64,000 nucleotides of DNA, taken from Zymoseptoria tritici IPO323 (Eukaryota > Ascomycota > Dothideomycetes > Mycosphaerellales > Mycosphaerellaceae). Below are positions 1 through 64,000 of the stretch, in pieces. How positions within the stretch are numbered: the stretch's first letter is position 1; each line of letters starts with the position of its first letter. The position numbers and the translations under genes were made by a program. The notes beneath the pieces are model-generated. The model was not told where the DNA came from. It saw only the letters and a list, made by a program, of their open reading frames with translations, and ran no database searches. The stretch lies in contig NC_018218.1 in NCBI RefSeq assembly GCF_000219625.1, positions 496,001 to 560,000 of the forward strand. Reading direction: 5' to 3'.

Positions 1-1541
1 GGGAGGAAGAGATCTGTGTGTCAACAAAGTATCAAGGCAACGGTCAGATTGTCTGCGTGGCGGATACGGGCATCGATGAGGGGTTCGTAGCGGGAGCCGA
101 GGATGGGATTCTGCATCCTGCGTTCAAGGGTCGGATCGAGCAAGTCCTCGATCTGTGGGATGAAGATAATGGGAGAGATCACATCGGCCATGGAACGCAT
201 GTCTGCGGTTCGATCGTGGGGAGTGGCATGTGCATCGATCCGGAGTCTGGCAAGGAGGTGGTCGTGCGAGGAACGGCTCCTGGAGCGAGATTGATCGTCC
301 AATCGATGCTGAATTGGAACACGAATCTCAAAGAGTACATCCTCAAACAGCCCCTGGACTTGCGGAAGCTGTGGTCGGCACCGTACGCTCTCGGCGCGAG
401 AATCCACAGTAATTCGTGGGGCGATAAGTGGAAGCAGACGCAGCTCGGATATGAGAGCGATGCCACGACTATCGACTCGTTTGTGCATGGGAATCCGGAC
501 TTTACCATTTTGATCGCTGCCGGGAATGATGCTAATAAGGGCAAAGTCCCAGTCGCTCAGATTGGAGACAACTCCGCAGCGAAGAATTGCATTACCGTTG
601 GCGCTACGGGGTCCACGCGCGCGAATGATGGCCAGAAGTTCTTTCGTGGGAAGCTGGCCACGACGATTGCTCAGACAGCGGCATTTAGCAGTCGGGGTCC
701 GACGCTCAGTAATAAGAACGCTCAAGACCAGGATGTTGTCGGTCGCATCAAACCTGATGTCGTAGCGCCTGGAGTCGCGGTCTTGTCCCCGGCAGCGAAG
801 GGCTTGGATCTCTTCACCCGACTTGACATTGAGAAGAAGTGCGGGAAGAGTGGAGATCTGAACTGGTTGTTCATGTCGGGCACAAGTATGGCTACACCGC
901 TGGTGGCCGGGTGTGTGGCGCTGCTAAGGGAGGCGTTGGGCATAAGGGGAAAGACGCATCCTAGCGCCGCGTTGATCAAGGCACTGTTGATCAACGGGGC
1001 GGTGAATCATTCGGCGCCGGCAGGTCAGGTGTTTGACTACGCTCAGGGATTTGGGAGGGTCGACGTTCAGCGGTCGCTTGAGATGATCGAGGGCACGAAT
1101 CCGCTGTGTGGATTTGTTGATGGCGGAAACCCTTTTGAGGCGACGAAGTTTGATGTACCGGCCTTACGCAAGGAGATTGGCAATAGCTGGGAAAGTGTCG
1201 AGATTGCTATCCCAAAGGGTCAGAATAAGATCGTGGTCACGCTGGCTTACACAGATGCTCCGGGCACACTTCTGCAGAACGCCATCAATCTGATCGTGCA
1301 GGCCGGTGGTCAAGAGCGGCACGGAAATATGGGAGACGGTCCTGGATTTGATAGCACGAGTGAGTGTCGCAAGGCGATAACATTCCGATCATGCATTCGC
1401 TAACTTGTTCTTTTAGACAATGTCGAGAAGGTCATTTGGGAGAACGTGCAAAGTGCGACAATGAGGACCGTTGTGCGATGCAATGGCTTCACGAAAGACT
1501 TGACTTCTGCGTTCGCCGTGGCTTGGAGGGTGGAGGTCTAG
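1..1541 (+). CDS. Subtilisin-like serine protease (S8 family), 5' end missing
   Basis: Serine endopeptidase of the S8 family. The reading frame is open to the window edge and no ATG precedes the catalytic domain, so the start and any signal or pro-region lie upstream. The triad is visible: Asp in ADTGID (codon 63-65), His in GHGTH (189-191) and Ser in GTSMATP (885-887). After the catalytic domain comes a beta-rich C-terminal domain (about 1140-1541), as in Kp43-like subtilases. An intron of 57 bp (1360-1416, GTGAGT..TTTTAG, with a GCTAAC branch-like site) is needed: joining gives STNNVEKVIWENV and a stop at 1539-1541, while read-through gives a poor tail. The protease call is firm. Localisation cannot be judged without the N-terminus. 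Confidence 0.92.
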
Positions 1542-1957
1542 CTTGATAGAGGTCATGGAAGATGGTGTTGTATGTGGGAGAGAGAAAGGAGGAGGAGTCT
1601 GAGTCGAAGTATGCATTGTCTGTGCGTGCCTGAGGCATCAAATCCATTGTCTTCCCGAACTTCACCCATCTCTCTCCACATGCGATCCGTGAACTCCACT
1701 CTGCGTTGTCTGCTTGAACATGCATTGGCAAACATCCAACATTTCCGACCCTTCCGTCCGTCTTCTTCTTGACACTTCCGACATCTCCAAGTCCCATTCT
1801 CCAACGACACTTCAAGATCCAAGCGGACAGGATTCAAGAAATCTTGAAAACCCTCAAATCCACAAACCATACATCACCGACAAGATCTCCGAGCTGCATA
1901 CCACTTATCTCAGTGTGGATAAAGACACTGCACTATATCTCCCAACTCTCGCGAAAC

Positions 1958-2849
1958 ATGTCCTTCCTCCCCTCCTCTACTCCCACCCCACCCTCCTCAT
2001 CAATCCACCTCACAAACCTCACCCTCCCCTTCGGCCTCCGCCTCCCCGACATCTGGTCTCAAACCCGTCCTCAACCCGCAACTCTCTCCCTCTCCCTCCA
2101 CCTCACCTCTTCCGCCTTCAGCACCGCTTCCACGGCCGATAAACTGGATGGGAGTACAGTCCACTATGGCACGCTGGCGAAACGAGTCCTGGCCTCTTGC
2201 GGTGGGGAAGCATTGAGCCTGCCCGAGTGTCTGAGGAGGGTAGAAGGGATCGTAAGGGAACTGGCGGGTAGAATTTTGAGGATGGCGAGGGTTGAGGTGG
2301 AGTTGAGTAAGGGAAGTATGTTTGGCGAAGGGGTGGTGTTTGTAAGGGAGTTTGGGCAGGAGGAGAAGAGGTTTGGAGTGGAGGTGAGGGGGGTGAAGGT
2401 TATGACGTTGCTTGGGGTGAATGCGTATGAGAGGCAGGGGAGGCAGCCGGTTGTGGTGAATTTTGGGTTGTGGGTGGGACGGGGAACGGGAGTCGGGGAG
2501 GAGGTTGTGGTGAAAATGTTGGGGTTGGAGAGGATGCTTGTTGATGTGAGTCGTTCCTATGGAGATTCCGGGAAAGGCGTTTGGGTTCTGTGGCTAATGG
2601 AGGGAACAGATTATTGAACCGACAACATATGAGACGCTGGAGACGTTGATTGAGTACACGGTTGCGGAATTACGGAAACGGGTCCTCGATCAGGAGTTTC
2701 CTGGTGCAACGTTGCGATTGAAGATGGAGAAGCCGAGAGCGATTGCTTGGGCGGAGGCGCCGGGTTTGGAGGTAACGAGAGAGATCCCGAGTGCTGGGAA
2801 GTCGAGCAAAGCGGCAGAGCTCAGTGTTGTCAAGCCGTATGCTGTTTGA
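1958..2849 (+). CDS. Dihydroneopterin aldolase (FolB)-like protein with two FolB modules
   Basis: Two exons, 1958-2545 and 2610-2849, around a 64 bp intron (GTGAGT..ACAG, with GCTAAT before the acceptor). About 275 residues. The second half reads as a FolB domain (FGVEVRGVKVMTLLGVNAYER, then PTTYETLETLIEYTVAEL and ATLRLKMEKPRA). The first half repeats the same layout more weakly (IHLTNLTLPFGLRLPDIW..VHYGTLAKRVL). Fungal FOL1 proteins carry two FolB modules fused to HPPK and DHPS. Here no HPPK or DHPS sequence follows, so this is a stand-alone FolB pair. It may act in pterin/folate metabolism, but activity is not shown. ATG 1958 was chosen because the in-frame upstream ATG at 1769 adds a low-quality leader. 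Confidence 0.8.
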
Positions 2850-4542
2850 GCAGCGGCATGATCTCGACGAGCTTTCAACATGAACGGACCCGCCACGAAT
2901 CGCAACGACGCTTTGCCTTGCGACGCCGGCGAAGACAGTGAGTATGGACGAGTGATCTACGTCTCGAAAACGAGAGAGGGATGCTTCTGGGCTTCACCAC
3001 ACCATGCGAGCAAGCCACAGATGGCTTGTCTCGGCCACCCGCAGGAAAGGAAGGCATGCGTCTATGCATGGCAGCGAAGCGAAGCAAAAGTCTTCAACAG
3101 CCGGCATGCGCCCGCCGAGTGAGCACTTCGCAGGTTGAGCGACCAAAATAGACTGTTGCCATGTGGGAAGACGATGTGTCGCTGTTTCGCGTTGATTGCA
3201 AGAAGTGGATATCCTGATAGAGAAGCGATGAACACTGATCTGCTGGAATTGAGCTCGTCCTCACTTCGGTGTGGATGCTGTCGAGGATGTAATTCATCAT
3301 CGTCGACACCCAGACTCAATGACTGATAGACGCGGTGTTCTGTGCGTTATTGCAATGGATGTGTGCGAAACACTATTCTTGTCAATCGTGAAAGACGACG
3401 GGTGGCGCTGACCTGCAGACGGATCGACGCCAACTGACGGCCGCTCACAGCCGAGAAAAGTGAATCTGACGAGATCAAGCTGAGAGCTGAGGCGCGGGTG
3501 GGGTCGAGTGGCGAGGCCGAGCTTGCCCTGCACACCGTACACTGCCGATGAGCTTCCAGATCTTGCCTTGCCGGTCTTGGTTGAGGATTATTCGTGAGTT
3601 GTGGGGGCGTGTTTGGGGAATGCGGCGAAACTTATCGTGGTTCGCAGGGCTGTTCTGCCGAGCGGCTGGGCTGAATGGTCCCGTTGTTACCGAGGACTTT
3701 GAGAAAGCTCTCGAGAAGATCGTAACAGGAACAGCAACGTCTCTGACAGCGCTCGTGTTATGGATGACCTGCTCTTCTGCGGTGATCATGGCTGACGATT
3801 GTTTGTGGATGCTCTCGTGTGTCTTCTCTGACCTCATGCTGATTGCTGAGAGACGTGGCACACCTTTGTCGTTGGTGTGAGCGCAACGACCAGGCTATCC
3901 TTGGATCGACGAACGCGGAGAGCTGGAGCATGCCCGTGTGGCGGATTGTGATCATTATACCCAACGCTCCGTGGAGGCGGCAAGACCTGAGATGGCACGA
4001 TCATTGTAGCTCGCAGCTCGCTAATAACAGTATACGCATCCAGAACTGAATGTTACTGCAGTCTTACAGTATGAGGTGAGGGGATTCCGTGCGGTGAAAG
4101 TGGCTCCCGTCCCCTCCTTAGCGGCCCAGCAATGCTGTCACATCCCTGCAAAGCTGCCCGCCAACTCCACGCAGGGTCCACTTCGATTGAGGCGCTAAAA
4201 AAACATGAGAGCGCAGTAACACAAGACGACCGAATCCGACGGAGATACAAGAGGAAGGAACAACTTCCCGTGCGCTTCTTCTTCTCCTTCCTTTCATCAT
4301 CCTCCACCACCATCTCCCTCCCATCCCACCACCTCCCCGACCGCACAGCGGATACAACACCGGTGAGTATTTCCCCAAAGCAGGCAAGAACCCCACACAA
4401 GCTCCAAGCATTACATCAGGCACCGCACGTTTCTCCCACGAGCAATCTTCTGACCGCTCGTCACTTCACAGAACTTCCTCCAAACACCCACCACAACAAA
4501 CACCTCTTCCACCACCCTCGAGACTGAAGACACACCGCAATC
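2850..4542. other. Gene-free interval with UGP1 promoter and 5' leader
   Basis: No frame here has recognisable domains or coherent splicing. The last 280 bp (about 4260-4540) are rich in C and T on the plus strand, as is common just upstream of highly expressed fungal genes, and probably hold the UGP1 core promoter and leader. Confidence 0.5.
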
Positions 4543-6588
4543 ATGTCTTCCATTCCCACCAAGATCAAGGACGCGCTTCCCACACACCTGAAGCCAGGCA
4601 ATGGCGCCGAGGGTGACCGTCACCACGGAAAGTCGCAGTCGCATGTGGTAAGTTGAGCTTGATTTTCTTCGTCTTCGCGTTCGTGATACCGTATGGCCGC
4701 GGCAGCAGCATTCAATAGGAGGAGGATCATGGTGAACAATGGACAATGGTGCAATACACACTTCTTGGAGTGGTTGATGTGATGAGACGGACAACCTGAG
4801 CATGCCCACCCGTGGCAAGGTTCAGGCAGGCCTGTTCGGCGGCGGCCGGAAGTGTGTTCTCGAAGACTCGAGCATGCGCATGGTATACGGGCGGCATGCA
4901 GAGCAGCGTGCACCGGCAGCAACCTACTGCGAACAGTCGGCACCGACAGACACGGCACAATGCTGCACACTCGAGGAGTTTCGGCTTCGCGCATTACCAC
5001 CAGCCTCAAGGCGCGACACCATCACCAAGGCATGTTGGAGACCCAGTATGACTGACCGAGAATATGTATAGGCTTTCGAGAACACATCCACATCCGTTGC
5101 GGCTTCGCAGATGCGCAATGCCCTCAACAACCTCTCAGATGGCGTTAAGGACCCAGCTCTCAAGAAGGTCAGTCTTGAAGTCACACCCTACGCACTCCCT
5201 CACACTCACAATCCTTCCAGCGCTTCGAGACGGAAATGGACAACTTCTTCGCCCTCTTCCGCCGCTACCTCAACGACAAGGCCAAGGGCAACGAGATTGA
5301 CTGGAACCGCATCTCCCCACCAAAGCCTGAGCAGGTCGTCGACTACAACAGCCTAGGCAACTCCGAGTCGGTCGACTTCCTCGGCAAGCTCGCCGTTCTC
5401 AAGCTCAACGGTGGTCTCGGTACCTCCATGGGCTGCGTCGGTCCCAAGTCTGTCATTGAGGTCCGCGACGGCATGTCTTTCCTCGATCTCTCCGTCCGCC
5501 AGATTGAGCACCTCAACCGCACATACGACGTCAACGTCCCATTCGTCCTCATGAACTCGTTCAACACCGACGCCGACACCGCAAGCATCATCAAGAAGTA
5601 CGAGGGTCACAACATTGACATCCTCACCTTCAACCAATCCCGCTACCCACGTATCCTCAAGGACTCGCTCCTTCCCGCACCAAAGTCCGCCGACTCGCAA
5701 ATCTCCGACTGGTACCCACCAGGCCACGGTGACGTTTTCGAGTCGCTCTACAACTCTGGCATCCTCGACAAACTCATCGACCGCGGTGTTGAGATTCTCT
5801 TCCTCTCCAACGCCGACAACCTCGGCGCCGTGGTTGACCTCAACATCCTCCAGCACATGGTCGAGACAAAAGCAGAGTACATCATGGAGTTGACAGACAA
5901 GACCAAGGCTGATGTCAAGGGTGGCACCATCATCGACTACGAGGGTCAGGCTCGTCTGTTGGAGATTGCTCAAGTCCCCAAGCAATACACCAACGAGTTC
6001 AAGAGCATCAAGAAGTTCAAGTACTTCAACACCAACAACATCTGGATGAACCTCCGCGCGGTCAAGCGCATCGTCGAGAACAACGAGCTCGCCATGGAGA
6101 TCATCCCCAACGGCAAGACTATCCCCGCCGACAAGAAGGGTGAGGCCGACGTCAACATCATCCAACTCGAGACCGCCGTCGGTGCCGCGATCCGTCACTT
6201 CCACAACGCTCACGGCGTGAACGTGCCTCGTCGCCGTTTCTTGCCAGTCAAGACCTGCTCCGATCTCATGCTCGTCAAGTCGGACCTTTACACGCTCAAG
6301 CACGGCCAGCTCGTGATGGACCCCAACCGTTTCGGCCCTGCTCCTCTCATCAAGCTCGGCAACGACTTCAAGAAGGTGTCCAACTTCCAGAGCCGCATCC
6401 CTTCCATTCCCAAGATCCTCGAGCTTGATCATCTCACCATCACCGGAGGTGTGAACCTCGGCCGTGGTGTCGTGCTCAAGGGTACCGTCATCATCGTCGC
6501 GACCGAGGGCTCGACGATCGACATTCCTCCGGGTTCCGTGCTCGAGAACGTGGTGGTGCAGGGTAGCTTGAGACTGCTCGAGCACTAG
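4543..6588 (+). CDS. UGP1: UTP-glucose-1-phosphate uridylyltransferase
   Basis: Makes UDP-glucose from UTP and glucose-1-phosphate in the cytosol, feeding glucan, glycogen, trehalose and glycoprotein synthesis. Three exons: 4543-4647, 5072-5167 and 5221-6588, all phase 0. Protein about 522 residues, the usual fungal length. The N-terminal exon gives [16 protein letters not shown]. The nucleotide-binding loop [12 protein letters not shown] lies near residues 126-137. Other conserved stretches are [18 protein letters not shown] and the KTCSDLM region. The C-terminus (from about [11 protein letters not shown]) has the hydrophobic pattern of a left-handed beta-helix. Intron 1 is 424 bp, far longer than the other introns in the window, and may carry regulatory sequence. 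Codons are strongly C-ending, in line with high expression. Confidence 0.97.
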
Positions 6589-7131
6589 ACATGACTCGGG
6601 ATTCGATTTGCTGGTATACATAATACATGTGGTTTCTCGATACGAGCAGATATCGTAGTGTACGATGCTGGACTGTGTTGAGGATTGCGCTGCAAATGCA
6701 TTGGGCTATTTTCTGCACTGTTACATCTGGGCTCCGGATGGGAGGATGATGAGATGATGCTGTGGATAGAAAGATACGGTAGACGAGGATGACAAGTTGG
6801 CGGACTCACGATTAGGACATGTATAGGTGGAGTGTCTGGGTCCCTTAGCCGTCATGATGATAATTGACGCTGTTCTCGATGCCATTTTCTTTGCTTCACA
6901 TTTGTTCTCACATGTGATAGGCGGCCTGAGGCATCACAATTCTACCTTTCTCCGAAGTCTTAACTCCGCCGCTAGCTACAGCTATTCCAGAATGCTCGAT
7001 TCTTCTGTCAACAGATCCACCAGAGTTCTGTGTTTCTCTACCACAACATCATCACTTCTGAACCAGATACACTGACGAACCGATCAAAGACTACTCATAC
7101 CCCGCCCACTGACTGATCGATCAAAACAATC
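6589..7131. other. UGP1 3' region and STI1 promoter
   Basis: Head-to-tail intergenic stretch of 543 bp. It should hold the UGP1 3' UTR and the STI1 promoter. I see no other gene. Confidence 0.5.
6985..6992. promoter_or_regulatory. Possible heat-shock element half-sites upstream of STI1
   Basis: TTCCAGAA at 6985-6992 matches the TTCnnGAA core bound by Hsf1, and a further TTC (7001-7003) follows. It lies about 140 bp before the STI1 ATG. STI1 is a classic Hsf1 target in yeasts, so placement fits, but an 8 bp match can arise by chance. Confidence 0.3.
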
Positions 7132-8938
7132 ATGAGCGCAGACGCACTCAAGGCAGAGGGCAATGCTCTGTTTGCCGCCAAAGACTTCACTGGAGCTGCG
7201 TAAGTTTTGAATCAGACTACAACCTACCACAGCATACTAACAACTCAACAGCGAGAAGTTCTCCGCAGCCATCGCCGCCGATCCGACCAACCACGTCCTC
7301 TATTCCAACCTCTCCGGCGCATATGCCTCGCTCAAACAATGGGATAAAGCTCTCGAAGCTGCTACCAAGACGACAGAGCTGAAGGAAGACTGGTCAAAAG
7401 GATGGGGACGAAAGGGAACAGCTCTTCACGGCACTGGCGACTTGATCGGAGCTGTGCAAGCATTTGAAGAGGCGCTTAAGTTGGACGCAAACAACGCACA
7501 AGCCAAAAATGGTCTCGCAGCAGTCAACCGCGTGATCGAAGATGAGGCTCGCGCAGATGGTGTCGATCCGAGTGGTGGACTGGGCAACATGTTCAATGAC
7601 CCACAGTTGTATCAGAAGCTGGCTGCGAACCCGAAGACAAGCGGACTGCTGGCGGACACGGCATTTATGGCGAAGTTGAACAACATGAAGAGCAATCCAC
7701 AAGGAATGCAGCAGGAGATGTTCTCAGACCCGCGATTCTTGCAGGTGATGAGCGTGTTGTTGGGCGTGGACATGAGCTTCAACCCCACGGACGACGCGGA
7801 TGCCGCGGCGAAGAAGTTCCAGGCTGAGCACGAAGATGGACAAGATGTGCCAATGCCTGATGCGAGACCGCAGAAGAAGGAGGAGCAGCCGAAGAAGGCG
7901 CCTGAACCTGAACCTGAACCCGAAGATGAAGAGGCGATTGCGAAGAAGCAGGCAAAGGAGGCTGCTGATAAGGAGAAGGCGCTGGGAACGGAGAACTACA
8001 AGAAGCGCAACTTCGATGAGGCCATTGCACACTACACGAAAGCCTGGGAGACACACAAGGACATCACCTACCTCACCAACCTCTCCGCTGCACACTTCGA
8101 GAAGGGCGACTACCAGTCCTGTATCGATGCATGCAAACAAGCCATCGAGTACGGTCGTGAGGTCCTCGCCGACTTCAAGCTCATCGCCAAAGCCTTCGGC
8201 CGCATGGGCAGCGCATACGAGAAGCTCGGCGACTACACCAACGCCATCGACAACTACCAGCGCTCTCTCACCGAGCACCGCACACCCGACATCCTCGCCA
8301 AGCTCCGCGCCGCCGAGAAGAGCAAGATCACCACCGAGCGCGACGCCTACATCGACCCCGCCAAAGCCGAAGAAGCCCGCGAACTCGGCAACCAGAAATT
8401 CAAAGACCTCGACTGGCCAGGTGCAGTAGAAGCCTACACCGAAATGACCAAACGCGCGCCCGACGATCCGCGCGGCTACTCCAACCGCGCCGCCTGCCTC
8501 ATCAAACTCCTCACCCTCCCCTCCGCCGTCGCCGACTGCGACGAAGCCCTCAAGCGCGACCCAACTTTCATCCGCGCCTACCTCCGCAAAGCCCAAGCCC
8601 TCTTCGCGATGAAGGAGTACAACAAATGTCTCGACGTGTGCGCCGAGGCGTCCACCCACGACAAAGACGGCAAGAACGCGCGGGAGATTGAGCAGCAGAG
8701 TCAGAAGGCGTTGCAGGCGCAATTCGCCGCGCGGGAGGGCGAGACGGAGGAGGAGGCGCAGCAGCGCATCCAGCGAGATCCGGATATCATGGCGATTTTG
8801 CAGGATCCTATTATGCAGAGTATTTTGCAGCAGGCGAAGGGGGATCCCGCGGCGTTGCAGGAGCATATGCGCAATCCTGGGATTGCGATGAAGGTGCAGA
8901 AGTTGATTGCTGCTGGAGTGATTCGTATGGGGAGGTAG
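7132..8938 (+). CDS. STI1: Hsp90/Hsp70 co-chaperone STI1 (HOP)
   Basis: Adaptor that hands clients from Hsp70 to Hsp90 in the cytosol. Exons 7132-7199 and 7252-8938 are joined over a 52 bp intron (GTAAGT..ACAG), giving about 584 residues against 589 in yeast. Layout: TPR1 at about 1-115 (ALKAEGNALFAAKDFTGAAEKF), a DP1 region near 130-200 (LGNMFNDPQLYQKL), a charged linker rich in Glu, Lys and Pro, TPR2A near 260-380 (KALGTENYKKRNFDEAIAHY), TPR2B near 395-510 (ARELGNQKFKDLDWPGAVEA) and the DP2 domain at the end (RDPDIMAILQDPIMQSILQQ). The start is fixed by the TPR1 helix read across the intron. Confidence 0.97.
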
Positions 8939-11900
8939 ATGGTGAGGGACGGGCTGGATGTGAAGGTGGCAGAGATGGGCTGAGGGAAGGTCATGTCTTG
9001 CCCTGCGATGGGATTTCGTGCTGAATACGACGAGAAGAGTAATGTGTCTCTATGCAAATAGGTCTCCAGTGCAAAAAAAAACATAGCATAGCGAAGAATC
9101 TGCTTTTTGTGTGTACACCGTCGTCCATCATCTTTTCCGGTGTCTTATTTGGTTTCTGTCTTCCCAGCATCCAAGTGACGGGATGAAGTTGGACTCACGA
9201 CATGTCCTGTAAGGCTGCTACACCACAAGCTTGGAATACTCCCACAACCTCTACATTGCAGGCTAGTATACTTCAAAGACTGTCAGTGAAGCACAGATCA
9301 TCACCTCTCCCTACTTAAACGATGTTCTATCGCCAATACCGCAATGAAACCGACAGCGACGACCGCAAGCACGGTTTCGAGTCTACCCAAACCCTAAACC
9401 TAAGACGCCGCGCACATAACCCTGAGCAAGGACAGCATCTTCCCACACTCTTCCTGCTAACAATGCACACGCTCCGAGGAGATCACGAGTGATTCACAAT
9501 CATGCCATGCAAAAGACTGCCATGCTTCGTTCTCCTGGCATTACTGGCATGACTGGGAATGGATACGTGGTCACATCACATCATGTTGTCTCAGAATGTT
9601 CGTCGCGCTCGAGCTCACGCACGAGGAAAGAGGATGTCCGGGAGAAAGAAGCAATTTTCGTTGAGACATGCTCGCGTACGTCGTGTACGCAGTCTTGAGT
9701 GCTATCACGAATGGCAGGACGTCCCGAGTGCGTGGGTGCTGGGCAGAAGCAAGGTGCAGCATCGATGGGAGTGGATTAGGAGGGGTCCGTCATCACTGTC
9801 ATCGGATTCTGCCGAAGGGATGGGATCGAGATGTGCTCTCTCTCTCGATGTGGCTTCGATGCCATCTTTTCCAGGTTGCCGTGCATTGAGAGATCGTGGG
9901 GCTACGTTCGCCATGCTCGAGCCAAGGAAGAGGCTTGGGAGCGAAAAGAACACACGGCCACATTTGTTCGACAGAACTGGAAAGCAGCGCAGGTCCTTCA
10001 CTGAATTGAATGTGCTTCGGCTACCACGCTGTACGACCTCGATCGACAGACGACTGCCGAGCCACGAGGACATGGGTGAATGCCGCACCGAGAGTCTCGC
10101 CACGTTTTGCTGCCTCAATGCGATGAAACTCACCGCTGATCTCGAGACATCTGCCCATCGCACCCTTGTCGGGGGAGAAAACGTCTCGTGAGATTTTAAA
10201 AACTCACAAACAAGCGAAAGCCAGCAAGCGAATAAACTTCCTCGCTCCCACCTCAGATACCAACGAAGTCGCCCTTCCACCCCTTCGCATCCCCAGCCAC
10301 ATTCTAAGACAAGTGCAGTCATACAAAAGAAAAGCAGAGTTTCGTCCAACCCACTGCAGGGTCCACAAGAACCATCGACAAGGCCCGATCAGAGCGACTG
10401 CCCTGAACGACAATCCTGATGACGATCAAAATATTGTCACGAGAGCTGACAGGTTCCCACGCGATGCCTCCTTGCGGTAGCGAAATATAGGAAGGATGAA
10501 GTGGTAGCGATGTAAGACATGAAGTTCGGAAGCGAAAGACCGTTTTGGGAGACGTTTACTCATCAATTTTAGTTTGGCGATCCGATGTGCCCCGTCAAAA
10601 TTTAGCCGCGCGTGGCTGCCTGAGAAGCTGCGGACATTTGAATGGCCTTTGGCAGCCGCTGAATGACAATCTCAGCCGTTTTCATCCGAAATGTGGACGT
10701 TGCATCCTTACCCGAAGCAGGCAATGGGTTCTGCCGTTGGACGCCGTTCGTGCTGTGAGTGACATTACCTCCTAGCAGCGAAGAAGCGAGCTCTGTCAGG
10801 TCTTCCAAAGTTCCGACGATATTCGTAAATAACGAGAAATCACGGCCGTTGTCTGCGGGCGCCGCGTTCCGATTGAGATGAGACTGTGTACGCTCATCGA
10901 GATGCGGAGGATTCTCCGAGGTCGCCTATCAGATCGATCCACTCGGCGAGGATGGGCTCACCAATTCTTTGCTATCCCAGTTGCTGAAGTTGGTATTCTG
11001 TGGGCCAAAACGGTATGGACCGAGTGAAACAAATGACCTACCCACCACGCAAGCGTCCGAGACTCCACGCAAGCGCTCCATCAGGGTCCAATTGGGTGCA
11101 TTTTTCGATGATCTTGATAGCGCTTCGACTCGGCATGCTAGATTGAGACCATTCCTGGCTGCATGCCTCAGCTGTGTCTCATGTTGGGCGTAGACCCTCC
11201 TCAGCCCTGTGCCTGTTGACGTTGAAGCTACCAATGAGAAAAGCAAGTTCTGGTGTGTGAACACGAGCATCGGTGTAATGTCGATCGTCACGATCGTGGG
11301 TCGACCTGTTTCTCATCAGGCGAGTGTTTCCAGAGTCCAGACTGATGCCACATCAGCTGTCCGAGAAGGGCGTTCAGTTGGGAAGGAGCGGCAAGAAGAG
11401 ATTGAGGAGGTGAGAAGAAGATATGTTTTCTTCGAAGTTCATTGAATGGCGGAGGCGCGAATCGCGTTGACACCGCGTGGATGTTGATGAACGAGGCAAC
11501 GGCTCATCCAAAATTCGGTCATGGAATCAAAATAGTTGAAGCGATATGCGTAAGGCATGAAGTCTTGCGTTCGTCGAGAGAAAGATTGTGGGACCACTCG
11601 CCAAGTTGTTGTCACCTGCTCGCATGCATGACATTGACTTTCCAAGTCCATGCAGCTGATGTGTTCTTCATCAGACAGTGTATGAGTTATCCCTTCCAGC
11701 TAGGTCATCCAGGCTACAGTCAAGAGCACGAAGCCAAGACCGAGATCGGGAAAACCTCATCGGTCGGTCTGGTCGGCTGTGCACTTTGTCTCGCCCTATT
11801 CAGCGCCACCACCTGCTTTCAGGGCACGCGTCGTCTCGTATTCAGCTAAGCAGCAAAACACCTTGACATGGACCGTAACAGTCCCCACCAGATAAGCGAG

Positions 11901-13646
11901 GATGTGGAGGAAAGGAAATATACGAGCTTGGCGAATGTTGAGCTACTTCAAGGAGCGTTTCTGCTCGTTGAACTTGTCACGCCATGTCATGATTCTCTGT
12001 ATCCCGTGATTAGCTAAGAGCAAAACAACCCTCTAGTCTACCTCAAAATCTCTGAGACATAGCGATAGGGTCAAGAAGAATAGAGAGGGTATGTGTACTC
12101 GGGAATCGGTACCGAAAGCATTTGGTCGACGCTAAGATCCTTTGGTCCCTTGCCGTGTGTTCAGATGTTCTTTTTGTTGCTTGGCTGTACAGTCTGTTCT
12201 TCAGTGTGGGTCTGAGAGAGAGCTGGGCCATCGATCGCAGTGGTGCAAAGGCGACAATGAGTCCGTTCCGATCTCCACGTCCGGCGATAATGGCGTGTTT
12301 TGCGGACGTTGAATTAGGAGTGCTAGCACAATGTCGGGAAGTGAAGTCCAACACGCCATTGTCCGAATGCGGATGGCTCTTCCGTGGGCCGAAACCTTGG
12401 CGTGGACAGCATTCCTCTGGCGACGTGACCTTCCCCTCTTCTCCCACCACTCGATGACTACCGCATCACTTGCATCCGAACCCGAATCTAATGCAGGATA
12501 ACGGAGAGGCACTACGATGACCGGACATGTGGAATCGTCCCTGCATGCCGCCCTGGCAAGCATGCAGCGCATCACAACGGCCGGCCACGTGTTCCGCTGG
12601 CCGTATGGAAATTCACAACCGAAATAAGACCTCAGGGCTGTTGTTTTGAACGTTGCGGGCAAGTGGCGTTGGGCCATTGTGAACATTCGACGGCCAAATA
12701 TGGGGTCGTTCCTGACGTCTTGCGGCGCTTCCATACGAAGGCTGACCGTTACGGATGGAGGAAGCGAGAGTGGAGAGAAGTCGACCAGACATGGGCAACT
12801 GTGAGGTCGACTTCCTCAAAGAGTCGGAACGAAGACCGTCATGGCCTCTGTCATCTGTCTCAAAGAGAACCATCGATGCTGAAAATCAGGGCTGCGTAGG
12901 TGAGCTCACGAGGCCAGAAATCCTCCGCCGAGTGCTGCATAGCTCTCATCAATCATCACTGTCTCAGCCACGCAGCAAAGAGAGAGTTCAATGGTAGACG
13001 CCACGTGCCGTATAGGGCCCGAAAGAGCCGCTGCGTACGTGCTGGGTTGGACCCAAGGCTGAACATCTGAACCCTGAACGTGGACCTCACGCGATGAATC
13101 TTGCCAAGGACTATCAGCTCTGCTGTTGATTCTCGCTTCTGGCCCGATATTGCCTTCCCATACTCGGTTCGTGGCCCAGATTACAGCAACATCGCCGAGG
13201 AATACCATGTTAGAAGAACCATGGATTGATGTGGCTCGCATGATGGCGGTGTAAGCAACAATGCTCCACAAGCGCGACTGGCAGAAGCAACGCTTCCCGA
13301 GGATTGCTTACCCATCTACCATTGAACAACTATGCTTTCGTCTAATGATGCATCGTTGCTCGCGTGGTGGCCACTTCCTGGTTCGCAATATTGTCGATCC
13401 CACATGATCCTGACTTTAGCGAGAAAGTAATCTACACGGCGTGAACACGTCTAATATCTTGGATGCATGCATTGAGTGGAGAGTGGAGAGTGGCCTGATC
13501 AGATTCCTGATTGGGGAAATGGGAGAAAAAGCAAGAGCGTGTCGGAAGATGGACACAGAGGTATAAGTTAACTCTTTTCCTCAATCCATGCTTCACTCGG
13601 CATCAACTCATCCCGCTTCATCCGTTCACCCCTTTTCTTACTAACC
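8939..13646. other. 4.7 kb gene-poor interval
   Basis: Starts with the STI1 3' region. Open frames of up to 214 codons occur in several frames and on both strands, but they overlap each other, show no domain and give no coherent splice chain. I can support no gene, RNA gene or transposon here. The last 100 bp are the promoter and leader of the secreted repeat protein. Confidence 0.5.
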
Positions 13647-16600
13647 ATGTTCTCTCCTCTCGTCGTCGCCTCTCTGGCGATGCTGACCCTCGCCGTTGGT
13701 CCCCAGATCGATGGCTACACTCGCAGCGACCCAGGCACTTCCGCCATCTCGGTCCCGGTCAAGGACGGCTGCTCGACCTTCATCTCGCACTCCGTCTACG
13801 AGGGAACTACCCTTGATGCGGCTCGCTGTACAGCTGAGTGTGATGACTCCTGCGACGATTGCCACTTTGTCAACACCTGGATGGAACTCAAGGATGGCCA
13901 GCCGACCCGCCAGATCTGCGCCTTGTACACTACTTCCTACACCGACGCTGATGCCACCTCCAAGAGCTACACCCGTCCTTCCGACAGCACGGTCGTGACG
14001 GTGGGATCAAGTGCATGTTACTCAAAGACGGATGCACCATCGTTGTCGACAGCAAGTGCGTTGTCGACAGCAAGTGCGTTGTCGACAGCAAGTGCGTTGT
14101 CGACGGCCCAAGGCCATACCCACCTGCCGTCAAGTCATGCCCCGTCAAGAATGGCCAGGGCAGTGGTTCATCTTCTGGTTCAAGCAGCGGTGCCAGCGGC
14201 TCCGCTTCTGGCTCAAACAATGCTAGCAGCGGCTCCGCCTCTGGCTCAAGCAACAATGGTAGCGGCTCCGCCTCTGGTTCAAGCAACAATGATAGCGGCT
14301 CCGCCTCTGGTTCAAGCAACAATAATAGCGGCTCCGCCTCTGGTTCAAGCAACAATGGTAGCGGATCCGCCTCTGGTTCAAGCGATGGCGCGAGCGGTGT
14401 CTCCTCCCCGGACGCTTACACCACCGAGGTCGTCGATCAGTTCACTACCTACTTTCCCTCTCCCACAACTATCACCTACGGGCCAAGCCAGACCTACGTC
14501 GTGACCGAAGCCGGCTCCGTCACGATCACCGACTGTCCTTGTACCATCACTAAGCCAGTCTCCAACGGAGGTGCAGCTCCAACCTACGGCAGCGGCTCTG
14601 GCAACGATGGTGCTCCGTCTTACGGCGGAAACGGCGGCTCTGGGTCTGATGGCGGGTCACCACCTTACTACGGGGGAGGCGGTGATGACCCCAACGGCGA
14701 AGACGGCGATCCCACCGTGACCGATGGCCCGACTGCGACCGGCACTGATTCGACTGCGACCGGCACTTCGACCACGGCCACTGATGATCCAAACGATGGC
14801 GGTGACGGCGACCCGACCGACGACACCTCATCCACCACCACCGGAACTGCTACCGGAACCGCTTCTACTACCACTGACACTGCTTCATCTGCCACTGCTT
14901 CATCTGCCACTGCTTCATCCGCCACTGCTTCATCCGCCACTGCTTCATCTGCCACTGCTTCATCTACCACGGTTAGCGGTGAACCCGACCCGAACACCAC
15001 CACGACTGCTACTATCACGACCACTGACGGCACTTCGTCTACTACCACGTCCAGTAGCGCTACTTCAACACCATCGGACTGTGTTCAGGCTGGTGGAACC
15101 TGCTCCGGCCTGCTGGGCTCTAACGGGTTGCTGCTATCGGATGATTGCTGCGATGGATCCAGCTGTTTCCCAACCCTCGACATCAACGCTCGGTCCTTGA
15201 AAGGCGGCTCGCTCCTCAGACGTCAGACTCTACTTGGAACTTGCTCGGGCGGAAACCCCGACGACGGCACCTGTAATGCTGCGGGCGATGCATGTGATGC
15301 TACGGGTGTCCTCGGCCTCGATCCATGCTGCGCGGGAACGACCTGTACTACTCTCGGACTCACCCTTAACGGCTTGGCTGTGCAAGTCGACCAGTGTGTA
15401 GCCGATGAACCGGTGACCGGCCCATTCAACTGCGCGACCGATGAATCGGAGCAATGCTGTACCGCGAGCGCAGCCAATGCGCTTCAATTACTCTGTACTG
15501 CTCGTAAGTTTCACCGCACTAGTCCATCGACCCATCGAAAATGGCGATGCTAATTCATTGCCCTCCCAGCATCCTCCACTGACATCAGCTCTTGTGGTAC
15601 CCAACCCGCGTACTGCTGTCCCAACGACGGCGTTCTCAACGTTCTCGTAAGTTTACCTCATTCACCGATCGTACTCGCATCAAAGGATCCATGCTGACCA
15701 ACTTGCTTGTAGAATGGAGTAGTCTACACTGGCTGTCAAGCTGCGCCTGGCGACGGTGGGGACGGCAGCGACAGCAACGGCGCGAACGGCGACGTGACCT
15801 TCACATGCGCAAATGGCGAAGCCAGATGCTGCACTGACGCCGATGGCCTTGGCCTCAATCTCCTGTGCACAGGGCGTAAGTTCCGCACTCTTTCCCCAGC
15901 CTCGCATGTTCTCTCAATAGTCCTGATGCTGATCTATCTTCCAGTCGAGGTTGACGGCACATGTTCGGCTGATCAAACTCCGAGATGCTGTGATGGAGAC
16001 CAAACACTCGTAAGTCATTCTCGCATGCCTCTCAAACGTGTGAATGCTGATCAACTGGCTTTTCAGGGCGCGGTGCTAGCTTTGAACTGCGCAGCCCCAG
16101 CAACCACTACTCCCGTTGAAGGTGGTGGAGGTAATAGCCCAACGACCTTCGCTTGCGCAGCCAACTACGACCCTACATGCTGTCCTGCGACCGCCATTAC
16201 CGGTGGTCTCGGGGTCGGTGCTGCCTGCCAGGATCGTAAGTACTGCCCGGCCTTGTCGCCGCTTCATCCCTGAGCGCCGAATGTAACAACGCTGACCTTA
16301 TTCCTGCTCTAGCTACGAACTCTGCGTGTGCAAACACGCTCCTCGCCGAGCCATTATGTTGCCCGACAGGCCTCCTCGTGAGTCCATCCAGCTCAAGTTC
16401 CTCGGCGAATCTGCGTATCTCTAGTGCTGACCAGCTTGCTTCGCAGGACCCGCTGCTTGCCTCCCAATGCTTCGCTCCTGGTAGCGAACCTGGCGTAATT
16501 GCGACATCTTTTGGTTGCACAGGTGCCGACACACGTCAATGCTGCCCTGTCGGCGATGTCTCCGAACTTGGTGCACTCTGCACTGAAGGTCAGCCTATGC

Positions 16601-16850
16601 GCTCTTATTTTCCTTCATGCATTAAAGCAACAATGCTGACTCAATTCCGTCTTAGCCACGACCGACGACACTGCCACATGTGAAAGTCTGCTTGGCGGCA
16701 GCTCTGCGTACTGCTGCTCTGGCAGCGTCCTGGGCCTCGTAAGTCGTTATTCGACCTGCTCGAGCCCCTCGTAGTCGATCTTCAATGCTGATGATTCCAT
16801 AGGGTCAAGTGCTCTCAACTGGCTGCGACCCTGCAGGTATAGTCGTATAA
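13647..16850 (+). CDS. Secreted mosaic protein with four tandem hydrophobin-like modules
   Basis: N-terminus MFSPLVVASLAMLTLAV is a signal peptide, followed by a cysteine-rich domain, a Ser/Gly repeat region, a Thr/Ser-rich linker, two six-Cys modules (C-C-CC-C-C; about 15078-15400) and four eight-Cys modules in hydrophobin order. Nine exons from 14015 on: to 15503, 15570-15646, 15713-15875, 15945-16009, 16067-16235, 16313-16377, 16447-16588, 16656-16738 and 16803-16850. The last module ends VLGLGQVLSTGC, like a hydrophobin tail. Multi-hydrophobins are known in Claviceps. A cell-wall or surface role is inferred. Odd point: 13647-14000 reads in one frame and the Ser/Gly part in another, with no convincing intron between (see findings). 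The N-terminal exon could instead belong to a separate or broken gene. Confidence 0.68.
14042..14104 (+). repeat. 18 bp tandem repeat, 3.5 copies
   Basis: GTTGTCGACAGCAAGTGC is repeated exactly at 14042, 14060 and 14078, followed by a half copy. It reads SKCVVD in the frame of the downstream Ser/Gly region and TASALS in the frame of the signal-peptide exon. It sits where the gene changes frame. Confidence 0.95.
14228..14392 (+). repeat. 33 bp coding minisatellite, 5 copies
   Basis: Five units of 33 bp encode SGSASGSSNN plus one variable residue, making a flexible Ser/Gly/Asn linker in the secreted protein. A shorter diverged unit precedes them. The unit is a multiple of three, so copy number can vary without breaking the frame. 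Confidence 0.95.
14881..14970 (+). repeat. 15 bp coding minisatellite, 6 copies
   Basis: Six near-identical units of TGCTTCATCTGCCAC encode a Thr/Ala/Ser pentapeptide repeat, a likely O-glycosylated linker before the cysteine-rich modules. Confidence 0.95.
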
Positions 16851-17822
16851 GGAGCGTATTGTTTCGCCTGGTCAGACAATGAACCCGGCCGAAACCGCAT
16901 GCAGTGTGCGACATTAGCATGCCCTCGGCAAAAGACAGGTTATCTCGTAATATCTAATGCTTCCGTTGTGCCCAGTTTCCAGGGGTGTGAACAGCGTCAG
17001 TAGATACACGACCATCTATTTAGCAACATTAATGCTTCTTCTTCCACTCTCTTGACATCGCCTTACATTTCCTGTCTGGCAGCTTCAAAAGATCGTAATG
17101 AGACCCCGGCGACTCATTACACTCGCTCTGAGACTATAGCCGGATTTTCCTATTTCTGATGGGCCTGCGATTCGGAGACTGTGCCTTGAATAATCGCAGA
17201 TCATGCATGCAGTGAGTGTTTGCCAACAACCGAGCCTTTAACAAGTGCATGCAGGTCTCAATCCAAGGCCATGATCGCACCTGATATTTTTACACAAGAA
17301 GCAAGGATCGAGGACTTCGGCGAAAGCTTTCTGTGTACAGCTCAGTATCTCGTATGCATGCTTATTGCAGAACATGGCTCTGTTGGTTTAATGTGGTCTC
17401 CCTACCGCCCTCAACTTCCTCCGCATCTGGATTTCAACAAAGTCCGCGTGCATTTCTGCGCCCTCCGGGTGACGCCCTCACAGTCTGTCCGTTGCCCTTT
17501 TCCGCCCAGGACCACCAACGATCCGTTCAAGGGAATTGACTTTCCCTCCACTGACTCCATTGAATGCCATCATCCCATGTAGCGCAGACATGCAAATGCC
17601 ATGGAGGCGTTTCGCAGTGTCAAGGTGGAATTGCCACAGGTCGAGCCATTTCAGCATTCGTGGACATAGTGACCAGAGGCGTTTCGCATGGCAGTGGATC
17701 GTTCCGGTAGGAAGCGCAAGCTGGTGCAACCAGTAGGTTGAAGCATCTTCATATCAATGTCGTTCTTATCTTTCGCAGTTTCTCTGACTCCTCCCAAACG
17801 TCGGGAAAAGATGTCATAAGGC
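16851..17822. other. Convergent intergenic interval
   Basis: About 970 bp between two tail-to-tail genes. Frames of up to 120 codons are open but have no domain or splice support. I see nothing further. Confidence 0.5.
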
Positions 17823-18845
17823 TCATCCAGGTACAGCCTGCGTCAGCTGGAGATCATCCTCGACGAAGTTCTCGAGCTGCGACAGCGTGAATCCAAGGTC
17901 GGGCGAACAGTAGAGAGACCTAGCGGGCAGGAATGGACCTTTAATCACATTCTGGCGCTTCGGCTCCTTGGCTGCAATGCTTTGGGGCTTTTTCGGAGGT
18001 GGCATTTGTCTGGCAGGAATCGGGCTTCGTTTCGCGGGAAGCGGTGGTGGTAGCATAGATACATTTGGAGCGGGAAGAGGACGAGTCTTTTCAACTGACG
18101 CTGCAGGCATAGGGGGAGGATCCAATTTGTCTAGTTCTTCCGCTGTAAGATCGAAGCTCCCGGAGCCGAAGGACGTGTTCAGACTGCTCGCCATATCGTT
18201 GTCGAAGTCCGTGGAGGAGTCATCCAGGTCCCTTGCAATCTGTGTACTGCTGTCCAGATCCTCCCAGAAACTGCTCAGGTCCTCTTCAGCGGTCGGCGAT
18301 TGCGAAGGCACAGGCGGCTTGTGTGTAGTTGCTGGTCGTGGTATCGGCGGAGGCGGCATCGTTTTCCAACGCTTTTCGGCATCCTCGACAAGTGAACTCT
18401 TGCAATGCCGGCCTCTTGTGTCAACTGCCGGGATCGCCTCCAATACGCTCAGCATCATCTCATCATCCAAGCCATCATCCTCAAAGAGATCCTCCTCCTC
18501 TACCACCTCATCTTGCACGGCGAGCGATCCTCCCTGCCCCTCTACTCTCCTCCCAGCAGCTTGCAGAAAGGCTCCCAAGTGAAACTGACTGCTCTTATAC
18601 CCAAACTTGTCTCTCCTCATCTGGGTTCCCAAGAACGCCTTCTGCCTGTCCTTTCCATCCTGACCCTCTGCCTTCCTCTTCACCGCCGCAGCCGCACGCT
18701 TCTTCTCTTGCTCCTTGATCCGTTCCGCGCGCTGTTCCAATTCGCATGCGCGCTGGAGTTGTTTCTGTTGCTTGTCCGTGAGGGAGGGTCGGCCGCGAGC
18801 TTTGAAGGAGGCTTTAGCTTGAGCTATGGTTTGCGCTGGCGGCAT
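17823..18845 (-). CDS. Hypothetical disordered proline-rich protein
   Basis: Not recognised. From ATG 18845 the protein has about 340 residues. It opens with MPPAQTIAQAKASFKARGRP and then has a charged helix rich in Gln, Arg, Lys and Glu (QQKQLQRACELEQRAERI), probably coiled coil. A conserved-looking block FLGTQMRRDKFGYKSSQFHL follows, then acidic and proline-rich disorder. The C-terminus has a short amphipathic segment, GFTLSQLENFVEDDLQLTQ. The frame extends upstream to an ATG at 19043, but that would leave only 81 bp to the divergent gene at 19125 and adds a low-complexity leader, so the inner ATG is preferred. A nuclear role is possible but not shown. Confidence 0.7.
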   Translation of the reverse strand: MPPAQTIAQAKASFKARGRPSLTDKQQKQLQRACELEQRAERIKEQEKKRAAAAVKRKAEGQDGKDRQKAFLGTQMRRDKFGYKSSQFHLGAFLQAAGRRVEGQGGSLAVQDEVVEEEDLFEDDGLDDEMMLSVLEAIPAVDTRGRHCKSSLVEDAEKRWKTMPPPPIPRPATTHKPPVPSQSPTAEEDLSSFWEDLDSSTQIARDLDDSSTDFDNDMASSLNTSFGSGSFDLTAEELDKLDPPPMPAASVEKTRPLPAPNVSMLPPPLPAKRSPIPARQMPPPKKPQSIAAKEPKRQNVIKGPFLPARSLYCSPDLGFTLSQLENFVEDDLQLTQAVPG

Positions 18846-19124
18846 AGCGGTATTGGTGATCAAGGCGGCGGGGGTGGGGTGGGAGGCGCATCGCGACTGT
18901 GATGTCGCAGTGTTGATTGTTTTGTTTTGTTTAGAGGTGGCGGAGAAAGAGCGCGATTCACCTCGATTTGCGGGGTTGCCGGGATCCGAGTTGATCACAT
19001 GCAACTCCGCAATTAGGACTCCGTTCTCCTTCGAAATACTCACTCACAGCCATTGAGGTGCAAGTTCGCACACTCTTTATCAAAAGGGACATTGAGGGCA
19101 TCAGCACGGCCGAGTCTCAGCAAA

Positions 19125-19463
19125 ATGTCTCATCCTGAAGGCTCCGACCCGCTCGACCCACGAACACTTCTCAACATCTGTCGCAACTTTACATATCACG
19201 CCTTCAACGAATCTTTGCCGAAACTCTGGACTGCCATCTCTGAGCTACCAGCAAATACAGCTAAAGCGTACATCGAGCGTGACCGGAGATTCGATGCGCG
19301 ACAAGGCGCCATTGGCGATCCGTACAAAGGATGGATCGACCCGGGACTGGTTGACGCCATTGAGGAGAGGAAGGCCAGCTATGAGGTCGAGATGGAGAGG
19401 AGGAAATGGGAGAGGGACAGTGAGCGGAAGGGATGTCTTCATGAGAAGAGTGAGAAGGACTAA
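19125..19463 (+). CDS. Small hypothetical protein (112 aa)
   Basis: Single exon, start MSHPEGSDPLDPRTLLNICR with the favourable context AAAATGTC. Predicted mainly helical, with a charged C-terminal helix (VDAIEERKASYEVEMERRKW). No signal peptide or membrane segment. It is divergent from the proline-rich gene, sharing a short intergenic promoter, and convergent with COX4. The family is not recognised. Codon use and amino-acid mix look like real coding sequence. Confidence 0.6.
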   Translation: MSHPEGSDPLDPRTLLNICRNFTYHAFNESLPKLWTAISELPANTAKAYIERDRRFDARQGAIGDPYKGWIDPGLVDAIEERKASYEVEMERRKWERDSERKGCLHEKSEKD

Positions 19464-19838
19464 GATTTCAGGCGCAGGCATTGTGCTTGACCCATGCGGT
19501 ATTTGTACTCGTTCTGCTACTCACAGGGACAAGTTCTGCTACTTTATACTTTACCCGTACATCCTCCAGGCCCTTACATGTGCATTGTCACCTGTCTTGC
19601 ATGTCCGCGGTCAGTTTTCTCCCTTGTCGCATTGCTGCGATCCGGATCGTTCTCAGGGCGGTGCAGCACAAGCATAATGTCTGATGGTGCAGGCGAGGAA
19701 TCCGATTGGTGTATTCGCAAACTGTCATTCAGCACAGCTACCCACTGCTGCTGCACTGTATGTTACAAGACTGCCTTCTGTCTCCAGTCTCCTCTTCACG
19801 CCTGCGTTTCTGTACATGCTCCCCAAATCTTCAATGCT

Positions 19839-20617
19839 CTATCTGTACTCAGGCTTGACGAAATCCGCCATGGTCTTTGGCTCCTCGTACACGTGCTCAT
19901 CATGGCCGTGGCCGTGATCGTGTCCATGGCCGTCATCTTGTGGTCCAACGTACTCCATCTTGTACACACTGCCGCACTCTGGGCAGCGCTCGACCGGGCG
20001 CTCGCGGGAAGTGGTGAGCCAGATGACAACGTGCGTGTCGACGGGGTAACCGGTGCAGCCGAGGTATTGCTCGTCGCCGAAGGACTTGACAGTGATGGGA
20101 TCCTCGAGTGTTCCTATTCGGCTGTCAGGAGGCGCGCAGTGTCGGCCGAGGTGTTGTGTCTCTTACCCTTGCGAGAAGCATCCAATGGCTTCATGTCGAA
20201 GACGTCCACTCCTTGCATCTTTCCGAGGATTTCTAGACGCTCGAGACCGGTGGCCTGCTCGAGATCGGTGGGCATGGTACCTGGCTTAGCACCCGGTGGC
20301 AGGAGATCGTGCTCGCTCTTGATGTCTGTGTACCTATATCAGCCGGAGCTCTCCTCCACGGACCTCGTTTCCGCATCTTGTCATCCTAGTTGCGCACTCA
20401 CCGTCGAGAGGTTTGAGCAGGTTCGAAGACTCGCCGGGCTTTGGGTCGCCATTGGAAGCTGTTTGTTGTGTCAGCCGTGCTATTTCTCTTTGCGCGGCGC
20501 TTTTCGGGGTGCCATTGGGATCGTACTTCGGCGTGCGGAGAGTGCGAATGAGCGAGTGACGGTCGGGCGGAAGATGGCACGTTTGGCGAGCGCCGGGGCG
20601 GCGCGGCGGAGGAACAT
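19839..20617 (-). CDS. COX4: Cytochrome c oxidase subunit 4 (Vb type)
   Basis: Nuclear-encoded zinc-binding subunit of mitochondrial complex IV. Four exons on the minus strand: 20617-20527, 20458-20402, 20325-20167 and 20113-19839, joined in phase to 193 residues. The N-terminus MFLRRAAPALAKRAIFRPTV is an arginine-rich matrix-targeting presequence. The core follows: EHDLLPPGAKPGTMPTDLEQ, GLERLEILGKMQGVDVFDMK, EDPITVKSFGDEQYLGCTGY, then the CPEC motif of the zinc site (ERCPECGSVYKMEYVGPQDD) and a His/Gly-rich stretch before FVKPEYR. The acceptor of exon 3 is set by frame: using TACACAG keeps the conserved DIKSEHDLLPPG, while the nearer AG breaks it. No single exon shows the gene clearly, so it is easily missed. 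Confidence 0.93.
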
Positions 20618-21438
20618 GTTGGCGGTATTGGTATTTTGCGGTTCAGGTGTAGTAGAAGCAGTGCTGTGGCAGCTTGACGTCGAAGTTCGCGACTGCCAGA
20701 TTCGGAGAATCCCGGACGGGAGCTCCCGCTGCTAAGCTTCTAGCAATAAGGACTTGAGACGTCTCGTGTCTATCGGCCTCCTCTCGTTTGAGCACGAGCA
20801 GTACGAGAGACATGTCCTGCATTCCATTGCGACCGCAGAGCCTGCAGGCCTCCGCTATCGTGTGGCCAGGTATACTTCGAAATGTCAGGCACCGATAGCA
20901 ATGAGATGCCATGCAGCTGTGGCACTGCTTACAGCTTCTTGACATCTCTCGCGGGATACAGGAGTCTTGAGCCGTAGGACGACGATGATCGCTCTGCCAG
21001 ATGCGAGAAATGCGTGATGAGGGAGTCACTATGGGATCGTAGACCTTGGCTGCACTCGCAAACTGAAGGAGTGGGACCGGTGGTCAGCGGGCATCCTGAC
21101 AGGCTCAGAAGGCCCACGAACGACAGGAGACCACGCAGAGCTTGCGGGCGATGCAGCTCCTCTGGACGGCATGTCATCATAGCTTTCGAAGTCAAGCCAT
21201 TAGAGTGCGAACCCTAGCCTCAAGAGCACCACCAATTCGTGGAAGTCTCGCACCTCCAGCCTGTCAAACGTCGGCTTTAAAACACACCCGCCATCCTTCG
21301 ACCAGTCAAAGAAGCCCCTTGACCGCCCTGAAAGCGCTATGAGATCCGAATGATACTACTCTCGAATCGAATCGTGGCCGTACGGAGATCGCATGCGCTC
21401 AATGACGAGGAATTTGCTGAACATCCCGACCTTTCCAA

Positions 21439-22908
21439 TTGACCGGAGCTATGAGCCTCAGGAATGCATGGGAGATCTGCCGCTCCCAAATCGGACCTTG
21501 TCGAACAGCAGCAATATCCGGAGATATAGCGAGTGGATCACTGGAGGTCCGTGGAATCTTTCCGTCTGTGCGAGATGCTTGTCTTGCCTCTGCTCGGGAA
21601 AGTGTAGCTGTCGGACGCCTGAGAACAGTGGACGGCTGCCGAGATTGCACGAATTCAAGCTCCACAAGGATACAAGCGATCAGGGCATCAGACATGGCCG
21701 TGAAATTCCTTCTCGGCCTGGTCTCCGAGAGGTGTGGTCCGATCGGGGGACTTCATTTGGAGCCTGTTGTCGATGTAAGATCAATCAAGGGGACCGTACC
21801 TTGTATATCTCACGGTCCTGGTCTGGGATCTATCACTCGAGATCAGCGAGGGCGGCCATCAAGCTCTCCTCACCACGGTACTACAAATCCCTCGAAGGGC
21901 GACGGGTCTGGATTCAGAATCGCTTTCTCCGAAAATGTGTCGACTCTTGCTCCATGGACTCCATGCCTAACCGACCTGATCCGGTGCTGCGTAGACTGTG
22001 TTCCTTGCTCGAAATGTCGATCCTTCACGCCGAGACTGTCGGCCGCCTTTCCAGTGAAAGGAGTCCGATGCTCCTGCCTCTCTGACCTGGCTCATGGACG
22101 GCCTTTGCGACTCTGCGACGTCAGTTTTTCACATGGCTCAAGGGAGCCATGTATTTGCGTTGAACAGAAGGCGGCGATCCTGGCAGCTCCAGACTCGGAC
22201 CGCCAGAGCAAGGAAAGCTTTCATTCGTATTGGCGTGTGTTCGATTCGAGTTCGAGCGCTGCAGATGCCTGCATCGTAGCTTCTGCAGCAAACTCGTGGG
22301 AAACGACGTTCTTGCTGGGAGCACGACTGGAGGCCAGGCCGCACGCACCGAAGGCGATGGGATCCGAGTTGCTTCATACCGCTGATGAGATGCCATTGTC
22401 CTTCTTCTGGAAACACAGTTTAGCTTCAACAGTTTCGCTGCGATGCTACGATCCGAAGCGTTTCTCATCGAGGTTCGTACGGTCTCCCCGCATGGGTGCC
22501 ATCATTTGTGCGCTGGCATGGACACTTCACGTCCGCGCTGCGGTCTCGCCAATCCCCATATTCGTCCATTGCTCTCTCATTGTCTGTTGCCCCAAGAGGG
22601 AGGTCCGCCGGTCGCTCTTGCACTTGGAGGCCTCGTTGAGAAGTCGCAGCGCCGAAGCTTTCGTCGTAATCCTTTCTGTCCGCAGTCTGATGCTGCGATC
22701 TGCACTTCAGTCCGGAGGTCTCGTTGCCTTGCGGCCAGGCTCGAATGCTGAAGTCGTCCTCGAATGCGTAGTGGACTGGGAGTACGAGCAGCTTCAAAGC
22801 CAGAAGGTACCGTTCTCTTCAACCAATGACGCTCGATTCGAACTCGTTGCTGCACGGTGCACGGTACGACGATTGCTGCTGATGTCGCTGTCGAGAGGCT
22901 TCTCGTGA
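21439..22908 (+). other. Unexplained 489-codon open frame
   Basis: ATG to TGA without interruption, far longer than chance frames usually run. The product is rich in Ser, Arg, Cys and Leu and has no recognisable domain, signal peptide or repeat. A second plus frame (21393-22085) is also open, which argues that local scarcity of TA may explain part of the length. It may be a lineage-specific protein, the shadow of a decayed minus-strand gene, or non-coding. Confidence 0.25.
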
Positions 22909-24289
22909 AGCTGGTGCATGCTGTCGGCTCGACGACATATTCCTTTGTGATATGGCGGTCCCGGTTCGATCGTATGAGGAGCAAGAATGAAGTCGATAAT
23001 GCAGCTGTCCGACGACAGTGCCCGCCACGGAGCGGTCTTTGCGAAGGCGGTGATGGAAGCGAAGGTGATGATCATGCCTCGGAGTCTTCAGAAGTTGCAT
23101 GTCAACATGCAAGTGTCTCTTCTTGCATCTATGGCGCCATTCCGATGGTTATTTGCGAAGGTGAAGGTGGTTCGATAAAGGTGTTTGGACTGGAGCAAGC
23201 ACGATCGTCAATCAACGCTAGCGTCTATCGACAAGCAAGTCAGCAACACCTCCGTCACCAAGTGGCTATGGATGAGCCGAATGGAATGGGCAAAAAGATG
23301 TGAAAGGCCACAACACATCGCACCAATGCTCACAAATTCAGAGTCGTTCGGCGATGCTGGTAGCAAGGTCCTCCAAGCAGAATAAAACGATATTGATCGT
23401 TCCTACATGCTTGGATCGTTCGAGTACTCAGCCTCGCCAAGCCTACCCTCATACATATGGCAGAAGGAAAAGGACCAAAAAAAGAATGCTCCGAAGAGTT
23501 GTGTAGCCAAGGTGTTTGTCTGGGTGACTCCCATAGAACAGATCTTGCATCTACACGGTGGTATGTTAGCGAACAGAGTTCAGAGTCGAATCGAAAGCAA
23601 GTACAGTGCAGTGCAAGGGGCTACAGGTGGCGCGGCAGCGCGGCAACAGCAACAGACAAGGTCACTTTGATTAGACCTACCCAACCGAAGGAGGGCTGCC
23701 CGAAGGCGAGAGAATGCGAATCACTGGCATACATATATGCGAAACGCCAGGATCCTCAACTTTGCCCTCACTTCTGAGATCTTTTGCCACAGACCAGCAT
23801 TTACTACCGTCGGACTGCCAAAAGTTGAAGACTATATGTCTGAGGAAGCTCATCAACTCTGGAGTTGTTGCACGTTGTGGTTGTTGAGTTATCTCGTTCA
23901 AACCTGTTTGGCGTGCTCATGGGCAGGCAGACTTGCACCTCCGCGTGGCCATACTGAGGCAGAAACGGTGGACTTGCGACGAGCAACTTAACATGCGTTG
24001 GCCCGACTTCATTGACGAGCGGTCCTCATGATCTCGAGCAACACAGACGACAGTGTTGCAACAACGTTGAGCCATGAACGATCATCTTCATCACCTTCAC
24101 GTCTGGCCCATCGACACCGTGCAGAGGCAAGTTCTCACAACGATGCGGACCTTAAAGAATCGTTGACACCGGTCGCAAGGGCGCTGGTGACCGGCAGTGC
24201 ACGCTGACGATTCATACGACCAGCACTGACAACAGCTCAATACATCCATATGCCGAAAGGACCTCAACGCCGACATTCCATGTTCGCGA

Positions 24290-25250
24290 GGTCAAAGACA
24301 CTCTCCGCGCGCGAGATCCGACAGACGACAGCGTGAGCTTCCGGACATTTTTCCGTCCAGCAACGATACTCTCCCGAGAGACGCATTCGATGACTGTGAG
24401 GAGTCACTTCGCCCGATCATTGCAGAAGAGCCACATACCGACGCTGCAGACGTCGACCACAACATCGAAAGCAGCACTTCATCTCAGACCAGCACGAGGC
24501 TCGTCTAGAGGCTGCAGCAGTCTGGTCGTTTACAGTAGCCGCAGGACTTTGGAAACAGAGACGCGAGTTGACGAGAACGGCATGGAACGCGCTGCCATAC
24601 GACCTTTTGAGCAAACTCGTCAGCTCTTGAAGCAAACCAACAAGGAACACATCGAAGCCTACGAGTCTGATCGCGAACCCACAGCCTGATCAAGCACGTC
24701 GACAAACCACGACGCGTTGGCACGCCACTCGCGAGACCACGAGGTCAGGAGGGGAGACATACCCGTCACTCGGTGGATGCAATGCTGCGTCAAGAACGAT
24801 CGAAACAATTTTATCGAAGTCCACGGACACGCAAGAGCAGGAAAAAAAGCAGCGTCAACAGTCATAGTAGGAAGAGCAAGTGCATGAGGTTGACCAAGCA
24901 AGAGCCAGGAGAAGAGCAGCGCCGACTTGAACACGCAAGCCGCTATCGCAGGAAGGTTCAAACGATGGAAAGCATGCGATTTCAGCGCCACGCAACGTCG
25001 CCTTCGACATCCTTCCCAGCCAGGATACCTAGGGCTGACAGGATATACGCTTGGATTTGCAAGCAGCGGAGCAGGACTGCAGCGTACTGAAGTCCGACCG
25101 AACCGTAGGATCAAAGGAGCATGAAGTCATCGCTGCAAACACAATTCGAACCCGGCTTTGTCGGATGAGACAGCGACCACGACAGCGTACGAACTCCCTA
25201 CGGCAGCTTCACACTCGAACAAGGACTGCACGAAGAGGGCTTTGACCAAG
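24290..25250 (+). pseudogene. Possible remnant of a charged helical protein gene
   Basis: Short stretches that look coded appear in changing plus-strand frames, for example RPFEQTRQLLKQTNKEHIEA (near 24610-24660), an arginine/lysine/glutamine-rich piece near 24780-24960 and DLQAAEQDCSVLKSDRTV (near 25051). Stops and frame changes separate them. This pattern suggests an old broken gene, but the fragments are too diverged to name. Confidence 0.22.
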
Positions 25251-26166
25251 TCTTAGGTATAATTTCACATATTGTACTTGGTTGCATGAGAAGCGTCAGA
25301 TCGGAAGTCAAGCGGTACCATCAGGAATATGTGCTTGGAAGCAACGAGTAGATACGATTGTTGCTGTTTGAGGCTTCAGGACAATCTGTTTCAAGGTACA
25401 CAACATGAAGTAGACATACCCACGTATGGCAGTGATCAATGCTTCTTCATCGATGCAGCTACGTTCTGTCGTTGAGAACAGGGACCTTGAATGTGGTGAA
25501 TGGTCTGCGCCAATCCGCTAGTGTTGATTGCTACCGTATGCACGCAACCCCCTGTTCGAAGCACCTTTGATGCACTGTGGAGATTTGTTTGGCACCTTGT
25601 TCAGAGTGCACTTGTATCGCGGATTGCTAGGCTATGCCTTTGTTGAGCATACGGTCATATACCAGTCCGGTCCGCTGGGTCTTTCAATCTAGAGTCCATC
25701 ACTTCATTCATTCTCTCGTCAAGGTGTCAATCAGCGTACGATCATGTCTCTTGGACTTGCCGCGATCAACGGCTTGAGGAGGTTTACGAGAGACTGCAGA
25801 CAGAAGACGTCCGTTCGGCGGCTGAACTTGCAATGCGCTTTCCCAATGGGCGTATCTTCACAAACACCACAGGTTGGTAGAGATGGAGCTGAGATGTAAA
25901 CGCAAACACTCTGCAGCTACTTACATGTTCCGCAGATCGCATACGAAAGCTCTCGCGCTGTGAGTAGAGGACACACATCCGGCTTAGGCAAGCAGCGGAC
26001 CCAGCCGCGTCTTCACCAGTCCGAGCTTCCCAAGTCTTCCTACAAAACCTCGGCTGCCTTTCCGAGTCTGATCCTCTACACCATCTCTCGAACAACCTCG
26101 AATCCTCCACCAACAACGACACCAACCAGCGCATCCGCTCCAACAACATCGTGCCAACATAACATC

Positions 26167-26578
26167 ATGTCTCAGAGATTCAGCAACATCGTTCCCTTCG
26201 CCGTCGTCTTCGGTCCAAGCATCGGAGTCTTGGGCTTCGGCGCATTCTCCACGTGGAAGGGCGTTCGTGCGGGCGGCGCCTCCATCGACTCCGCTAATTC
26301 CGCCATCTCATCCAACGACGCCTCGATCACGCCAGGCCAGCAGGGTGTAAGTAGTACCGTCGACTTGCGCCGATCATGTCGAAGCCACTGACCATCTCCA
26401 GCAGGCCACGTCCGAGGCAGACAAGAAGGCTAAGCTCGAGGAGGAGAAGGCTCACAGCCAGGAGATGTTGCAGGGTAGGTCTCCATCTCATGTTCATGCC
26501 GTTGGATGGCGCAACCTCGAATGGAAGACGTACTGACTGGGCTTGAATATAGTGATTCTCACGCGTCCTGAGCATTGA
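26167..26578 (+). CDS. Small single-pass membrane protein (92 aa)
   Basis: Three exons: 26167-26346, 26402-26474 and 26553-26578 (introns of 55 and 78 bp, GTAAGT and GTAGGT donors). The N-terminal hydrophobic stretch PFAVVFGPSIGVLGFGAF is a single membrane segment. A short helix rich in Ala, Lys and Glu follows (EADKKAKLEEEKAHSQEM) and the protein ends VILTRPEH. The frame is open into intron 1, but splicing gives a better-formed protein. Small size and topology resemble accessory proteins of the inner mitochondrial membrane or ER, but no family is recognised. Confidence 0.6.
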
Positions 26579-27109
26579 GCTTCGCGAGGGAGAACATCAC
26601 GGACTTCGACTTGCTCGACATGTATTGTGGTCTGGTGCACCATTGTGGACTGGGAAGTGGTGGTTTCTGGTCTGCGCATGACGACTTTGGTAATGAAGGC
26701 GAAGGCTCTGGGCAGTAGATAGCACTGTATTCTGGAGGCGGCTCGGCTGTCAACGCTGATGGAGTTGCCCAAATAGATGCGGTATTTGAAGCTCACCTAT
26801 ATCACCTTGTACAATCATGTCGAGCATCCAACCTCATTGGCGAGTAGCCTCGCGCAGACTGGAGGCATATGCCGCCGTTGATCCGATTGCTCTCTAGTTT
26901 TCCCCGTTGCAACTCAGGTGATCGGCTACAAGATGTGCAATCGAGAAGTTTCTTGTAAGTGTAAGCCAAAGAGTAGATATGACTGACAATAGCAACCACT
27001 AACAATAGTCTTGTTGGAAATGTTTGCTCGAAGTTGTCGAAGATCGGGACAAGCAAGTGTGAAGTGACGTTGGTATTTTGGCTTGGATCCCTGCAGAAAA
27101 TACGAGCTT

Positions 27110-27126
27110 GGACCCCTGACGTCTGG
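27110..27126 (+). promoter_or_regulatory. CRE-like promoter motif shared with ERD2
   Basis: GGACCCCTGACGTCTGG lies about 100 bp before the MTC1 ATG. The same first 14 bases recur before the ERD2 gene at 52811. The core TGACGTC is the site of ATF/CREB-type bZIP factors. Function is inferred from position and recurrence only. Confidence 0.4.
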
Positions 27127-27229
27127 CCCAAGCTCGATCTCTCCACTCTCCATTGTTGACCATGTCGTCGTCTCATCTTTGAACGACTTTACTTCCTTAC
27201 CGGATCGCATAATCACAGTCTCACCTACG

Positions 27230-28817
27230 ATGCCTCGGAAAGACGACGCCGATCTGCTGGCTGAACTGGACTCCCTCGGCGCCGACGAGCAAGCACCAGC
27301 ACCCACTTCGAAGTCCACCAAGAAGACCAATCCTCCCGCGAACACCAACGATGATCTAGGCGAAGATGCTCTCGCCGAAATCGAGAAGCAACTTGCAGCA
27401 AAAAAGGCGCCTACGTCCCGACCTACTACTCCCCGCATGAGCTCCAGCGCAACGAGCAACACCACTGGCCGCAGCCCAAAGCGAGGAGTAGATTACACCC
27501 CCGCCAGCACATCCGTCGGCAGCAGCCAGAGGAATAGCAGTGAGGATCGAGTCCAAGCTCAGGGCAAAGAGAGAGGAAGCACAGATGGTAGCAGAAGCTT
27601 CCACCAGTCTCAAACGGCAGAGGCTGAGCCAGCCAAAGCTGCACCCGCGAGCAGTGGAGGAGGATGGTGGGGAAGCATGTACAGCGCTGCAACAGCAGCC
27701 GTCAAACAAGCAGAGAACATCGCGACGCAAATCACGGGGAATGAGGAAGCACAGAAGTGGGCGGATCAAGTGCGAGGCAATATGAAGAATCTTCAAAGCA
27801 TTGGTAGGGCCTGACACCACGCTCAAAATATATACACACCCCGCTGACCTCCTCCTCCCAGGCACCGATCTCCGCACCCGCGCCCTTCCCACATTCACCT
27901 CCTTAATCTCCCACATCGCCCCTCCCATCTCCGCCCACGAACGCCTGCAAATCCACACCACCCACGACATCCTCAACTACCCCTCCCTCGACCCATTAAT
28001 CTACTCCACCTTCTCCCGCGTCATGTCCCAAGTCGAAGGCGGCGACCTCCTCGTCCTCCAACGCGGCTCCGAGTCCCGCAACCGCTCCGACGCAGACACA
28101 TCCGGCTATCGCGGCGCAGGCGTGCTCGGCGGAGCAGGTTCAGGCTGGACCGACGGACCTTGGTACCGCGAGTCCGCAGCAGCGCGATCCCTCGGTGTCG
28201 TTCAGGGACTGAAAGAAGGCACCCGCCTCGTCCGCGTGTCTGCTGAATCCTACGCGAAAGAATTCTTCGACGCACGTGGTGGGGTCGAAGAAGCCGCTAA
28301 ACGAGCCACGGAAACGCTCTCCGAGTCCAACCCGGTCAGGTCTTCGGATATCTTCCTCGCCATCCAAGCAGTAGGCTACACCTCCGACGCAACCTGGTTC
28401 GCAGGCGACGCCCACACGGAAGACAAGAAGACGGAAGAAGGTGCAAATGAAGACCTCGTCGTCTTCGCAATCTACCTTTACGACCCGCTGCACTCTCTCG
28501 CCTTCCACTCCCTTTCTCAACCCTTCCCTGCCGTCTGGGCGAGTTGGCTCGACGCATCCTCCACCAGCGATGACGATGGCTCAAGCATGAACCTCGCGGG
28601 TCTACCAGAGAGTATCCGCGAATTAATCGCAGCCGGGGGCGTAGATCCTCGAGACTGGGCGGTGGAGTGGTTGGAAGAGACGCTCACACTCAGCGTAGGC
28701 ATCGTCGCACAGCAGTACGTTGCGAAGCGAATGGGCGTCGGCGAGGGATCTTTAGGGCGAGGGAAGAGGAATGTGGAGGAAGAGGATTTGGGTGGTGAGG
28801 CGGCGAGGGCGGTTTGA
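27230..28817 (+). CDS. MTC1: Maintenance of telomere capping protein 1 (DUF5427)
   Basis: Two exons, 27230-27803 and 27862-28817, give 509 residues. The intron is 58 bp (GTAGGG..CCCAG) and splits a Gly codon, so SIG joins to TDLRTRALPTFTSLISHIAP. The N-terminal third is disordered and Ser/Thr/Lys-rich, with a GGGWWGSMYSAATAAVKQAE segment before the splice site. The C-terminal part is the compact DUF5427-like region (HERLQIHTTHDILNYPSLDP, IYSTFSRVMSQVEGGDLLVL, FAIYLYDPLHSLAFHSLSQP). Yeast MTC1 was named from a genetic interaction with cdc13; its biochemical role is unclear. The start at MPRKDDADLLAELDSLGADE is well placed, although the frame is open further upstream. Confidence 0.85.
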
Positions 28818-29244
28818 GTGCTACCTTCGTAGCTGGGTAACCAGGTGTATAGGAGGATCATAATGCCGTCAATCAGAGACTCTTCTAACGAGCAACACTT
28901 TATTCTTCTGAACCACGATCACAAAATGGACGTCGACTGCTTTCTCTGCAATATCATTCATTACTGATTACTGATTAAGACTACCAGTACTTCCACTTCT
29001 GTGTCTTCTCTATGCATCCAGCACGCATACTCGGGGTATCTCTGTTACTCGCTCTCCCTCCGCATGGAATTCAAAACATACAATCGCTCGTATCCGCCCA
29101 AGGATAAGGAAAAGTGCCGTGTTCGGCTCAAAGTCGTATGTCCTGGTGTGCCCAATGCCTTGCTCACCGTATCCAGTCCGGCGGCAGGCTTGGTACTTAA
29201 CCAATCTTGAGAAGCTCGCTGCTCCTCTCTCGCAAATTCTTGTA
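28818..29244. other. Convergent intergenic interval
   Basis: Tail-to-tail gap of 427 bp between MTC1 and the coiled-coil gene, expected to hold two 3' UTRs. Nothing else seen. Confidence 0.5.
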
Positions 29245-32070
29245 TCATCCAGGCGCTCCATCACCCACTCCTTCGGGCTCGGCAGTATCGCCGTCCACAA
29301 CCCCAGAATCGAGTCCCAACCCGCCAACCTCAGCGCTACCCACCTCCATCCCAGCACCACCACCACCTTCATCCCCACTCGGATCCCGACTCGCGCCTCT
29401 CCAATTCGCCGCGCCCTGAACCGGCTCATCCCTGTCGGCACTTGCACTTTGAACTTTACTCCCATTCCCACTCGCACTCCCCGCCTTCTTCCCAATCTTC
29501 ATCTTCAACAAACTCCCCGGCCCGTCTTTAAACGCCACTCCCACCGCAATCGCCAGCGTCAAGCTGAATTTCAACCACAGCCACGGACTGTGTTTACTCC
29601 TCTTCGTCGCCGTCGCCGCAGCAGCTCCCTGCGCTGCACTCGCATGGTTGGGATGATGCGGACAGCGCTTAGCAGCCACGCTACCATCCCAACTCCTCCT
29701 CTTATGAGTGCGAGTCGGAGGTGAAGAAGATGGCGGTGGAGTCTGATATAAGGTTCCATAGTCCATTGCCGTGCCAGATCCTCCATCATCGTCATTCGGC
29801 GGAGATGTGCAAGGTGATGCGCCGAGCAGAGACCTCCTAGCTGCCTCCTCAGCACAACACACTTGCCCGTTCGCCTTCTTAAGGAATCGGCGTTTTGCCA
29901 TGGGACCGAGGAGGATGCCGACTAGCCACCATTGGACGTTAAATAATGACGAAGGAATTCTCGCGCGGGACTGTGCTGTTTCGACGAGATGTTTTGCCAT
30001 AGCGACCGGGTTGCGGAAGATGTTGCTGAAGCTCAGGGTGAGGCTGTCGAGGGTTGAGAGGGAGGTGACTGACTTCGGTCGAGCGGAGCGGGTTCCTGAA
30101 CGGCTGGAAACGCGGCGGTGCAGACGGCGGTGGCGAGGATTGGTGGTTGAAACTGTTGTTATCGTAGGTGGGCTACGGATCGAGCCTGCTGGTGGCGTGT
30201 GGCCTGGAGGATATGTAAACGCTTCGGAGATGGAGTGGAAGGGCGATGAGTGCAGGCGATGGCTTGGGGTAGAGTCGGATTTGCGGGAGGCATAGGCTTC
30301 TGTGCTTGAAGCTGGGTCGGATGTCTGCACTGCGGCCAACTCATCCATGAGGTTGCGGCCTGCATTGGCTCCACGATCGGAAACATGCACGCCATCGCGC
30401 AAGGTCGGGGTAACGATGCCGGAGATTTCCAGAAGTGGTGAGCTCTCGAAGAAGTCGTCTAGCATTGCTTCATGGTCATCTTCATCGGGTGAATTGAGGT
30501 CATGCTCCACAACATCTTCGTCGTGCTCCCCCGGAAAGATCGGCTTATGCAGCACAGCTGGCCTCGGTGATCCTGGAAGGGAAGGAGGGAACGATCCAGC
30601 ATACGAATTGACAGATGATTTTCGCCAGCTTTGTCGGTCTTGGTCCTGCATAGAGTAGTCCATGGAGAATGGTAGGCGACTTGCCATCTCTTGTCGGTCC
30701 ATTCCTGCTGTAGATCCGATGACCGAGTCGTGGTGGGAGGTCGACGGCAGAATGAGTGGCTTGGGACCAAGGCTACCAGCACCAAATCGTCTCATCCTTC
30801 TCTTGGTATTCGTTCTCGATAACGGTGGAGGATTGAAGGCATTGTAGGAAGACGACACCATCGACGCCTCGGACGCGGGATGACCATCATCTGATGAACA
30901 TGCATCCGGCGAATACGCCTCTGGCAGAATGGGCATGCTCATTCTGGACTGATTTGGAGAGGACGCCTGATTGAAGGTCGCTCTTTCGGGAGACATTAAA
31001 GCTCCAGCAGTCGGGAATCGAGGCAGCATAGACCGTTGCCTGCCATGACGAGATCGGTCCTCCGTATGGAAGTCGTGTTTGGTCGGCGACGCAGCGAGCA
31101 TTTCCGACATGATCTCAATCCGCTTCTCCAGATTGACATTAGCCGTTTCCGCAGCGTTCAGAGTCTCCGTCGCATTGTCCAATCGTGACGCCAGTTCCAG
31201 CATCTTGAACCTCGTCTCTTCGGCCTCCAGTTCCATTGTCCGTAGACGTGATCGCAAACTCGACTCGAGTTGAAAGTGTCGATCAACTTCATCTCGTATC
31301 CGCTCCTCATACTTTGTCTCCCAGTCTGCGATCTCTTCCTGCAATTGCTTGGTCTCGGCACTGAGATGTCGCATCCTCGCTGACTGGTCTCGTGACGAGG
31401 TTGGAGAGGCCAGAGCTGAGATCTGGGCTTGCGCAGCTGAAAGCTCGGCCTCGAGGTGTTCGACATACTGCTGTGTCTCTCCACTGATCGAACGGCGTGG
31501 TCTGCCCATCTTGACTCGGCTCCGTATTGATCGTGTCCGCTTGGAGATCGAGCCTCCTTGTACTGGTGAGCCGCTGTCGTTGCCGTCCTGCGCTATGTTT
31601 GCTGTCTCCGGACTAAAGAGCCGACCGGACATCACGCGTGATCGCGAGTTCTTTGCTTGTCGCACAGTTCCAGTGTTCCTTATTTCCTGCAAGACACCGC
31701 TCGCATCTCGTGAACCCTGAATTGGCTTCCTGCTGCCAACCGAAACCTTGCCGTCTGGAGGTGTGTTTTCGATGTCGGAGAGATTCGATCCAGAAGATTG
31801 CATGACGGATGAGTTGGACCAGGAGTTCGAGACCGTGACCGAGACTGGAGTAACCTTTCGGGTTGGTACTTCGGGTCCGCGAAAGCCAGCATTGCGCAGC
31901 TGTAGCCGGTTCTTCAGACGAGAGCCGGACGGTGCTGCGCCTGCTGGACTGCTCGAGAGTGAACGAGATCGTGAGAGCGGGGCTTCCGGTATGTCGTCCA
32001 AGTCGATATTGCTGTTCTCCGGTAGAGGAGCACCGTCCGGTGGTGCTGGAAGTGAAGCCATTGCGGCCAA
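29245..32070 (-). CDS. Hypothetical coiled-coil protein with C-terminal membrane segments (941 aa)
   Basis: Single long exon. Ser/Arg-rich disordered N-terminus, then a strong coiled coil at about residues 195-335 (TQQYVEHLEAELSAAQAQIS, ETKQLQEEIADWETKYEERI). A long Ser/Pro-rich region follows. Near residue 710 is FNVQWWLVGILLGPMAKRRF, and near 830 WLWLKFSLTLAIAVGVAF, both hydrophobic and possibly membrane-embedded. The tail is Gly/Asp-rich. The build suggests a membrane-anchored tether or organelle-surface organiser, but I do not recognise the family. A further possible start is Met4. Confidence 0.75.
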   Translation of the reverse strand: MAAMASLPAPPDGAPLPENSNIDLDDIPEAPLSRSRSLSSSPAGAAPSGSRLKNRLQLRNAGFRGPEVPTRKVTPVSVTVSNSWSNSSVMQSSGSNLSDIENTPPDGKVSVGSRKPIQGSRDASGVLQEIRNTGTVRQAKNSRSRVMSGRLFSPETANIAQDGNDSGSPVQGGSISKRTRSIRSRVKMGRPRRSISGETQQYVEHLEAELSAAQAQISALASPTSSRDQSARMRHLSAETKQLQEEIADWETKYEERIRDEVDRHFQLESSLRSRLRTMELEAEETRFKMLELASRLDNATETLNAAETANVNLEKRIEIMSEMLAASPTKHDFHTEDRSRHGRQRSMLPRFPTAGALMSPERATFNQASSPNQSRMSMPILPEAYSPDACSSDDGHPASEASMVSSSYNAFNPPPLSRTNTKRRMRRFGAGSLGPKPLILPSTSHHDSVIGSTAGMDRQEMASRLPFSMDYSMQDQDRQSWRKSSVNSYAGSFPPSLPGSPRPAVLHKPIFPGEHDEDVVEHDLNSPDEDDHEAMLDDFFESSPLLEISGIVTPTLRDGVHVSDRGANAGRNLMDELAAVQTSDPASSTEAYASRKSDSTPSHRLHSSPFHSISEAFTYPPGHTPPAGSIRSPPTITTVSTTNPRHRRLHRRVSSRSGTRSARPKSVTSLSTLDSLTLSFSNIFRNPVAMAKHLVETAQSRARIPSSLFNVQWWLVGILLGPMAKRRFLKKANGQVCCAEEAARRSLLGASPCTSPPNDDDGGSGTAMDYGTLYQTPPPSSSPPTRTHKRRSWDGSVAAKRCPHHPNHASAAQGAAAATATKRSKHSPWLWLKFSLTLAIAVGVAFKDGPGSLLKMKIGKKAGSASGNGSKVQSASADRDEPVQGAANWRGASRDPSGDEGGGGAGMEVGSAEVGGLGLDSGVVDGDTAEPEGVGDGAPG

Positions 32071-32483
32071 TGTTTAGGTGGGCGGGTAGATCGCTGCGGC
32101 GGGCATGGAGGCGGTCGTTCGGTGGGGTCCTTGGTGAAATGCGGTCGATCGGTCGACGAGGTCCAGTTTCTTCCAGACGTCACGGGAAAGACGATCCGCG
32201 TCAGCAATGGCGACGGCGATGTCGATATGGGAAGGAAAAGAAGAAGTCGAAGAAGTCGAGGACCCGCATGCACGAGCGGGAACTCCGCAGCCGGGATGTC
32301 GCGCTTGCAGGGATGGTGACCAAACACACTAACAGGCGGCTCCTTCCCCAAATATGAAACGGACTAACGGCTGGAAAACATCTCATTCGCACCGAGGTGG
32401 ATGCACGTGAATGATTCTCCGATGCATACGAGCATGCTACGATCTCGTCTTCGTACAGTATACTCACCACAATCGGATATACC

Positions 32484-32666
32484 ATGGTCTCGCAGGCAGC
32501 ACCGCCCTCCGAGCTTCTGCGCCTCAAGGAACCCCCTGTCCACAAGGAACCCCGCGTCCACAAGGAACCCCCTGTCCACAAGGACGACTCTTCCATCTCC
32601 ACTGGAATGCAAAAACCGTTCAAACCCGTCCCAATTCGGAAGTGCAAAGAAAACGTGAAGATGTAG
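32484..32666 (+). CDS. Possible 60-residue peptide with VHKEPP repeats
   Basis: ATG in good context (ATACCATGG) opens a frame carrying KEPPVHKEPRVHKEPPVHKD and ending in a basic tail, KCKENVKM. The repeats come from an 18 bp minisatellite. There is no signal peptide. It lies in the promoter region of the minus-strand coiled-coil gene. It may be a small lineage-specific gene or only a repeat that happens to be open, as one other frame is open too. Confidence 0.25.
   Translation: MVSQAAPPSELLRLKEPPVHKEPRVHKEPPVHKDDSSISTGMQKPFKPVPIRKCKENVKM
32524..32577 (+). repeat. 18 bp minisatellite, 3 copies
   Basis: CAAGGAACCCCCTGTCCA is repeated at 32524, 32542 (two changes) and 32560, then breaks off within a fourth copy. 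Confidence 0.93.
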
Positions 32667-33343
32667 GCCGTTGAGGTTGATCTGCTCTGACTTGCTGTCG
32701 AGCAAAAGTGTTGATCCACGTGTATGGAACCCGTTAGCTAATCTCCTACTTCGAGGGTTCGACATCTTATTATACCCAGCGAATGAAGGACAAGCGGTGT
32801 GCACCACCATGAACGACAACGGCTAGAGGTCCGAGGATTTTCGCAAAAGTCCCAGAAGAATCACGGAGACTGTGTCCTTAATTCGCTACAGTCGCACCGT
32901 ATGTGTCCGACTGAAGTGGCTCAAACCGCGCAGTCTAAGCCTGAGAACGGAGATATTGTTCGAGGAGTATGGCTGTGTACGAGGGAAAGAGGGAGCCAAA
33001 GCAGCAACGACTTCTCGCCCCGCGGCTCATTAGACTGTACAGTCTGAGCTCTAGGAGGCCCAGTTGCATGATGCGGTTTGGTTGGAGCTCCGGAGGTATC
33101 GCAAAGACATCCCAACCGTCACTTGACATCATGTTGATAACCGCACGAGGGGGCGGACTGGCGTGCTGCAGGCAGACCATTGATAGATTTGACCACCGAT
33201 TGTCTATACCTCTCACCGACGACTCAACGTCTCCTCGTATTTCTCGTCTCCCGCATCCCAGTATTACCACATCCACCCTGTCTTTGCAACCTGAGCAACG
33301 TTTGCATCCGGGGAGGAAACTCCGTCTCACCCAAACCAAATTC

Positions 33344-36300
33344 TCAAATCAACATCCCAATCCCCATACCTCCAAAGCCACTCCCAAACCCAGCCGCAGC
33401 CGCAGGCGCACGCACAGGTGACTCCACACCCTCTGTACCCGCCCCCTCATCAGCCATCATCACATCTCCATATTCATCTCCACCACCATCCGGCTCCACG
33501 CTCGTACTAGTTTCCTCACCGCCCACAACCTTCGGCTTCCTAGGACCCTTCTTGATGCCAGCATCCCTCCGCTTGTGAAGATTCTTACTTCCCGGCGGGC
33601 GACCCTTGCGAGCGACCATCATGGCAGAAGTCATTTCACCAAGTGGACCCGGAGAGCCAGCAGGTGAGACAGCAGCGTTATTGGCGAAGGCATCGATGTT
33701 GGCGGAGTAGGCTTCATTGCTTGGTGGTGGGACTTCGATGGAGGGGTTGATGGTCGCCGACATATCGCCTTCTCCGTTGCCGTTGTCATTGATGAGATTC
33801 CGAATGTCGAGAGGATCGGACACATCTCCATCGACGACGCTCCCAGCGACACTCGCTCCTATCCGCGCCGTCGACTCTTCACTCGCGCTCCTTCCCGAAG
33901 CCGGCACGCTTCCATGTCTCAATTCGCGGATACGCTTGGGGACATGTTCTCCCGCTCGGCCTCGCTGTCGGGAAGGTCGAGCGCCTTCAGCTTCGTTCTG
34001 CACTGGTGTCTCAGGACGGGATTGAGAGGGCGTCTCATCATTCCCCGGCGCAGTCGAGAGTCGTGATCTCTTCCTAGGAGCTTGCACGACTACGCCGTCG
34101 AACCGGGAGATGGGCTTCACAGTGCGTTTGGCTGTCATTTCGCCGTCGCCATAATTGACACCATTTGGGAGGGAATTGTCGGCGCCGACTCGATTTCTCC
34201 TCCGGCGGAGTTCTCTTCCTTCGTCGTCGCGGATGATGCGTTGTGCATCGGGGTCTTGGTACCCGATCTTGCGTGGGTCGAAAGTGTAGTCGTACAGCAG
34301 TGCTTCTTTTCTGTCTTCGAAGACGGCTGGCTCGACGGTTTGCCGTCCGCCTTTGACGGGTTTGCGCTCTTTCTTGCCGTTCATGGGATGGATTGCGACG
34401 ATCTTGTCCAGGTCGAGGTACTCTGCTTGGAGGGCCAGGAGGGCTTGTTGAGCGTTTGCGGCGAGGAGCTTGAGGTTCGAGAGTGAGCGCACAGCAGGAT
34501 CGTGTTTGGTGAGGGCTGTGACGTATGGTTCCGGACCGACTATGGATCTGTACTTCCGTGCTTGAATGCGGCTGGCTTGGTCGGTATTACCGCCTAAGTC
34601 AGCCGGCGTCCAGTCGGGTTTGTACAGGGTGGGAAAGTCGATGTCGGTGAGGATGTCTTCTTCTGGGGACAGGAGGGCCGGGCGGGGAGTGGGTGCTTTC
34701 GATTGCGAGTTGGAGGAGTTTTTGGATTCATTGTTCGCGAGGGTTGTGCGCACGCCGCGCCGGCGGGAAGTCTTCGGCTGGCGAGGGGAGGACTGGCTCT
34801 TGGTTGTATCCTGGCCGCTCCAGCGAGTTCCACCGATGGACTCTTCTGCGGCAAGACTTTCGCGCTGGAGCTGAGCATCGGCACCACTTGTTCGTACTCT
34901 TGCATACACTGATGTGCGTGGTCTGCGAGGTGGAGCTGGGGGCATCGCGGCTCTCTGGATTTCCTCCTTCGATGTTCGGCACCATTTCCCACCACCGCGA
35001 TACACCCAGTGGAGATTCGGCCACTTTTCGGGACCATCAACCTTCAGCACAAGCGCAGTGAGCCCCGGCGGTCGATTGCCTTCTGCATCCACCTCCTCAT
35101 CCATCATGCCGTCCCTGCCCGGTCCACGCACCGCAGTCTTGTTAGAGCTTCCTGGTGGTGGTAGACCGCGAGCCCATTTGCCTTGCCCACGATGGTGAAA
35201 TGTCTCATTCGGGTGCGAGTCGACGTATTGGGAGCTGACCAGTCCTTCATCGAAAGCTTCCTCAACGACAGACGCGGGCGGCGGTACTTCCTCCTTCGAG
35301 GCAGGCGCACGGATATTCCGAGGTCCACGTGCATATTTCCCTTGACCTCGATGGTGGAAGAGCTCGTTCGGATGTGTGTCCACGTAATGCTTGTCGAATA
35401 GCACACCGAGCGACTCCTCCATTTCCATGCGCGCTTTTGAGTTGCGCTTCCCTCGACCACTGCGCGTGAACTCATCACTAAAGTGGCTCTCTGCGTAGTC
35501 TTTGGTGAACGAGTTGTCAGCTCGACTCGACCGGCGTTCTGAGGATGCGACTGGCGTGGCCGAGGCTGTTGCAATATCGCTGCACCGTCGATATCTTCCT
35601 TTGCCACGATGCTTGAATGCGATTTCAGGATGTCGCTGGACGTATTCCTTTGAAAATGTTCCTCGTGAATCAGCAAGCTCCGATTCGTCATCATCATCTT
35701 TTGCCGCCTTTGTTTCCTCGATGAAGTCGCTGTATTTGCGTTTGACTCCGTGCTCGTTGATGGCGATGCTACCATGTGCGCCATGCGGACCGATTCCAGG
35801 GCGATAGAATCTGTTGCCTGTGTGATAGAATGCCTGGCCAGGGTAGAGATGAAGGTCATCGGCGTGCACCGTATCATTCATGCTGAGCGCAGGCGGTTCC
35901 TCGTTCCCGTTGTCGGACATAATTTCTTGATCTTCTGGTTCGTCACTCTCGTCGCCAGCCTCGTCGTCGCTATCGAAGATGTTGTTGACAGAATTGCGAG
36001 GTCGTGAACTGCGGCGTTGTTCCACATATGAAGTAGTCTTGGCTTGGCGGGTCAAGCGGCTGCGCGATTCACTCGTACCCAATTGCGGCATTTGTTGTTC
36101 GACGGCTACGATCCATTTGTGAATCATCCCAGAATGACCAGTCTGTTGTACCAGTGCAGGTAAGGTGTGCCATTGACTTTTCGGGGTTTGCTTGATGAGG
36201 GCCCAGATGCTGTTGAACTGGGACTTTTGCGTTGGGCTCCAGTTCGGCTTGCAAGCTGGATTGATGACCTTCCTATGGATATCAAACTGCTCGCCGAGGA

Positions 36301-37368
36301 TTGCGTGCAGCTCGTCTAATTGCTCATCGGTGAATGGTGGCGCGACAGGGTAGTGCTCCGCAGCAACTTGTCTAAACAGCTGTCAGTGGTTGCGCATGTG
36401 ACGGAAATAATCCAAAAGCGTTCAAACTTGACATACCGGGTCGAACGTGGTGAAGTGACTGGAAAATCGGGTCTCAAGTCATCGGCTTTGACGTAGCGTC
36501 CTGAACCTCGATGCATCCACTTGATCTCAGGGTGGTCCAATGTGTATTGCTTCGAGTAGGTGCCGAGATGATTTGGACCTTCTTGACCTTCATCATCTTC
36601 GGACAAGTTGTCGATGTGTGCGGAGGATGTTCTGTTCGGGCAGGAAATTGGGTTTGGCTTCGATTTGACGATATTCCGAAACGCCTCCTTCGCAGCGTTG
36701 CTGCCAAAGTGAATCTTCAATCGACCCCACCAGTAATGTGTTGTTGTCGGGACCGCCATATCAGCAGATTTGGACCAAGGTGATCTTGCCGGAAGCGCTC
36801 TCTGCTGCTCTGGGCGGGTAGGAGTGGTATGTGCTGCTGGACCTGCAACGAGAATGTCCGAGGAGTTTGACGAGTTGTTGGATGCAGTGCGGCCCCAGCT
36901 TGCGATACCGTTTGCCGTCGACTGCCGCTTCCGTCGCGGAGATGACACTACGCCGGTGTCCATCTCTTGTCGATGCGCACCGCCAAGGTATCGCCGGAGG
37001 ATGTCGACAATTGTTTGCCTTTGATCGAAGTCGTTCCGCAGCTGGGTAAGGCCAAGCCCAGCCCGAGCTAACCCGATCGGATGATGTCCGGCGGGCCGCG
37101 CCGCTAGCTCACGCCTTACTTTTAGTATTGCCTGCCGGAGAAGGATTCGGTCAGCCAACGTTCTTCCTTTCTCTCTCTCCACAAGTGATGAAAAGCAATG
37201 GTCCAAGTGATGCAAAGCAATGGCAAGCGATGGACGATGGACAGCAAAGCGGTGGTCTTTCTGTGGCGATCGGTGTTGGCGTGTGATGTGACAAATCCCG
37301 ATCGTGACAAGTGCAGACTCGGCGACAATGCGAGGCAGAAGTCTCAGCAACTCATGGTAAGCTCTCAT
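33344..37368 (-). CDS. Large HRG-repeat protein with AT-hook-like motif
   Basis: Two exons, 37368-36437 and 36371-33344, joined over a 65 bp intron (GTATGT..TTTAG, phase 2) to give up to 1319 residues. The striking part is a repeated motif, roughly YVxxHPxExFHHRGxGxYxR, seen as KQYTLDHPEIKWMHRGSGRY in exon 1 and as KEYVQRHPEIAFKHRGKGRY, KHYVDTHPNELFHHRGQGKY and SQYVDSHPNETFHHRGQGKW in exon 2, plus three diverged copies. The C-terminus has RKGRPPGSKNLHKRR, AT-hook-like, and long basic/acidic disorder. Together with the acidic block DSDDEAGDESDEPED this suggests a nuclear, chromatin-linked protein, but no family is named. The start is uncertain: Met at 36963 is an alternative. Confidence 0.75.
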
Positions 37369-37594
37369 CTCGTTTCATCAATGCAATATCGTTTTGCCTC
37401 GTTCTTTGAGACCGTGCTTGACTCGAGTTCGACCTCATTCTTGAGGCTATGTTGCGTAATCAGGAAGAGAGCCTGGTCGCATGCCTCAATATCCAACTGT
37501 ATTGCTGTGATTTGCTGTCCAGAGGTGTGATGAAAGGACATGGGCAAAGGACAATCGCATGGCGTGCAGGCTGTGAATGAAAGGAGTGCATAAC

Positions 37595-37909
37595 TTACTG
37601 CACCGCAACCCACCACTTCCTCGGCAGACCAAGGACCCACCTCACCCGCTCGGGGTCCTCCAGCTCCACCGCCCAGAGAAGCAGCACCGCAAAGACGAGG
37701 ACGGGAAGCATGATCACCGTGAGGATGGCAATCAACACAAGTTTGCTGTACGCAAAGAGGATCGGAGCGAGAGTCAACCACACAGCAGTCCGCCGTCCCG
37801 CAAGGGCAGGGCGATGCTGATGGTCTTGCCGACCAGCTGGCGGCGCGGTCGGTGTCTGACCCTCGCGGGAGAGCGGACTGCTGTTGGCGGAGCATCTCTC
37901 CGAGGACAT
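37595..37909 (-). CDS. Short membrane protein (about 104 aa)
   Basis: From ATG 37909 a polar Pro/Arg/Gln-rich stretch leads into two adjoining hydrophobic segments, WLTLAPILFAYSKLVLIAIL and VIMLPVLVFAVLLLWAV, then a short charged tail with PERVRWVLGLPRKWW. The stop overlaps a perfect splice-donor sequence (GCAGTAAGTT), so the real gene may splice on and extend further left. I could not find a clear next exon. Family unknown. It lies just upstream of the HRG-repeat gene on the same strand. Confidence 0.45.
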   Translation of the reverse strand: MSSERCSANSSPLSREGQTPTAPPAGRQDHQHRPALAGRRTAVWLTLAPILFAYSKLVLIAILTVIMLPVLVFAVLLLWAVELEDPERVRWVLGLPRKWWVAVQ

Positions 37910-38254
37910 GCTGGTTGGTGGTGTTGGTGTTGGTGTTGGTGTCGTGGTCGTTGTGGTGGCGGTGGAGATGGTATGGCGAGGTTGAATTCAAGTGCGGCGG
38001 AGAGAAAGCTAGGCGGCGGAGGTCGTTGAATGACGATGGGCTTTCGTTGGACTACTTCACTCGGATACGTGCGTATTGCAGTATGGAACACAGACTGACA
38101 CCGAGCTCCAGCACGATCTCCTACCAACCTTTGGGACTGCAGAAGCACCACGGTCGAACAGCAAGTGGAAGTTGGAGATCTCACAGACACTACGCATGTC
38201 CTGCATTGATCCATCTGGGCTCATGTATCAGTGCGACGAACAGCATGCTCAAGG

Positions 38255-38687
38255 ATGACACCTTGCCACGACCACGACGCTTTCCTCATCGATACCTTCT
38301 TTGGTATCTTCCGCCAATCCCGACCAGATGCTACTCCACTCCGGCTCGCTGGCCAGCAGGCTGAGTCTAAAACCGACACACTGGTCGCCCTAGCACCGAC
38401 AATCAACTCACGAGAAGTCGAAAGCAGCTCAAGGTCCGAGAAGCGACCCGACGGGATCTCAGAGCGCAATTCGAAGGTATGAAGCGAGATCGAGCAGGAA
38501 AGAGGTGGAAAGGGGCCGATGACAACAGCGACCACTAGTCCTGTCCAACATTCGCACCAACGAACAGTTCGGATACTTGTATATGAGCCGGCTCGTGTTG
38601 GACTATGAGTGGTGCAAAAGGGTCAACTTCATCTTTCTCTCCGGTCGACGGCACAAAACCATCCTGCTAGGTTGCCACTCGAGCTAG
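38255..38687 (+). CDS. Possible small two-exon gene (126 aa)
   Basis: Exon 38255-38476 (MTPCHDHDAFLIDTFFGIFR onward) joins in phase 0 to 38529-38687 (LSNIRTNEQFGYLYMSRLVL..LLGCHSS) over a 52 bp gap with GTATGA and ACAACAG ends. Both parts look coded, and the hydrophobic/charged mix of the second is good. Another protein-like frame lies just upstream (38076-38258) but does not connect without a frame change, so this may be a partly decayed gene. No domain recognised. Confidence 0.3.
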
Positions 38688-39031
38688 ATGACCACAGATG
38701 GCGCATCAAAGGCTGTCTATCAAAGACACTCGAGAGACAGATCTCATGCACGCTGTGAATCTGTTCTTTTCCGACACTTCGACTGCCGAGACGAACAATG
38801 TTCGACCTCTGCAGGTGAGACAATCTCTGGCTGAGACTGTCTGTTCAGACATTCACTTCACGACCCATCGGCCATGGCTAATACTCTTCCTCGCTCTTCG
38901 ACCTCCATCTATCTGCTTTCCAACACATTACAAACGACCATCCAACAATCGACTCCGGTAGTCGGCTCTCCTCACAACAAACCTCCAACAAAACAAACAC
39001 AAGTCCATCAGCACACCGACCAACCTACCAA

Positions 39032-39865
39032 ATGGCGAACCCATGGACCCTCAAAACCTACCCATGCCTCCACTACACCCTCGTCCCAAACAACACCCTC
39101 ATCCTCCCCCGCCGTAACCCCTCCCTCATCCTCTTCCCAATTCAATCCACCCCCGTCCACCGTCCAAGCCGCAATATCTGTCCCATCTGCCAGGGCCGCC
39201 TCTTCCTCACTGCCAACGCAAACCACTATAATCTCGCAGACAGCACCACAATCACCCAATCCGAGACGGAAATCCGTGCCTTCTTCCTGCACGTTCTAGA
39301 ACGATACCTCTACGCCGGGAACACGTACTTTGAAATCCCACGCCTCGTCCGCGCACGTTTCGCTTCCGACCCGGAGCAGAGAGGGGACGTCAGCTTCGCC
39401 ATTCAGCATTACGAAGTCGAGCGCCGGGACTGGTCATCGGACGCTTTCTTCGCAGCCTGGCAGTCTGGGTTTGATATCCTGCAGGCCATCCCAGCGGTAA
39501 TCAAAGATCTCGACCTGTGGGGCGAGGCGGCTGGTATCCCGCAGTTGGTGTGGGACATCAACGCCTTTCTCGGAGAGGTATCGGGGATATTACAGCGGGT
39601 GAAGAGAGTGGAAGACGGAGTGAGGTTTATGGAACGCAGGGAGAGGTTGCAGTTGAGGTTGTTGAAGGTCGAGAGGGAGGGAAGGGAGAGAAAGATGGGT
39701 GGGAAAGAGAAGAGGGAGAAGCGGCTTTGGAGAGAGAGGACGCAGGTGCGGAGGGATGCTGTTGAGAATGTTGGGGAGGTGGTTTGGAAGAGGAGGGTGA
39801 TGGGTGTGGAGAGGCTGGGTGGGGAGGGGGAGGAGGATCAGATGGAGGCGATAGAGAAGAAGTGA
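39032..39865 (+). CDS. Hypothetical protein with CPIC motif (277 aa)
   Basis: Single exon starting MANPWTLKTYPCLHYTLVPN. A short Cys pair CPICQG near residue 50 could bind metal, but no second pair is evident. The middle is mixed helical (FFLHVLERYLYAGNTYFEIP). The last third is a highly charged Arg/Glu/Lys helix (MERRERLQLRLLKVEREGRE). Nothing indicates secretion. The family is not recognised; it may be a fungal-specific gene. Confidence 0.6.
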   Translation: MANPWTLKTYPCLHYTLVPNNTLILPRRNPSLILFPIQSTPVHRPSRNICPICQGRLFLTANANHYNLADSTTITQSETEIRAFFLHVLERYLYAGNTYFEIPRLVRARFASDPEQRGDVSFAIQHYEVERRDWSSDAFFAAWQSGFDILQAIPAVIKDLDLWGEAAGIPQLVWDINAFLGEVSGILQRVKRVEDGVRFMERRERLQLRLLKVEREGRERKMGGKEKREKRLWRERTQVRRDAVENVGEVVWKRRVMGVERLGGEGEEDQMEAIEKK

Positions 39866-40719
39866 TACGGTCTGCTGTTGAGGCACGATATTGAGGCTCT
39901 TGGTATTGTTGTTAATGGCTGCATGGGGATCGCCGCACTCGCTGGTTATGAGAAATCGAAGATGCGACGCTTTCCAGACATTTCCTGCATCCGGGACACT
40001 GGTTCCCGCAGATTATGGCTCATATCTCAAATGGACATCCATACTCAAAACCGGCTGTCGCCGTTGCACTCCCATCAATTTCCGATTAGGTGAAATCAAG
40101 GCACCCGACAGGCCGACACCTGTCGAAGACACCGTCGATAAAGTTGTCCTGAGCAAACAAGCGCTATCCCTAATTGAGGGATGAGGCCTGTTCACACGAC
40201 AAGGTCTATAGGCACCGGCTTCGCGGGCTTGGATTAGCCTCCTGGACTGAACCGGGGGGGACGAAATTACCGCTCATATGATGACCAGGTTCTACCGTTC
40301 ACTGTCCGCAGCTCGTAGCCTGCATATCAAAGCGGCACTAATAGGGACGAGCCGGTCGAGGAATGTTCGGCCGGAAGTGTCGGTACACCATTCAAGGACT
40401 GGCCAATCAGTCTTGCTTCATCGAGAAGACCTGTACAGCAGCCGAGCGGCCGGAGTGGTCGCTTCAAGTCCAGGATTGACCTGGCCAATTCCCGGTAATC
40501 AGGCCATTGAGCCCCTGAACAAGGCCTGTACCGCCACGCCCTCCGATGCGCTCACTCAGGCGGTGCCACAAACGTCGAAGTCAGGTCATATCTCATGAGC
40601 ATCGGCGTCAGTGCTCTCTACTGTCAAAAGGGCCACGCCGCCCTCTCACTCTCTCAGTCTTCCTTGCCCTCCACGCTTCAATCACAACTGTCTGCCATCA
40701 TTTTGAAAAATCAGCAACC

Positions 40720-41396
40720 ATGGTCTCCAACACCTTGACCTCCGCTCTCGTGGTCGCCGTGCTGTTCCTCGGGTATACACCCAGCGACATCCGTCAAAAA
40801 ACTTCACCGGCTAACCACAACCACCCAGATCGACCTCCGCCTACGAGCAGAAAGACGGCGCCCTCGGAAAACTCAACGGCAGACACGGCATCGTTCAATG
40901 CATCTGCTACACCGACGCCTCCAACACCCAAGTGCACTACGAGGACACCAAGAAGTCTTGCGAGAACGTCCCCAACGGCATGCAGTATCCCAACGATCCC
41001 GATTTCATCGGCGAAGTACGTCTTTGCCTTCCCATTCACACGCAAACTCTACCCCGGATTCGATTCGCTAACGTGTGCCAACCTCCAGTGCATCTTCTTC
41101 AGCTACGAAGACCGCAAGACGGCAACGTACAATTTCTGGCCATGGTGCTCGTCGGGCGTGAGTCGGATCTTCCACCCTCGGTGACATTCCAGGCTCCAAC
41201 TCGAGCTGACATTTTTGACTTGCAGTATGACCAATGCTGCAACACGCAGTACGGCGAGACAGAAACCGGGTGCGGCGCGCTCGGTCCCAAGGACCATCAC
41301 CCACCACCCCAATGGCAAAACAGTGGTCATCACCCACCAGGCGTTGGCCAACACCCACCGCGCTCTGACTCGAAGTCTCCCGCTCTGGTCCGCTGA
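40720..41396 (+). CDS. Small secreted cysteine-rich protein, effector-like
   Basis: Four exons: 40720-40772, 40829-41015, 41089-41157 and 41226-41396, with clean GT/AG ends and phases, giving 159 residues. The first intron restores a classic signal peptide, MVSNTLTSALVVAVLFLGST, cut before YEQKDG. The mature part has eight cysteines (CIC, KSCENV, CIFF, PWCSS, QCC and TGCGA) and ends in a His/Pro/Gln-rich tail (HHPPPQWQNSGHHPPGVGQH). Small size, a signal peptide and even cysteine number are typical of apoplastic effectors or secreted defence-like proteins of fungi. The family is not recognised and no role is shown. Confidence 0.75.
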
Positions 41397-43447
41397 GTGA
41401 GGAAGCGTGCGGACCATCTCCTTCGCAGGTCTCTCTGTTGCGGATTCCGTCGTTGTTGATGTTCCTCCTGCGGACGGAAGTTTGACACTGGCAGTTCGGA
41501 TCCCGCGATCGAACATGATGCTTTTGGATGGAGTGCACGCGGAGGGAAGTGGATGCGTATGGTTTTGCGGACGATTGGGTATCAATACGAGGTGCTCGGG
41601 ACATGAAGCGCCTTCTGCAGAGAAGCAATCAAGTACTGTACCTTTTCGACGTGAACTTGCCTTGTGCCATGTCTCTGCCGCTCGAAGTGATCAATGCAGA
41701 ATTTGAAAATGTACTTCACACTTCTGCGAGTTTTCCAGACACTTTTGGATCGACGAGTCCATTAATTCGCGCATTGATTGGCAGGTGTTGGCCATTGCTC
41801 GAAATGATGCCCTGTTCCAAAGCCACCAGCGCTGCTGCAATGCTGTCGAATTGGGTAAAGCTGTGGCATGATGCCACCCGAAGGGTCTTGTCAACCTTGT
41901 CCATACCGGGATTCAAAATTCTCCCCTGAGACTAATCAAAGATGGCAAATGGTGGTCCAGCAACAAGGCTTCAACCTGTCTCTGGCACGCAAGAATGGCG
42001 CTGGAGGTTCTGTACTAATGTCCGCATCTCGACGTTGTCGACAATGTGCCCTGGGACGTTTGTTTTGGTCATGTTGACACTGGTGTGAGAACTCGCCTTC
42101 TTGCTTTGTCGACACCGTCCGTACTCCCTCCCCCCCAGGTATTGGAAATTGCCGCCCATGTCTCAAGTGTACCTCTCCCGTCGGCGAGCTCTCGAGTCTC
42201 GAAGTTCCGAAAGTCGAACAGGGAGTATGCCGATGCCCAGAAATTGCAAATATCAGCCCCACGACCTCACCCTGCTTGTTTCTGTGCCACGTGCGAGGAT
42301 CTGGAAGTATTCCGCTTATTCTTCCCATGGTCCGATCGGATCCGATGCTGAGGTCTTGTCTTGCCGCAAAGAGCGAGGTGAGGTTGAAGTGCAGTAGCAA
42401 GCTGTGTCGAAGTGGAGTGCATGGCGTGGCGTCGCTTGTGCGTGCGTGCATGCATTGATCATTGATTTCATGCATGGACTTGCATGCCTCCGGACTGATT
42501 GGATCTTTATTATCGGATCTTGTATCGTGCATGTGCGTTGGAGCTGCGTATAGCCGTCGGACAAAAACAGTGTGGCCTTGCTCCCTTCATGACTATACCA
42601 TTGCGTATACCTCTTCTTGACGAGGGATGCTCCAGCAAGATGGGACGAAAAGAAGCGGCGCCTCCCAAGTCTCGGCAACTCACGGCCCCCAACACTCAAG
42701 TCTCCTGCCCGGTTCTTATTAGCTGCCGAACCATTGAACCTTCATTCGGTCGCTTCGACGAACGTCTGCAACGCGCGTTGAGTAAAGTTACGGGTAATTG
42801 CTTCTTTCAACCATTGACGACTCGCTTCTGCCGTTCTCCTTTTTCTTTCCATGGACAGTTGTCACGATAGTACGGGAACATGTTGATGGTGTATATTCGA
42901 ATGCTCTTCAAAGTGACTCTCCTTTTGTTCCGTTCTTCCTTCCCTTGGTACCATATCCCGCCATTTGTTCGGCACCGTCGCACGTCATTCATTCTGATCT
43001 CACACCTCAGTTCCGCCGAAGTAAAACATTCTAACCCCCCGACGCCTCCAAACCACGACTTCCCTGCTCGCCCGCGATTCTCCCACAGCAGCTCCCGCAC
43101 GTGTCCTGGCAGAATCGCAGATTAGCACACCATTCAACTCTCTGACAGCTCTAGCCACGACAAGTTACCCTCTCTCGGAATTCCCAAGGCAAAAGTCCCT
43201 CCGAAGAGCGGCACCCCTTCGTCCTAAGCGAATCGAGTCATTACCCGAATCGAACCGCCCCAACCGAAGCCTGCGATAGCGCTGTCTGCAGAGTGTGTGT
43301 GCATGCGATAGCCAAACATCCACCCTTGCCAACCGCTGCACACCTTATTCATCCTTCCCAATCGCTCGCTACCTTACTCCTTCTCTTCATTCTTTACCCG
43401 ACACGCCCTCTACGACGACGTGGGCGGATTCTTCTTTTCCACCCCAT
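41397..43447. other. 2 kb interval before the DUF3405 gene
   Basis: Several frames of 100-200 codons are open on both strands but overlap and carry no domain. The right end, about 42900-43447, is C/T-rich and probably the promoter and leader of the DUF3405 gene. Nothing else supported. Confidence 0.45.
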
Positions 43448-45880
43448 ATGACCTCCCGCCCACCTTTCGTCCACGAACTTTCACACACCAACACCCCGGT
43501 CCGCTGTCTCAGTCCCGCGCCCCCAACCCCTGGCCTGCAACCTCCCTCCGCGTCCTCCAACGCCAAACTGGAGGACGGCAAAGAGTGGCATTCGGAGAGC
43601 TCTCGCTCCTCGGATGCCGCCGACGACCGCGAGGACTACCTCAGTCCTCTCAACTCCTCCTCACACATGCGATCCGCATCCTCGCTCTCTCACAGCCCGC
43701 CCTCGCGATGGCGGGAAATCTGGAATCCTCGACGGTGGAGGTTACCGAGTCGATTTTCGTATCAGCAAATACCCAGTATATCCGTCGATTCGCTGAATTT
43801 GGATGCGTTGCGGGAGTTTCGTGAGGGAAGGCTGCCGTGGCAGGAGAGGAGAAGGAGATGTGGAGGGTGGATAGTATTACCAGGGAGAGTATCCTTGAGC
43901 TTGACGAAAGCGATTACATTGGTGATTGGGTTTGTCGTGGTGTTGGGGTTGTTGATCGGAGGATGGAAACATGCCCGGCCGAGGAAAGAGGGGAATAACG
44001 ATGTGCCGTTTTTCTGGATGCATTATAATCGCTTGAACGGGTATTACAACGGTGTGAGGACATTGGTGCCGTTCAGTCAATGGGTACCTGAGAATGGATG
44101 GAATCTGACAGAGCCGCTGACTATGAGGGACGAGGAGGAGAGGAAGGCAGGGAGGGCGAATTTACCTACATCACCACCCATGGAGCCGGTGATGTACAAT
44201 CCATACCCGGATTATGCGTCGGCGGAGTATTTGCAGGATCATCATCCCGTTGCAACGTGTTTTCTGGATGAGGAAGAGACGATGAAATTGCCAGAGGTCA
44301 TGGCGTATCCTGGTGTTCCACAACATTACCCCGAGCCGCTGTTTGGGTCGCACAAAACGCTTGGATTGCGGGAGGATGTGTGCTATGAAAGATTTGGACG
44401 ATTAGGACCGTATGGATATGGAGATAAAAAGGTACAGGATGGATATGGACCAGGAACGAACTCAGAACATGCTGGGAGTGAAAAGGTGTTGGGAGCGAAT
44501 GCACATGTCGACTACACGAATATGGACTGGGGTGCGGCACAGAAGAGATGCTACGAGAAGAACAAGATCAGGTTTGCAGAGGACAACACATCGACCAAGA
44601 CGAGAGTACCACGACAAGCGTATATCCTGCGAACATGGGAAGGCTTCGAGTACGACCAACACTACATGTTCACGCTCCGAGCGATGATCAACGAACTCTC
44701 CCTCAAATCCGGCGGAGAATACGACGTGCACTTCCTCGTGCACATCAAAAACAACAGCATACCCATCTGGGCCGACGAGGCCACCTACAATGCCACCCTG
44801 GCCGCTAATGTACCTGAGGAGTTCCGCTCCATGGCAACCCTCTGGTCAGAAGCCCAACTTATCCCCTACTACCCCGATCCGTTCGAGAACAACTTCGCCA
44901 ACATGGCCGGCTCCTCCATCCACGGCGTCTACCGCTCCGCCCACTTCGCCCTCCAATGGTTCGCCCAGCAACATCCGGAGTATGACTACTTCTGGAATTG
45001 GGAAATGGACCTCCGCTACACGGGCCACTACTACGAATTCCACAACGCCGTCGACAAATGGTCTACCTCCCAACCCCGCAAAGGCCTCTGGGAGCGCGGC
45101 AAACGCTTCTACATTCCCTCCCTCCACGGGTCCTTCCAAAACTTCACCCAATTGGTCGAATACGAGACCCTCAACCTGGACAAACCGCTCAACAACGAAG
45201 TCCAATCCGGCCCAGTCCCAGTCTGGGGTCCAGTCAACACCTTTGAAAACGCCGGCATGCTCCCCACACCCAACATCTCCCTCCCACCCACCTCCTACCA
45301 CAACGACAAATACACCTGGGGCGTCGGCGAGTCCGCCGACCTCCTCGTCTTCAACCCCCTCTTCGACCCCTCGACCACCAACTGGGTCTTCCGCGACGAC
45401 GCCACAGGCTACCTCACCACACTCCCCCCTCCACCCCGCCGCGCGGCCATCATCACCGTCGCCCGCCTCTCCCGCAAACTCCTCCAAACCATGCACGCCG
45501 AAACGTTCGCGATGAAACACACCATGTTCCCCGAAATGTTCGCTCCGTCCGTTGCCTTACACCACGGGTTCAAAGCCGTGTTCGTCCCGCATCCGGTGTA
45601 CTTTGACCGGGATTGGAAGAGTGAGTATGCGGGCGAGGTGTTTAATCATCCGAAAGAGGTGCATGAGAGTCCGTTTGGGTGGGGGGAACATAATCTGGGG
45701 GGGTCGAGTTTTTATTATAATTCGGGTTTCTCGGGGGCGTTGTGGAGGAGGTGGTTGGGGTTGAGTGAGAATGGGGAGGGGGGGAGGAAGTGGGAGGAGG
45801 GGAGGGAGGGGACGGGGAGGATGTGTTTGAGGGGGATGTTGTTTCATCCTATTAAGCATGAGAGGGGGGAGGTTGCGTGA
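43448..45880 (+). CDS. DUF3405 type II membrane protein, probable glycosyltransferase
   Basis: Single exon, about 810 residues from MTSRPPFVHELSHTNTPVRC. A Ser/Pro-rich cytosolic tail is followed by one membrane span (AITLVIGFVVVLGLLIGGW) and a large lumenal domain, a Golgi-type topology. The domain shows hallmarks of DUF3405: RQAYILRTWEGFEYDQHYMF, the region with GGEYDVHFLVHIKN, and YDYFWNWEMDLRYTGHYYEF, whose acidic residues resemble a DxD-like nucleotide-sugar site. DUF3405 proteins are common in filamentous fungi and look like glycosyltransferases, but substrates are not known. The frame also opens upstream to 43295. ATG 43448 was chosen as the first ATG before good-quality sequence. Confidence 0.87.
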   Translation: MTSRPPFVHELSHTNTPVRCLSPAPPTPGLQPPSASSNAKLEDGKEWHSESSRSSDAADDREDYLSPLNSSSHMRSASSLSHSPPSRWREIWNPRRWRLPSRFSYQQIPSISVDSLNLDALREFREGRLPWQERRRRCGGWIVLPGRVSLSLTKAITLVIGFVVVLGLLIGGWKHARPRKEGNNDVPFFWMHYNRLNGYYNGVRTLVPFSQWVPENGWNLTEPLTMRDEEERKAGRANLPTSPPMEPVMYNPYPDYASAEYLQDHHPVATCFLDEEETMKLPEVMAYPGVPQHYPEPLFGSHKTLGLREDVCYERFGRLGPYGYGDKKVQDGYGPGTNSEHAGSEKVLGANAHVDYTNMDWGAAQKRCYEKNKIRFAEDNTSTKTRVPRQAYILRTWEGFEYDQHYMFTLRAMINELSLKSGGEYDVHFLVHIKNNSIPIWADEATYNATLAANVPEEFRSMATLWSEAQLIPYYPDPFENNFANMAGSSIHGVYRSAHFALQWFAQQHPEYDYFWNWEMDLRYTGHYYEFHNAVDKWSTSQPRKGLWERGKRFYIPSLHGSFQNFTQLVEYETLNLDKPLNNEVQSGPVPVWGPVNTFENAGMLPTPNISLPPTSYHNDKYTWGVGESADLLVFNPLFDPSTTNWVFRDDATGYLTTLPPPPRRAAIITVARLSRKLLQTMHAETFAMKHTMFPEMFAPSVALHHGFKAVFVPHPVYFDRDWKSEYAGEVFNHPKEVHESPFGWGEHNLGGSSFYYNSGFSGALWRRWLGLSENGEGGRKWEEGREGTGRMCLRGMLFHPIKHERGEVA

Positions 45881-46191
45881 TTGTCGAGGATGGCGGGGTG
45901 TGAGGTGCTGGGAGATTGGGCTCCAGGCTGAGGGCTTGAGAGTGTTGTGTGTCCATGAGAAAGATGTCTTGTGTGTAAGATGTGCATAGCTGGCGTTATG
46001 GGGGTTCGAGTTCGTTTCACGCGAGGATACATGGGCATTTTTGGGATGAAGTTACGCTTCTTGGCGTGAGAAAAAGATGGCAAAGTTTTGTATAAAAAGT
46101 GCATAGATGATTGCTGCTCTCTGGGAGCGCTTAGACGACTGTGCTGTTTGACGGCGCGAGGTCGATGCAAGACGCTATGCAATATGAGAAA

Positions 46192-48650
46192 GCGAGTTTT
46201 CGACGTGCACAATCCACGGATATTGAACGCTCAGCTCAAGGTGGATTTTGTTCGCAAAAGTGACAGAGCGATGTGTTCGCTGGAGGGGAGCACGACCTCC
46301 GGATTCAGAATGACGACAGAACACCGAGCGACAAAACATGGTCCCGTCACTTCCTCTCCGACCTTGACCTTTATCCCTCTCTTCTACAACATTCACGTCC
46401 GACCTTCTTCAAGCACCTTGTCCGTCATCTTCTGTTCATCAACCACAGCGAGTCATCAACAACTGCCACAATGTCTGTCACCAATCTGCTCTGCAACAAA
46501 CTGGGCTTCCCATGCCACCACATCGCAATATCAACGGGGAATTCGACGACAGATGGCCAGTTTCTGGTCGGAGTCGAGGCTTGGGCGAAGACTCAGGAGC
46601 TTCTCGTGTACCTCTCCTGCGGAACATTTATCAATGTCTGGAGGTGCGCAAGAGGGTCCCATGGAACACGGAACGTGGATACGACTCCTGTATGCTTGGT
46701 CGACGTCTCTGCCGTTCGAGAGCGGATTGGCGGGATAAGGAGGCACGTTGCATGAGAAGCGAAGTCGACAACCATACGCAACGAAACTCTTCCGGCGATA
46801 TCAGGGTGGGAAATGTTCGCAAAAGCACGTGTTCGCAGGGTGAGAGCCAGTTCGCCAACTAGAAGGAAACAATTTCGCATCGCACTAACAGTGAATAAAA
46901 GCCACGTACAGCTGAGGAGTGGGACGGAGAGGAGGACAACTCGGAGGAGGACGACTCGAACGGAGAGGAGAAAGCGGCTTGAACATGCACACACCGACAC
47001 CTTGTGCTTTCGACGGTCTTTTTCGTCCAGCACAGCAGGCTCTCGGGCGGCCACCAGCTTGACAATATTATGCAGCGCGGAGGCCGTTTCAACGGGAGAT
47101 CAGATCTGTCGCTTCCTGTTCGCCATCACCCACGGCTTGGATGCCGATGCTGCGCAGAATCCTGTCCTAACAACCCGAACTGTGTGCTCTCACCGAGCTC
47201 CTGGGTGACTTTGCAATTCGGAAGAGGATTCGTGGCTCAAGAGCGTCCGTCATGTAGGAACCGAGCCAGTCGTTGACGTCCGCCGGAGATCAATCGCTCA
47301 GCTCCAGGTGGATTCTGTTCGCGAAACGATGTGTTCGCTAGAAGAGAGCACGATGCACGTGTCTGAACGCTCGGATTCTCAACGATAACCAACATCACAT
47401 CGCATGGAAGCTATCAACCACGGCAATAAAAATTTGATCCTACTCCGTGCGGATGTGCACATCATCTGGGACCGCTCGGATTTCAGCATTGTACTCAATA
47501 TGGATACCATGTCGGTGTGGCAATGGGTCGTGTACGTCCACAAGCCATCAGGCGAGCTGCATTATCTCTACCACAGCCCCGGCCGCTGCAGCCTGTCGAG
47601 GGCATCTGCCCCAGACTTGGCGAATGTTTGTAAAGGGTGAAAGTGTGGGTGAAGGCGAAGGAGTTCCACGAGAGGGCTGAGAGAACGATGCAAGCACCTG
47701 GATTTCTGGATCTATGGATGATTTCGATCACATATACGTGACCACGAACCCTGATTGGGAAGAAGTTTGTGAATCGCTCCGCTGGTAAGATGCCGGCGAT
47801 GCTATCCTCTTTGGCGGGACGTTTGCGAATGTCTGTCGTTTCGACGAGGCTCCTATAAGTGGCAATAACACACGGAACGCGGACACGACTCCTGACTGAG
47901 AAGGATCGCGAGAGCAAGAATCACCATGATGGCACAGCCAGTCGAGTGCCCTGTCGCACGACCGTCCGCGAGGCTCTGTTCACTACGGATAAGAAGGTCG
48001 CTGGAAGTATGCTTCTCGAGAGTACCATGGCCGTCGAAGAAGGCACACCTTGTGCGAGACAGTCTTCTAATTCAAATCTCTCGACGAGTCCTCCCTCCAT
48101 TCCTGTTGCAAGGTGAAAACTTTGCACACGCTGGAAAGTGCATGTTCGCACGGAGAGTGGTGCACACGTGGGTCGATCAAGTCGAGAACGAGAGACGAGG
48201 TGAGGTCTACACGACTCACCTGGCGGAGAGGGATGCACATTCATCCGGCGGAGGGGAAGAATACGCCAACTATACCCGCTTAGGTCGGTCGCCGTCGGAA
48301 AAGCCTCTCTCGAAGCCGGAGAGTGGTACACGCATGGCTTGCTCAAATCGTAAACGAGCAAAAAAGGTGATGTCTACACCACTTCACCTGGTAGAGAAAG
48401 ATGCACAGTGATCTAGCGGAGGATGGTCAGGACATTAGGAAGTTTTACCACATCTCGAACGACCATGCCAAGCAAGTGTAGAAGAGCCGTCCCAGAAGAT
48501 CTCTGATATGAGAAGCAAGCTCAGCATTCATATACAACAAAGCTTTTCCGACGATCTCAAAGTGGGTTTCGTTCGCAAAACAATGTGTTCGCAGGAGGAG
48601 AGAACGACGCACGCATGGGTCGGCGGGCGAAATCGATGGTCAAGATCACA
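46192..48650 (+). repeat. Degenerate repeat family, four copies of an about 100 bp block
   Basis: Copies near 46185-46300, 46750-46850, 47290-47375 and 48508-48620 share a TTCGCRAAA..TGTGTTCGC core followed by GAGAGMRCGA-like sequence. In three of them the frame starts MR and reads VRK then a CS or TCS dipeptide. Similarity is clear by eye but diverged, indicating an old family. Confidence 0.6.
47404..47640 (+). pseudogene. HNH-nuclease-like domain fragment
   Basis: The frame reads NLILLRADVHIIWDRSDFSI and then WVVYVHKPSGELHYLYHSPG, matching the layout of fungal HNH-type domains, where a line like N-x-LLRADLHxLFD-x-x-x-F is followed by a tryptophan-containing strand. No active-site upstream part and no complete downstream helix remain, and the frame stops at 47638-47640. 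It sits inside the decayed array, so it is called a relic. Confidence 0.5.
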
Positions 48651-48972
48651 TAGACGTGAATACGACTCAAGCCCTCTGGCATTCAACTATCCTCCCGGCG
48701 CGTAGATCTTGTGGCTCGACATCGTCGGGCTCGGGCTCGGCGCAACTGTCATTCTCGTACTAAGGAACCTCACCTGGCTGAGAAATAGGACGCCTAGCGG
48801 GGAAGGCCATCAGAAGGGTGCTTTGAGAGCGATTGCATGCTTGTGGGATGGTGAGGGTTTTGATGCGAGACAGACGGTCGATCTGATGGAAAGATGTAAC
48901 ATGGACAGTGACAATTTGAATGCTTTTAAACTGGTTTGAAGATAGGACTACGAACCTACTGCACAAGTGATG

Positions 48973-50640
48973 CTACCGTCTTCCCCTCCGATCCTCCCTA
49001 AACCTCCTCTCCAACCCCATCAACTCATCGTGAATCGCAACAGTATCATCAACATACTCCCACGTCTTCAGCGCCTCCCTCTTCCGGCCCACCTCATTCG
49101 GACACCAAAAGTATCGATCGCCGTGCTCATGCTTCCCACATTCGTCCGCAGCCGCACCGCACGCGCACATCCTCAATTCCAGCGCACGGAAGAACCGCTC
49201 CAACGACCGGTCGAGAGCTTGCGCCATTCCTGGGCGGAAGAACGAGGCGCCGATGGGTAAGGTTGGGTTGCGGCGTGGTATGGCATCGTTTTCATCGGCC
49301 AGTTGCTCGCCGAGCAAAGTGTTGTGGATGTCGTCGAGCAGCTTGCGGCGGAAGCCAGCGGCAGTGTACTCGACTCCGTGCGCGTAGCGGAAGAAGGACT
49401 CTACGGAGAGGACGAGGGTGCGGAATTCCGGGGTGAAGTCTAGACGTTTATCAAATGGCTCGGCGGCGTCTTTGAGGTCGTCGCTAAAGAGGGTGAGCCA
49501 GATGTTGAAGAGTGCGGTCGGGTTGGTGATGCTGATGGTAGTGTCGGAGGTGATGGCGGATTTCTTATCGAGGTCGGAACAGGAACGCTGGAAGTTTTCC
49601 CAGTCTGTGTAGGAGTCGTCGGCGTGGAATACACCGTTCACTTCACCAAAGACGAGGAAGTCGAGCTGTGGTTTCGTGGTGAAGTATTTTGCGCGGCAGT
49701 GGGGACAGCAGGCTTCTTTCGGGCCCTTGGCTTCGCAGATTTGGAGGACGCAGTTGGCGCAGACGATGTGTTGGTCGTGGCCGCAGACGGCTGCGAGGAC
49801 GACGGGGTGGTGGCCTGGTCTGATGAAATAATCCTCGGCGCACACTATGCAGGCACGATCGTCTTCTGGGAGTTGGTCAGTGTTGGCCGCGGTGGCGAGG
49901 TGCTGGAGTACTTGGCTGTACTTTGGGTGGCGCTGACGTCCGAACGCTGTTGCGCCAGCATGTAAGTTCCCTCCATGCTCTCGTTCGTCTTGCGGGTCGT
50001 AGTATTGAAAGGCGACGTGACGGCATGCTCGATCGGAATTGCGGTACACCACATCCTCAATGTCGATGCACCATTGTGGACGGTCTTGACCGAATAACAA
50101 GCCATCCGCATGCTGGAACTCCTCCGATGTCATTTCAAATTGGCAAACCAGGTCAGCGAGAGCGGGTGCTTCTGGCAGGCACTCTAGCCGGATCCTCACT
50201 CTAGCAACAGGATCGTCAGCTGTCAAATAGTTCACAATCCTGATCGTAGTCTCTCCTGGGAACTCTAATACCTCTTGCATAGTTTCCTGGAACGTTCTGC
50301 CAGGTTCGTTATTAGCTGATGGCCAGAAATTTTCGTCAAAGGGCCCTGTGCACTCGTAGTACGAGATCATGCTGGTTTCACTCTCATTCTCGCGACCAGC
50401 GCGAGCGGTGACAGCAGCATCAGGTACGAGAGGAAGAGTCGGGTCGAGTCGGGCTGCGACCCAGGATGGCGACATCATGGCCATGTGCTCGTCCGGATTG
50501 CACAACTCTTCAGAAGGGTGCTCGACGTGGACCCAATGTCTCTCTCCAGATACAGAGACAAGCGGCTTCGCAAGTTCCAAGGCCGGCTTGGTTTTGCTGA
50601 AGATTCTCTCGGCCACCTGGGAGGTCATTGATGAGGACAT
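48973..50640 (-). CDS. RING-like zinc-finger protein (555 aa)
   Basis: Single exon from MSSSMTSQVAERIFSKTKPA. The centre carries a RING-type cluster: CIVCAEDY, then CGHDQHIVCANC, then CCPHC, consistent with C3HC4-like zinc binding and possible E3 ubiquitin ligase activity. A second Cys/His-rich patch near the C-terminus (MCACGAAADECGKHEHGDRY) may also bind metal. The N-terminal half is unfamiliar. No membrane segment. The gene is divergent from the RRTLPW-repeat gene at 51359, with about 720 bp between them. Substrate and function are unknown. Confidence 0.75.
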   Translation of the reverse strand: MSSSMTSQVAERIFSKTKPALELAKPLVSVSGERHWVHVEHPSEELCNPDEHMAMMSPSWVAARLDPTLPLVPDAAVTARAGRENESETSMISYYECTGPFDENFWPSANNEPGRTFQETMQEVLEFPGETTIRIVNYLTADDPVARVRIRLECLPEAPALADLVCQFEMTSEEFQHADGLLFGQDRPQWCIDIEDVVYRNSDRACRHVAFQYYDPQDEREHGGNLHAGATAFGRQRHPKYSQVLQHLATAANTDQLPEDDRACIVCAEDYFIRPGHHPVVLAAVCGHDQHIVCANCVLQICEAKGPKEACCPHCRAKYFTTKPQLDFLVFGEVNGVFHADDSYTDWENFQRSCSDLDKKSAITSDTTISITNPTALFNIWLTLFSDDLKDAAEPFDKRLDFTPEFRTLVLSVESFFRYAHGVEYTAAGFRRKLLDDIHNTLLGEQLADENDAIPRRNPTLPIGASFFRPGMAQALDRSLERFFRALELRMCACGAAADECGKHEHGDRYFWCPNEVGRKREALKTWEYVDDTVAIHDELMGLERRFREDRRGRR

Positions 50641-51358
50641 GGTTGCGGATGTTTGTGGATTTACACCCGCTGCAACGCATTGCGGCGAGCTACCGCCTCA
50701 AGTACTCCGAGCAGACCTGAACGCCAGGGAGAACAACCCATTGTGTATCGTAAAGTACAAAGACATTTGACGTTGGATTGACAAAGGCCATTGTAGGTCC
50801 AGTCGATCGCCAGGAGAGTCGGAGTACAATGCCAATGTCCTGGACAATAGAAGTAGTTGTGTATAAGAAGACAAAGAGAGTTGAGAATTTGGAGGTTGTG
50901 TATATTGAGGGAGATGAAAAATCACGTTGGAGGAAGGAAGGAAGAGGAAAGTACTTGACCTCAACAGCAAAGGTCCGCGACGAAGCTGATTCGAACCCCT
51001 TTGATGCGAATATGCGCATACGCCTCTGTTTTGAATCGTGACGCCCATTTTGCTCGCCAAGATCTCGCAGCGCCGTGAGACAGAGGCTTCAAGACAAAGC
51101 TATTGGTAGATCGACGTTCACTTTACCGCGTGACGTGGATGACAGCGGCGGGTTTGAAGCCGTATTCACGGTCTCGCGTGAATACCAACTCCGCCGGCAA
51201 GTCGTCAAAACGACCTTTGCCTCTTCGTCCTTGTAGTTTCATAGTCCATCAATATTCGGAACCTACGCAAGTCAGCCCAACACGAAGTTCCAAGCGTTCC
51301 TCCTAAAGCCGCCAGACAATAGCAACTGTACCCAATAGTAGCACGCACCGGCGCAGTC
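50641..51358. other. Divergent promoter region
   Basis: 718 bp between the RING-like gene and the repeat-protein gene, presumed to hold both promoters. Frames of up to 120 codons here have no support. Confidence 0.4.
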
Positions 51359-52444
51359 ATGGCGAACCACATTGTCTTGACGTCCTACGATCTGACCCTC
51401 ATTCACAACACGGAACGGGCATGTCTCATCCAGCCAAGCGACCAAGCATCTCGTAGACGACGGGTCTTCCCAGAGGTACAGACCTCAAACGACCCGTACG
51501 AGACACAAGAATACCTGCTCCCAAGGTTCTTCAAGACCCACAGCAAGATGAGAGGAGTAAATATCTCAGATGACATGCAGATCGCATTGTATAGAGCCGG
51601 TAGCACTTTCCTAGCGGTCGTGGTGTTTTGCAAGCCCGGAGACCCGGCGCCGTGGGTGCGAATCCGACGTACTACCGTATGGGACAAGACTGTCGAAGGG
51701 AATGACTGGGCGATGAGCGCGGAGTATGAAATGTCGCTGGCTGACTTCGACGAGCTCGATGAGTTTGTTCTTCCGGAGTGGCTTGAGGGTCTTTTCTCGA
51801 TGGTTCGTCGAGAGACCATTCAGGCCCACGTGCATGTCGAGCAGAGGATTTTGCAAGCCGGAGTGAAGGATGCCTGGAGGGATGGTTGGAAGTCCGTCGA
51901 AGTTTCCGAAGATAAGCGAACGCCGGTGAAGGATGCAGCGGACCCGATATGTGCTGCTACTGATGAACCAAGAAAGCCTCGGACTCTGCCCTGGACGTAC
52001 AGCCCAGCGCATGTGGCTGCAGCTCAAGTCCTGACAGAAGAGAGTGGTGAGGCTAGCGGGAGGATCGCGATCGACTTGACAATTCCCGTGATTGATCTTC
52101 CAAGGAGGCGGAGAACCTTCCCATGGCTGAGAGTCAAGGACGAGAAGACTCCAGTTGGGGCTGTGGTTGACTCAACGATGTCTCCGAGTGAGGCAATTAA
52201 GAGCAGGCGTCGAACCTTGCCGTGGTTGACAAAGGAGGACGAAGCCAAGTCGGCGCAGGTCGTGGTTGACTTGACAAGTCTTCCGAAAAAGCGACGGAGA
52301 TTTCCCTGGATGACAAAGGAGGACAAATTCACTGCTGCTCCACTTCAAAGGAAGCGGCGGACATTGCCGTGGACAACGACGGAGGACGAGAGCACTTCTG
52401 CTCAGTCATCGCCGTGGGAGAGTAGCAAGAAGCGGAAGTTCTGA
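51359..52444 (+). CDS. Protein with repeated RRTLPW motifs (361 aa)
   Basis: Single exon. The N-terminal half is folded-looking (MQIALYRAGSTFLAVVVFCK, LDEFVLPEWLEGLFSMVRRE) without a known domain. The C-terminal half has five copies of a basic-aromatic motif at residues about 208 (PRTLPW), 251 (RRTFPW), 284 (RRTLPW), 313 (RRFPW) and 333 (RRTLPW), three of them followed by TKEDE, TKEDK or TTEDE. A related RRRRVFPEV lies near residue 32, and the end is KKRKF. Multiple short basic patches suggest a nuclear protein with repeated docking or nucleic-acid-binding motifs. Family not recognised. Confidence 0.65.
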   Translation: MANHIVLTSYDLTLIHNTERACLIQPSDQASRRRRVFPEVQTSNDPYETQEYLLPRFFKTHSKMRGVNISDDMQIALYRAGSTFLAVVVFCKPGDPAPWVRIRRTTVWDKTVEGNDWAMSAEYEMSLADFDELDEFVLPEWLEGLFSMVRRETIQAHVHVEQRILQAGVKDAWRDGWKSVEVSEDKRTPVKDAADPICAATDEPRKPRTLPWTYSPAHVAAAQVLTEESGEASGRIAIDLTIPVIDLPRRRRTFPWLRVKDEKTPVGAVVDSTMSPSEAIKSRRRTLPWLTKEDEAKSAQVVVDLTSLPKKRRRFPWMTKEDKFTAAPLQRKRRTLPWTTTEDESTSAQSSPWESSKKRKF

Positions 52445-52810
52445 GAGAAGCCATCAGGACGAGTTGTTGCACTTTGTTTGAGCTGAATTGTCAGCGATAC
52501 TTGAAGTCCATGTTGGCGAACGGATCGTCTGGTCACTCTGCTCGAGTCTCATGTGCCATAGCCGTAGCGATCAATCAAAATGTGTTCCAGACCCAGCTTC
52601 GTTTCAGGTAGTACGCTCAGCTCCTTGTCGCACACTTCCAAGACAGCTCATTGCAGCGCGGGGAATCGGCGACATGGATGCCTTCTACAGCATGTGAGTC
52701 TGTGGTACGGTCGATGAAAGCGTGTAACAACGTAAGTGAATGTCAGAGTTGATGTTGTCAAGAAGACGGAGACTTTTGGCGTCGACAAGGCTGAGACAAC
52801 GTTGGACCAC

Positions 52811-52827
52811 GGACCCCTGACGTCGGG
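52811..52827 (+). promoter_or_regulatory. CRE-like promoter motif shared with MTC1
   Basis: GGACCCCTGACGTCGGG lies 188 bp before the ERD2 ATG and matches the motif before MTC1. TGACGTC is a bZIP-type core. ERD2 is a plausible target of ER-stress bZIP control, but that is inference. Confidence 0.4.
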
Positions 52828-52998
52828 ACTGATCGGCGACTGGAGCTCAAGCCACGCGTGCTCTTGCTGTTGCACCTCATCGTCGCTGCCTCAACTTGTC
52901 TTCTCTACCACAACGACATACCATGATAGAGCTATCGTAGGCTCATTGCCTCATATCCTACAACAACATATCAAACGACATCACACAACACCACCAAC

Positions 52999-54157
52999 AT
53001 GGCAGAACCGATGTCCATCTTCCGCATTCTGGGCGACGTCTCCCACTCGGCCTCGAAATGCATCCTCATCTGGTCCATCCACAGCAACAAATCCGCCGAG
53101 GGCGTCTCCCTCCTCACTCAACTCCTCTACGCCCTCGTCTTCTGTACGCGGTACCTCGACATCCTATGGGTGCCTCCAACATGGAGCTTGTGGAACTTTG
53201 TGCTCAAGATCTTGTACATCGCGACATCGCTGTATACCATCTTCCTCATGATGCGAGTGCACGCTCGTACCAGGGAGAAGGAGTATGGCTGGAAACTGGC
53301 GATATGGAGTCTGGCAGGGAGTGTGATCAGCGCGCCGTTGGTGAGCTTGCTGTTCAATGGGTGGAAGCGGTCGACGTTGTTCGAGGTAAGGAATGACACC
53401 ACCCTAAATGACACCCTTCCTCTAATCCTCTGGTGTCTAGATCTTTTGGACCTTCAGCATCATCCTCGAATCCGTCTGTGTCCTCCCTCAACTCCTCCTC
53501 CTCCGCCAAACCACCGTTCCAACCGTCATCGACTCCTTCTACCTCGTCACCCTGGGCGCCTATCGCTTCTTCTATATCCCCAACTGGATCGTGCGGTACG
53601 CTTCCACCGGAAAATTCGATCCGATCTCGTTCATCTTCGGCCTGATACAGACCGCGTTGTACATCGACTTCGCGTGGGTCTACTGGTCGCGGCAGAGGGT
53701 CAAGTTGCGGAATGGAGGGGTGGTGGACAGCGATGATCTGAGCAAGAGCTTCATCGTCAAGCGATTCATTGGACGTAGAGGGAACAGGAATAGCGCGGAT
53801 GAAGATGATGGAGACGGTGTGGCCGATCCCAGCGTTGAAGCTCTTTCACGGCAAGAAAATGGCACTGTGAGACCGACGCCGGGCCGCAGTGGAAGGAGTT
53901 GGGGTGCTAGAGGCATCAGCGTATCGGCGGACACTCCAGAGGACGACTACAACGATGGCGCGGCGGCAGATGCTCAAATGGTGGATCCGTCGCATTTCGA
54001 GGACGGAAGCGATGATGATGTGGACGCTCCGCCGCCGCCAGCGAAGGACGATACGAACAAGAAGCCTGCAGCGCCTAAGAAGGACATCGATGAGGAGGAC
54101 GACGACGATCCCTTCGAGAGCAGTGCGACAGAGTGGCAAGACGGAGGGTCCAAGTAG
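52999..54157 (+). CDS. ERD2: ER lumen protein-retaining (KDEL) receptor with long acidic tail
   Basis: Seven-span receptor that returns HDEL/KDEL proteins from Golgi to ER. Exons 52999-53385 and 53441-54157 join in phase 0 over a 55 bp intron to give 367 residues. Hallmarks: FRILGDVSHSASKCILIWSI, NKSAEGVSLLTQLLYALVFC, TRYLDIL, FYLVTLGAYRFFYIPNWIVR and the final span ISFIFGLIQTALYIDFAWVY. Yeast Erd2 is 219 residues. Here an additional tail of about 150 residues follows the last span, low in complexity and acidic (DEEDDDDPFESSATEW near the end), with a Lys/Pro-rich patch. The tail faces the cytosol if topology is standard. Confidence 0.93.
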
Positions 54158-54542
54158 GCGAGTTGGTGTTGTGTAATGTCGTTATGATACCCTGCTTGAA
54201 GCTGAAATTGGAAGTCTTCCCTACGCAGTGCTCTTTCGTGGACTTCGCTCAGCAGTCCATGAGTCTTCGGACGATACACGGCGAAGCAGAAATGAAGAAC
54301 AATGTTCAACCTCCAGCATTCAACCCCTTTGAGCCATTGCATCCGCTTAACCTTCCAACCGTGGCGTCGGGTCATCTTTCATGCGGAGAAGCACTCCACA
54401 TCTGCGGGGTGTGGAGCTGCGTCAATAATCCCATCTTCGTTGGCTGTCGATTGTCCGTTCTACTTCAACGTCCATTGAAGCCGCAGAAGGGTTGCAGAGT
54501 ACATATTCACTCCTCGGAACCAACTCATCGATCCTACCCATC

Positions 54543-56333
54543 ATGGCCAACAAGCAGGACCCCCCAATCCCGGAAGAACCTCGCTACCTGCACTTCAAAA
54601 ACTCCCAACCCGGCTCAGGCCTCAATCGCTTCTCCTCCACCCTCACTCGCGAACATGACTACCCTGCCGCTCAAGCAATGCTCTACGCAGCCGGCGTACC
54701 CAACGAGCACGTCCTCAAAACCTACCCGCAAGTCGGCATCGCCTCGGTCTGGTGGGAGGGAAACCCGTGCAACACCCACCTCCTCGACATTGGCAAGGAA
54801 GTCAAGCGATGTATCGAGAAGCAAGAGATGTTAGGCTGGCAGTACAACACCGTGGGTGTGAGTGATGGCATCGCAATGGGCAGCGAGGGAATGCGATTCA
54901 GTCTGCAGACTCGGGAGTTGATCGCAGATAGCGTAGAGACAGTGACATGTGCACAAGCTCACGACGCAACCATTGCAATCCCTGGTTGTGACAAGAACAT
55001 GCCCGGGGTCATCATGGGCATGACCCGCCACAACCGTCCTTCACTCATGATCTACGGCGGATCAATCAACCCGGGCTACTCCAAACTCCTCAAAAAACCC
55101 ATCAACATCGCCTCTGTCTACGAAGCCCACGGAGCCTACATCTACGACACCCTCAAAAACCCCTCCGACCCTTCTCAAACCAAAGAAGACCTCCTCAAAG
55201 ACATCGAACAAAACGCCTGTCCTACCTCCGGCGCTTGCGGCGGCATGTTCACCGCCAACACCATGGCCACAGCAATCGAAACACTCGGCCTCACTCTCCC
55301 GGGCTCCTCCTCCACACCCGCCACATCCCCTGCCAAAATGCGCGAGTGCGCCAAAGCGGCAGAAGCCATCAAAATCTGTATGGAACAAAACATCCGTCCC
55401 CGCGACTGCCTCACCAAACCCGCCTTTGAAAACGCTCTGGTCATGATGATGGCCCTCGGAGGTTCCACCAACGGCGTGCTCCACCTCCTCGCCATGGCAG
55501 GAACCGCAGAAATCGACCTCACTCTCGCCGACTTCCAGCGGGTCTCCGACAAAGTCCCTTTCATCGCGGACATCGCCCCATCAGGGAAATACCTCATGGT
55601 CGACCTCTACGAAATCGGCGGCATCCCGTCCGTTCAAAAACTCCTCATCGCCGCGGGTCTCCTCAACGGAAACACAATCACCATCACCGGCAAGACTCTC
55701 GCGCAAAACGTCGAGTCCTGGCCGAGTTTAAAGCAAGGCCAGGAAATCATCCGCAGTTTAGATGATCCCATCAAACCCACCGGACACCTCGAAATCCTGT
55801 ACGGGAACCTCGCGCCCAATGGCGCCGTGGCGAAGATAACGGGGAAAGAAGGGATGGTCTTCACCGGCAAGGCGAGGGTGTTTAATAAAGAACACGAACT
55901 CGACGACGCCCTCAACTCTGGCTCGATCCCCAGGGACGAGAACCTCGTGTTGGTCGTCCGCTACGAAGGACCGAAAGGTGGACCCGGTATGCCAGAACAA
56001 CTGAAAGCTTCCGCTGCCATCATGGGCGCGGGACTCACCAACATATCCCTCATCACAGACGGGAGGTATTCCGGTGCGTCGCACGGTTTCATCGTCGGGC
56101 ATATTTCACCAGAGGCGGCGGTGGGGGGACCGATTGCGGTAGTGGAGGACGGGGATGTGATTACGATTGATGCGGAGAGGAATGTGATTGAGATGGATGT
56201 AACACCTGAGGAGTTGGAGGGGAGGTTGAAAGGGTGGAAGGCGCCGAGGATGCCGGTTACGAGGGGGGTTTTGGCGAAGTATGCGAGGTTGGTGGGGGAT
56301 GCGAGTACGGGAGCTATGACGGATTTGTTTTGA
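54543..56333 (+). CDS. ILV3: Dihydroxy-acid dehydratase (ILV3 type)
   Basis: Iron-sulfur dehydratase making 2-keto acids from 2,3-dihydroxy acids for valine, leucine and isoleucine. Single exon, 596 residues. Cluster cysteines are in place: GNPCNTH (Cys76), IPGCDKNMPG (Cys149) and SGACGGMFTAN (Cys232). The C-terminal DGRYSGASHGFIVGHISPEA stretch, typical of the family, is intact. The N-terminus MANKQDPPIPEEPRYLHFKN lacks an obvious mitochondrial presequence. Extending to an in-frame ATG at 54492 adds MQSTYSLLGTNSSILPI, which is also not a convincing one. Fungi often have several DHAD paralogues, so this may be a cytosolic copy rather than the main ILV3. Confidence 0.93.
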   Translation: MANKQDPPIPEEPRYLHFKNSQPGSGLNRFSSTLTREHDYPAAQAMLYAAGVPNEHVLKTYPQVGIASVWWEGNPCNTHLLDIGKEVKRCIEKQEMLGWQYNTVGVSDGIAMGSEGMRFSLQTRELIADSVETVTCAQAHDATIAIPGCDKNMPGVIMGMTRHNRPSLMIYGGSINPGYSKLLKKPINIASVYEAHGAYIYDTLKNPSDPSQTKEDLLKDIEQNACPTSGACGGMFTANTMATAIETLGLTLPGSSSTPATSPAKMRECAKAAEAIKICMEQNIRPRDCLTKPAFENALVMMMALGGSTNGVLHLLAMAGTAEIDLTLADFQRVSDKVPFIADIAPSGKYLMVDLYEIGGIPSVQKLLIAAGLLNGNTITITGKTLAQNVESWPSLKQGQEIIRSLDDPIKPTGHLEILYGNLAPNGAVAKITGKEGMVFTGKARVFNKEHELDDALNSGSIPRDENLVLVVRYEGPKGGPGMPEQLKASAAIMGAGLTNISLITDGRYSGASHGFIVGHISPEAAVGGPIAVVEDGDVITIDAERNVIEMDVTPEELEGRLKGWKAPRMPVTRGVLAKYARLVGDASTGAMTDLF

Positions 56334-56671
56334 GAGAGCAGATGGATGGGAGAGTATCTAGAGGGTGGAGATGGTGAGGACATGGAATCAGGACATGTAC
56401 ATATCGCCCAGTTACAAAATTGCAGGAGATGGGGTTTCAGTCAAAAGTCTCTTTTCGAACGTCTAATTAGATGCTCGCGCTCACACAGCTCTTCCGTCTT
56501 CTAGCAGAACGAGAAACCCGTGAATGAACAAAAAAACGCCCTGTTGTCTGCACGTACGCACGCAAACCACTCGTGCTACTCATCAACGCAAATAGAAATG
56601 TTGAAAACGCCTCGCATGCAGTCCAAATCACGTCCCACACCCCTCCCGTTTTCTCAACTCCTCAACCCCTC

Positions 56672-58984
56672 CTATTGCACGACTTGCTCCTGCCTCAATC
56701 CACTCGGCCCAGCGTCCTTTTTCCCTCTCCGTCCCAACAACGTAGCATTGTCCAAACTCAGCTCAAAGGCTCCAGCCTTATTCCTCACCTGCCTCTTCGC
56801 CGCCGCCGCGACTTCCGGCGAGTGCTGTCCATATCCCTTCGCCGCTGGAGCAGCCCTGGGAGCATTCTGCTGTCTCGCCTGCGCCGCGGCCGACAAGCTC
56901 GTGTTGCGCATTTGCTTCTCCATACCGCCCACATCCGGCGCCGCACCCGACTTGGGAACTTTCGCCGGTGGAGCTTGCTGATTGCTGTCGTACGGCTGGG
57001 AGAAGCCGCCCTCGTCTTCGTCGTCGTCGCCGTAGTCTTCATCCAAAGCGTTGAGGGAGTTCATCTGGTTGCCGCCGCGGTAGCCTTGCTTAAAGTTCTT
57101 GCGGCGTTTGCCTTCTTCCTCTTGTCGGTGGACGGAGTAGCCGACGTCGAAGACCTCTCGTAGGTTGACGGCGCCGGGAGAGCGGAAGTCCATGCGGCGG
57201 TTGTTCTCTTCGAGGTAGGCGAAGTCGGGTTTGAGCGGCGAGGCGCTCTTGTCGCCAGCTGACATTTGACCTTGGCGAACGTGCAGGGGTGTGGCGAGAG
57301 GTGGAGCATCGAGGGCGGCTGTGGTGGCTTCGTCGGAACCACGGATCCAGGGGTGGGCCAGGAATTGGTTGATATCGTAGCGCTTCTCGGGATCGACGGT
57401 GAGGAGGTGGGAGACGAGATCCTGCGCGGATTTGGAAATGTCGTCCCACCAAGGAGAGAGGAAGGTGTATTGACCACGTGCAACCTTTTCAGTCAGGACT
57501 TGGATGGATTCGTCGTAGAAGGGTGGGAAACCGCAGAGGAGAGTGTAGAGCACACAGCCGAGCGCCCACATGTCGACACTCTTGGAGTAGCGCTCATCCT
57601 TGACGATTTCGGGTGCTGTATATCCGACTGTACCGCAAGGTGTCATAGTTTGGCTGTCCCAAATGACCTTGGAAAGGCCAAAGTCGGCAATCTTGATTGT
57701 GCCGATTCCGCCCGCTCCTTGTCCTCGAATGAATTCGCCCTCGTCAGCCTTGTCTTCGTCCTCGGGCCCCTTAGGCTTTGGATTTCTTGTTGGTACGAAT
57801 GGAACAGGGTAGAAGAGTAAATTCTCGGGTTTGATGTCGCTGTGGGGTGTTAGTATCTTACACTTAATGCGCTTTTGGGACGACTCACCGATGAACAACG
57901 CCAGCCTCCTCGTGCAGATACTGCAATGCATCGGCAACCTGCGTGATGACATGTCGTGATAAATCCTCACTGAAGTAGGTCAGGCGGACGATCTGGTGGA
58001 ACAGTTCGCCACCGGGACATAATTCGAGGATGATGTAGTAGTATTGGCGAGACTCGGAAAAGTCGACCAGCTTGACGACATTCGGGTGGTCGAGCTGTCG
58101 CATGATCTGAACTTCCTTCAAAATGTTGGCGCGCTGCAATGAGATCGTGACGTCAGCATGTGTTCATTGTGTTTTGTTTCGAGAAGAGCGACGACGAGAA
58201 GTGAAGAGAGAAGGTATGTGAAGATCAAATGTGTAGTGTGAGAACAGAAAGTATTGCGCACCTCAACGCCCTTGGGCGCCTTCTTTTCGTAGTCCGGATG
58301 TAGCACGCCCTAACAGGCACATGTGTTGGTAGATGTTCAATGGTGAAAACTGCAAGGAGAGGCATCGAGAGCGTAGTGCAATTGCGGGATGATGATGACG
58401 GGCAGGATAGGAAAGCTGCTCGTAACCAGGCTTACCTGTGTCGAGTTCATCTCAAACTTCCGCACCACCTTGATCGCGACCTGGTCGTAGACGTGTTGAG
58501 TGTCCTTGGCACGGTAGACATTGCTGAAAGCGCCGTCGCCCATCTTCTCGACCAGTGTCCATCGCTCCAGGCCTGGGTAGCGAGGAAGTTTGCCTTTGCT
58601 CTCACGTTCCTCAGCCACTATCCGTTCCAGTACTTGTGGGTCGTAGTCCTTTTGCTTTTGTTCTCTCTTTTGGTGGCCATCGACGGCGCCCGCGGCGGCG
58701 TGACCGGCCTTGGCAGCTTGATTCCGATTGTCGACGGCGGCAGCGGAGTAGGCATCTTGATGTTGGCCACCGCCTTGTAAAGGCTGGTGATGGTACACGT
58801 TCGGGTCGCTCATGCCGTAATTCTGATGTTGCTGCTGCACTTGTTGCGGCTGTGCGTTGTTGAAGCGTTGCTGTTGTGCGTGGACGTTGGAGACGTGAGT
58901 GGTGGCCTGGTCGGGAGGAGTTCGACCGTCACGGGCCTGCTTGCCATGGCGGATGAAGTTTTTGAGGTTCTGTATCGTCGACAT
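56672..58984 (-). CDS. CAMK-group protein kinase, RCK2/Srk1-like
   Basis: Four exons on the minus strand (58984-58436, 58309-58262, 58133-57889, 57839-56672) give 669 residues. A Gln-rich N-terminus precedes the kinase domain: GDGAFSNVYRAK, VAIKVVRKFE, HRDIKPENLL, ADFGLSKVIW, GYTAPEIV and PGGELFHQIV. The loop between HRD and DFG carries an insert (KPKGPEDEDKADEGEF). The C-terminal tail is disordered. The split of the catalytic loop across exons is restored by phase. RCK2 and Srk1 act downstream of the Hog1/Sty1 stress MAP kinase, phosphorylating translation factors in yeast; that is inferred by family. The start MSTIQNLKNFIRHGKQARDG resembles Srk1-like N-termini. Confidence 0.9.
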
Positions 58985-59195
58985 GGTGGCGGTTTGTCTG
59001 TGGTTAGAATTGGGTGGCTGCGAAAGTGGGCAGCGCGTGGTGGGGGGAGGAATGCTCCCAGTGTGATGTGTGAGGGGGTCGGTGACGGTATGGAGGGTGG
59101 AGGCCGAGAACAATGAAGGAAGAAAGACGTCGTCGTCGGTGGTGGTGGAGACGGGAGTGAGAGAGAGAGATGTCGTCGTCGGTCGGTCGGGTTCT

Positions 59196-59230
59196 GGATG
59201 ATGGATGATGGATGATGGATGATGGATGAT
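59196..59230 (+). repeat. 7 bp tandem repeat GGATGAT, 5 copies
   Basis: Five exact copies in the region upstream of the minus-strand kinase, probably its 5' leader. Confidence 0.95.
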
Positions 59231-59799
59231 GTCTTTTCGGTGGATGTTGCAGTGAGGTGACGATGTTCGCGTGGTGCGCCGGACAAGCCGTGCGCGGTGA
59301 CGTCGCCACGCAGCCCACATCGAAACCTTGAAGTTGGGAGGAGCATCATTGGAGAAATGATATCAGCAATATTGTTGCTCCAACAGTTCATGGTATACCA
59401 ACTCGTCGTCCGCGATGGAGAGCATGTTGGAGAGAGCAACAATCACATATGCTACAGGACACGCCATGTACGGGACCATATTCAAGTGCATGGCATTGGG
59501 AGAAGCAGCGTCCATTCGTTCATGCCTCGACAATTCCCACAGACCGGCCAACCCTGTCCATCTCCTTGATCGAATACGCCATGTTATCACTCTCTGAGAC
59601 GAGGATACGCGTGCTTGTGAATCGTATCGTCACAACAACAGCACTGCCTGGAATAGGACATTGATGCCCAATGCCAGAAGGGAACACCGTGGCTTCTTGC
59701 GTGATTTCTCGCATATGATCATCTGACGGGTCAAGCAAGGTTGAGCCAAGTTGAGGCAGAAAAGCCTCCTCGCGTTAGGGCACGTTCGGAGAATCTTCA
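59231..59799. other. Interval between kinase and transposon
   Basis: About 570 bp holding the distal kinase promoter. Composition changes near 59800 into TA-rich DNA. No gene supported. Confidence 0.45.
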
Positions 59800-60095
59800 C
59801 GCTTCATTCAGCGTCATATATATGAGGTTACCGAACGCCAAATTGCAGCTGATTAATATAGCGTTAGTTGAATGTAGTTACCGAATAGTTGTGAGTATGT
59901 GAGGCTAGCGTAAATAAGGCTATCTTACCGCTGTATATTATGCAAAGTTTAATTCACTTCGGCTTGCCCTTTTAGGCAATCCGGAGCTAATATAAGGCAG
60001 TTGCGTAAACTAGACCTTAACACCTCTATTTCGCAGTAATTTATAGCTATTCGGCTATATTGTAGGCCCTTGCAGGGCTATATATTACCTTATGT

Positions 60096-60350
60096 TACTA
60101 CTACTACTACTACTACCTTCTAACACTAATAACACTACGCACACCCGCTTTCTTACCCTTACCGGTAGTAGCCGCCCCCCCCCCCCTTAGCCGCCGACGA
60201 CGAGAACGACGAGAACGACGAGAATTGCTTGATTGTGCGTCTACGGCAGGGCTCTTAGCTATATATATATTATTACTACTACTACTGCTACCCTCTAATA
60301 ATAACAACACTACGTATACCCGCTTTCTTACCCTTACCGGTGGTCGGCGG
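60096..60350 (+). repeat. Diverged direct repeat of about 80 bp
   Basis: 60096-60180 and 60270-60350 share TACTACTAC-type runs, then AACACTAC, ACCCGCTTTCTTACCCTTACC and GGTRGT. Both copies are followed by pure C runs nearby. Confidence 0.7.
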
Positions 60351-60535
60351 TAGTAGTAGTCTAGCCGACGTACTCTTACTCTATACTGGTGGTAGTGCTG
60401 CCGCCCCCCCCCTCGACAAGTTAAAGGAGTTTCTAGCGCTCTTATTAGCCAGCCGTTTAACACCGGATTCGGCGTTTCTAGCGTTCGTACGAGTCGTTTG
60501 CGCGAGTAAGAGATATCCGGCGGTCGTGCTAGTAG

Positions 60536-61783
60536 ATACTGCGAGAAATAGATAAGATAGCTCGTTTAACCGGCATCGATAAGGTAGTGTTAGAAGCGGC
60601 TATTACCGCGGCTGTGCACGTTGTTAACTGCTATAGCTATAACTATCTTAACTTTGCTAGTAACAGGGCTGCATATGAACAACAGACGCACGCCGGTACG
60701 AGGATTACGAGCCATCTGTTAAACAACGAGGTAGACTTGTTTAAGACCTGTCGAATTAACACGGCCACATTCTATACGTTGCTGCAGAAGCTCGTCGACG
60801 CCGGTGGACTAGATTCGAGCCGTTATCTAACTGCCGCAGAGCGCTTAATGCACTTCTTATATATCGTCGGCTATAGCGTTACGTATTATAGCGTCTACCT
60901 TGTGTTTAAACGGTCGACTTCTACCGTTAGTAAGAGCTTCTATATAGTCCTTAAAGCAATCCTTTAGCTGTACGACAAATACGTAAAGGAGCCGGATTAC
61001 TAGCAGCCTATGCCGGAGCGTTTGAGGGCGGCTAAATACACCGAATTCCGGTCGGCAGTTAGAGCCCTTAATAGTACGCACATTGCTGCTCGTGTGCCGG
61101 CAGCAGAGGCTATAGCATAGCGCAATCGCAAGGGTGCCTTAACGCAGAATGTCCTCGCTATCGTCGACTTTAACATGCTGTTTACGTATGTCCTTGTAGG
61201 CTGGGAGGGCTCTGCGAACGACTAGCGTATAATAAACGAGGCTCGATAGAGTAACTCGTTTGGCAAGGAACTGCCGGCTAACAAGTACTACCTTGCGGAC
61301 GCTAGATACAACAACACCGGACTCACCTTAACGCTATATCGCGGCACACGTTATTACTTAAAGGAGTGGCTTGTAGGTAACTAGCGGCCGACGTCTAAAG
61401 AGGAGCTGTTTAATCTCCGCTATTCGTCCTTAAGGAACATCGTTAAGCGAGCGTTTGGTGTGTTTAAGATGCGGTAGGGGATTATAAGGAGAGCCGGTAG
61501 CCCTTACTTCGACATAGACTGCTAAGTAGACCTGTTCTTAGCCTTAGTAGTGCTTTACAACTTCATCCGGCTTTACAACCCCTCGGACGAGCTGTTCGCG
61601 GACGAGGAGCGTCGCATAGCTACTTCGCAGCCGCCAAGGGCAGGAGTACCGCACTACAACTAGATAGCTAATGTCGACGATAATAGAGATAAGGGCTTAA
61701 TAGACGACCGGCGTAAGACTATTGCGAAGGCTATGTGGGAGCAATATAAGGAGGAATTGGCAAGGCGTAGTCATTCGATCTAA
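60536..61783 (+). pseudogene. PIF/Harbinger transposase (DDE_Tnp_4), inactivated by nonsense changes
   Basis: One frame runs for about 415 codons to TAA at 61781. Typical Harbinger blocks are seen: FTYVLVGWEGSAND, KYYLADARYNN, YRGTRYYLKEW, LRNIVKRAFGVFK and LVVLYNFIR. Nine premature stops (eight TAG, one TAA) lie where Gln or Trp is expected, and no frameshift was found. The first catalytic block, usually DGTHI or DGCHI, reads NSTHI, so the catalytic Asp is lost. All these changes fit CpA-to-TpA mutation on either strand. The gene is dead but recent enough to keep its frame. Confidence 0.85.
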
Positions 61784-62034
61784 GAATTGCCGCTCTAAGG
61801 GGGGGGCTCTCGTCGTCCGAAATTCGAGAAGTAGGAGAAATCTGTTAATTATTAAGAACATTACTAATATACAACCGTTTATTACGATTTCTTTATCTGC
61901 GTATAGCCCTTAATGTACACAACAATCGCCGTCGTACAAATGTGTCGTGGCGGTGGCCGTGTAGTGTTTAATATACAGGGGGGTGTTGTTGTTGTTGTTA
62001 GAAGATTTCTTAATAATTATTAAAGATAAAGTTT

Positions 62035-62330
62035 AACAGCCCGGAGCTCGCTCCGGTGGAGGACAACCCCGCGAAGTTAATAGATTTCAGTACGTGACGG
62101 GCGCAACATGGATTTCAGCTGCGGGGCGGGGAAACCTCGGCTTGGCTAGAGCTAATAAGAGCACTGGAAATCCTCGAAAACTAACAACACCCTCACCAAA
62201 ACTATTGGTATAGCCCCACTTTAATCTAGCTTTAAAATTCGTCGAATCCAGCAGAATCTTAGCCGTATTTACCACATTTCTAGTCCTCTCGAGGGTGCGG
62301 GAGCATCCGCTTAGCTAGCAACAGAGATAT
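62035..62330. other. GC-richer island between the two transposon genes
   Basis: Within TA-rich DNA this stretch is GC-richer and lacks the dense TAG pattern. It begins near a palindrome, CCGGAGCTCGCTCCGG (62041-62056). A short minus-strand frame (62087-62275) is open and looks protein-like (KILLDSTNFKARLKWGYTNS), without a recognised domain. It may be a younger insertion or a fragment of another element. Confidence 0.4.
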
Positions 62331-62516
62331 ATCAATAAACCATGAACTCCTCACGACCTATTAGCTTAATAACCACACGGTGGAATATATTTATATTAAT
62401 ATCTGATGTATATATGTATCTATTAAAGACGTAGTGAAGTCGTTATAGTCCGAAAAAAATCGTGTGGCGGATAGTTAAGCACCTACTATCGAACGACGCT
62501 GTTAGCTTGCTCCGCG

Positions 62517-63830
62517 CTAATTGCCCTTCAAACCCTCCCTTATTTTACAGAGCGCGTCGACGTCCAGCTCCATGTTGTCGCTAATGTCGATAATGTGCGT
62601 CAACTAGCTGAAGAGCGAGCTGTTGTAGAAGTACCTGGCCGACGTAGGGTTAATGTCGAAGCCCTGGCTAATGTTAAGATACATGCGCTAGGTTATTAGT
62701 AGTCGCTCCTTGTCGATTAGATCCATTGCTCGATAAGGCTAGTCGACCGGCACGAGGCTGGCAAACGCATCCTTAAGAGCGTTACTAAGCACCTTCGCAC
62801 TAGTGCTTCGTTACGCTCTAAACGAGGGCGGAGGTGCCGGAGTTAGTAGCTGCTTAGTAGACTTCCGCTTCTTGCGAACGAGGCTATTCTTATCGACATC
62901 GAAGGGGTCGTTATCGTCGTCGTCCGCTAGAGCCTGAGACTTAGCTAAAGTCGCTGTTGTTACTGTTGTTGCTGCAGCTAGAGTAGTTGGTGCTGCTACG
63001 GCGGCTAGAGTAGTTAGTGCTACTGCGGCGGCTAGCTCGTCGTCGTCGTCGTAGGTTACTATTCTCGAATTGCGGTCTCTCTTCGTTCGCGCGTGCTTAC
63101 CGGTAGCAATCTTCTTGTTAAAGATTACCGCATACTACTTAACCTAGGGGCATGGCCGGTGCCGCAGCTTCGTAGCATGCTTGTAGCTATTAGCCTTTAA
63201 GTAATCGTCCTAGACCCTATTAGATGCCGTAATAGTTCTATCGCTCTTAACGCCGAATCCGGAGACATCTTGTAGGATAATGTATGCCGAATATACGCTC
63301 TTAATAGCCGTTATCTTGCTCTAAATAGACGACTATGCAACTAGTTGCTCGGCCATCTCGGAGAGCGTGCTAATAAGGTGCTGTCTGCCCTTAGGCTTAA
63401 GGTTTTAGTCGGTGTAGTTGTTCTGCTCGATCTAACGCGTCTAGTAGGTTACTAGGAATGTCTCTATTGCGGTCGTCTAGTTTACTGCCTTAGTACGCTT
63501 GCTCTTGCTATAGCTCTAGCTCTAACTCTGCTTCTGGCTCTAAGCAATAGCTAATATAATAGCATCTGCGGCGATAGATGCGATCTTCTTATTATCCGTA
63601 AGAGGCTGGCTCCGGCTCTAGCTATAAGGCTGGCTCTAAGCACTAGCTAGTAGCTAAGAGCCGACTTAAGAGTCGTTAATACGTTAAGAGTCGTCAAAGT
63701 CGTGCAGCGACTGCGTGTTAGCGAGAAACTCGTCCTCGAATAGCTAAGAATCCGACTCTCTAAGCAGGTAGGGGTCGATCTAAGGCTTAGGGGTAGAGTA
63801 TTAAGAGGTTATGTTAACGGGCTCGAATCT
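62517..63830 (-). pseudogene. Myb/SANT-like transposon protein, inactivated by nonsense changes
   Basis: The minus strand holds one frame of more than 430 codons ending TAG at 62517, with over twenty in-frame TAG/TAA but no frameshift seen. It shows the Myb/SANT-like pattern of Harbinger second genes: KPKGRQHLISTLSEMAEQ, KITAIKSVYSAYIILQDVSG, DDYLKANSYKHATKLRHRP and NKKIATGKHART. An acidic/alanine linker (YDDDDELAAAVALTTLAA) and a basic patch (VRKKRKSTK) follow. Stops fall where Trp or Gln is expected, for instance just before DDYLKAN. It is convergent with the transposase. The 5' limit is approximate. Confidence 0.72.
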
Positions 63831-64000
63831 TAATAGTTTTACGGCGGAAAATAATAGTTAGTAGCCCAAACGAGAGCGCTTAATATCTTCTGTCGTTCTA
63901 GCATAGCGCTAGTATTTATATAGGTCGTAGTAGTAGATGTTTGATAGTGTGAATGTTGTATAAGAATACGCGAATCCTTAAAATGTGACGAATTTGATAT

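Follow-up and report, generated by a model that had tools for sequence, protein, structure and literature searches.

A gene of Zymoseptoria tritici for a predicted secreted protein with four tandem eight-cysteine modules that are most likely hydrophobin units

The genome sequence of Zymoseptoria tritici IPO323 contains a gene whose predicted product ends in four consecutive modules of eight cysteines each, and the two intron positions within these modules agree with those of the genome's own class II hydrophobin genes, one exactly and the other to within one residue. The window analysed here is a stretch of 64,000 nucleotides, and the gene occupies positions 13647-16850 of its forward strand. 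We consider it probable that the gene encodes a secreted chimeric multi-domain hydrophobin, in which each module is canonical, with Cys1 to Cys8 in order, and which was generated by tandem duplication of an intron-bearing unit. One chain of four modules is present at the sequence level. That each unit is a hydrophobin is most likely, and this rests on the gene structure, which is the strongest evidence for the identity of the modules.

The gene has 10 exons, and its spliced translation of 858 amino acids, 54 of them cysteines, has no internal stop. The original prediction placed the feature at 15427-16850, which covers the modules but not the whole gene. The protein begins with a signal-peptide-like N-terminus, MFSPLVVASLAMLTLAVG (13647-13700), read from the sequence alone. 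This is followed by an apple/PAN-like cysteine domain (13764-13928), a Pfam search of which returned zero matches. Intron 1 (14001-14092; 92 nt, phase 0) is implied by a deposited protein, P0001, and is the least certain junction, holding most of an 18-bp minisatellite and having no branch-site motif. The next region (14093-15079) is a Gly/Ser/Thr/Asp-rich linker of 313 residues, with coding minisatellites at 14174-14383 and 14874-14970; its composition, as measured on P0001, is 42% Ser/Thr and 17% Gly. Two modules with the six-cysteine knottin-type pattern C-C-CC-C-C come between the linker and the four-module row, at 15080-15244 (C6C14CC4C25C) and 15272-15397 (C6C10CC4C16C), all of these features being on the forward strand. 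They are called knottin-like from their cysteine pattern; Pfam gave no match for them and a PDB profile search only chance-looking matches.

The product of the window gene is equal in length to the protein deposited for Z. tritici ST99CH_1A5 (P0001, 858 residues) and differs from it by 4 substitutions. P0001 is a gene prediction with an unnamed product and has the UniRef name 'Apple domain-containing', from which the apple-like region takes its label. In Z. brevis, a partial protein listed as hypothetical (P0002) matches the C-terminal 412 residues at equal length, with 18 substitutions. The fusion of several units into one chain behind an unusual N-terminus, as originally proposed, is thus borne out by the sequence and by the deposited predictions. 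Protein database searches at E values up to 0.01 and 1 found Zymoseptoria proteins only; one of them scored only the 7,990 candidates with the most words in common with the query, a selection that distant relatives may escape. A further protein search (39 candidates, E up to 1) returned only P0003, an unspliced reading of the window gene. Zymoseptoria is the wheat leaf-blotch fungus.

The four modules lie in a row on the forward strand. M1 (C7CC11C10C6CC16C) is at 15431-15736 with introns at 15504-15569 (phase 1) and 15647-15712 (phase 0), and M2 (C6CC11C8C7CC13C) is at 15806-16090 with introns at 15876-15944 (phase 1) and 16010-16066 (phase 0). M3 (C7CC14C7C9CC12C) is at 16154-16470, its introns being at 16236-16312 (phase 1) and 16378-16446 (phase 0). 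M4 (C7CC11C10C10CC14C) is at 16516-16826 with introns at 16589-16655 (phase 1, with the donor GTCAGC) and 16739-16802 (phase 0), and is followed by 7 residues and the stop at 16850. After splicing, all four have the cysteine order C-CC-C-C-CC-C of the general hydrophobin pattern, and every gap is inside the ranges given in the original prediction. When the 412-residue C-terminus was shuffled 20,000 times, two C-CC-C half-motifs occurred in tandem in 28 shuffles and four or eight in none; the real C-terminus has eight in tandem. The hydropathy of the cysteine cores (GRAVY 0.12-0.47) is within the range found for the genome's six class II modules (-0.02 to 0.60), and the identity of M1-M3 to M4 is 28-37%.

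The spacing between the cysteines fits neither published class, as judged by the consensus patterns in the available text of PMC3032640. The class II spacing, C-(9-10)-CC-11-C-16-C-(6-9)-CC-10-C, agrees in CC-11-C in three of the four modules and in the Cys5-Cys6 gap also in three, but as a whole is not followed, the Cys4-Cys5 gap being 7-10 rather than 16. The class I spacing, C-(5-8)-CC-(17-39)-C-(8-23)-C-(5-6)-CC-(6-18)-C, is not followed either, and the modules' CC-11..14-C is too short for it in all four.

The introns of the module region are regular. All eight are GT..AG introns with a branch-like site, and seven have the donor GTAAGT or GTGAGT, the remaining one being GTCAGC. In all four modules the phase-1 intron is exactly two residues past Cys4 and the phase-0 intron exactly seven residues ahead of Cys8. 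Class II genes for comparison were found by a search of the genome (39,686,251 bases on 21 contigs, the window being C1:496001-560000) with PF06766. This gave nine exon-level matches, eight of them above the cut-off and the ninth belonging to a gene that we call C2b, and they represent six class II genes; the window gene is absent from the matches. A phase-1 intron two residues past Cys4 is present in five of the six and absent from the gene on C4, and a phase-0 intron six residues ahead of Cys8 is present in all six. The offset of the second intron, six residues in these genes and seven in the modules, counts against an exact match. The chain ends 3-7 residues after the last cysteine in five of the class II genes, as it does in the window protein, while in the sixth, C2b, it runs on.

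Conserved introns have been described for such genes elsewhere. The available text of PMC2253510 describes, for the class II genes of three Trichoderma/Hypocrea species, two introns whose positions are conserved, and places the helix and the third strand in exon 2. For Clonostachys, the available text of PMC3922079 describes three class II genes with a single intron each. The two-intron structure therefore supports class II ancestry but does not strictly define it, one-intron class II genes being on record. Some likeness is also seen among the introns themselves, with the phase-0 introns of M1-M3 resembling one another (pair z 3.5-4.6, 300 shuffles each) and that of M4 unlike them. This signal is weak, as other pairs reach z 4.0 and cross-phase pairs 3.1, the means being 2.4 within and 1.8 between phases. 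The positions common to the modules and the class II genes make it most likely that the modules are hydrophobin units that were duplicated in tandem with their introns, and descent from a class II-type gene by tandem duplication at the DNA level is the simplest account. Because each unit keeps its own introns, the trail of this multi-unit origin would still be visible in the gene structure. The case also suggests that hydrophobin units which escape profile searches can be recognised by where their introns lie.

Profile searches, one of the checks that accompanied the original prediction, failed to identify the modules; the hydrophobin reading draws its support from the intron positions of six class II genes and not from the profiles. 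None of the four modules reaches the cut-off of PF01185 or PF06766. M2 scored 13 bits for PF01185 (cut-off 23), M3 scored 10.8 bits for PF06766 (cut-off 24) and M1 gave nothing relevant, and the whole proteins P0001 and P0002 did not reach the Pfam hydrophobin cut-offs either. As a control, four of the six class II genes were submitted, and the modules of all four pass PF06766 with 44.7-75.6 bits. A whole-genome search with PF01185 gave no match, which does not show absence. PDB profile searches returned nothing, whether with module alignments, in which the fifth cysteine is misaligned in some places, or with queries shifted by half a module, and M4 gave only chance-looking matches. Viral contigs searched for an HFBII-like gene yielded no confirmed case. 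Against a profile built from HFBII and the genome's six class II modules, the scores of M1-M4 were reached by 1, 7, 1 and 5 of 500 cysteine-preserving shuffles, respectively. The scores of M2 and M3 come from the second half of the module matching the first half of the profile and not from whole canonical modules. When the halves were scored separately, seven of the eight preferred the Cys1-4 half-profile over the Cys5-8 half-profile, which counts against the canonical reading. In favour of the canonical order are two weak class I matches, far under the cut-off: the second half of M2 aligns with the second half of PF01185 (E 0.17), and the first half of M3 with the start of Eas (E 0.09).

Is the eight-cysteine module, as drawn here, the true unit? 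Each module consists of two C-CC-C halves, a and b, and the array can be read as four a-b units or as three b-a units. In the latter case the unit would be the second half of one module with the first half of the next, either circularly permuted or with halves that pair with either neighbour. Hydrophobins are small beta-barrels with the disulphides C1-C6, C2-C5, C3-C4 and C7-C8, a pattern that permutation by half a module would leave unaltered. Several matches point to this shifted register. M3b+M4a matches Hydrophobin_2 over nearly the full length (E 0.0016; 18.8 bits, cut-off 24), with none of 10 cysteine-preserving shuffles matching the family, and matches HFBII in the PDB with E 0.028. Against the class II profile, the scores of M2b+M3a (z 5.4), M3b+M4a and M1b+M2a were reached by 0, 5 and 10 of 500 shuffles, and two of the three shifted units outscore the canonical modules against class II profiles. 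The second halves of M2 and M3 look like the first halves of class II modules, their scores being reached by 0 and 5 of 500 shuffles. With HFBII alone, the second half of M3 resembles its first half (0 of 500), and three of the four a halves are closer to its second half than to its first, their second-half scores being reached by 24, 98 and 19 of 500 shuffles. The shifted spacings (6,16,23,6,11; 7,13,21,7,14; 9,12,15,7,11) are also nearer to the published classes. However, with half-profiles from seven class II modules, three of the four a halves favour the first half, unlike the result with HFBII only, and the common preference of seven of the eight halves, a and b alike, for the first-half profile leaves the a halves unlike the class II second halves that permutation requires. 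The E value of 0.0016 is weak, since the 10 shuffles included one chance Pfam match, to another cysteine-rich family, with E 0.0048. Moreover, the eight halves divide evenly into four a-b pairs, whereas the b-a reading accommodates only three and leaves a single half over at either end, and the shifted register would put introns between Cys3 and Cys4 and directly after Cys8, positions at which all six class II genes lack one. The matches to HFBII and Hydrophobin_2 lent circular permutation some appeal, but the intron positions of these class II genes reduce it to a rival; we take a-b as the module because they favour it, and regard the shifted register as quite unlikely. It would be a bolder step to see in the eight half-units a chain of half-barrels that pair with either neighbour, that is, a circularly permuted or domain-swapped hydrophobin repeat, which we regard as decidedly improbable. 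If it were true, the exon borders would hold the old register while the sequence had moved towards pairs of class II type that span the module borders, and the protein would be a hydrophobin polymer within one polypeptide. The choice of register would make a clean test of whether the half-barrels of hydrophobins have more than one way of pairing.

Two other explanations concern the family and the gene model. The modules might be disulphide-rich with another fold, for example like the DUF6413 secreted proteins, with the C-CC-C pattern reached by convergence. M4 matches part of the DUF6413 profile (PF19951) with E 0.00011 and 23.3 bits (cut-off 28.1), and its second half alone gives E 0.00074. 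The absence of any module above a hydrophobin cut-off agrees with this. AlphaFold2 on Z. brevis P0002, with a two-sequence alignment, gave a mean pLDDT of 34.6, which is evidence neither way. Nevertheless, the match involves part of one module among four, M1-M3 having no match to DUF6413, whereas the introns agree with those of class II hydrophobin genes in all four. A whole-genome DUF6413 search gave a single sub-threshold match, which is unlike the window modules; this search is insensitive, because the window gene is also absent from its matches. Another fold is therefore unlikely. The four modules might also never form one protein, being separate genes or containing retained introns. At least two hydrophobin-like proteins of M. 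graminicola had gene models flagged for reassessment in the available text of PMC3517617, which gives sizes of up to 463 and 816 amino acids with 15 and 46 cysteines. The 816-residue protein with 46 cysteines could be an older model of the window gene. The overlap of intron 1 with the minisatellite, its missing branch motif and the single GTCAGC donor are in line with such an artefact. Against it are the regular splice and branch-like sites of all eight module introns, a spliced frame with no stop between modules, and the identical splicing of the C-terminus in the deposited predictions of Z. tritici and Z. brevis, so that an artefact of annotation is highly improbable.

For a chimeric hydrophobin of four canonical modules, the following course of events and function can be proposed. 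A gene for a mucin-like surface protein with an apple domain would have carried, at its end, a class II-type hydrophobin coding block that was duplicated in tandem with its introns, the resulting four units diverging afterwards. Each module would take the fold of a hydrophobin barrel with four disulphides. The stretch rich in Ser/Thr may be a glycosylated stalk, and the apple-like and knottin-like modules may hold the protein on wall polysaccharide or protein. The four-module row is acidic, with no Lys, 3 Arg and 31 Asp/Glu in 297 residues, and is free of tryptophan. Four such linked heads could lie together at a hydrophobic-hydrophilic interface with greater avidity than a single unit, and the modules may self-assemble, as originally suggested. 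We infer a coat or adhesion protein associated with the wall, in which the linked heads would bind the interface cooperatively. The C-terminal 412 residues contain one dibasic site, inside the first knottin-like module, and none from M1 onward. With no such site between the modules there is no sign of Kex2-type cleavage into monomers, and the chain probably stays in one piece, as far as these sites tell.

The C2b gene (L022; Hydrophobin_2 match at G000:C2:3488864) offers a comparison within the genome. Like the window gene, it encodes a signal-peptide-like and apple-like start, a Ser/Thr linker and a hydrophobin module with both introns, the apple-like start reaching only E 0.77 for PAN_1. Unlike the window gene, it has a single module, which is class II by Pfam (44.7 bits, cut-off 24) with the spacing C8CC9C15C8CC10C, and its chain continues past this module in a Ser/Thr-rich stretch. 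The architecture of the window gene is therefore not a one-off but has a single-unit relative, and it is plausible that C2b represents the single-unit stage. The window gene also suggests that hydrophobin heads are mountable on apple-domain, mucin-like surface proteins.

Comparison with the multi-domain hydrophobins of Claviceps, made in the original prediction, is fair, but Cordyceps and others have such proteins as well (PMC7827705). Chains of two to seven units are known, among them CFTH1 of Claviceps fusiformis (three), CPPH1 of C. purpurea (five) and CmQHYD of Cordyceps militaris (four), according to the available text of PMC7827705 and PMC12375992. A 2021 survey, in the text available, placed them only in Cordycipitaceae and Clavicipitaceae (PMC7827705), and Fusarium, Trichoderma and Gibberella are named in addition in PMC12375992. 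A literature search of partial coverage found no multi-domain hydrophobin in Zymoseptoria, which is a weak negative. If the hydrophobin reading is true, the window gene encodes a multi-unit hydrophobin in the Dothideomycetes, outside both families of that survey.

The Aspergillus intermediate hydrophobins An08g09880, AFLA_064900 and AFLA_063080 have similarly short Cys3-Cys4 and Cys4-Cys5 loops, with spacings given in the available text of PMC3020181 as C7CC16C6C5CC10C, C7CC15C6C5CC8C and C5CC17C7C7CC12C. They are likened to the window modules by spacing alone and differ in being single units and in having 15-17 rather than 11-14 residues between Cys3 and Cys4. According to the available text of PMC7827705, neither morphology, growth and sporulation nor spore hydrophobicity and virulence depended on CPPH1, and a strong phenotype should therefore not be assumed for the window gene. 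Like the window protein, CmQHYD, CFTH1 and CPPH1 are described as secreted chains carrying several hydrophobin units with low-complexity spacers (PMC7827705; PMC12375992), CmQHYD also having four units (PMC7827705). Their units have been recognised as class II, those of CmQHYD by Pfam, whereas the modules of the window protein are under the Pfam cut-offs. The account available in PMC7827705 gives 60-81% identity among the units of CmQHYD and describes an intronless gene, in contrast to modules that are 28-37% identical to M4 and have two introns each. Unlike the units of these three proteins as described, the modules of the window protein sit behind apple-like and knottin-like modules.

Within the main gene (13647-16850), the junction at 14001-14104 is the least certain of all. 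The deposited Z. tritici protein takes 14001-14092 as an intron, and a branch-site motif is absent from this putative intron. The reading frame of the gene shifts at an 18-bp minisatellite (14041-14104). The linker carries two coding minisatellites, with repeats of 33 bp (14174-14383) and 15 bp (14874-14970). Because the linker repeats of the Z. brevis protein differ (DPNDGGDPT), linker length is probably variable. Two six-cysteine knottin-like modules (C-C-CC-C-C; 15080-15397) separate the linker from the hydrophobin-like array, and the first contains the sole dibasic site within the last 412 residues. The phase-0 introns of modules M1-M3 (15647-15712, 16010-16066 and 16378-16446) have a similar tail 3' of a branch-like site, which the M4 phase-0 intron lacks. 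The neighbouring genes at 5179-6585 (UTP-glucose-1-phosphate uridylyltransferase) and 7241-8935 (STI1/HOP-like co-chaperone) are of housekeeping type by Pfam.

Elsewhere in the genome, the class II hydrophobin genes at loci L001 and L007, one of them on contig C4 and the other on C11, are close paralogues with Gly/Asn/Ser-rich N-termini; the first intron is present in the C11 paralogue and absent in that on C4. The C2b gene (locus L022:1634-2976; contig C2, around 3488133-3489475) encodes an apple-like start and a Ser/Thr linker, then a single true class II hydrophobin module followed by another region rich in Ser and Thr, and the open frame at L022:3101-3550 may be part of it. Beside the main gene, C2b is thus a second apple-hydrophobin chimera.
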